DNA of 35,976 nucleotides, from positions 1 to 35,976 of the forward strand of contig JAOADD010000062.1 of the NCBI GenBank assembly GCA_026417495.1. Direction: 5' to 3'. Shown here piece by piece: positions 1 through 35,976 of the stretch (its first letter is position 1; each line of letters opens with the position of its first letter). Origin of the DNA: Ignavibacteria bacterium. Its GTDB lineage: Bacteria > Bacteroidota > Ignavibacteria > Tepidaquicellales > Tepidaquicellaceae. The position numbers and the translations under genes are program-made. The notes under the pieces are model-generated. The model did no database searches. It saw only the letters and a list, made by a program, of their open reading frames with translations, and was not told the DNA's origin.

Positions 1-282
1 GAAGAAAGAATTCCTGTATTACCAGAAATAGTAGGGGCATGTGAATTATTTGGTTTCGACCCGCTGTATGTAGCTAATGAGGGTAAATTAATTGCAATAG
101 TTTCTAAGGAATATGCAAATGAAATTTTAGAAACAATAAGAACTCTTCCTGAAGGCAAGAAAGCTGAAATTATTGGGGAAGTAACAAGAGAAAATGAAGG
201 AAGGGTTGTTATGAAAACAATCTTGGGAAATAACAGAATACTCGATATGATTTCAGGTGAACAATTACCTAGAATTTGTTAA
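1..282 (+). CDS. hypE: Hydrogenase maturation protein HypE, C-terminal end (5' truncated by window)
   Basis: The window opens inside a reading frame that translates from base 1 for 93 residues to a TAA at 280-282. The C-terminus ends in LPRIC, the hallmark tail of HypE, whose last cysteine accepts a carbamoyl group from HypF and is dehydrated to a thiocyanate, the source of the CN ligands of [NiFe] hydrogenase. The preceding segment, with FGFDPLYVANEGKL, then an Ala/Glu-rich helix and IIGEV, matches the C-terminal AIRS-type ATP-binding fold of the family. HypE is normally about 330-350 residues, so roughly the last quarter is visible. No other hyp or hydrogenase gene lies downstream, so this gene ends its unit. 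A strong bidirectional terminator follows 25 bases after the stop. Identification is firm because of the PRIC terminus. Confidence 0.9.
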   Translation, partial: EERIPVLPEIVGACELFGFDPLYVANEGKLIAIVSKEYANEILETIRTLPEGKKAEIIGEVTRENEGRVVMKTILGNNRILDMISGEQLPRIC

Positions 283-307
283 AATAATTCTAAGAGTATT
301 TTTGTAA

Positions 308-346
308 AAAAACTGGTCTCTTTTTGTTGTAAAGAGACCAGTTTTT
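308..346. terminator. Bidirectional intrinsic terminator between hypE and the convergent secreted-protein gene
   Basis: A perfect 16-bp inverted repeat, arms 308-323 and 331-346 around a 7-base loop (324-330), has a GC-containing core (CTGGTCTC/GAGACCAG) flanked by A-tracts on the left and T-tracts on the right. Each strand therefore reads a stem followed by a U-run. It sits between the stop of hypE (282) and the stop of the minus-strand gene (367), as expected for a shared terminator of convergent genes. Confidence 0.88.
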
Positions 347-366
347 ATTACTGTTTTTAAAAAATC

Positions 367-2130
367 TTACTTTATTAAAATTAATTTTTTAGTATCTACA
401 CAGTTGTCAGTAATTAATTTATAGAAATAAACTCCACTTGGCAAATTATTGACGTCTAACTTAACTTCATATTTTCCTGCTTCTTGTTTTGTATTTACAA
501 GAATAATAATTTCCTTTCCCGTGATATCGTACACTATTAATTTTACATTTGTACTTTTTCCTAATTGATATTTGATAATAGTAGAACTATTAAATGGATT
601 GGGATAGTTTTGTTCAAGAATAAATGTTTGCGGAAATTCAGTTTGGGCATTTTTTACATTTGTTAACCACACATCACCATATACACCATTATGCCTTGGA
701 TTAAATTGAAACATTGGCACATACATTTTAAGAGGTTTATAAGGAGTTTGTAAATTCCAGAGGTAAATAGAAGTTTGTTGTGGAGAAGTACTCATACCAG
801 CTCCTGTCATATCAAGAATGCCATCTCTGTTTGCATCAAATAAACAAGGATTTTGATAAAATGTAGTTCCTGATGTATATATAGGCCAGTTTGCTACTGG
901 TGATGCATCATGATTAAAGGCAAGATATTTTCCCTGCCCTCCTGTAGTGGTATTATCATCAATTATCAATTCTGTTTGATTATCGTTATCAATATCAGCA
1001 AGAAGAACCTGTATGTTAATTGCATTGAGAGATGAAATAGGAAAACCACTTAAAGAAACACCATTAATATTCCATGCGTAAAGCATATCAACAGGGGTTG
1101 CACTCATTACTTGATCTCCTACCGCGATATCAAGTGTATTATCATTATCTATATATCCCACCGCAGGGGGGCCATAAATCCAGTAATTGGTATACTTAGG
1201 CCAATTGGGATAAATTGTTCCATCATGTTTTAAAATATAAACATAGCCCCCACCACCAGAAACATGAGTACCAAAGATAATTTCCTTTTTGTTATCATTA
1301 TTTATATCAACTAAAACGGGAGATGAATATGAATTTACATCACCATTTGGCATCATAAAAGGAAAACCAGGCATAGAATCACCATTTGCTTTCCAAACAT
1401 ACAGTCCAGTATAAGATTCTGCTACGATTTCTTTTACATTGTCATTATCTATATCTCCAACCGCAGCACTTGATGCTGGTACATGTCCTATAGATTTAGG
1501 CCATCCTGGATAAACCGTTCCATCACCTTTATAAACCCATATTTCACCAACAGGATATAATCTTTTATTTACAATAATTTCTAATTTATTGTCATTATTT
1601 AAATCTGCAAGGACAGGAGTTCTTGTAGAATAGCCATGATTAATAGGAAACCCTGTTACGGTTGTTCCGTTCTTTTTAAAAGCATAAATGAAACCGCCCG
1701 AAGTCGCACCATGATTTGTAACAACAATTTCTTCCTGTCCATCTCCATCAATATCACCAAAAGCAGGTGCTCCATCAATAGCATAGGAAGAAACTGTCTT
1801 TGGCCAGCCAGGGACTGGAGTTCCATTATAGTTTAACGCATGAATATTGTATCCTAAAGTATACACTATTTCAAGCTCGGGATCAGAATCCATATTACAA
1901 TAAATCCCACCTTCATAGTTGTAATAATTATAAGTAATGGGAAATCCTGGAAAAACAGGGAATGAATCAAGACTAATAGTATAGGCTGTATTTGTAAAGA
2001 CATCAAGTATTCTTACATTATTCATAACATCTGGAACTATATTTTGTGAGTATGAGGTTAAAGGAATTTGAGAAAATGAAATAGTGTAACCAAGAAAAAA
2101 AATACATAATAGTAAAATTTTCTTTTTCAT
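367..2130 (-). CDS. Secreted FG-GAP/VCBS-repeat protein with T9SS type A sorting domain
   Basis: This 587-residue protein starts with a Sec signal peptide (residues 1-21, lysine-rich then hydrophobic, ending SFSQ). The body carries about eight FG-GAP/VCBS-like repeats with calcium-loop motifs such as DIDGDGQEEI, DLNNDNKLEI, DIDNDNVKEI, DINNDNKKEI and DIDNDNQTEL, often beside GWP or GFP turns. This is typical of integrin-alpha-like beta-propellers. Residues 503-587 form a T9SS type A domain (NYPNPFNSST, then a beta-sandwich, ending KKLILIK), which should direct passage across the outer membrane and be cleaved on attachment. Its substrate or ligand is unknown; adhesion or polysaccharide binding is a family-level guess. 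It is transcribed alone or after the cupredoxin gene, 146 bases upstream, and ends at the bidirectional terminator. Confidence 0.85.
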   Translation of the reverse strand: MKKKILLLCIFFLGYTISFSQIPLTSYSQNIVPDVMNNVRILDVFTNTAYTISLDSFPVFPGFPITYNYYNYEGGIYCNMDSDPELEIVYTLGYNIHALNYNGTPVPGWPKTVSSYAIDGAPAFGDIDGDGQEEIVVTNHGATSGGFIYAFKKNGTTVTGFPINHGYSTRTPVLADLNNDNKLEIIVNKRLYPVGEIWVYKGDGTVYPGWPKSIGHVPASSAAVGDIDNDNVKEIVAESYTGLYVWKANGDSMPGFPFMMPNGDVNSYSSPVLVDINNDNKKEIIFGTHVSGGGGYVYILKHDGTIYPNWPKYTNYWIYGPPAVGYIDNDNTLDIAVGDQVMSATPVDMLYAWNINGVSLSGFPISSLNAINIQVLLADIDNDNQTELIIDDNTTTGGQGKYLAFNHDASPVANWPIYTSGTTFYQNPCLFDANRDGILDMTGAGMSTSPQQTSIYLWNLQTPYKPLKMYVPMFQFNPRHNGVYGDVWLTNVKNAQTEFPQTFILEQNYPNPFNSSTIIKYQLGKSTNVKLIVYDITGKEIIILVNTKQEAGKYEVKLDVNNLPSGVYFYKLITDNCVDTKKLILIK

Positions 2131-2250
2131 AGGTAGTTTAATTAATTTTCTTGGTTAAATTAGAATATTATTTCTTTAATTGAAATAAAATAATTTGGAA
2201 CAAAAATTCTCCCCGAAATTTTGTAACAAGATTTTTTAACTATTAATATA

Positions 2251-2278
2251 ACTTTTTTAAAAGCAAAGTAACCTTGCT
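2251..2278 (-). terminator. Probable intrinsic terminator after the cupredoxin gene
   Basis: Read on the minus strand, a 7-bp stem (one G-T wobble; plus-strand arms 2262-2268 and 2272-2278) with a 3-base loop overlaps the stop codon of the cupredoxin gene. TTTTAAAAAA follows it. The stem is short and the U-run is broken, so strength is uncertain. If active, it separates this gene from the FG-GAP protein gene downstream. Confidence 0.5.
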
Positions 2279-2906
2279 ATTTACTCAACAATAATTTCTT
2301 TGTTTCTTGATAGCTTTCTGTTCTTAAAGTATAAAAATATACTCCACTTGACAAATTATTTTCTAAGTTATTTGCGTTAAATTCATATTCGTAAATACCT
2401 TGATTTAAAAACTTATTCACAAGTACAGCTATTTCTTCACCGACTACGTTATAAATTTTTAAAGTGACAAATTCAGATTTTGGAATGCTGAAGCGGATTT
2501 TTGTTGTTGGATTAAATGGGTTAGGATAGTTTTGGAACAATTCGTAATTATAAGCAATAGCAGCAATTGGGGTTATATTGCTTGGACTTGCGTTAAATGA
2601 CCCAACCATTCCCATTGGAATATGCGGAGTACATACATAATTGTAAAGTCCAGGTACGACAACTGGATAGGAATATGTTTGATTAGAGCTGCTTATAATT
2701 ACATCCCATGGAGTTGCTCCTTGGGGAATTGTTGTAGAAGTTGTTGTGTGTATGCCAGAAACCCAAACCCATTTAATTGTATCTCCGACTGTGACATTCA
2801 AATTCTGAGGAGTAAACGCATAGTTTGATACTTGAACAATATGAGTAGTAGCAAAGGATAGATTAAATGAGATTATAAATAATAATATGTATATAATATT
2901 TTTCAT
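2277..2906 (-). CDS. Secreted cupredoxin (plastocyanin-like) with T9SS type A sorting domain
   Basis: The 209 residues read as a signal peptide (1-19), a single cupredoxin domain (about 20-107) and a T9SS type A sorting domain (121-209). The cupredoxin part has the plastocyanin/azurin order: VQVSNYAFTPQNLNVTVGD, then H53, then YVCTPHIPMGM. The likely type 1 copper ligands are H53, C92, H95 and M100, with Cys-x2-His-x4-Met spacing as in plastocyanin. It should be a small blue copper electron carrier or copper-binding protein delivered to the cell surface or outside. The sorting domain has four extra residues (an NNLENNL duplication) compared with the others in this window. The redox partner is not visible. 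All ligands are present, so copper binding is likely, but the physiological role is inferred. Confidence 0.88.
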   Translation of the reverse strand: MKNIIYILLFIISFNLSFATTHIVQVSNYAFTPQNLNVTVGDTIKWVWVSGIHTTTSTTIPQGATPWDVIISSSNQTYSYPVVVPGLYNYVCTPHIPMGMVGSFNASPSNITPIAAIAYNYELFQNYPNPFNPTTKIRFSIPKSEFVTLKIYNVVGEEIAVLVNKFLNQGIYEYEFNANNLENNLSSGVYFYTLRTESYQETKKLLLSK

Positions 2907-3001
2907 ATTTTTAATCCTTTTTCAGATATAAAATAGTATTCATTTTATTAAAGTTCCCTAAAAATATTTCTAATTCTTCAGATTTTAAGCTTTAGAATTT
3001 T

Positions 3002-3838
3002 CTACCCCTTAATAAAGTTGGTAATTTCTAAGATAACTCTTTCTAAAAATGGAGTTGTATCTAGAAAGGGATGAACTGTTCCAAAAGTATGTCCAGTCTT
3101 CTCTATAGGTATAAGCTTTGTTGTTGATTTATTGCTTAACCTGTAGAGTTCTTCTGCTTCTGAAAAATCGACTGAAAGATCTTCTGTCCCGTGTATTATT
3201 AGAAAAGGACAATTGATTTTTTTTACTGCTTGCTGTATATCAAGGCGTTCTCTATTTTTTTCTAAATCTTCTAAAAACGTATAGTTCATTTTCATCAATT
3301 GCCTTGTTCTTGTATTTAATACTTCTAAATATCCTTTTCTTTCCCACTCTTCTTTTTGTTTTTCTGTGTATCTATGGAATGTTGATACAGCAGAAAGAGT
3401 GATTAGTTTTTTTACCCTTTTATCTACTGATGCTTTTAAAATTGCAATTCCCCCACCTCGTGAATGTCCACACAAAACAAGATTTTCAAAGTTGTATTTT
3501 TTGAAATTTTCTTTATTGTTGTCAAAATAGTCGATTATAGCGCTTAAGTCTTCAAGTTCTCTTGATAAAGTATTTTTTGCAAATAAATCTAGTCTTGTAA
3601 ATTCATCTAAATCTGTTTCTCCAATTCCATTGTAAGAAAAGTTAAAACTTACACAGAAAACATTCGTTTCCGCTATCTTTTCAAGCATATATGGAAAGCA
3701 TCCCCAATCTTTAAAGCCCTTGAACCCGTGAGCGAAAATAAAAATTGGACAATTTTCACTAATGTTTTCGGGATACCTTATATCTGTGAGTAAATAACTT
3801 TTTCGTTTATTTTTAATTTTGATTGTTTCTAAGATCAT
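3002..3838 (-). CDS. Alpha/beta hydrolase (dienelactone hydrolase/acyl-peptidase-like)
   Basis: The 278-residue protein has no signal peptide and is probably cytoplasmic. It has the alpha/beta-hydrolase layout: an oxyanion-hole strand IFIFAHGFKGFKDWG (about 32-46), a nucleophile elbow GHSRGG with S126, an acid in HGTED (D220) and a catalytic histidine in GH (H250). All three members of the Ser-Asp-His triad are in the usual order and spacing. The closest broad class is the hydrolases annotated as dienelactone hydrolase or S9-like esterase/peptidase; the substrate cannot be read from sequence. It lies 27 bases downstream of the PorD-like gene on the same strand, so they are probably co-transcribed, but a functional link to secretion is not shown. 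Confidence 0.85.
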   Translation of the reverse strand: MILETIKIKNKRKSYLLTDIRYPENISENCPIFIFAHGFKGFKDWGCFPYMLEKIAETNVFCVSFNFSYNGIGETDLDEFTRLDLFAKNTLSRELEDLSAIIDYFDNNKENFKKYNFENLVLCGHSRGGGIAILKASVDKRVKKLITLSAVSTFHRYTEKQKEEWERKGYLEVLNTRTRQLMKMNYTFLEDLEKNRERLDIQQAVKKINCPFLIIHGTEDLSVDFSEAEELYRLSNKSTTKLIPIEKTGHTFGTVHPFLDTTPFLERVILEITNFIKG

Positions 3839-3865
3839 AAGATACTAAGTAATTGATGGTAAAGA

Positions 3866-4786
3866 TTATTTCCCTTTGGTTTTAAACTCTTCATATATTC
3901 TTTGATGTGCGGGGTCTATTCTCGCTAATCGGTCATATACAGTTCTATCTCCATACGCAAGGAAAAACTGCCCTATCTCCTGTGCTTTTGCTTCAAAAAA
4001 GTAATCAATATTATATGCTTTTACTTCTCTCTTTTTTAAATCCCCAATTTTTTCAAGAGCTTCAAGCATTGTGTTTAAAGCCGTTTTCTGGTTGTATGGA
4101 TGTATATAAAAATTGTCTACACCTTCCCAATGGTATTTGTAATAATTTAATCTAAAATCATCCATTCTTGAGTTCAATAATTCTTGTACTAATTCTGCTC
4201 TACTTGGTTTACCTGTTCCAACCTCTGCTGTCCACCCTTTTCTGTCAGTCATTGGTTTGTTGCAGATATCAAGAGCTTTCTGAAAATATTTATTTCCTCC
4301 CTTTGGGAAAAATGAATCTTCATCATATCCTAAAACCATATAAGCATAATAATCAAGCAAGCTTAAGTATGAATCAAATCTTACATCATTTTTAACAAAG
4401 AGCATTGTTCTATTATAATTGAAAGAACACTTTTCATCAAGATAACGAAAGGCAACTACATATTTAGGTTGCCATTGTTTAATAGAATCATCAACAATTC
4501 TCTGACTTATGACAAACAGTTGAGCTTCATATCCATCAAACCCATTTGTACCCCTGAAATTAAATTGAAGTGTAACTTTTATTTTGTAGATAGGGCCATC
4601 GGCAAACTTGTTCTTATTTAAGTAATCTTCTGTTTGTTGTTTAAAGTCTTTTAATCTGTCCCTTGCATCTGGTGGAAGAGCTTCCATATTAAGTATCACT
4701 GTAGCTTCAAAATCCTGTGCACATGTAATTATTACTGATAACGAAAAAAGTAGTAATATGGTTATATATTTAATACTATTTAACAT
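3866..4786 (-). CDS. DUF4835 / PorD-like protein (T9SS-associated)
   Basis: A 306-residue exported protein with a signal peptide (about 1-23, ending ITCAQ). The body resembles the DUF4835 family, named PorD in T9SS literature: an N-terminal beta-rich segment with ILNMEAL and KIKVTLQFNF, a central FDGYEAQLFVISQR, then SYLSLLDYYAYMVLGYDEDSF and KALDIC, and a helical C-terminal part. The family is largely restricted to Bacteroidota relatives and has been tied to T9SS and gliding, though its biochemical role is unclear. The hydrolase follows 27 bases downstream. The gene is divergent from the PorV/PorQ-like barrel gene with only 50 bases between the first ATGs, so the two may share a control region. 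I recognise the family from conserved segments, without an alignment. Confidence 0.72.
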   Translation of the reverse strand: MLNSIKYITILLLFSLSVIITCAQDFEATVILNMEALPPDARDRLKDFKQQTEDYLNKNKFADGPIYKIKVTLQFNFRGTNGFDGYEAQLFVISQRIVDDSIKQWQPKYVVAFRYLDEKCSFNYNRTMLFVKNDVRFDSYLSLLDYYAYMVLGYDEDSFFPKGGNKYFQKALDICNKPMTDRKGWTAEVGTGKPSRAELVQELLNSRMDDFRLNYYKYHWEGVDNFYIHPYNQKTALNTMLEALEKIGDLKKREVKAYNIDYFFEAKAQEIGQFFLAYGDRTVYDRLARIDPAHQRIYEEFKTKGK

Positions 4787-4836
4787 ATTTTAAAGCGAAG
4801 TAAGTTTATAATTAAATTTTGAATTCTTATTTTTAA

Positions 4837-5805
4837 ATGTCAATTCATTTAATTAATAATTTTATTTTAACAGAGCTAAAAAACATTATTATTTTGAAAC
4901 TATTATATAAATCAGTTAATATTATCTCTCCAAAATCAAAAAGGGACATTTTCATATTCTCCTTTATTTTTATATTTGTTTTCTTTATTAAAGTTTCACT
5001 TTCACAATTTGAATTTACTGATATAGGAGCAAGAGCAGCAGCTTTGAATGGTGCATTTACCTCTATTTCAGATAATTCACTTGCTGTTTTTTATAATCCA
5101 TCTGGATTAGGACAAATGAAGTTTAGAGAAATATCATTTTTCTATAGCCCTGCTCCGTATGGAATTTCTGAATTATCTACTACAGCACTTTCTTATGCTG
5201 AACCTACTAAATTTGGTACTTTTGGTTTGGGAGTTAAGTCATATGGGTTTGATTTGTATAAAGAAATTACAGGGCTTATTTCTTATGGAAACTCGTACAG
5301 AAATAGAATATATTATGGATTGAGCTTTAATTTGTATCATTTGAGCATAAAGAATTATAATTCTGCAACCTCATTTGGGGTTGATATAGGGGCTATGGCA
5401 CAGATAACGAATTTTTTAAAATGGGGTTTCTTTGCTAAAAATCTTACGGGTAGTAAAATTGGACAATCAAAGGAAAGAATTGCACAGGTCTATAAAACGG
5501 GTTTTGCAATACAACCAAGAGATGACCTCAAATTTATTATTGAAACGGAAAAAGATGTTAAATATCCATTCTCTTTTAAAGGGGCTTTTGAATATTCAAT
5601 TTTTATTACTAATACTATTGGAAATATGCCAGGTAGAATTGATTTAAGAGCAGGCGTTGGCAGTGAACCCACAAATTTTTCTGCTGGAATTGGATTGTTT
5701 CTAAGTTTATTTCAGATTGATTACGCATTTAAAAAGCATTCAGATTTGGGTTTTACTCATCAAGGTACAATTACTATTAATTTTGGTGGTGTAGAAATTA
5801 AATAA
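4837..5805 (+). CDS. PorV/PorQ-family outer-membrane beta-barrel protein
   Basis: After a strongly hydrophobic signal segment (about residues 37-57, ending SLSQ) the mature part begins with DIGARAAALNGAFTSISD, then NSLAVFYNPSGLG. This opening is characteristic of the FadL-like PorV/PorQ proteins of T9SS. The remainder alternates amphipathic beta-strands and ends in a barrel-like NFGGVEIK. PorV shuttles cargo from the translocon to the attachment complex and PorQ works with PorZ; which role this paralogue has is not resolved. The start is doubtful. The ATG at 4837 puts about 36 residues before the hydrophobic core and leaves only 50 bases for two divergent promoters; a TTG at 4894 is an in-frame alternative. 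The gene leads a unit with the PfkB kinase (22-base gap) and rmlD-like gene. Confidence 0.75.
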   Translation: MSIHLINNFILTELKNIIILKLLYKSVNIISPKSKRDIFIFSFIFIFVFFIKVSLSQFEFTDIGARAAALNGAFTSISDNSLAVFYNPSGLGQMKFREISFFYSPAPYGISELSTTALSYAEPTKFGTFGLGVKSYGFDLYKEITGLISYGNSYRNRIYYGLSFNLYHLSIKNYNSATSFGVDIGAMAQITNFLKWGFFAKNLTGSKIGQSKERIAQVYKTGFAIQPRDDLKFIIETEKDVKYPFSFKGAFEYSIFITNTIGNMPGRIDLRAGVGSEPTNFSAGIGLFLSLFQIDYAFKKHSDLGFTHQGTITINFGGVEIK

Positions 5806-5827
5806 CCTTATAATTTCATATTTTAGA

Positions 5828-6838
5828 ATGAAATACATTGTTATAGGAGAACCCTGCGTTGATATAATTCATAAACCAGATGGTTCAGCGATTCATAGCT
5901 ATGGTGGTATTTTATATTCAATAATATCTCTTGCTATTTTATCTAAACCAGGAGATATGGTAAAGCCAGTAATGAATTTAGGGGAAGACGAATTTGAAAA
6001 TATAACAAGTTTTTTGAAGAAATACTCAAACATAGAATTAAGTGGGATAAATAAGGTTAAACACCCTACACGAAAAGTAAATCTATATTATACTACTTAT
6101 AAATCTGGTCTTTCGGCAAGATTTGAAACCTCTACACACCCAACCTATCCATTGAAATTTGAGGAAATAATGGACTTAATTGGTTTATCTCCTGAAGAAA
6201 TAGATGCCATTTTAATTAATATGGTTTCGGGTATTGATATTACTCTTGAATCGATGTTAAAAATACGGCAGACCTTTAAAAGTTACATTCACCTTGATGT
6301 TCATAATCTAGTTATGAAAACCAATCCAGATGGAACCAGAGTTCATACGAATTTGCGAAATTGGCGACAATGGTGTTTATGCGCAAACACTGTACAGATG
6401 AATGAATTTGAGGTTAAATCTATGTCAGCATCTAAAAAAAATGAGTATGAAATAGTTGAAGAACTATTGATAAATGCACCAAAAACCCTTGAAAAGATTT
6501 TCCATAAAAATAACATTACGTTAATGGAATTTGATTTAAGTAAGGTTAATTTAGAAGGTATAGTTATTACAAAGGGTGCTGATGGTGTTTCTGGTTATCA
6601 GAAAAAAGAAAAAAAATATGGAAATAAATCATTTGTAGACCTTGATAAGTTTGATGTAGGAGCGATTGAAAATCATAACTTAAAAGATACAACAGGATGT
6701 GGAGATGTATTTGCCTCTGCTTTTATGTTAAGTTATGCTAATAATAGAGATTTTATAAAAAGTTTGCATTATGCAAACCGTATAGCTTCACTTAAAACCT
6801 CTATTGAGGGTATTGAAAACCTCTATCAATTAAAATAA
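5828..6838 (+). CDS. PfkB-family carbohydrate kinase
   Basis: The 336-residue protein begins with the strand-loop IVIGEPCVDII (4-14) and a YGGILYS substrate-binding segment typical of ribokinase/PfkB kinases. It has the second PfkB signature as DTTGCGDVF (287-295), with D293 as the probable catalytic base and the anion hole formed by the Gly residues. The consensus is DTxGAGD, so Cys replaces Ala. VITKGADGVSGY (246-257) is the usual nucleotide-proximal strand. Substrate is unknown; members phosphorylate ribose, fructose phosphates, heptose phosphate or nucleosides. It sits between an outer-membrane protein gene and an rmlD-like gene with gaps of 22 and 25 bases, so a role in sugar activation for surface glycans is plausible but inferred. 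Confidence 0.8.
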   Translation: MKYIVIGEPCVDIIHKPDGSAIHSYGGILYSIISLAILSKPGDMVKPVMNLGEDEFENITSFLKKYSNIELSGINKVKHPTRKVNLYYTTYKSGLSARFETSTHPTYPLKFEEIMDLIGLSPEEIDAILINMVSGIDITLESMLKIRQTFKSYIHLDVHNLVMKTNPDGTRVHTNLRNWRQWCLCANTVQMNEFEVKSMSASKKNEYEIVEELLINAPKTLEKIFHKNNITLMEFDLSKVNLEGIVITKGADGVSGYQKKEKKYGNKSFVDLDKFDVGAIENHNLKDTTGCGDVFASAFMLSYANNRDFIKSLHYANRIASLKTSIEGIENLYQLK

Positions 6839-6863
6839 TTATACAGGAATTTCTGGAAGATTT

Positions 6864-7829
6864 ATGGAAAAGATAAAAGTTTTGGTAACAGGTTCAAATG
6901 GATTACTCGGACAAAACCTCACAAAAATTTTATTAAGAGAATCAGATTTTCATTTTATAAATACCTCTATTGAAGAAAATTCTTTTTTTGATTTAGAAGA
7001 ATTTTTAGAAAGATTTTTACTACTTCCTGAAGATAGTCAAGAACGAATTTCTTATGAAACTCTTGATATAACAAACAAGGAAAATGTAAAGAAAATAACA
7101 CAAAAATATTCCCCTGAATTTATTGTGAATTGTGCTGCATTTACAAATGTTGATGAGTGTGAAACAGAAAAAGATTTATGTTGGAAACTCAATGTAGATG
7201 CTGTTAAAAATCTTATAATTGCATCGAGAATTTGTAACGCAAAAATTATTCATATTTCTACTGATTATATATTTGATGGAAAAAATGGTCCATATACAGA
7301 AACAGATACGCCAAACCCAATATCATTTTATGGTAGATCAAAACTTGCAAGCGAAAATGCACTGAAAGCAAGTGGCGTGGACTTTATAATTTTACGAACT
7401 ATTGTTTTATATGGTAGTGGTAATAATGTTAAACCTAACTTTGCCTTATGGTTGGTTAATGAGTTAAGTAATTCAAGACCCGTTAGAATAGTTAAGGACC
7501 AAATAGGTAATACGACTCATGCAGAAGATCTTGCCTATGGTATTCTTAAGGTGATAGAGAAATTTGAAGGGAAGAAAAATGTTCAACAGATTTATAATAT
7601 AGCAGGAAAAGATATTTTATCACGCCTTGATTTTGCATATCTGGTGTGCGATATATTTGGCTATGATAGAGAACTTATAACACCTATCCTTACCTCTGAA
7701 CTGAACCAACCCGCACCACGCCCATTAAAATCTGGTTTAATTACACTCAAAGCAGAAACAGAGCTTGGGTTAAAACCAATGACAGCAAGGGATGGAATAC
7801 AACTATTAAAGTTTGAATTGGGTTTGTAA
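6864..7829 (+). CDS. rfbD: RmlD-like dTDP-4-dehydrorhamnose reductase (extended SDR)
   Basis: This 321-residue protein is an NAD(P)H-dependent extended short-chain dehydrogenase. It has a Rossmann motif GSNGLLGQN (10-18), NCAAFTNVDECE (89-100), which matches RmlD's NAAAYTxVDxAE, the catalytic Thr/Ser region STDYIFDG (132-139) and a YGRSK catalytic Tyr-Lys pair (Y156, K160). RmlD reduces dTDP-4-dehydrorhamnose to dTDP-L-rhamnose, a precursor of O-antigen or other surface glycans. Compared with typical RmlD (about 290 residues) there is an insertion near residues 38-62, after the first beta-alpha unit. rmlA, rmlB and rmlC are absent from the window, so the exact sugar is not established. It ends the unit begun by the PorV/PorQ-like gene. 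Confidence 0.78.
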   Translation: MEKIKVLVTGSNGLLGQNLTKILLRESDFHFINTSIEENSFFDLEEFLERFLLLPEDSQERISYETLDITNKENVKKITQKYSPEFIVNCAAFTNVDECETEKDLCWKLNVDAVKNLIIASRICNAKIIHISTDYIFDGKNGPYTETDTPNPISFYGRSKLASENALKASGVDFIILRTIVLYGSGNNVKPNFALWLVNELSNSRPVRIVKDQIGNTTHAEDLAYGILKVIEKFEGKKNVQQIYNIAGKDILSRLDFAYLVCDIFGYDRELITPILTSELNQPAPRPLKSGLITLKAETELGLKPMTARDGIQLLKFELGL

Positions 7830-8339
7830 GGTATTTAGAAAACTTTTGGATTTTTATAGTAAATATTATTCAGTTTCTATATTAAAAGATTTATAAGAAA
7901 GGTTTTGAACTATTTTTAAGTCAATATTAATACGGGGAGGTTCCAATTTCAAATGTTATTTATTATTTTGGATAGATATATTATAGTTGTTATAAGACCT
8001 ATCTTGCAAATGAAGTAGAGAATTTTATATAGAATTAAAAAAGTTAATCAAATTTCACAGATTTGTAGAGGGGTAAGAAAAAAATATGTTGAAATTAAGA
8101 TAATTGATATGTACATTTAAAACAATAGATATTTGATCAATAGAGTGATTATACCGGTAAGAATATTGAATAATAATCAGGGTATTTTCAATAAAAAATT
8201 TTATTTATTAGCTTTAAGTATTTGTAATATTGAGAGGTTATTTAAGTTTTGTTTTAAATTTAAAGGGTTAGAAATTAAAGGTTAAAATTCAATAGGAGAA
8301 TAACAAAATAACACAAAACAAAACTAAATTATTCCCATC
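7830..8339. other. 510-base AT-rich intergenic region
   Basis: Between the rmlD-like gene and the repeat-protein gene I see no open frame of coding character, tRNA, or terminator-grade hairpin. All frames are broken by frequent stops. The only purine-rich ribosome-binding-like string, AGGAG (8294-8298), lies over 40 bases before the downstream ATG, too far to act directly. The stretch probably contains the promoter and a long 5' leader of the 8340 gene, but I cannot place them. Confidence 0.5.
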
Positions 8340-10349
8340 ATGAAAAAGTTAATTACAACCTTAATCATTCTTCAATTCATATTTTCCTTTTTATTAATTT
8401 CATCCAGTTTTGCACAGTGGACTCAGTGCGGGGGTCCATATGGAGGAACAGCTTTTTCAATTGCGACTAATGGAAGTTATTTGTTTGTGGGTACCAATGG
8501 GCAGGGCGTATATTTATCAACGAACAATGGAGTAAGTTGGAAGCAGACCTCTCTTAATAATAAAAAAGTTTATACTTTGGCTTTTAGTGGAAATATTCTA
8601 TTTGCCGGTACTGAAGATTATGGGATATATAAGACTACAAACAATGGACTAAATTGGACACAGGTTGCACTTGACAATCAAGATGTTTATTGTATTGTTG
8701 TATCTGCAAATATTTTCTTTGCTGGGACAAATGAAAATGGAATTTATTACTCTACTGATAATGGAGAGAACTGGATTCAAACTTCATTAAATTATAGATC
8801 CGTTAATTCCATTTGTATAAGTGGTAGTAATGTATTTGCCGGGACTGCAATATATGGAGTTTATAAATCAACAAATAATGGTGTGAACTGGAGCCAAACT
8901 TCTTTGAATAATATGTCTATTAACTCTATAATTGCGAGTGGAAGTAATATTTTTGCTGGCACAAATCAATATGGGGTTTTCCTTTCGACGAATAATGGAA
9001 CGAACTGGGTTCAAACTACCTTGAATAATAGAAATGTTTTATCGTTAATTCTCAACGGTAATAATGTATTTGCTGGGACATATCAATATGGAGTTTATAT
9101 ATCAACAAACAATGGTGTGAACTGGAGCCAAACTTCTTTGAATAACAAGACAGCTATTACTTTGTTAATTAATGGAAATAATATATATGCAGGAACCGAA
9201 TTTCAGGGGGTATACTTTTCAACGAATAATGGTATGAATTGGATTCAAATAGGAGTTAATAATCAATCTATCTATTCATTGGTTTATAGTGGGAATTATT
9301 TATTCGCAGGTGGTAGTAGTGGTTTGTATTTTTCAACAAACAGTGGATTAAATTGGATACAAACTTCACTAGGGAATCTTTTTGTCTATTCAGTTGCTAT
9401 AAGTGGAAATATAATTTATGGAGGGACAGTAAATTCTGGTATATATCTCTCTACTAACTTTGGGGGCAATTGGACTCAAACTTCTCTAAACAATGTAACA
9501 GTATATTCCATTGCTGTAAGTGGAAATGGAGTTTTAGCTGCAACAGGAAGTGGTATTTATATTTCTACAAATAATGGTTTAAACTGGCAGCAAACATCTC
9601 TGAGTAGTACTGTATATTCCTTAACTATTGCTGGAAATAATATCTACGCTGGTTCGCAATGGGACGGTGTATATCGCTCTACGAATGGAGGAATAAATTG
9701 GTTACAAACATCCCTAACTAATCAAATGGTTTTTAGTCTCACTTCAATGGGAAACAGAGTTTTTGCGGGAACTGCTAGCGGTGTTTATCTTACAACTAAT
9801 AATGGTACAAATTGGATACTAACTGCATTAGACAAACAGGTTAGTTCCTTTTCAATTTATGGGAATAATATTTTTGCTGGGACATATCAATATGGAGTTT
9901 TCCTTTCTAAGGATAATGGAACAAGTTGGATTGAAAGAAACGAGGGATTTACCCCTATTCCCATGATTCTTTCATTAGTTGTTGATAGTAATTACATATA
10001 TGCTGGGATAGATAATCAATCTGTTTGTAGGAGAGCATTGCTTGAGATTATTACTCAAGAAAATAATATTTCATCAAAGTTGCAAACAGGTTTTATTTTG
10101 TATCAGAATTACCCAAACCCCTTTAACCCAACAACAAAAATAATTTATCAAGTGCCACAGAATAGTTTTATTTCAGTTTTAGTATACGATATTCTTGGCA
10201 GGGAGGTTGAAACGCTAATAAGCAAGGAACATCTTCCAGGAATTTATGAGATTGAATGGAGTGGAAATAATCATCCAGCAGGAATTTATTTTTATAGATT
10301 AACCACGGTAGGTTTTTGTGAGACCAAAAAAATGATATTACTAAAATAG
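8340..10349 (+). CDS. Secreted 13-repeat beta-propeller-type protein with T9SS type A sorting domain
   Basis: The 669-residue protein has a signal peptide (about 1-25, ending SFAQ), then thirteen units of about 41 residues and a T9SS type A domain (585-669). Each unit carries a strand pair around S(G)N..FAGT..YGVY, then STNNGxNW and QTSLNN. This resembles BNR/sialidase-like and Ycf48-like propeller blades, where S-x-D/N-x-G-x-x-W is the Asp-box. Thirteen blades suggest two propellers (such as six plus seven) or an open solenoid. No glycosidase catalytic residues are evident, so a binding or adhesive role is more likely than enzymatic. Some units are almost identical in DNA as well as protein, which implies recent duplication or gene conversion. 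No neighbour indicates a partner. Confidence 0.85.
   Translation: MKKLITTLIILQFIFSFLLISSSFAQWTQCGGPYGGTAFSIATNGSYLFVGTNGQGVYLSTNNGVSWKQTSLNNKKVYTLAFSGNILFAGTEDYGIYKTTNNGLNWTQVALDNQDVYCIVVSANIFFAGTNENGIYYSTDNGENWIQTSLNYRSVNSICISGSNVFAGTAIYGVYKSTNNGVNWSQTSLNNMSINSIIASGSNIFAGTNQYGVFLSTNNGTNWVQTTLNNRNVLSLILNGNNVFAGTYQYGVYISTNNGVNWSQTSLNNKTAITLLINGNNIYAGTEFQGVYFSTNNGMNWIQIGVNNQSIYSLVYSGNYLFAGGSSGLYFSTNSGLNWIQTSLGNLFVYSVAISGNIIYGGTVNSGIYLSTNFGGNWTQTSLNNVTVYSIAVSGNGVLAATGSGIYISTNNGLNWQQTSLSSTVYSLTIAGNNIYAGSQWDGVYRSTNGGINWLQTSLTNQMVFSLTSMGNRVFAGTASGVYLTTNNGTNWILTALDKQVSSFSIYGNNIFAGTYQYGVFLSKDNGTSWIERNEGFTPIPMILSLVVDSNYIYAGIDNQSVCRRALLEIITQENNISSKLQTGFILYQNYPNPFNPTTKIIYQVPQNSFISVLVYDILGREVETLISKEHLPGIYEIEWSGNNHPAGIYFYRLTTVGFCETKKMILLK
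8853..9145 (+). repeat. Near-identical 59-base repeat pair inside the propeller gene
   Basis: Bases 8853-8911 and 9087-9145 differ at only two of 59 positions. Each encodes the stretch from YGVY through STNNGVNWSQTSLNN. They lie two repeat units apart (234 bases). Similar but shorter matches link the segments near 8952-8990, 9066-9085 and 9880-9905. Such identity at DNA level between units that otherwise vary suggests recent copying within the gene. Confidence 0.85.
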
Positions 10350-10734
10350 ATAAACAAGAAAGTTTTATTATTTGTAGTCCGTTATGTTATAAATAAAGAT
10401 TTTTTACAATTCGAGGTTTTGGGTATAAGCGTTGATAATTTAAATTTTCTGATTCAAAATTAAGTTATCTTTTGGAATACAAAATAGTAATATAGGGTAT
10501 ATTATTTTGGGGCTAAATTTACAAAGTTTAACTATATAATGAATTTTGATAGTGGGGTGAAAATTTTTTAAGACTTTTCTATCTTTTTAATACTAAAATA
10601 TCTAGTTACAATTGAATAGGATGAAAATTCATGCATTGTAGAAATATTAATTCTTTATACTCTTTATTGTTTATCTTGACTTTAATAAAGCAAGTAGTTT
10701 TCATATTTTGAATGGTAATATATAATGTAAAATT
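10350..10734. other. 385-base AT-rich intergenic region upstream of serS
   Basis: No coding frame, tRNA or strong hairpin is visible. A TTGACT (10676-10681) and a TATAAT (10721-10726) occur shortly before serS. The TATAAT would place a transcription start almost at the ATG, giving a nearly leaderless mRNA, but its spacing from the TTGACT is far too long for a normal promoter pair. I cannot assign the promoter. I see no T-box-like leader with the conserved AGGGUGGNACCGCG element. Confidence 0.4.
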
Positions 10735-12009
10735 ATGCTTGATATTAAATTAATTAGAGAAAATCCGGATTTTGTTATTAAGAAACTCAAATTAAGGAAT
10801 GAATCTATAGATAACGTTGATAAAATAAGGGAACTTGATGAACGAAAAAGGGAAATACTTGTAAAAGTTGAGAATTTGAAAAAGATTAGAAATGAAACTT
10901 CTGCGGAAATTGGGAAACTAAAATCAAGAGGGATAGATGTTTCTGACAAAATGGAGGAAATGAAAAAAATTGCTGATGAAATAAAACTACTTGATGAAGA
11001 AGTAAAAAAATTCGAAACTGAAATTCAAAACTTATTGTATTATATTCCTGCACTTCCTTCCGATGATTGTCCTGTAGGGAAAGGCCCAGAAGATAATGTC
11101 GTCATTAAAGTTTATGGAACAGAGAAGCAATTTGATTTTGAAATAAAAGATCACATTGAACTTGGAGAATTGCATGATATAATTGATTTTGAAAGAGGTG
11201 CCAAAATAACAGGAAGAGGATTTCCACTATACAAAGGAAAAGGTGCAATACTTGAGAGAGCATTAATAAACTTTATGTTGGACACGCATATTGCAAATGG
11301 TTATCAAGAAGTAATAACACCAGTTCTTGTGAATAGAAAATCTATGGAAGCAGCGGAAAAGGTGCCTAAATTTGAATATGATATGTATAGGATAGAAGAA
11401 GATGATCTGTTTGCAATTCCAACCGCAGAAGTACCTATAATTAATATACATCGCGATGAAATTTTCAGCATTGAAGAGCTTCCTAAAAAATACTGTGGAT
11501 TCACAAATTGTTTTAGACGCGAAGCAGGAAGTTACGGAAAGGAAACAAAAGGATTTTTAAGAGTTCATCAATTCAATAAAGTTGAACTAATAAATTTCTG
11601 CTTACCTGAAAATTCATACTCTGAAATGGAAAAAATGCTTCAAGATGCTTGTGGTATACTTGATAAATTGAATATGTATTATAGAGTGGTTGAATTATGT
11701 ACAGCGGATTTAGGATTTGCAGCGAGTAGATGCTACGATCTTGAGGTTTGGTCTTATGCAGAAAAAAAATGGTTAGAGGTATCAAGTATTAGTAATTGTA
11801 CTGATTTTCAAGCTAGAAGAGGAATGATTAGATTTAAAAGAACAACTGAAAAAGGAAAACAAAAAACAGAGTTTGTACATATACTAAATGGTTCTGGACT
11901 TGCAACATCAAGACTTATAGTGGGATTGCTCGAAGCTAATCAACAAGCAGATGGTAAAATAAGAATTCCTGATGTACTTGTTAAATATACAGGATTTGAT
12001 ATTATATAA
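10735..12009 (+). CDS. serS: Seryl-tRNA synthetase
   Basis: The 424-residue length is standard for bacterial SerRS, which charges tRNA-Ser (and tRNA-Sec) with serine in the cytoplasm. The N-terminal part (about 27-100) is a long Lys/Glu-rich antiparallel coiled coil, the tRNA-binding arm. The class II catalytic core follows: IPTAEVP (228-234) for serine binding, motif 2 around FRREAGSYGKETKGF (260-274) and motif 3 LNGSGLATSRLIVGLLE (384-400), whose arginine contacts ATP. All catalytic signatures are intact. The ATG at 10735 gives MLDIKLIRENPDFV, the usual family start. There is no Shine-Dalgarno sequence. It converges with nuoJ with only five bases between the stops. Confidence 0.97.
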   Translation: MLDIKLIRENPDFVIKKLKLRNESIDNVDKIRELDERKREILVKVENLKKIRNETSAEIGKLKSRGIDVSDKMEEMKKIADEIKLLDEEVKKFETEIQNLLYYIPALPSDDCPVGKGPEDNVVIKVYGTEKQFDFEIKDHIELGELHDIIDFERGAKITGRGFPLYKGKGAILERALINFMLDTHIANGYQEVITPVLVNRKSMEAAEKVPKFEYDMYRIEEDDLFAIPTAEVPIINIHRDEIFSIEELPKKYCGFTNCFRREAGSYGKETKGFLRVHQFNKVELINFCLPENSYSEMEKMLQDACGILDKLNMYYRVVELCTADLGFAASRCYDLEVWSYAEKKWLEVSSISNCTDFQARRGMIRFKRTTEKGKQKTEFVHILNGSGLATSRLIVGLLEANQQADGKIRIPDVLVKYTGFDII

Positions 12010-12014
12010 TGTAA

Positions 12015-12536
12015 TTATAATTTTTTCTTTGCTAGAATTACCGCCCCAATAACTGCTGCAAGTAAAAGTAAACCAATTACTTCGACCTGATAAGAATATT
12101 CGAGGAAAAGTTTTTTACCTAAAAATTCTGCCTTTCCAATATTCAATGCTTCAGGATTTTCCTCCTCAAATTTTCCTGCGAAACCTAAATAAACTGAATA
12201 TCCGAGCAAAAACATTAGAAGTATAGATAGTAAAATTGCTGTAAGTTTTTTATAATCTCTTTTAGTCTTTTCTGGTTCGGGGAAATTGAACTCTTCTACT
12301 TTATCTAAGTTCAGTAACATGATTACAAAAAGGAACAAAACCATTATTGCTCCTGCATAAACAAGTACCTGAATTATTGCTATGAATTGTGCTTTTAGAA
12401 GTAAGTATATTCCTGAAATGGTGAAGAAATTAAAAATTAACCACAAAGCACTTACAATTGGATTTTTCCTTGTTATCATCAATATTGCAGAAACTATAGC
12501 AAGCAAAGAAAGAATGTAAAAAATATACTTTTCCAT
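12015..12536 (-). CDS. nuoJ: NADH-quinone oxidoreductase subunit J
   Basis: A 173-residue membrane protein with five predicted hydrophobic helices (about 3-22, 25-47, 50-75, 92-116 and 150-170). The third contains IAIIQVLVYAGAIMVLFLFVIMLL, the most conserved segment of NuoJ/ND6, whose helix includes the pi-bulge involved in proton-channel coupling in complex I. Length agrees with the family. NuoJ normally sits in the nuo operon between nuoI and nuoK. Here it is flanked by serS (convergent) and a divergent TPR gene, so it stands alone. It may be a displaced single copy or a second paralogue. The subunit identification is secure. Confidence 0.93.
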   Translation of the reverse strand: MEKYIFYILSLLAIVSAILMITRKNPIVSALWLIFNFFTISGIYLLLKAQFIAIIQVLVYAGAIMVLFLFVIMLLNLDKVEEFNFPEPEKTKRDYKKLTAILLSILLMFLLGYSVYLGFAGKFEEENPEALNIGKAEFLGKKLFLEYSYQVEVIGLLLLAAVIGAVILAKKKL

Positions 12537-12848
12537 ATTCGTATAAATATAAATCTTAATTGTTAAATGTTAAATGCTGAATATTATTACTTTTTTATTA
12601 GTTACTTTTCCCTGAAAGCTTTTCGTTGGATATAGAAAAGGTATAACTTTGTTTTTAAAAGATAAACTAAAATTTCTTACTAATGAGTTTTTTATTCAAA
12701 GCTACAGAATTTTAGAATTCTTTTTATTATGTAATCAAGAACAAATATGGTATAGGATAATAATTTTTCGACGCATTTTACCTTTATTTTAAATTAAAAA
12801 TTCTTTTGCCTTTTTGATTGGAATTATTAAAGTTATTTTTAAAAGTTA
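12537..12848. other. 312-base divergent intergenic region between nuoJ and the TPR gene
   Basis: AT-rich, with no coding frame or convincing hairpin. It must hold the promoters for nuoJ (leftward) and the TPR/trxB unit (rightward). A short tandem GTTAAAT pair (12562-12575) resembles the ATGTTAAAT found in the 19248-19635 divergent region. I see no recognisable operator. Confidence 0.4.
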
Positions 12849-14606
12849 ATGAGTGATTTTTTAAAAAATATTGTAAGAAGACAAATATATAAATATTTGT
12901 TTTTATGTCTTCTAATTTTTCCTATTAAATATGGGAATGCAGGTGGTTTACATGAAAATTTAGAAGCAAATTATTTTCAGGATTCACTTAATTATAACGC
13001 AATAGAGTATTTTATAGAAGCAAAAACAGCTGAAATACAAGGAGATTTTACTACTGCGATTACTTTATATAGAAAAGCACTTGAATTTGATGATTCTCCA
13101 GGTATTCATTTTGCTATTTCTCTTACTTATTATAAAATTGGAAAACTTAGGGAAGCACTTGCGGAGATAAACAAAGCAATTGTGAAGGGTGGAGAAAAAA
13201 CTGATTATTTAATTCATAAAGCGAATGTATATCTTCAATTTAACGATCTACCTGCTGCAATAAGAATTTATGAAACAATTTTGAAAAATGAACCTGAGAA
13301 TATAAGTATCCAATATACACTTGCAAGGCTGTATGAAGAACAAAATAACAAGCAAAAAGCACTGGAATTATATGAATTAATTACTGACCAATATGGCTTT
13401 GACATTAATGTTCTAAATCGCCTTTATGATATTTACTTGAATTCTCAAAACTTCAAAGATGCTGCAAGAATTTTGGAATACATATTAAAACTTGATCCCT
13501 TTGATATGTCTAATAATATAAAACTTGCTGCGCTATATAGAATAATTGGTCAGTACCAGAAATCTTTGTCAATATATGAAAATCTGTTTAAAATAAACCC
13601 TAAAGATAAAAACATACAAACTGAACTTGTTAAGTTATATTTCTTAAATAATCAAGTTGAGAAAGGATTTAATTTGCTTGCAGAAACCACAGGGAAAGCG
13701 AAACTAACTTATAGTGATAAAATTCAGGTTGGCGAAATATATTACAATTTGATTTCTCAAGAAAAGGAATATTTGTTCATTTCTAAAAATATTTTTAGAT
13801 ACCTAATAGATTTTTATTATTATGATACAACAGTAAGTTATAACTGGAAACCATATTATTACCTTGGTAATATTGCAATTGCGGAAAAAGATAGCAGTTA
13901 CTTTCAATATTTTGATAGTGCCATTAGAATATTAGAAAAAGACGAGGATAAAAAGCCTGAGCCTTATTCATTAATTGGATTATCATATTATAGCGAGAAT
14001 CAATACACTAAAGCAAAGGAAATTGTACAAAAAGGTTTAGAATTATTTTCAGATGATTATAGGTTAAATTTTTTATATGGGTTAATTTTGCAGAGGGAAG
14101 GAAATAATGAAAATGCAATTAAATACTTTGAAATTGCAGTTGAAAAAGAACCCAATGATATTTCTCTGCTTTCTACACTTGCTCTTGCCTATAATACAGC
14201 TGGAAGGTACAAAGAGTCGGAAGAAATGTATGAGCGGGCCCTAAAGATAAATCCTGATGACCCACTTGTACTGAATAATTACGCATACAATCTTGCAGTT
14301 AGAGGTGAGAAACTTGACAAAGCATTAGAGATGGCAAAGAAAGCAGTAAGTAAAGATCCAAAAAATCCCAATTTTCTTGATACTATTGGTTGGATATATT
14401 ACAAGTTAAAAGAATATGACTTGGCACTTGATTTTATTTTGAAGTCAATTGCAATAAATGCAGGTTCTGCAGTTGTTCAAGAGCATTTGGGTGATGTATA
14501 TTATGCTTTAAAAGATAAAACAAATGCTTTAAAACATTGGAAAATTGCTTTGGAACTTAATCCCCAAAATAGAAACCTTGAGGAGAAAATTAATTCAATA
14601 AAATAA
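12849..14606 (+). CDS. Exported tetratricopeptide-repeat protein
   Basis: This 585-residue protein has a hydrophobic export segment (about residues 15-32, ending YGNAG), so it is probably periplasmic or anchored in the inner or outer membrane. The rest is nearly all TPR helices. Clear units include GDFTTAITLYRKALEFDD, NNKQKALELYELI, GQYQKSLSIYENLFKINP, NENAIKYFEIAVEKEP, GRYKESEEMYERALKINP and KEYDLALDFILKSI. About a dozen or more repeats surround a less regular middle portion (about 285-380) rich in Tyr/Phe. There is no enzymatic domain. Such proteins act as scaffolds for multiprotein assemblies; in this clade some help outer-membrane or secretion complexes, but no specific partner is visible. 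trxB follows after nine bases, so the two are co-transcribed. Confidence 0.85.
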   Translation: MSDFLKNIVRRQIYKYLFLCLLIFPIKYGNAGGLHENLEANYFQDSLNYNAIEYFIEAKTAEIQGDFTTAITLYRKALEFDDSPGIHFAISLTYYKIGKLREALAEINKAIVKGGEKTDYLIHKANVYLQFNDLPAAIRIYETILKNEPENISIQYTLARLYEEQNNKQKALELYELITDQYGFDINVLNRLYDIYLNSQNFKDAARILEYILKLDPFDMSNNIKLAALYRIIGQYQKSLSIYENLFKINPKDKNIQTELVKLYFLNNQVEKGFNLLAETTGKAKLTYSDKIQVGEIYYNLISQEKEYLFISKNIFRYLIDFYYYDTTVSYNWKPYYYLGNIAIAEKDSSYFQYFDSAIRILEKDEDKKPEPYSLIGLSYYSENQYTKAKEIVQKGLELFSDDYRLNFLYGLILQREGNNENAIKYFEIAVEKEPNDISLLSTLALAYNTAGRYKESEEMYERALKINPDDPLVLNNYAYNLAVRGEKLDKALEMAKKAVSKDPKNPNFLDTIGWIYYKLKEYDLALDFILKSIAINAGSAVVQEHLGDVYYALKDKTNALKHWKIALELNPQNRNLEEKINSIK

Positions 14607-14615
14607 TAAATAAAT

Positions 14616-15560
14616 ATGGAAAATTATTATAAGGTAATAATAATAGGTACTGGACCCGCGGGGCTTACCGCAGCTTTGTACACAGCAAGAGCGAATCTAA
14701 ACCCACTTGTTTTTGAAGGAACTCAACCAGGTGGTCAACTTATGATAACAACGGAAATAGAAAACTTTCCAGGTTTTGAAAATGGCATTTCAGGTCCTAT
14801 GCTTATGGATATTATGAGAAAACAAGCACAAAAATTTGGAGCAAAGACGCTTTTTAGAACTGTTGTTAAGGTTGATTTTTCTAAACCACCGTATTTAATC
14901 TATTCTGATGATAATATAGAGTATAAAGCAGATACTGTTATTATTGCTACTGGTGCTTCAGCTAAATATCTTGGATTAGAATCAGAAAAAAAGTATATGA
15001 GTCATGGAGTTTCAGCTTGTGCAACTTGTGATGGTTTTTTCTTTAGAAACCAACGAGTTGTTGTAGTAGGTGGTGGTGATACTGCTATGGAAGAGGCAAA
15101 TTACTTAACTAGGCATGCTTCTGAAGTTGTGATAATTCATAGGAGAGAAGAATTTCGAGCATCTAAAATTATGGTGGAAAGAGCAAAACAAAACCCTAAA
15201 ATTAAATTCATACTAAACTCTGTTGTTGAAGAAATTATTGGTAAAGAAGAAGGTAATAAAAAAGAAGTTACAGGTGTACGACTAAAAAATTTGAAAACAG
15301 GAGAAACATTTATTCATAATTGTGAAGGTGTTTTTATTGCTATCGGACATAAACCAAATACTGAGATTTTTAAAGATTGGCTTGATCTTGATGAAATTGG
15401 TTATATTATTACACACCCAAAATCAACCAAAACAAAAGTACCAGGGGTTTTTGCTTGTGGAGATGCTCAAGATAGTTATTACCGTCAAGCAATTACCGCA
15501 GCAGGGACTGGATGTATGGCAGCGATAGATGCTGAAAGGTATCTTGCTACCCTTGAATAG
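14616..15560 (+). CDS. trxB: Thioredoxin-disulfide reductase
   Basis: The 314 residues match low-molecular-weight bacterial TrxR, a cytoplasmic homodimeric flavoprotein that moves electrons from NADPH through FAD and a redox disulfide to thioredoxin. Motifs in order are the FAD Rossmann GTGPAG (11-16), ENFPGF (49-54), the redox pair CATC (C135, C138), the NADPH Rossmann GGGDTA (152-157), HRR (175-177) for the NADPH 2'-phosphate, and the second FAD motif with GDAQD (282-286) and TAAGTGC (294-300). HRR favours NADPH over NADH. Nothing is missing. It sits nine bases behind the TPR gene and converges with the DHH phosphoesterase gene, with 14 bases between stops. Confidence 0.96.
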   Translation: MENYYKVIIIGTGPAGLTAALYTARANLNPLVFEGTQPGGQLMITTEIENFPGFENGISGPMLMDIMRKQAQKFGAKTLFRTVVKVDFSKPPYLIYSDDNIEYKADTVIIATGASAKYLGLESEKKYMSHGVSACATCDGFFFRNQRVVVVGGGDTAMEEANYLTRHASEVVIIHRREEFRASKIMVERAKQNPKIKFILNSVVEEIIGKEEGNKKEVTGVRLKNLKTGETFIHNCEGVFIAIGHKPNTEIFKDWLDLDEIGYIITHPKSTKTKVPGVFACGDAQDSYYRQAITAAGTGCMAAIDAERYLATLE

Positions 15561-15574
15561 ATTTTTTTAGAGTA

Positions 15575-16582
15575 TTACTTTACCAATAATTTATTATAAT
15601 ATTTGATAAGCTTGTTTTTCAAATGATGAGGGTTTTGTAATGGAAAGGTCGCCCCAGCTGCATTTTTATGCCCTCCACCACCAAAGTATTTTGCAAAATT
15701 TCTTACATTAATATTACCTTTTGAACGAAAAGAACACTTAATATCATTCTTCATTTCAACTATTACAATTCCAACTTTTATTCCCTCAATAGACATTATA
15801 ACAGTTGAAAACCCTTCTATGTCATGTACTTCAGCATTATAATTTTTTAAATCTTGCTGGGTAATTACTCCGATTGCCAGAGAGTTATTATTATGAAAAG
15901 TTAAACTATCAATGAATTTTCCAAGTAGCTTTATTTTTTCTTTTTTTAATTTGTTGTAAGTCTCCTCATAAATTGCAACGGGATCTGCTCCTTTTTTTAC
16001 AAGGTCTGCACATATAATAAATGTTTCTGCTGTGGTTCTTGGAAATCTGAAAGAACCAGTATCCGTCATTATACCAGCATATAAATTTACCGCGACATTT
16101 TTATTAATGTATTTTTCGTTATCAAACTTAATTAGTTTATAAAGTAGTATAGCAGTTGCTGGGACTTCTGTGTCTGAGAGATAAACATCAAAAAGCTTTC
16201 CATTATTTCCTAAGTGATGGTCTATACAAATTTTTTTACTTTGTGCTTTAGTAATATATTCTGAAAGTCCTTTAGTTCTATCATATTCATTTGTATCAAG
16301 TAAGAAAATTAAATCAGCTTTTTCAATTAATTTAATATTTTTTTCTTTGTTCTCTCTGAAAAGTTTTATTACTTTTCTTGTATCAAGGAATTTATAATTA
16401 TCAGGGGTTGTAGAATGGTTAATTATATTGACTTTTTTACCTTTTGCTTTAAGATAGTGATAGAAAGCAAGTTCACAACCAATTGCATCTCCATCAGGTA
16501 TTAAGTGTGTGGTCAATACTATATTTTTGCTCTTTGAAATTAAATTTATTATTTGCTTAAAAGTCTTTTTATAGTTCATCAA
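15575..16582 (-). CDS. nrnA: DHH/DHHA1 phosphoesterase, NrnA-like (nanoRNase / pAp phosphatase)
   Basis: The 335-residue protein has the bipartite DHH-DHHA1 structure of NrnA. Metal-binding motifs are HLIPDGDAIG (H26, D30, D32), LLDTNEYDR (D96), IDHHLGN (D121, H122, H123) and MTDTGSFRF (D174). The C-terminal DHHA1 substrate-binding domain carries GGGGHKNAAG (301-310). NrnA degrades 2-5-nt RNAs from the 5' end (long described as 3' to 5') and dephosphorylates 3'-phosphoadenosine 5'-phosphate. The relative lengths and absence of CBS or tRNA nucleotidyltransferase domains favour NrnA over RecJ or DhhP, though cyclic-di-AMP hydrolases of the same fold are hard to exclude. It is last in the minus-strand unit, 70 bases after panB. 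An alternative start one codon downstream (MM) changes nothing. Confidence 0.88.
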   Translation of the reverse strand: MMNYKKTFKQIINLISKSKNIVLTTHLIPDGDAIGCELAFYHYLKAKGKKVNIINHSTTPDNYKFLDTRKVIKLFRENKEKNIKLIEKADLIFLLDTNEYDRTKGLSEYITKAQSKKICIDHHLGNNGKLFDVYLSDTEVPATAILLYKLIKFDNEKYINKNVAVNLYAGIMTDTGSFRFPRTTAETFIICADLVKKGADPVAIYEETYNKLKKEKIKLLGKFIDSLTFHNNNSLAIGVITQQDLKNYNAEVHDIEGFSTVIMSIEGIKVGIVIVEMKNDIKCSFRSKGNINVRNFAKYFGGGGHKNAAGATFPLQNPHHLKNKLIKYYNKLLVK

Positions 16583-16652
16583 TAAGTTGTTTCATTTTTT
16601 AAATTAATAAATCCCAAACAATAAAACTTGTAAAAAAGTTGATACTTATACT

Positions 16653-17486
16653 TTAATAACTTTCCTCTTTTGACGGGAATTTATTAGAACGAACATCTTC
16701 TATATATCTTTTAAAAGCACTTGTCATTTCTTCAGATAAGTTCATATACTTACGAACGAATCTTGGAGTAGCAAATTTTTCAGGATCTACCCACCCTAAC
16801 ATATCATGAGTAACAAGAACTTGACCATCGCAGTCTGGACCTGCTCCAATTCCAATAGTAGGGATTTTCAAACGTTTGGTAATTCTTTTTCCTAATGAAG
16901 CGGGTATCTTTTCAAGCACAATAGAAAATGCACCCGCTTTTTCTAGAATGAGAGCATCTTTTAATATTTGTTCTGCTTCTTCTTTATCTTCACCTCTTGT
17001 TTTATAACTTCCATATTTGTTTATAGATTGCGGTAATAAACCTAAATGTCCCATAACAGGAATTCCAATCTCAACCAATCTTCTTACAGTTTCTGCCAGA
17101 TAAGCACCACCTTCCATTTTCACAGCGTCACATCCAGTCTCCTTCATTACTTTACCGCAATTTATAATCGCTTCTGTAACACCTACCTGATAACTCATAA
17201 ATGTCATATCTGCAACCACAAATGCTCTTCTTACTGCTCTTCTTACTATTTTTGTGTGATAAATCATCTCATCAAGGGTTACTGGTAAAGTTGTTTCGTT
17301 TCCTTGTATTACATTACTAAGTGAGTCTCCAATTAAAATTACATCTATACCTGCAAGGTCAAGTAATTTGGCAGTCAAATAATCATAAGCAGTTAACATT
17401 GTAATCTTTACCCCTTTATCTTTCATTGCCTGGAGCACTTTTGTAGTAATGTTTTTTACTTCTGTTATATTTCTACTTGTGGGCAT
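16653..17486 (-). CDS. panB: Ketopantoate hydroxymethyltransferase
   Basis: The 277-residue protein catalyses transfer of a hydroxymethyl group from 5,10-methylene-THF to 3-methyl-2-oxobutanoate, the first committed step to pantothenate and CoA, in the cytoplasm. It is a (beta/alpha)8 barrel. Characteristic segments are MLTAYDYLTAKLLD (30-43), LIGDSLSNVIQG (51-62) with metal ligand D54, VADMTFMSYQ (91-100) with D93, VKMEGG (122-127) with E125, MGHLGLLPQS (145-154), and SIVLEKIP (188-195) containing the catalytic glutamate E192. IGIGAGPDCDGQVLV (211-225) closes the barrel. All key residues are present. The gene lies 31 bases downstream of lpxA and 70 upstream of the DHH gene. panC and panD are not in this window. 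Confidence 0.96.
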   Translation of the reverse strand: MPTSRNITEVKNITTKVLQAMKDKGVKITMLTAYDYLTAKLLDLAGIDVILIGDSLSNVIQGNETTLPVTLDEMIYHTKIVRRAVRRAFVVADMTFMSYQVGVTEAIINCGKVMKETGCDAVKMEGGAYLAETVRRLVEIGIPVMGHLGLLPQSINKYGSYKTRGEDKEEAEQILKDALILEKAGAFSIVLEKIPASLGKRITKRLKIPTIGIGAGPDCDGQVLVTHDMLGWVDPEKFATPRFVRKYMNLSEEMTSAFKRYIEDVRSNKFPSKEESY

Positions 17487-17517
17487 TTTCCATTTTTAGT
17501 TTTATTGAAAATTTTTG

Positions 17518-18291
17518 TTATTTATGAGTTAACTTTGGACCTTTTATTATCCCCTTTTTGCTGTTTTCAATGAAATTAATAATTTCGTTTATATCTTCAT
17601 CGGGCTTAAATTCGTCTTTAACTTTTTTTATTGAATCAGAAATGTTGTATTTTGATTCAAAAATTATCCTATAAACATCTCTTATTTTTTGTATCCTTTC
17701 AGGTGTAAATCCTCTTCTCTTAAGACCGACCGTATTGATTCCACTGAACCTTGCCTCTTCTGGATGTGATACTAAAACAAAAGGTGGAACATCTTTCCTA
17801 ATAACAACACCCCCTCCAATCATTACATGTTTTCCTATGTTGTTGAATTGAACAATTGCAGATAAACCACCAAGAATCGCCCAGTCATCAATTTTGATAT
17901 GACCAGCTAAATTTCCAGCATTTGCAATAATTACATTATTTCCTAACACGCAATCATGAGCTATATGAGAATATGCCATAAGTAAACAATTTTCTCCAAT
18001 TACAGTTTTGTAACTCCATGCGGTTCCTCTGTGGATAGTAGCAAACTCTCTTATAATAGTATTCTTTCCAATTTCTGCTGTTGATATTTCTCCCTTGAAT
18101 TTTAAATCCTGTGGTATTCCAGAAACGCAAGCACCATGAAAAATTTTAACTCCATCAGCTATTCTTGCACCATTACCAATAAATACACAACTTCCTATTT
18201 CTACATTATTTCCAATTATAACATCATCTTCAATGGTTACACATTCCCCGAATTTGACATTGCTACCTATTTGTGCTTTCTTACTTATCAT
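17518..18291 (-). CDS. lpxA: LpxA-type acyl-ACP--UDP-N-acetylglucosamine O-acyltransferase
   Basis: The 257-residue protein is a left-handed beta-helix of hexapeptide repeats (residues about 4-165: IGSNVKFGECVTIED, IIGNNVEIG, IGNGARIADGVKI) with a helical C-terminal domain ending KKGIIKGP. Family landmarks are SGIPQDLKF (57-65), LLMAYSHIAHDCVLGNN (103-119) with H112 aligned to the E. coli catalytic His125, NLAGHIKIDDWAILGG (127-142) and GLKRRGFTPERI (189-200). LpxA starts lipid A synthesis by placing a 3-hydroxyacyl chain on UDP-GlcNAc. Oddly, the residue matching E. coli His160 is Val147 (SAIVQF in place of TAVHQF). The gene follows the GT2 gene by 17 bases and precedes panB. A paralogue acting on another amino sugar cannot be ruled out. 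Confidence 0.88.
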   Translation of the reverse strand: MISKKAQIGSNVKFGECVTIEDDVIIGNNVEIGSCVFIGNGARIADGVKIFHGACVSGIPQDLKFKGEISTAEIGKNTIIREFATIHRGTAWSYKTVIGENCLLMAYSHIAHDCVLGNNVIIANAGNLAGHIKIDDWAILGGLSAIVQFNNIGKHVMIGGGVVIRKDVPPFVLVSHPEEARFSGINTVGLKRRGFTPERIQKIRDVYRIIFESKYNISDSIKKVKDEFKPDEDINEIINFIENSKKGIIKGPKLTHK

Positions 18292-18308
18292 TATAAGTTC
18301 TGGATTAA

Positions 18309-19247
18309 TTATTCTGTTATTTCTTTAATGAGAATATCTTCTTCAGTATTTAATGATTTAGTAATCATTTCTCCTATTAATCCAATGGAGAATAACTGAA
18401 CTCCAAGTATTATAAATAATATTCCAACAAGAAATAAAGGTCTATTAGTTAAATATTCACCATAAAGAAATTTCAGAACAGTTAAATATATAGTAATTCC
18501 TGTTCCTAATATAAATGAAATCAATCCCAAAGTTCCAAATAAATGTAAAGGTCGTCTAATAAATCTTGTTGTAAACAGTACTGTTAGCAAATCAAAAAAT
18601 CCCTTAACAAATCTACTGGCTCCAAATTTTGTTTTTCCATATTTTCTTGGATGATGCTTTACAACTTTTTCTGTTACTTTAAACCCTTGAATATGAGCAA
18701 GTGCTGGAATATACCTATGTAATTCACCATATACTCTAATTGAATCTATTACTTCTTTGCGGTATGCTTTTAAGCCACAATTGAAATCATGAAGCCTTAT
18801 GCCTGAGATTTTGGAAGTGACAAGATTAAAAAATCTTGAAGTATATTTTTTAATGAATGGGTCATACCTGATTTTTTTCCACCCTGATACAAGATCATAC
18901 CCAGAATTGATTATCGAAACAAGTTCTGGTATTTCCTGTGGGTCATCCTGTAAATCTGCATCCATTGTTATTATTATATCTCCACCGCTATGTCGGAAGC
19001 CTATATCTAAAGCAGAAGATTTTCCATAATTTTTTCTCAGTTTTATACCTCTAACAAAGGGATTCTCCTTTCTTATTTCTTTAATTTTTTCCCAGGATTT
19101 ATCAGTACTGCCATCATCAATAAAAAGAACTTCGTAATTACAATTCATATTCTCAAGCACTTTCTTTAGAGTTTTATGTAATTCTAACAGAGATTCTTCT
19201 TCGTTGTATAGTGGTATAACTACTGAGATTTTATTCTTTTCTTCCAT
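18309..19247 (-). CDS. Family 2 glycosyltransferase with C-terminal membrane helices (DPM1/GtrB/ArnC-like)
   Basis: The 312 residues contain a GT-A domain (about 1-230) followed by two transmembrane helices (about 233-260 and 270-295). The N-terminus has SVVIPLYNEEESL and EVLFIDDGSTDKSW, then GKSSALDIGFRHSGGDII and the DxD-type metal motif MDADLQDDPQEIPEL, all classic for polyprenyl-phosphate hexosyltransferases. The HDFNCGLKAYRKEV segment is typical of the GtrB/DPM1 group. Such enzymes move a sugar from a nucleotide donor to undecaprenyl phosphate on the cytoplasmic face; the lipid-linked sugar is then used by GT-C enzymes in the periplasm. Donor and acceptor are unknown. It is first in the GT2-lpxA-panB-DHH unit, which supports an envelope role. 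Confidence 0.88.
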   Translation of the reverse strand: MEEKNKISVVIPLYNEEESLLELHKTLKKVLENMNCNYEVLFIDDGSTDKSWEKIKEIRKENPFVRGIKLRKNYGKSSALDIGFRHSGGDIIITMDADLQDDPQEIPELVSIINSGYDLVSGWKKIRYDPFIKKYTSRFFNLVTSKISGIRLHDFNCGLKAYRKEVIDSIRVYGELHRYIPALAHIQGFKVTEKVVKHHPRKYGKTKFGASRFVKGFFDLLTVLFTTRFIRRPLHLFGTLGLISFILGTGITIYLTVLKFLYGEYLTNRPLFLVGILFIILGVQLFSIGLIGEMITKSLNTEEDILIKEITE

Positions 19248-19635
19248 AAGATCTTGTTGTAAGAGTTTTTAAGTCATTATAGCAGGTTATTTATTGTATT
19301 GTGGTTTATAAAAATTATTTCCAAAATTTTATTATATAGCTTACTTTTAAAAATACATAATTAATGTAAAATGTAAAATGTTAAATATAAGTTAGAGCAA
19401 TATATTATACTGAAAATATTTGAATTATTAAGTGATTAAGAATTTATATAGGATGCAGTAACAATAAAATAAATGGAAATTTTAAGTGTAGATTAAACTT
19501 ACATAAAAGGTGCAAAATTTGAATTAAATAATAATTTAACCAGTAGTAAAATTCAAAAAGTATTGATTTTTACATTAAATTATTTCATATTAATTGTTCT
19601 ATTTAATTTTAGTTGCTTTAATAAAACGGTTATAA
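19248..19635. other. 388-base divergent intergenic region
   Basis: This separates the GT2-led unit (leftward) from the PorZ-like gene (rightward) and must contain both promoters. It is very AT-rich with no coding frame. The one visible regularity is a short direct repeat, ATGTAAA twice followed by ATGTTAAAT (19364-19386). I see no operator, riboswitch or terminator. Confidence 0.4.
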
Positions 19636-21981
19636 ATGATGTACAAGAATAATTTATTATCCCTTGACAACAAAAAAAGATACTTATCTATTTCTTTACT
19701 GTTAATGATTTTTACATTTTTTGTTTTTACCGAGAGCATATCTGCTGGTGATTATAAAACTAAAAGTTCTACATTAGGCAGGAAATGGGAAATTTATACA
19801 AACAAGAAAAACATTCGTTCGATTGCGGTTAATTTGTCAACATCTATTGCATATTGCGCAACTGAAGGAGGTCTGTTTTCAATTAATGTATCTTCAGGTA
19901 AAGTAATTGATGAATTTACAAATATTAATGGTTTAATAAATAATGATGTGACTTCAGTAATAATTGATAATCAAAACAGATTGTGGGTTGGTGCATCAGA
20001 TGGGTCAATTTCAATATATGATTTGATAAATAAGAAATGGAAATATATATACGACATTAAAAATTCTACAGAAACAAACAAGTCTATAAATGATTTTGTT
20101 ATTTATGGGAATTATATATTTGTAGCTACAAGTTATGGCATACAAAAAATATCTGTAATTAATTTTAATTTTATTGACGCACCTTATTATCAGTTAGGAA
20201 CATTTTCCTTTAAAACAAAAGTCAATCGGTTAGCAATTTTTAATGATACAATTTTTGCAGGAACTGTGTCAGGAATGGCGTATGCAAAAGTTACTGGTAA
20301 CTTAAACAATCCATCTTCTTGGACGAATTATAACAATAGCCCTTTGGACGCAAGTATTAATACAATTGAAGTATTTGACGAGAAAGTCTTTGCAGGTACA
20401 AATTTTGGGTTCGCTTACTTTTATCATGGGCAATGGTATTCATATCCTAATCCTTTAATATCTGGTGTCAAAATAAAACATGCTAAGGGAATAGCGGATA
20501 GGTTGTTTATGATTACAGATACCAATGTTCAGTACGCATATAAAAATGATTTAAGCACAATATATAAATACTACAACAATGGTGATTTTAATGTTTTAGG
20601 CAAGTACAATTCAGATTATCCACTTTTAGCAGAGAGAGAGAATGGATTGATAATATTTTTAAATGGACAATTTGGTAAGTATTACCCAATGGGTCCCCAC
20701 AGAAACACTTTCAATTACTTAACTGAGGATGATAAAGGTAATATATGGGGAGCAGGAGCAACGATGGACGCTGGATTTTATAAGTTTGATGGTAAAATAT
20801 GGTATGCATATGTAAAAGAACTCTATCCCCAAATAGGAAATAGTAATAACATCAGCAAAGTAATTGCAGGGTATGGTGTTGTATGGGCTTTGAGCTTTGG
20901 GGGCGGTCCTACTGTTATTTATTCAGATGGAACTATGAAGAATTATAACCCCCTAAACTCAAACTTACCAGGAATACCAGGTTCTCCAAGTTTTTGTGTT
21001 CCTTCAGGTGGAGCATTTGACAACAATGGTAGATTTTGGATTAGCTTTTATGTTCAAAATTCTAACAAATCCCTTTATGCATACAACGGAGATTCCATTT
21101 TCTTTGGGTTTACTAATCCTCCTGTAATTTCTTCCAGCAACTTAGAAGAAGTTGCAATTGATGCATATAATACGAAATGGGTAGTTTCTGGAGAGATTTC
21201 TCCCAAAGGTGTATATTTCTTTAATGAAAATAATACCATTGGAAATCCTGGAGATGATGTATTTGGTTTTTATTATTTGAGTGATTTTGCAGTTGATGAT
21301 ATTACAGATGTTATTGTTGATAAGAAAAATGAAGTTTGGATTGCAACAAATAATGGAGTTTTTGTAATAAGCAACCCATTAGCAGCTATAAGAGACCCTT
21401 CGAAAAAACCACCTCCCGTTAAAGTTAGCATTATATCTGGTGGGTTAAAAGTTCCTTTCACAGAAAACTGTAGATGTATTGCGGTAGATGTTTTAAATCA
21501 TAAATGGATTGGAACTGAATCAAATGGTGTTTTCCACCTTTCAGAGGATGGAAGTATTTTAATTGAACAATTTAACACATCTAATAGCCCTATTACAGAT
21601 AATAAGGTAAACAGCATTGTTGTTAGTCCAATAACAGGTAAAGCATATTTTGGTACAAATAAAGGGTTATCAGTAGTCAGTACTGATGCAATTAAACCTT
21701 TAGAAGAATTTGATGAAATCGTTTGCCAACCTAATCCATATATACTGCCTTCAAGTGTACAAGTAAAAATTGATGGCCTTGTCGAAAATTCGAGTATAAA
21801 AATAATCTCACTAACAGGGGAGATTATTGCAGAGTTGACTTCACCTGGTGGTAGAATTGCTAGCTGGAATGGAATAGATAAAAAAGGTAATCTTGTTCCT
21901 TCTGGTATATACATTGTGGTTGCTTATAATAAAGATGGTAGCAAAGTTGGAAAAGGAAAATTAGCAATAGTTAGAAAATAG
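19636..21981 (+). CDS. PorZ-like two-component-regulator-type propeller protein with divergent C-terminal sorting domain
   Basis: The 781-residue exported protein has a signal-anchor-like N-terminus (hydrophobic about 17-37). The body consists of seven-bladed-propeller-type repeats with the pattern NGLINNDVTSVIIDNQNRLWVG, ITDVIVDKKNEVWIATNNG and NCRCIAVDVLNHKWIGTESNG. These are the periplasmic propeller repeats shared by PorZ and hybrid two-component sensors. The opening WEIYTNKKNIRSIAV and TEGGLFSINV look like PorZ's N-terminal domain. About 697-781 form an Ig-like C-terminus (CQPNPY, then SGIYIVVAYN, ending KGKLAIVRK), related to FlgD/T9SS sorting folds but lacking NYPNPFN. PorZ is an essential surface component of the T9SS attachment complex. 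No kinase domain follows, so a sensor role is unlikely. I regard PorZ-like function as probable, not proven. Confidence 0.65.
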   Translation: MMYKNNLLSLDNKKRYLSISLLLMIFTFFVFTESISAGDYKTKSSTLGRKWEIYTNKKNIRSIAVNLSTSIAYCATEGGLFSINVSSGKVIDEFTNINGLINNDVTSVIIDNQNRLWVGASDGSISIYDLINKKWKYIYDIKNSTETNKSINDFVIYGNYIFVATSYGIQKISVINFNFIDAPYYQLGTFSFKTKVNRLAIFNDTIFAGTVSGMAYAKVTGNLNNPSSWTNYNNSPLDASINTIEVFDEKVFAGTNFGFAYFYHGQWYSYPNPLISGVKIKHAKGIADRLFMITDTNVQYAYKNDLSTIYKYYNNGDFNVLGKYNSDYPLLAERENGLIIFLNGQFGKYYPMGPHRNTFNYLTEDDKGNIWGAGATMDAGFYKFDGKIWYAYVKELYPQIGNSNNISKVIAGYGVVWALSFGGGPTVIYSDGTMKNYNPLNSNLPGIPGSPSFCVPSGGAFDNNGRFWISFYVQNSNKSLYAYNGDSIFFGFTNPPVISSSNLEEVAIDAYNTKWVVSGEISPKGVYFFNENNTIGNPGDDVFGFYYLSDFAVDDITDVIVDKKNEVWIATNNGVFVISNPLAAIRDPSKKPPPVKVSIISGGLKVPFTENCRCIAVDVLNHKWIGTESNGVFHLSEDGSILIEQFNTSNSPITDNKVNSIVVSPITGKAYFGTNKGLSVVSTDAIKPLEEFDEIVCQPNPYILPSSVQVKIDGLVENSSIKIISLTGEIIAELTSPGGRIASWNGIDKKGNLVPSGIYIVVAYNKDGSKVGKGKLAIVRK

Positions 21982-22048
21982 TACTTAAGCTTCTTGTCTT
22001 TCAACGATATATAATCTTTTAAATAATCCATAATTTTCTAGTTTTATT

Positions 22049-22819
22049 ATGCTTCTTGTAATACCTGTAATAGATATTAAAGATGGCAAGTGTATGCGGA
22101 TATTTGCAGGACTTGATGATAAAACTGAGTACTATACAGATAACCCTGTTAAAGTTGCTAAATTGTTCAGGAAAGAAAATTTCAAAGCACTTCACATTAC
22201 AGATTTAGATGGTGCATTATATGGTGAAATGAAAAATTATGAAATAATTAAAGAAATTGCTCATTCTGTTGATATGCCTATTCAACTTGGAGGAGGGATA
22301 AGAAGTATAGAAACAGCAGAGAAAATGTTTAATGAATTGGGTGTTTATAGACTCGTGATAGGGACAGCAGCAATCACAATTCCTGGTTTTGTGGAACGAC
22401 TTGTAGATAAATTCACTGCTGTGAAAATTGTTATAGGTATAGATGAAAAGCTAAATAATGTTGTTACAAATGGGTGGATAAATTATGCAAACATAACTCC
22501 ACTTGAATTTGCAAAACGGGTTGAGAGTTTTGGAATTACTAGAATAATATATCAGGATGTAACACGAGTGGGGAATTATGGTGGCCCTTTTTGTGAGAGA
22601 ATAGTTGAACTTGCAGAAAATACCAGTTTAAAAATTACAGTTGCAGGTGGTATTGGTTCTTATGCACACTTAAAACAAATAATGGACTTAAATATTCCCA
22701 GAGTTGATTCCGTAATGATTTCAAGAGCAATTTATGAAAACAGATTTCCCTGTCAGAATTTATGGCGAGCAATAGAGAAAAAAGATACATCTTTTGATTT
22801 ACCGCCAGCAAAAATATAA
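22049..22819 (+). CDS. HisA-like phosphoribosyl isomerase (solitary)
   Basis: The 256-residue protein is a (beta/alpha)8 barrel of the HisA/HisF family. It opens VIPVIDIKDGKCMR with D9 matching the catalytic Asp8 of HisA, continues LHITDLDGALYGE (48-60), QLGGGIRS (79-86) for the first phosphate site, VIGIDEK (128-134) with D132 matching Asp127, and TVAGGIGS (197-204) for the second phosphate site. HisA isomerises ProFAR to PRFAR in histidine biosynthesis. Two features argue for caution. The canonical loop with DGT (T. maritima Thr164) reads RVGNYGG here, with N176 in place of Thr, and no other his gene is nearby. It may be the genome's HisA or a paralogue with another ribulosyl-type substrate. 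It lies 67 bases after the PorZ-like gene. Confidence 0.75.
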   Translation: MLLVIPVIDIKDGKCMRIFAGLDDKTEYYTDNPVKVAKLFRKENFKALHITDLDGALYGEMKNYEIIKEIAHSVDMPIQLGGGIRSIETAEKMFNELGVYRLVIGTAAITIPGFVERLVDKFTAVKIVIGIDEKLNNVVTNGWINYANITPLEFAKRVESFGITRIIYQDVTRVGNYGGPFCERIVELAENTSLKITVAGGIGSYAHLKQIMDLNIPRVDSVMISRAIYENRFPCQNLWRAIEKKDTSFDLPPAKI

Positions 22820-22824
22820 ATTTA

Positions 22825-24411
22825 TTACTTTGGCTCTTTTAAGGAAAAAATCAAATCTATTTCAATATTTGGGGGTGCGTTATAAAACCAGAATTTTACT
22901 TTTTGGTTTGGATAATAAAATTTCCATATATAATTAAAATTGTACTGGTTTACAAAATAAACTCCTTTTTCTATTGTTGGAATATCTAACATTAAAACAT
23001 TTGTAACTTGTTTTGATGAGAGTTTTTCAGTGTTGGGTAGTTTGTTTTGTAATTCTGTGTTTTTATTTGTTATTGTGGTATTAACCTTATTTATTAAGTC
23101 TTTTGTATTAAGAGATGCATTTCTCCACAGGGATGAACGATGATAAATTGATAGAGTATATATCACCATCAATATTATTAACAGTAACACAATTACATTT
23201 TTCTGATATTTCTTTTCATATCCTTTAAGCAATTTTACAAACAGTATTGCGACTAGGATACAAAACCCAGCAGAAGGTAAATAAAGAAACCTTTCTGCCG
23301 TTCCATCAAGAGGAAGGTAAACTACAATAGAGGAAAGAATGAATAAGGTTGGGAACAAAAAGATAAAATATTTAGAATCTAATAATTCATCATTTTTGTT
23401 TTTTTGTGATTTTATTAATAAGTAAATCAGATAAATTATTGATGCTAAGATTATAACTGATAAAGCTATTAATATAAAAAATATCTTTATATTTTCTTGA
23501 GGATGTAGAAATGCTTTTCTTAGATTCTCATAATTTTCAAACCCAATAATATAAAAAATACTTTTTACAGGGAAAATAATATTTATAAAGTAATGAAAAA
23601 CTTTATATATATATTTAAGTGGATTTGTGTCAATTGCTCCGTAAGTACCCGTAGAATATATTTCTGCATAATATTTAATGGAAATAAACCTGAGAATGAA
23701 ATATACTGATATAGTTACAAATATTATAAATAGTTTTTTTACAAAATGTTTTTTCTCTTTTTGTTGTTTAGAAAGTTTTGGTTTGTAATCGAATAGAAAA
23801 ATGAGAGGTATAAAACAAAAAGCACTTTCCCTTGAAAGTACTGCAAGAAGAAAGAAAAAAATCGATAACAAAGTTTTGGGAGATAATATTTCTTTTGAAT
23901 TCAAAAACAAAATTAATCCAATAAGTATAAATAGTGTTGAGAGCAATTCGTTTAAGCAATTAATAGAGTATAAAGTTTCCGAATGGCAGGCAATTACTGA
24001 AAAAATACAAGCAGTAATAAAAGCTACTAAAGAATTGAATTTTATCTTAATAAGTTCATATAAAGCAATTGTAATTGATATATGTAATATTAAAAGAAAT
24101 AGTCTATAATAAAACGTATTACTTTCATTTTCTATTGAAGGAATAGGAAAAAGTTTCCACAGCAAAACAAAAAATATTTTGGGAATAGGTCTAAAATATT
24201 CATAAGGTGCAGGTTCAAAGAATATTGTACCTAAATTTTTTGTAGAGCTCTCTCGAGCCTGTAATAGCCAGCAATAATCGTCTCCGAAAAATCCATTGTT
24301 AAATGAGGGTATTAATACAATTGTGCAGAGAATAGTTATAATTGTAATGTGAATTATTTTTGAACCTTCAACCTTTTTTAGATTATTGACTTTATCGATA
24401 GCTGAGACCAT
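22825..24411 (-). CDS. Polytopic membrane protein, GT-C glycosyltransferase-like
   Basis: The 528-residue protein has about eleven hydrophobic helices, the first near residues 19-37, and a soluble C-terminal tail of roughly 95 residues (about 435-528). Just after the first helix is NNGFFGDDYCWLL, with D44-D45. An acidic pair in the first external loop is the recognised catalytic/metal feature of GT-C enzymes such as PMT, ArnT and the glycosyltransferase 39 group. EYFRPIPKIFFVLLW is also reminiscent of that loop. Such enzymes use polyprenyl-phosphate sugars on the periplasmic side; a GT2 of the matching type is encoded at 18309-19247, though not in this unit. The gene ends five bases from the HisA-like stop, convergently, and begins five bases after the duplicated-domain gene. 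Acceptor unknown. Confidence 0.65.
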   Translation of the reverse strand: MVSAIDKVNNLKKVEGSKIIHITIITILCTIVLIPSFNNGFFGDDYCWLLQARESSTKNLGTIFFEPAPYEYFRPIPKIFFVLLWKLFPIPSIENESNTFYYRLFLLILHISITIALYELIKIKFNSLVAFITACIFSVIACHSETLYSINCLNELLSTLFILIGLILFLNSKEILSPKTLLSIFFFLLAVLSRESAFCFIPLIFLFDYKPKLSKQQKEKKHFVKKLFIIFVTISVYFILRFISIKYYAEIYSTGTYGAIDTNPLKYIYKVFHYFINIIFPVKSIFYIIGFENYENLRKAFLHPQENIKIFFILIALSVIILASIIYLIYLLIKSQKNKNDELLDSKYFIFLFPTLFILSSIVVYLPLDGTAERFLYLPSAGFCILVAILFVKLLKGYEKKYQKNVIVLLLIILMVIYTLSIYHRSSLWRNASLNTKDLINKVNTTITNKNTELQNKLPNTEKLSSKQVTNVLMLDIPTIEKGVYFVNQYNFNYIWKFYYPNQKVKFWFYNAPPNIEIDLIFSLKEPK

Positions 24412-24416
24412 GTTAA

Positions 24417-25244
24417 TTAATCTTCTACAATTATAAAATTATCATACCCTAATAGTTTTCCCTGATAATATACTTCTACTTTATAAATTCCAGGTAAGAA
24501 GTTTCCAGCGTCGTCGAATCCATATCCGTTGTACAATTCTGCATATTCCCATTCATTATTAAGTATGCCACTTATTTTAGGAACACCCCAAATATATCCA
24601 TCTGGGGTATAGTATTTTAGATATAAATTTACATGATTTTCACTCTTACCAAACATTAGATTTTTTACCTCAACAGTAGTATAAATGAATCTTGCTTCAC
24701 TTTGAGGAAATTTTTTAAGATAGACCCTTTCATTAGATGGTAATGGAGTATATGGGCTTTCCCAAAACTTCATCTTTTCAAACTCAATTGTTCTTGGACC
24801 TTGCTGTAAGTATTTTTGCTCAATTATTATAAACTGTTTATCACTTACAAAAATATCATCTATATAAACCTCAACGGAATAAATGCCTTCTTCCCACCAC
24901 CCTGGTTCTTCATATCCCCACCCTCTGGAAGTATATACCTCCTCCATCTCTTTTTTAATATTAAATTTCGAGGTGAATTCAGCGATAAGAGAATCAGTTG
25001 AATTATAATATTTGTAGAGAATAATATGAGTTTGGTCCGATTGTTTATATAGCAAGTTCTTTACAAAAACTCTTGTCCATATGTATCTACTTTTCTCTTT
25101 AGAAAAGTCTGTAGAATAAACTACATCTTCTTTAGGTGATTCATATCCAGCCTCGAAAAGCTCAATCTTTTTAAAGATTATTCCTTCTTGTGAAACCGCT
25201 GTTAATGGAAAGATTGTTAACAATATTATTGTAATATACTTCAT
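24417..25244 (-). CDS. Secreted protein with two tandem copies of an unrecognised beta-rich domain
   Basis: I chose the ATG at 25242-25244 because it begins MKYITIILLTIFPLTAVSQ, a textbook signal peptide (1-19). A longer frame from 25337 would overlap ccmB and bury it. The mature 256 residues are an internal duplication: copy A about 22-141, copy B about 152-273. Shared positions include F-x-K near the start, R(Y/F)I(W/Y)T, VKNL(L/M), H(I/V)xLY, KYY, a central Y-x3-GxG(Y/F), GIYxVEVY and a final FII(I/V)E. The pattern suggests two beta-sandwich domains. I cannot name the family. It lies 35 bases after ccmB and five before the GT-C-like gene, on the same strand, so it is likely co-transcribed. 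No sorting domain is present, so it is probably periplasmic. Confidence 0.72.
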   Translation of the reverse strand: MKYITIILLTIFPLTAVSQEGIIFKKIELFEAGYESPKEDVVYSTDFSKEKSRYIWTRVFVKNLLYKQSDQTHIILYKYYNSTDSLIAEFTSKFNIKKEMEEVYTSRGWGYEEPGWWEEGIYSVEVYIDDIFVSDKQFIIIEQKYLQQGPRTIEFEKMKFWESPYTPLPSNERVYLKKFPQSEARFIYTTVEVKNLMFGKSENHVNLYLKYYTPDGYIWGVPKISGILNNEWEYAELYNGYGFDDAGNFLPGIYKVEVYYQGKLLGYDNFIIVED

Positions 25245-25279
25245 AAGAACTTTTAATTTATAAACCAGAAAATTAATTT

Positions 25280-25948
25280 TTAATCTTCCCATATATATTT
25301 GAAAACCATTAATGATAATGTTAATATAACTATACAATATGAAAACATAATTTGTATGTCAGGTAAAAAGTCTTGAATTACACTACCATTTACTGATAAT
25401 TTTGTTGCGCTAATAACAGAAATTAAAAGGGGAAGTAGAACAGGAAAAGATAAAACAGGATATAAAGTGCCTTTCACATTAGCCTTTGAAATTATTGCTG
25501 CTATAATTGTTGATGATATTACCATCCCTGAGTTACCAAGAAAGAATATTAATAAGAACCCTATGGGATTCTTTATTGTAAATTCTGTAATTATTGAGAA
25601 GAGAATTAAAATAACTATATTTAGGGAAAAGGTTAAACTAAAATTAAAAAGTAATTTTCCGATAAATATTTGTGTATGATTCGTGGATACTTTTAGTGCA
25701 GTTGAAGTTTCTTTTTCTTCCTCTTTTATGAAAACCCGTGCTAATGCACTTGATGAAGTAAAATAAATGGCAATCCACAGCAATCCGCAGAGAATCTCAG
25801 GTGTAATAATTTCTTTTCCGAGTGAAAATTTGATAATTGTAATTATCACAATTACAAACATCAGTAGAGAATTTACTGCATACCTGTTCCTAATTTCAGA
25901 CTTTAAATCTTTTTTTAATATTGTTAGTGATGACCTTAATAATTTCAT
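25280..25948 (-). CDS. ccmB: Heme exporter protein B (ABC transporter permease)
   Basis: The 222 residues have the size and six-helix topology of CcmB, the permease that with CcmA and CcmC-CcmD loads heme onto CcmE during system I cytochrome c maturation. It begins with a cytoplasmic KKDLKSEIRNRYAVNSLLMF segment, then helices at about 25-43, 50-70, 95-120, 128-152, 160-183 and 198-218. The conserved ALARVFIKEEEKETSTALKVS loop (68-88), which contacts the ATPase, and the FFLGNSGMVISSTIIAAI segment (134-151) match the family. The ATPase gene ccmA and ccmC/E are not adjacent here; the next gene on this strand is the duplicated-domain protein. It is the first gene of that unit. Confidence 0.88.
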   Translation of the reverse strand: MKLLRSSLTILKKDLKSEIRNRYAVNSLLMFVIVIITIIKFSLGKEIITPEILCGLLWIAIYFTSSSALARVFIKEEEKETSTALKVSTNHTQIFIGKLLFNFSLTFSLNIVILILFSIITEFTIKNPIGFLLIFFLGNSGMVISSTIIAAIISKANVKGTLYPVLSFPVLLPLLISVISATKLSVNGSVIQDFLPDIQIMFSYCIVILTLSLMVFKYIWED

Positions 25949-26297
25949 TATTGTTTATGACTTCCAAAGTTAAATTAAAAATTATTAAATAAAAAATGAA
26001 TAATATATTCTTAATTTACTGAATATAAAAGGACCATTGAAGGGCAATTCTTATTATAGTATAAATATTGATAATGTTTACTTAAAATTATTCTTTTAAG
26101 TTAGTTGCTTCACTTTTTTATGAAGCGCAATGAATGAATAAAAATCAATTATTATTATACTAACCTTAATAATATTATTGTATTCGTTTTTTTTAATAAT
26201 GCAATTTTATACATTGATTATTAAAAAAGTAATTTAAATAAAATAATTAATTTATTAACTTATTATTTATTATTATGTAGAATTAAAGTTTGATAAA
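25949..26297. other. 349-base divergent intergenic region
   Basis: This separates ccmB (leftward) from the GTG-started secreted-protein gene (rightward). It is extremely AT-rich. One hairpin with a 6-bp stem GCTTCA/TGAAGC (26107-26112 and 26121-26126) has a T-rich loop but no following U-run, so it is not a terminator. No coding frame or operator is recognisable. Confidence 0.4.
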
Positions 26298-29171
26298 GTG
26301 AAAAATTATTTTATTGCTTTTGTTATTTTACTTTCATTTTTTTTGAATTTTAAGGGGTTTTCACAATTATATCAAGGACCAGCAACAGGGTCTGTCCCAA
26401 GTGGAGTGACTGTGTCAACAGATAATTTTATTGGTCTCTATGAACCAAATCCACTCCCTCCTACAGTTCAAAGACCAGTTAGGAATAAGATTCCATTTGA
26501 AAAGTATCCTGATGGAATGAATAATACCCCTGCTGCTGCACCAGAAGGAGCAAATTACTTTACCGATCCCTCTGCATATAATCAGACAAAAACAAGCGAC
26601 CCTGAACCAGTTGTACTAAAAAGTTTTCAAGGTTTTCTTGACCCAGGAAATTATATTCCTCCTGACCAATATATTGCAGCGGGTCCAACACATATAATTG
26701 CTGTAGATAATAGTAGATTTAGAATTTTTGATAAAAAAGGTAAACACATTAAGACTATAAATATTGACTATTGGTTTTCAAGTGCTTTAGGGGGAGTTAA
26801 TGCTTTTGATCCAAAGGTTTCTTATGATAATTTTGCTAAAAGGTGGATTATGGTATGGCTTCATGTCGATAATAATACAAGTAGAAGTTATTTTCTTATT
26901 TCTGTTTCTGATGATTCAATTCCTCTTGGCTTCTGGAATAATTGGGCATTGCCTTCTAATGTTAATGGCTCAACATTTTCTAATGATTGGGGGGACTATC
27001 AAGGTGTAGGATTTGATACGCAGGCAATTTATATAACAGCAAACCAATTTGGTTTTAATGCTGGTTTTCGAGGTTCAAAAATTAGAATAATTAATAAATC
27101 ATATTTATATAGCAATACTCCAGGTCCCGTTGTATGGACTGATCTGTGGGATATAAGAGATCCTGCAAATTTTAGCGTAAGAACCTTTAATGTACGTCCT
27201 TCTATATTTCTTTCTCCAAATATATTTAATAATGATTACTATCTTCTAGTACACTCCCCATATCAAACAGGAACTTTCTTTACCTTATATAAAATATCCA
27301 ATCCACTTACTAACCCTGTTATGACAGGGGTGAATATTCCAGTGACTCAATATTCTGCTCCAACACAGGCAAAGCAACTTGGTGGTGGAACGCCACTTAT
27401 TGAGAGTGGTGATGTTGCATTACGATTTGAGCCTATATATAAAAATGGTTATATATGGTGTGTGCATCAAATCAGAAGTGGAACAGGTGGAGCATATTCA
27501 AGTGTGCGTTACTTAAAGTTTAATACTAATACAAATGAAGCAGTTGAAGATGGAGCAATGGGATTAGATGGTTATTGGCATTTTTATCCTTCTCTTATGT
27601 TAGATAAGGATAATAATGTAGTGATTACTTATTCCCGTTCTGGTTTGACAGAATATATTGGAGCGTTTTTTACTACAAGGTTAAATTCAATGCCTCCAAA
27701 TACTTTAACGGGTAGCAAATTACTACAAGCGGGTAAAGCGAATTATGTGAAAACTTTTGGAAGCGGTAGAAATAGATGGGGGGATTATAATGGAATTTGG
27801 GTTGACCCCTCTGACGGAAATAACATTTGGATGATTACTCAATATGCAGAACAACCTGTAAATACTTGGGCGTGCCAGATAGGACTTGTGAGAGTTATTC
27901 CACTGGAAGGTAAACATATTACAACCACGGTAGATAGTCTCAATTTTGGTACTATTGAAGTTAATTTTGTTAGTGATACTATGCGCTTTTCTATTAGAAG
28001 TTTAGGTAGTGATACGATTTCTATTTCAAGGTTAACATTTAGTAATTCACAATTTATTTTAGCAGGTAATTATACCTTTCCAATAAAACTTGGTTATAAT
28101 CAATCTTTTGACTTTAATTTATTATTTAACCCAACTTCCGCAGGCAACTATAGGGATTCAGTAACAGTGTTTTCTGATGCAGGTAATGTTGGGGTGATAT
28201 TAAAAGGGAAGTCATATAAAATTAATCCTGCTTTAGCAGAAAAGTTTTATGCAATTACAGGGTCTCAATCAAATGGAGCATTTCTAATGATTAATGATTC
28301 TACGGGAGCGGGAACAGAAATTGGACTTACTGGATTTTTTGATATAAGAAGCATTGCGATTCGTATTAGTGATAAGATAATTTTCGGTTGTATCCCAGGT
28401 TCCCAACAATCAAAATTAGTTAGAATAAATTCCCAACAAGGTGATGCATATTTTACATACAATCTTCCAATTCCGAATATTGTTGCAATAGCATTCGACT
28501 TAAATAATGACCTTTACTGTGGTACTCAGGACGGAAAATTATACAAATACAACATAACCACAAGTGATACTGTTTATATTGGTAATACGGGAATATCAAA
28601 TTTGTATGGTCTGGCAATTAATCCTTTGAATGGAGAACTTTGGGCTATTTCATTAAATAATAAGATTTATAAGGTGAATAAGACAAATGGATATGTTTCA
28701 TTTATTGGTACACCAGGTTTTAATTTAACCTCATCAATTGCCTTTGATTATAAAGGCAATTTATTTGGGACATCGGGACTTGGCACACAGATTTCATCTT
28801 TAATTAGATACGATACTACTTCAGGCACAGCAACTTTAGTTGGAAGTATTGGATTCAAAGCGGTTAACTCACTTGCTATTTCGTATCAGGAGTTTACCAA
28901 TGTTCCTTTGACTTATAAACTTTATCAGAATTATCCGAATCCATTTAATCCAAAAACTACAATAAAAATTGATTTGCCAATTTCTTCGAAAATTGAACTT
29001 CAGATTTTTGATATCCTTGGTAGAGAAATTAGAAAACTTGCTAGTGGTTTTTATCAAGCAGGGACATATCAGTTCTTATGGAGTGCTGAAAATGAAACAT
29101 CAGGAATTTATTTTTGCAGGTTTAAAACAGACTCATATACAAGTTATATTAAAATGGTTTTGGTCAAATAA
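26298..29171 (+). CDS. Large multidomain secreted protein with T9SS type A sorting domain
   Basis: The start is a GTG at 26298, chosen because it yields a signal peptide (about 1-22, ending KGFSQ). The 957 residues divide into a beta-rich domain (about 95-540), an HYDIN/MSP-like immunoglobulin domain of the choice-of-anchor D kind (about 545-640: LNFGTIEVN, LLFNPTSAGNYRDSVTV), a second propeller-like region with ILxG/YGLAINPLNGELWAI-type repeats (about 645-865) and a T9SS type A domain (873-957). The first domain contains PPDQYIAAGPTHIIAVDN, FDPKVSYDNFAKRWIMVW and DWGDYQGVGFD, a pattern seen in large extracellular proteins of many bacteria without known activity. I see no protease or glycosidase active site. 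The next cargo gene follows after about 100 bases. Confidence 0.82.
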   Translation: MKNYFIAFVILLSFFLNFKGFSQLYQGPATGSVPSGVTVSTDNFIGLYEPNPLPPTVQRPVRNKIPFEKYPDGMNNTPAAAPEGANYFTDPSAYNQTKTSDPEPVVLKSFQGFLDPGNYIPPDQYIAAGPTHIIAVDNSRFRIFDKKGKHIKTINIDYWFSSALGGVNAFDPKVSYDNFAKRWIMVWLHVDNNTSRSYFLISVSDDSIPLGFWNNWALPSNVNGSTFSNDWGDYQGVGFDTQAIYITANQFGFNAGFRGSKIRIINKSYLYSNTPGPVVWTDLWDIRDPANFSVRTFNVRPSIFLSPNIFNNDYYLLVHSPYQTGTFFTLYKISNPLTNPVMTGVNIPVTQYSAPTQAKQLGGGTPLIESGDVALRFEPIYKNGYIWCVHQIRSGTGGAYSSVRYLKFNTNTNEAVEDGAMGLDGYWHFYPSLMLDKDNNVVITYSRSGLTEYIGAFFTTRLNSMPPNTLTGSKLLQAGKANYVKTFGSGRNRWGDYNGIWVDPSDGNNIWMITQYAEQPVNTWACQIGLVRVIPLEGKHITTTVDSLNFGTIEVNFVSDTMRFSIRSLGSDTISISRLTFSNSQFILAGNYTFPIKLGYNQSFDFNLLFNPTSAGNYRDSVTVFSDAGNVGVILKGKSYKINPALAEKFYAITGSQSNGAFLMINDSTGAGTEIGLTGFFDIRSIAIRISDKIIFGCIPGSQQSKLVRINSQQGDAYFTYNLPIPNIVAIAFDLNNDLYCGTQDGKLYKYNITTSDTVYIGNTGISNLYGLAINPLNGELWAISLNNKIYKVNKTNGYVSFIGTPGFNLTSSIAFDYKGNLFGTSGLGTQISSLIRYDTTSGTATLVGSIGFKAVNSLAISYQEFTNVPLTYKLYQNYPNPFNPKTTIKIDLPISSKIELQIFDILGREIRKLASGFYQAGTYQFLWSAENETSGIYFCRFKTDSYTSYIKMVLVK

Positions 29172-29273
29172 ATACTTTTTAGAGAAGTTTTATAGAGCAG
29201 AGATCAGTTTAAGTTTTAAGGTATATATATATAAAACTTTGAAATATTTTTTCATAATTCAAAATTAAGAATT

Positions 29274-30179
29274 ATGAGAAATTTTAAAAACAAACACAAA
29301 AAACTAACAAAGTTAGTTTCAATTTCATTTCTAATTTTCCTTTTTTCTGGAGCTTCTGCACAAATGTATTACAATCATGCAGATACCGCAGGAACACCTA
29401 ATGCATTTCCATTTATGATGTCTGGTGGTAAAGCTGTAAATACCTTAATTCGTGCTGGAGAATTAGGACCTGTTCCATCAGGGCAACAAATTACAAAAGT
29501 TTATTTCTTTATGGCAGCAAATGCTACAAGGACTTTTACTGATTTAGTTATATTAATGGCACAGTCAACAATTACAACATTGACCTCAGGACAGTTTTAT
29601 AGTGGTCCCTATGATACAGTTTATCATAAAGCTTCTGTTACCTTAACAAGTTATAATAACAAATGGATGGGTATAGAACTTGATAAACCATTTGCTTACG
29701 ATACCTCAAAAAGTTTGATTTTATTTGTTGGACAATGTGCCTCGACTGGTACATCTATGACGGTAAGAAACAAATCATATACGGGAATAAGAAGAGTTTG
29801 GTCTGTTGGTGGGTGTCCTTTCACCCCTTATAGCTCTGGCGATGCTGCTGTTGTTGGTTTTGGTATTGATGTTTCTCCTATTACTGGTGGTATTGGAAAA
29901 ATTTCACAGATCCCAGAACAATATGATTTACAACAGAACTATCCCAATCCATTTAATCCATCTACTAAAATTAATTTTTCAATTCCTGACGCAGGCTTTG
30001 TATCACTAAAAATTACAGATATTCTTGGTAGGGAAGTAGTTACTCTAGTTGAGGAGTATAAACCTATAGGCACTTACTCTGTTGAATTTTACGCTGATGA
30101 TTTACCTTCAGGAGTATATTTTTACACTTTACGAGTGAATGATTTTTCATTAACCAAGAAAATGCTTCTTTTAAAGTAA
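29274..30179 (+). CDS. Secreted protein of unknown function with T9SS type A sorting domain
   Basis: The 301-residue protein begins with a lysine-rich n-region and hydrophobic core (about 13-29, ending GASAQ), a long signal peptide. Residues 30-200 form a beta-rich domain I do not recognise. It has ITKVYFFMAANATRTFTDL, then MAQSTITTLTSGQFYSGPYDTVYH and a WMGIELDKPFAYDTSKSLIL stretch, which recalls secreted jelly-roll modules in this phylum that follow a mean-amplitude style of beta-sandwich. Two cysteines in the later half (about residues 163 and 183) could pair. Residues 217-301 are a T9SS type A domain (NYPNPFNPST, then GVYFYTL, ending KKMLLLK). It sits 102 bases after the 957-residue cargo gene and before a terminator, so the two may be one unit. 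Confidence 0.82.
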   Translation: MRNFKNKHKKLTKLVSISFLIFLFSGASAQMYYNHADTAGTPNAFPFMMSGGKAVNTLIRAGELGPVPSGQQITKVYFFMAANATRTFTDLVILMAQSTITTLTSGQFYSGPYDTVYHKASVTLTSYNNKWMGIELDKPFAYDTSKSLILFVGQCASTGTSMTVRNKSYTGIRRVWSVGGCPFTPYSSGDAAVVGFGIDVSPITGGIGKISQIPEQYDLQQNYPNPFNPSTKINFSIPDAGFVSLKITDILGREVVTLVEEYKPIGTYSVEFYADDLPSGVYFYTLRVNDFSLTKKMLLLK

Positions 30180-30210
30180 GTAATTTAGTCTAAAATTATT
30201 ATTTTACTTA

Positions 30211-30248
30211 AACCCCTAAACCTTAATAGGTTTAGGGATTTTGTTTTT
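30211..30248 (+). terminator. Intrinsic terminator after the 29274-30179 gene
   Basis: A 9-bp stem CCCTAAACC / GGTTTAGGG (30214-30222 and 30229-30237) encloses a 6-base loop and is followed by ATTTTGTTTTT. It lies 30-70 bases beyond the stop of the secreted-protein gene, in the right orientation to end that transcript before the MFS gene. Confidence 0.8.
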
Positions 30249-30389
30249 AGTTTTTAACTCCCAATAGTAGGTTAAATCGTTAGTTTTGTTTTTCTTCAAA
30301 AATACCAAAATACAAGTTACTACTTTCTGAATTTAAAATTTTAAATTTAAAAATTAAGTTGATTCTGTTTTTAGAATTAAAATTGATGT

Positions 30390-31778
30390 ATGATAAAAAT
30401 ACTGGAGAATAAATTAAACAGAGATATTACAATTGTGACAACACTTAGTTCTTTTATGACCGCTTTTATGGGTTCTTCTATTAATGTAGCATTGCCCGTA
30501 ATTGGTATAGAATTTAACACAAGCACTATTTTACTTAGTTGGCTTGCTACAGCATATCTATTGACAACCGCTGTATTACTTGTTCCAATTGGTAGAATGA
30601 CAGATATTTTGGGAAGAACAAAATTTTTTAAGCTTGGAATAATAATCTTTACTCTTGGTTCTCTACTCTGCTTTATTTCAACAAATGCTATTATGCTACT
30701 AATATTTAGGCTCGTACAGGGAGTTGGAGCATCTTTTATTTTCAGTACAGCTACCTCAATTCTGGTATCTGCATTCCCCCCACAAAACAGGGGGCAAGTG
30801 CTTGGAATTAATATTACTTCAGTTTATTTGGGATTATTGCTTGGTCCTACACTTGGAGGAATAATCTCTGAAAAACTCGGATGGAGATACATCTTCCTTT
30901 TTAATATTTTGATAGGGATTATAGTAACCATTGTTTCGTTTTCTAGACTTAAAAAAGATTGGATTGAATCTCCGAATGAGAAATTTGATTTTATTGGTTC
31001 ATTTATATTTATGATAACAATTATTTTGCTGATGCTTGGTTTTACTTTCATACCTTCACCTATTGGTTTTTTAATGGTGTTCATAGGTATAATTATTTTC
31101 TTTGTATTTATTTTTGTAGAAAAAAATGCCTCATTTCCTATTGTTAATATTTTTATGTTCAAAAAAAATCGCACATTTACATTTTCTAATATAGCAGCAT
31201 TGATCAATTATAGTGCAACTTTTGCGATAGGATTCTTGATGAGTTTATTTCTGCAGAGCATAAAAAATTTACCACCAAGTAAAGCAGGTTTAATTATAGG
31301 AGTACAACCACTTTTTATGAGTATTTTTTCACCTTTTGCAGGTAAACTATCAGACAAGATTGAGCCACAAAAACTTGCGTCCTTTGGAATGGCTTTAATA
31401 ACTGCTGTACTTATTGGACTTGGATTTGTTAATCAAGATATTAAAATCATTTTTATAATTATTGCTCTTGCTATTCTTGGATTTGGATTTGCTCTATTTT
31501 CTTCACCAAACACGAATGCTGTTATGAGTTCAGTTGAAAAAAAATTCTACGGCGTTGCTTCCTCTTTATTATCATCTTTTAGACTTTTAGGGCAGATGTT
31601 TAGTATGGGTTTTGTTATTGTTGTTTTTTCTATTATTCTTGGACAAAAGTATGTTGCAGGGGAAAACATAGAAAACTTTATCCTGAGTATTAGAATTTCA
31701 TTTTGGAGTTTTGCTTGTTTATGTTTTATTGGGATTTTTGCTTCTCTTGCAAGAGGGAAAATTCATTCTGATGAATAA
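30390..31778 (+). CDS. MFS transporter, DHA2 (EmrB/QacA-like) drug:H+ antiporter family
   Basis: The 462-residue inner-membrane protein has about fourteen hydrophobic helices, as in the DHA2 family. Motif A appears as GRMTDILGRTKFFKLG (68-83), between helices 2 and 3. The R/P-rich FRLVQGVGAS (106-115) is motif B. The antiporter motif C is GLLLGPTLGGII (148-159), which favours an exporter exchanging substrate for protons. The substrate cannot be inferred, and no TetR- or MarR-type regulator or EmrA-type adaptor is adjacent. The opening ALPVIGIEFNTSTILLSW is typical of DHA2 helix 1-2. The gene is monocistronic between an upstream terminator and PPK2, with only two bases between the convergent stops. 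Confidence 0.87.
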   Translation: MIKILENKLNRDITIVTTLSSFMTAFMGSSINVALPVIGIEFNTSTILLSWLATAYLLTTAVLLVPIGRMTDILGRTKFFKLGIIIFTLGSLLCFISTNAIMLLIFRLVQGVGASFIFSTATSILVSAFPPQNRGQVLGINITSVYLGLLLGPTLGGIISEKLGWRYIFLFNILIGIIVTIVSFSRLKKDWIESPNEKFDFIGSFIFMITIILLMLGFTFIPSPIGFLMVFIGIIIFFVFIFVEKNASFPIVNIFMFKKNRTFTFSNIAALINYSATFAIGFLMSLFLQSIKNLPPSKAGLIIGVQPLFMSIFSPFAGKLSDKIEPQKLASFGMALITAVLIGLGFVNQDIKIIFIIIALAILGFGFALFSSPNTNAVMSSVEKKFYGVASSLLSSFRLLGQMFSMGFVIVVFSIILGQKYVAGENIENFILSIRISFWSFACLCFIGIFASLARGKIHSDE

Positions 31779-31780
31779 TT

Positions 31781-32662
31781 TTATGTCAAACCATCTTCGT
31801 TTTCAAGAAGTATTTTTGCCTTTTCAAGTTCTTTTAAATGTTCCTCAGTAGTTTTTGGATATGATAAATTTAATGATTCCAGTTTTGAGATTATTATTTG
31901 TGCAGCTGCTAATCTTGTGTACCATTTATTATCTGCTGGTAATATATACCACGGAGCATAAGGAGTACTTGTATTACTTAGCATATCCTCATATGCTTTT
32001 TGATAATCTTCCCAAAACTCTCTTTCTTTAATATCTCCCAAAGAAAATTTCCAGTTCTTTTCTTGAATATCAATCCTTTTTAAAAATCGGTTCTTCTGCT
32101 CATCTTTGGAAAGATGTAAGAAAAATTTTATAATTATTGTGCCATTTTCAAAAAGGTACTTTTCAAAGTTATTTATCTGTTCATATCGCATTTTCCAAAT
32201 TATTTCTGAATCAGTTGGAGAGCTCAAAGGTAGATTCTGCCTATTCAACAATTCAGGGTGCACTTTTACTACTAATACTTCTTCATAATAGGAACGGTTA
32301 AATATTCCAATATGTCCTCTCTCGGGTAATTTGTTGATACATCTCCACATATAGTCATGTTTTAATTCTTCTTCGGAAGGAACTTTAAAGCTGTATACCT
32401 GGCATCCTTGAGGATTTAATCCACTCATAACATGTTTGATTAAACCATCTTTGCCTGCAGCGTCCATTGCTTGAAGTATAACTAACACACTATAAGTGCT
32501 CGAAGCAAACAGGATATCTTGCAATTTAGATAATTTTTTTATATCACTTTTTAACTTTTCTTTTGCTTCTTTTTTATTTTTAAATTCACCAGTATAAGCA
32601 GAGTTATAATCTTTAAGTTTTATTGATTGTCTTGGTGGGACAAGAAAAATATCTGCATTCAT
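31781..32662 (-). CDS. ppk2: Polyphosphate kinase 2 family protein (polyP:nucleotide phosphotransferase)
   Basis: The 293-residue cytoplasmic enzyme belongs to the PPK2 family, a P-loop kinase fold that transfers phosphate from polyphosphate to nucleotides. The Walker A-like loop is AMDAAGKDG (65-73), followed by GLNPQG (81-86). The Walker B/catalytic segment is IFNRSYYEEV (120-129), and the lid region is near 190-206 (RFLKRIDIQEKNWKF), where basic residues bind polyP. HVMSGLNPQGCQVYSFKVP is typical of the subgroup including enzymes phosphorylating AMP and ADP (class III). Specificity cannot be certain from sequence. It is separated from the sensor kinase gene upstream by eight bases on the same strand and could be co-transcribed with it, but a signalling link is only inferred. 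Confidence 0.9.
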   Translation of the reverse strand: MNADIFLVPPRQSIKLKDYNSAYTGEFKNKKEAKEKLKSDIKKLSKLQDILFASSTYSVLVILQAMDAAGKDGLIKHVMSGLNPQGCQVYSFKVPSEEELKHDYMWRCINKLPERGHIGIFNRSYYEEVLVVKVHPELLNRQNLPLSSPTDSEIIWKMRYEQINNFEKYLFENGTIIIKFFLHLSKDEQKNRFLKRIDIQEKNWKFSLGDIKEREFWEDYQKAYEDMLSNTSTPYAPWYILPADNKWYTRLAAAQIIISKLESLNLSYPKTTEEHLKELEKAKILLENEDGLT

Positions 32663-32670
32663 ATATGTTT

Positions 32671-34692
32671 TTATTTGTTTAAAGGGAAAAGTAAAATAAA
32701 AGTAGTACCCTGTCCTTCTTGGCTTTCAACTTTAATGCTTCCTTTATGAATTTTAATAAACTCGTTACAAATAACAAGCCCTAACCCCGATCCCTTTTCT
32801 CCTAATGTACCACTTACAGTTTTCTTTTTTTCTAAGTTAAAAAGATTTTCCATTATTTCTTTACTCATTCCTATTCCATTATCTTGTATTTTTATTTCAG
32901 TTCCTAAGCCTGTTTCTTGGGCTGTTACATATATTTTTCCACCTTTATTTGTAAATTTTATTGAGTTATATATTAAATTTCTTAGTATAGTTTTTAGCAT
33001 TTCCTTGTCTACAAAAATTTGCAAATTATCAGCAACTGAAACTATTATTTCTATATTTTTATAATTTGCAGGTCCTTTTAAAAAATTTAATGTATCTTCT
33101 AAAATTGGTTTCAAATATGTTGTTTCTGGTTTAAAACTTATTTGCCCAAGCTGATTCTTTGCCCAGATTAGAAGCTTTTCAAGTAAATCTACCGTTTTAA
33201 CCGAAGACTGGTAAATGAATCCAAGATATTCCTTTATCTCTTTTGAAGACAGCTTTTCCCAATCTTCTATTAAAATATTTGCGAAGCCTTGAATAACAGT
33301 AAAAGGGCTTCGCAAGTCATGTGCAATTATAGAAAATAATTTATCCTTTGTTTTATTTAGATTATCAAGTTCAATAGCATAAGTTTGTATTTCATCTTTT
33401 TGTTTTGCAAGTTGAAGATTTGTTTTCTTTATTTGCTTGTATTGCTTTAAAATTATGATTAATGAAATAATCAAAATAACCAATAAAACAATGCCACCAT
33501 AGATTATTAATTGTTGTCTTTTAATATTTTCTTGACTTTTCAGTATTTCAATATCTTTTTTTGCTGTTTCATATCTTTTATCAAGCTCACTTATATTCTT
33601 TTTTATATCTTCATTTGCGATAGAATCTTTATAGACAAGATATAATTCATGATACTTTAAAGCATCTTCGAAGTTATTTAGAGATTTGTTAAAGTAATAG
33701 TGATAGTAATATAGTTCCGAGTATAACGATTTCATATTAAGTGATTCTGCGATAGTTTGCATTTTTTGTAGGTGTTGCTTGGCTTCTTTGAAGTTATTCA
33801 GCTTATGATGGATAGTAAACTTGGTTTCATAAATATAAAATAGCATCCATTTATTATTTACTTTCTCTGCTAATTTTTCTGATCTTTTTACATATTCTAA
33901 AGCAAGGGGTAAACTATCTAACATAATATAATTATTTGAAATATCGTGATATGAATACACAAGTAAGTTTTCTAGATTTAGTCGTTCTCTAATTTCTAGT
34001 GCTTTAGAGTGATATTCATATGCTTTTAAAAAATTATGACGATAATGAAATATATTACCTATTTCATGAAGTGCATTATGTATTTCCGTACTATCTCCTA
34101 TTTTGTTTGATATTTCTATAGTCTTATTAAAGTACTCTTCAGCCTTATCATAGTCTCCAATATCTCTATAAGAAAAGGCAGTTAGTAAATACAACCTTGG
34201 AAGTTTCTCAAGAATTTGATTATTTTCTGCAATAGAAATTGAGGAAAGTAAAAGTTCTCTCGCTTTTAGATAATCTCCCGTTCTTAATATAATGTAGCCT
34301 AACCATCCATCATATTCGATATATTTATAGTCATTTAGTTTTTTTGCAACCGCTGATGCCTCTTCATAATATTTTATTGCAGTTTGATAATCATTTTTTA
34401 TGTATTCAAAAAATTTGCCTATTTCAAAAAGTAAACTATGAGAGAGGTTAAACCCTACTTTATTTAAATCATTAAATAATTCCTTTGTGTGATAATCAAA
34501 CTTGGTAGAGTCTAAGTTCACATAAATATTAATTAACTTTAATCTTGCACTTATTCTTGTTGAATCTTGGGTAGTGGTTCTTATCAGATTTTCAAGACTA
34601 TCTGTTAGAATTGTTTGGGAAAATGTAAAGTATGGAAGAAATAAAAATAAGATTATAATAATTTTTACTAAACTAAACTTTTTATCCAACAT
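32671..34692 (-). CDS. TPR-containing sensor histidine kinase
   Basis: The 673-residue protein has a signal peptide (about 1-26, ending FSQ) and a periplasmic region (27-390) of TPR repeats such as NDYQTAIKYYEEA, GDYDKAEEYFNKTI and HNFLKAYEYHSKAL. A transmembrane helix follows (about 395-415), then a coiled coil (416-450). The HisKA domain has the H-box SIIAHDLRSPF with phospho-acceptor H458. The HATPase domain has N-box LRNLIYNSIKF (570-580), G1 DNGIGM (604-609) and G2 GSGLGL (634-639). It is complete and should autophosphorylate. No receiver domain is fused and no response regulator is encoded within the window, so its partner is unknown. TPR-HKs of this build are common in Bacteroidota and relatives. 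Confidence 0.92.
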   Translation of the reverse strand: MLDKKFSLVKIIIILFLFLPYFTFSQTILTDSLENLIRTTTQDSTRISARLKLINIYVNLDSTKFDYHTKELFNDLNKVGFNLSHSLLFEIGKFFEYIKNDYQTAIKYYEEASAVAKKLNDYKYIEYDGWLGYIILRTGDYLKARELLLSSISIAENNQILEKLPRLYLLTAFSYRDIGDYDKAEEYFNKTIEISNKIGDSTEIHNALHEIGNIFHYRHNFLKAYEYHSKALEIRERLNLENLLVYSYHDISNNYIMLDSLPLALEYVKRSEKLAEKVNNKWMLFYIYETKFTIHHKLNNFKEAKQHLQKMQTIAESLNMKSLYSELYYYHYYFNKSLNNFEDALKYHELYLVYKDSIANEDIKKNISELDKRYETAKKDIEILKSQENIKRQQLIIYGGIVLLVILIISLIIILKQYKQIKKTNLQLAKQKDEIQTYAIELDNLNKTKDKLFSIIAHDLRSPFTVIQGFANILIEDWEKLSSKEIKEYLGFIYQSSVKTVDLLEKLLIWAKNQLGQISFKPETTYLKPILEDTLNFLKGPANYKNIEIIVSVADNLQIFVDKEMLKTILRNLIYNSIKFTNKGGKIYVTAQETGLGTEIKIQDNGIGMSKEIMENLFNLEKKKTVSGTLGEKGSGLGLVICNEFIKIHKGSIKVESQEGQGTTFILLFPLNK

Positions 34693-34906
34693 TAAGAATA
34701 ATGTTAGTATATATTTAAAAATTTTTTATAAATATTACAATTCATTAATCGAGTAAGAAGAGAAATTTCTAATTTATTTAAAGACTATTTATTATTGGGG
34801 AAATCTTCGATAATAAAAAATTACACCAGCTATTATTGGTCTTAGATATTATTATTTTAATAACAAGGTATAAAGGTTATCTTATATTTCTTGATTGAAG
34901 ATTATT

Positions 34907-34921
34907 ACAAGGAACCCTTGT
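34907..34921. other. Small hairpin beside the decayed gene
   Basis: A 6-bp stem ACAAGG/CCTTGT with a 3-base loop is followed on the plus strand by TTTATTTTTT. Both neighbouring genes are on the minus strand, on which no U-run follows, so this is probably not their terminator. It might end an unannotated plus-strand transcript or be chance. Confidence 0.3.
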
Positions 34922-34940
34922 TTTATTTTTTCTTTCCATT

Positions 34941-35420
34941 TCAGGGTTTAGTTTGCCATTGATTATTATCTTCATAACCATATTTCCATTTTCCAGTAAA
35001 TGATTTTCCATCTTTAGAAAATGTAAATATAAACAACCCTGCATTTTGAGGAGGCATATAAGTAGGCTTTTCTGACCATTTTCCTTTTAATACTAATAAA
35101 TTCAGTTCACCTTCAGTTTTACCGCTGTCATAAGTATAATTACCTGTAACTTTGTTTCCGTTTTAATATAAAGTTAGAGTTCCAAAATCTGTTTCATAAA
35201 CACCAAATACATCAATTAATTCTTTATTAGAAATTTTGTTGTTTATTAAAAAACTTTTTACCGTTGAATAAATAGCGTAGCTTTTATTTAAGTGATAGTT
35301 GTCATTATCATTTAAAGATTTCACTAAAATAAAATTATTTCGTAAACTGAAAAAAGTATGATGTATTGGCAATAAATATAATATTCCAAAAAGAATACAA
35401 ATAATTTTAATTTTTTCTAT
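34941..35420 (-). pseudogene. Interrupted gene for a small exported protein with a C-terminal beta-barrel-like domain
   Basis: On the minus strand one frame runs for 160 codons from 35420 to a TGA at 34941-34943, broken by an internal TAA at 35163-35165. The halves join smoothly at protein level: VYETDFGTLTLY, stop, NGNKVTGNYTYDSGKTEGEL, then LKGKWSEKPTY, FIFTFSKDGKSFTGKWKYGY. That is one repeat-rich domain seen widely in bacteria and archaea, in which the stop's place is usually Gln or Lys, one base from TAA. The start also looks lost. The codon where Met is expected (35418-35420) is ATA, followed by EKIKIICILFGILYLLP, a good signal sequence. A TTG at 35372 would cut off that signal. I read it as decayed; a sequencing error at the stop is the alternative. 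Confidence 0.68.
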
Positions 35421-35638
35421 GAGTAATTTTAATTGTTTTAAAAAAAATAGTTGTATTAAAAATTGCTAAGCAATACCTTTAACTCTCTGAGATAAGAATT
35501 GAATTGTCAATGGATATATTCTATTTGTACATATAAAAATTTCTCATTCGAAAATATTATTTCATTATTGCTTACATTGTAACAGCTACATCTAAATACA
35601 CTACATAAAAAAATAATTATTTCATAGTTTTATCTACA

Positions 35639-35976
35639 TCATTTTATTAAAACCATTTTCTTAGTGTCAATAGAGTTTTCTGTTACTAACCTGTAAAAAT
35701 ACACACCACTTGGATAATTATCTGCATTCCAGGTTTTTTCATAAACTCCAGCACTTAATCGTTCATCAATTAGTGTTTCGATTTCCCTGCCAAGTAAATC
35801 AAAAATCACAAGCCTTACAAATGAACTTCTTGGTAGCATAAAAGTTATTTTAGTAGACGAATTAAACGGGTTTGGAAAATTTTGTTTAAGTATAAAATCT
35901 TTTGGAATTTCTGAAGCAATTTGTTTAACTTCTACCAAATTACCACCACCATTTGTAGTTTTTATTATCATACCAT
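35639..35976 (-). CDS. C-terminal end of a secreted protein with T9SS type A sorting domain (5' part outside window)
   Basis: The frame is open to the right edge, so the gene continues beyond the window; the Met visible near 35971 is probably internal. The first visible residues, GMIIKTTNGGGNL, match the repeat of Ycf48/BNR-like propellers (I-x-KTTNGG), so the missing part is likely a propeller. The last 85 residues are a T9SS type A domain (NFPNPFNSST, then GVYFYRL, ending KKMVLIK). The stop is TGA at 35639-35641. There is an intergenic gap of about 218 bases to the decayed gene. Confidence 0.85.
   Translation of the reverse strand, partial: GMIIKTTNGGGNLVEVKQIASEIPKDFILKQNFPNPFNSSTKITFMLPRSSFVRLVIFDLLGREIETLIDERLSAGVYEKTWNADNYPSGVYFYRLVTENSIDTKKMVLIK

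Follow-up and report, generated by a model that had tools for sequence, protein, structure and literature searches.

A gene on the minus strand of an Ignavibacteria contig is, with a probability of about 90 %, a recently decayed, once functional gene for a small exported protein with an avidin/calycin-like barrel, broken by point lesions in a dispensable domain of patchy distribution. The stretch analysed, hereafter called the window, is the entire contig C54 (35,976 nucleotides) of a MAG with a genome of 2.19 Mb. The coordinates of the gene and its parts are given in Table 1.

Table 1 Features of the broken gene; the stop columns were read from an alignment of 16 intact domain copies
Feature	Position	Strand	Evidence
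Broken gene, coding for a hydrophobic N-terminus of export type, a short linker and a single β-barrel domain, with distal TAA	34923-35420	minus	Single frame; profile match; stop-free upstream codons
Unnamed domain of ~95 residues, predicted 8-stranded barrel	34926-35216	minus	Profile match; model of intact relative; fold matches
In-frame TAA within β-strand 2 of the domain	35163-35165	minus	Gln column in 10/16 intact relatives
Second in-frame stop, TGA, in the last β-strand	34941-34943	minus	Trp column in 14/16 intact relatives; profile alignment passes through
ATA at the expected initiator of the signal sequence	35418-35420	minus	Aligns near start of intact G012 protein
TTG, the one usual start codon available in the stretch without stops; a start here would truncate the hydrophobic segment	35370-35372	minus	
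Probable ancestral terminator TAA, after NGKKK	34923-34925	minus	NGKKK and stop also in G002 and G007
Short palindrome just past the ancestral stop, T-run next on the plus strand	34907-34921	no strand	1 found vs 0.1 expected (shuffles)

Reading frame and lesions

The original prediction described two minus-strand segments in the same frame which form one domain across an in-frame TAA, and an ATA where an initiator would be expected. Both codons were present as described, at 35163-35165 and 35418-35420, and the single domain was confirmed by two matches which span the TAA. Profile A1 (8 rows) gave a single alignment to 34926-35216 of the minus strand, with one TGA and one TAA inside it (E 1.1e-37, a value which is partly circular, as the profile includes the window's own row). 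Independently of this profile, the second domain of the G012 protein matched window residues 69-152, across the TAA, with 56 % identity (E 4.5e-28). With a profile of intact members only, the window domain scored 79.4 bits. Upstream of the domain, the same frame runs for 68 codons without a stop, as was found in only ~0.1 % of simulated AT-rich sequences of the same composition (p ~0.001), and the remaining two frames contain 8 stops each over this stretch, for which no relatives were found. About 45 residues separate the hydrophobic N-terminus from the domain. As judged from the sequence, the segments on either side of the TAA are thus one gene and one domain.

Two one-base lesions, the TAA and the loss of the start codon, had been proposed, with the TGA at 34941-34943 as the natural end of the gene. 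The two lesions were upheld, but the TGA is not the gene end: it stands in a conserved Trp column, and past it the domain runs for five more codons (NGKKK) to the TAA at 34923-34925. The lesions of the window gene are therefore three, two stops inside the frame and the loss of the start; each is of the single-base kind, and no indel was found in this copy. Upstream of the domain, the open frame offers no ATG or GTG in a useful position. The codons TAA, TGA and ATA are all rich in A+T, as expected at a genome G+C of 30 %. Termination at the TAA would leave less than two of the eight strands of the predicted barrel, and termination at the TGA would remove the last (strand 8); normal translation would not yield a protein with the complete predicted barrel.

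The neighbours with Pfam matches in the window are a TPR histidine kinase, PPK2, an MFS transporter and a T9SS cargo. The contig ends 556 bases upstream of the broken gene, and a T9SS cargo fragment (Por_Secre_tail) is located at 35639-35971, close to this end. Promoter-like matches were no more frequent than expected by chance. The palindrome downstream, together with the T-run on the plus strand, is terminator-like.

The barrel domain and its relatives

No family corresponding to the domain was found in Pfam, NCBIfam or PHROGs. The AlphaFold model of an intact relative, made with five sequences, has eight β-strands (pLDDT 87), and the nearest solved folds were the Cap15 barrel (Z 12.2) and avidin and streptavidin (Z ~9.5-10.5). 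The best sequence match in the PDB had E 0.31, and there was no avidin among the matches listed. The domain is thus predicted to resemble avidin, streptavidin and the calycin-like barrels in its 8-stranded antiparallel barrel, without a sequence match to them; the predicted likeness to the Cap15 barrel domain is likewise one of fold, with no sequence similarity. A CD-NTase, as found in the CBASS operon of Cap15, was absent among the Pfam-matched neighbours in the window, the contig ending 556 bases upstream of the gene. From fold and export alone, one might guess at a periplasmic or surface domain which binds a small ligand or a partner.

The domain was found in Ignavibacteria and, in addition, in records of plasmids from a clostridium and from Rhodobacterales; weak relatives from other orders, with E above 1e-4, were left out of the evidence. 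An exported protein of Ignavibacteria bacterium SSF19 (JAIBBK010000044.1, L028 5614-6291) has a signal-like N-terminus and a second domain which is 56 % identical over 84 residues, but it is intact, has two domains instead of one and has other gene neighbours. In G007 (L030 765-3503) and G027 (L006) the domain stands at the C-terminus of large proteins of exported type, of 912 amino acids and with an open frame of 762 amino acids, respectively. On a plasmid of Loktanella salsilacus (L059 2501-4807) it is located close to the N-terminus of a protein with the annotation mechanosensitive ion channel; a Sulfitobacter plasmid record also carries this annotation.

Copies in related genomes

No second copy was found in the window's own genome by DNA or protein search. 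Both sister species of the genus carry broken copies. That in G002, a complete chromosome (CP054675.1), consists of the domain only, without start or signal sequence, and has a TGA at a different position, while in the G001 copy there is a TGA in frame and the frame appears to change twice. The lesions of the sisters differ from those of the window copy and their positions do not match. In contrast, the reading frames are open in the copies from four further genera of the family (G012, G007, G027 and G016), and none of the homologues found ends naturally at the position of the TAA at 35163-35165; every one continues. Broken copies were thus seen in 3/3 genomes within the genus vs 0/4 in the other genera (exact p = 1/35 if the copies are independent), and the suggestion that the loss might be lineage-specific was borne out at the level of the genus.

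The three broken copies occupy different places. The G002 copy is located upstream of a pyrK-like gene, where the window's genome has the end of a TPR-like gene and no relic, and the window gene and its TPR kinase are both absent from the PPK2 locus of G001. Because the pyrK-like and PPK2 loci do not match, the broken copies are not positional orthologues. The window and G002 copies have 80 % DNA identity in their last 121 bases, and the pyrK-like genes of the two genomes are likewise 80 % identical, which suggests that this part of the copies probably diverged about when the species did. The middle of the broken G001 and G002 copies resembles the subtype of G007 and G027, and the C-terminal tail of the G002 copy resembles that of the window copy; recombination between domain subtypes is possible.

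Constraint and age of the probable decay

The differences between the window and G002 copies favour third codon positions, both overall (53/115, p 0.003) and in the last 40 codons (14/25, p 0.016; dN 0.15, dS 0.85). The dN/dS ratio was 0.38 for the whole domain and 0.17 for the last 40 codons, values which mostly reflect older history, as the comparators are distant and themselves broken. The third-position excess and the low dN/dS indicate that the part of the gene downstream of the TAA was translated for much of its history, and that past purifying selection is still visible in its codons.

The score of the window domain on the intact-only profile, 79.4, is inside the leave-one-out range of the intact members (27-94). 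Set against its closest intact relative, the G012 domain, it had a profile score of 69.7 vs 90.2, a drop equal to that caused by ~20 random substitutions. At 11-13 missense changes per nonsense change, calculated for three mutation spectra, the two nonsense changes would imply ~22-26 missense changes, and recent neutral decay explains the drop in score without further assumptions. Since there is no indel, the C-terminal part retains its third-position excess and the score is within the intact range, constraint has been lost only recently, or not wholly.

Alternative explanations

The gene could be intact in the organism, with the stops and the ATA introduced by sequencing or assembly errors or by a mixture of strains in the MAG. 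The origin of the sequence from a MAG, the contig end only 556 bases away and the single-base nature of every difference in an otherwise well-kept protein are in keeping with this, but three errors would have to fall within 500 bases, whereas the 27 listed open frames of the window show no such damage, and two other assemblies, one of them a complete chromosome, also carry broken copies. Error is therefore considered improbable. Even less credence is given to a functional product shorter than the whole protein, either the 69 amino acids from the TTG (35370-35372) to the TAA or a C-terminal piece of 38 amino acids starting with ATG. Both ORFs exist, but neither would hold a fold unit, as the TAA lies in strand 2 of the eight of the predicted barrel and the TGA removes strand 8; the TTG start would moreover drop most of the hydrophobic segment.

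Recoding, in which the stops are read through by suppression or programmed readthrough and the ATA serves as a start, would give the full protein. It agrees with the kept frame, the absence of indels and the purifying selection seen past the TAA, and also with the ATA, which is among the starts listed in NCBI table 11. It would require three unusual events in one gene, and TAA terminates 21/27 window genes and TGA 1/27, this one being the T9SS cargo fragment with a complete sorting domain. Both RF1- and RF2-type release factors are present, as prfB (over the cut-off) and a second release-factor gene were found in 3/3 genomes of the genus, which argues against a changed code. In the sisters the stops are at other sites and accompanied by changes of frame, so that no stop position is conserved. 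Recoding, put forward originally as a remote alternative, is accordingly disfavoured and regarded as very improbable, and it is equally hard to believe that full-length protein is still expressed from a non-AUG start, with a TAA and a TGA both read through. The window and G002 copies each have a TGA at a column where the other has Trp, and a changed code with TGA read as Trp was considered separately; it was rejected, given the presence of RF2 and the T9SS cargo gene ending in TGA, and it leaves the TAA and the loss of the start unexplained.

Interpretation

True decay, as first proposed, is the best reading: the three lesions are independent, the homologues extend past each of the stops, and the copies of the two sisters are broken in other ways. 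The ancestral gene would have coded for a signal segment and one avidin/calycin-like β-barrel domain, its product being exported. In its decay the start codon would have been lost, one stop (TAA) would have appeared near the front of the domain and another (TGA) at the final strand. The domain would be dispensable and patchily distributed; in all three species of the genus that were sampled its copy is broken, each time differently. We infer the present neutrality of the gene, the order of its lesions and the export of its protein.

The gene is similar to other nonsense-type bacterial pseudogenes in its premature stops and loss of the start, in the intact homologues elsewhere and in the independent lesions of sister lineages, and is unusual only in having no indel yet. 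Nothing specific to the window gene or to pseudogenes of Ignavibacteria was found in the literature. As an ordinary recent pseudogene it changes no general view, but it brings to light an exported β-barrel domain that has no family in Pfam and, in a genus whose genomes are small (2.2-2.8 Mb), provides a clean, small case of parallel gene loss.
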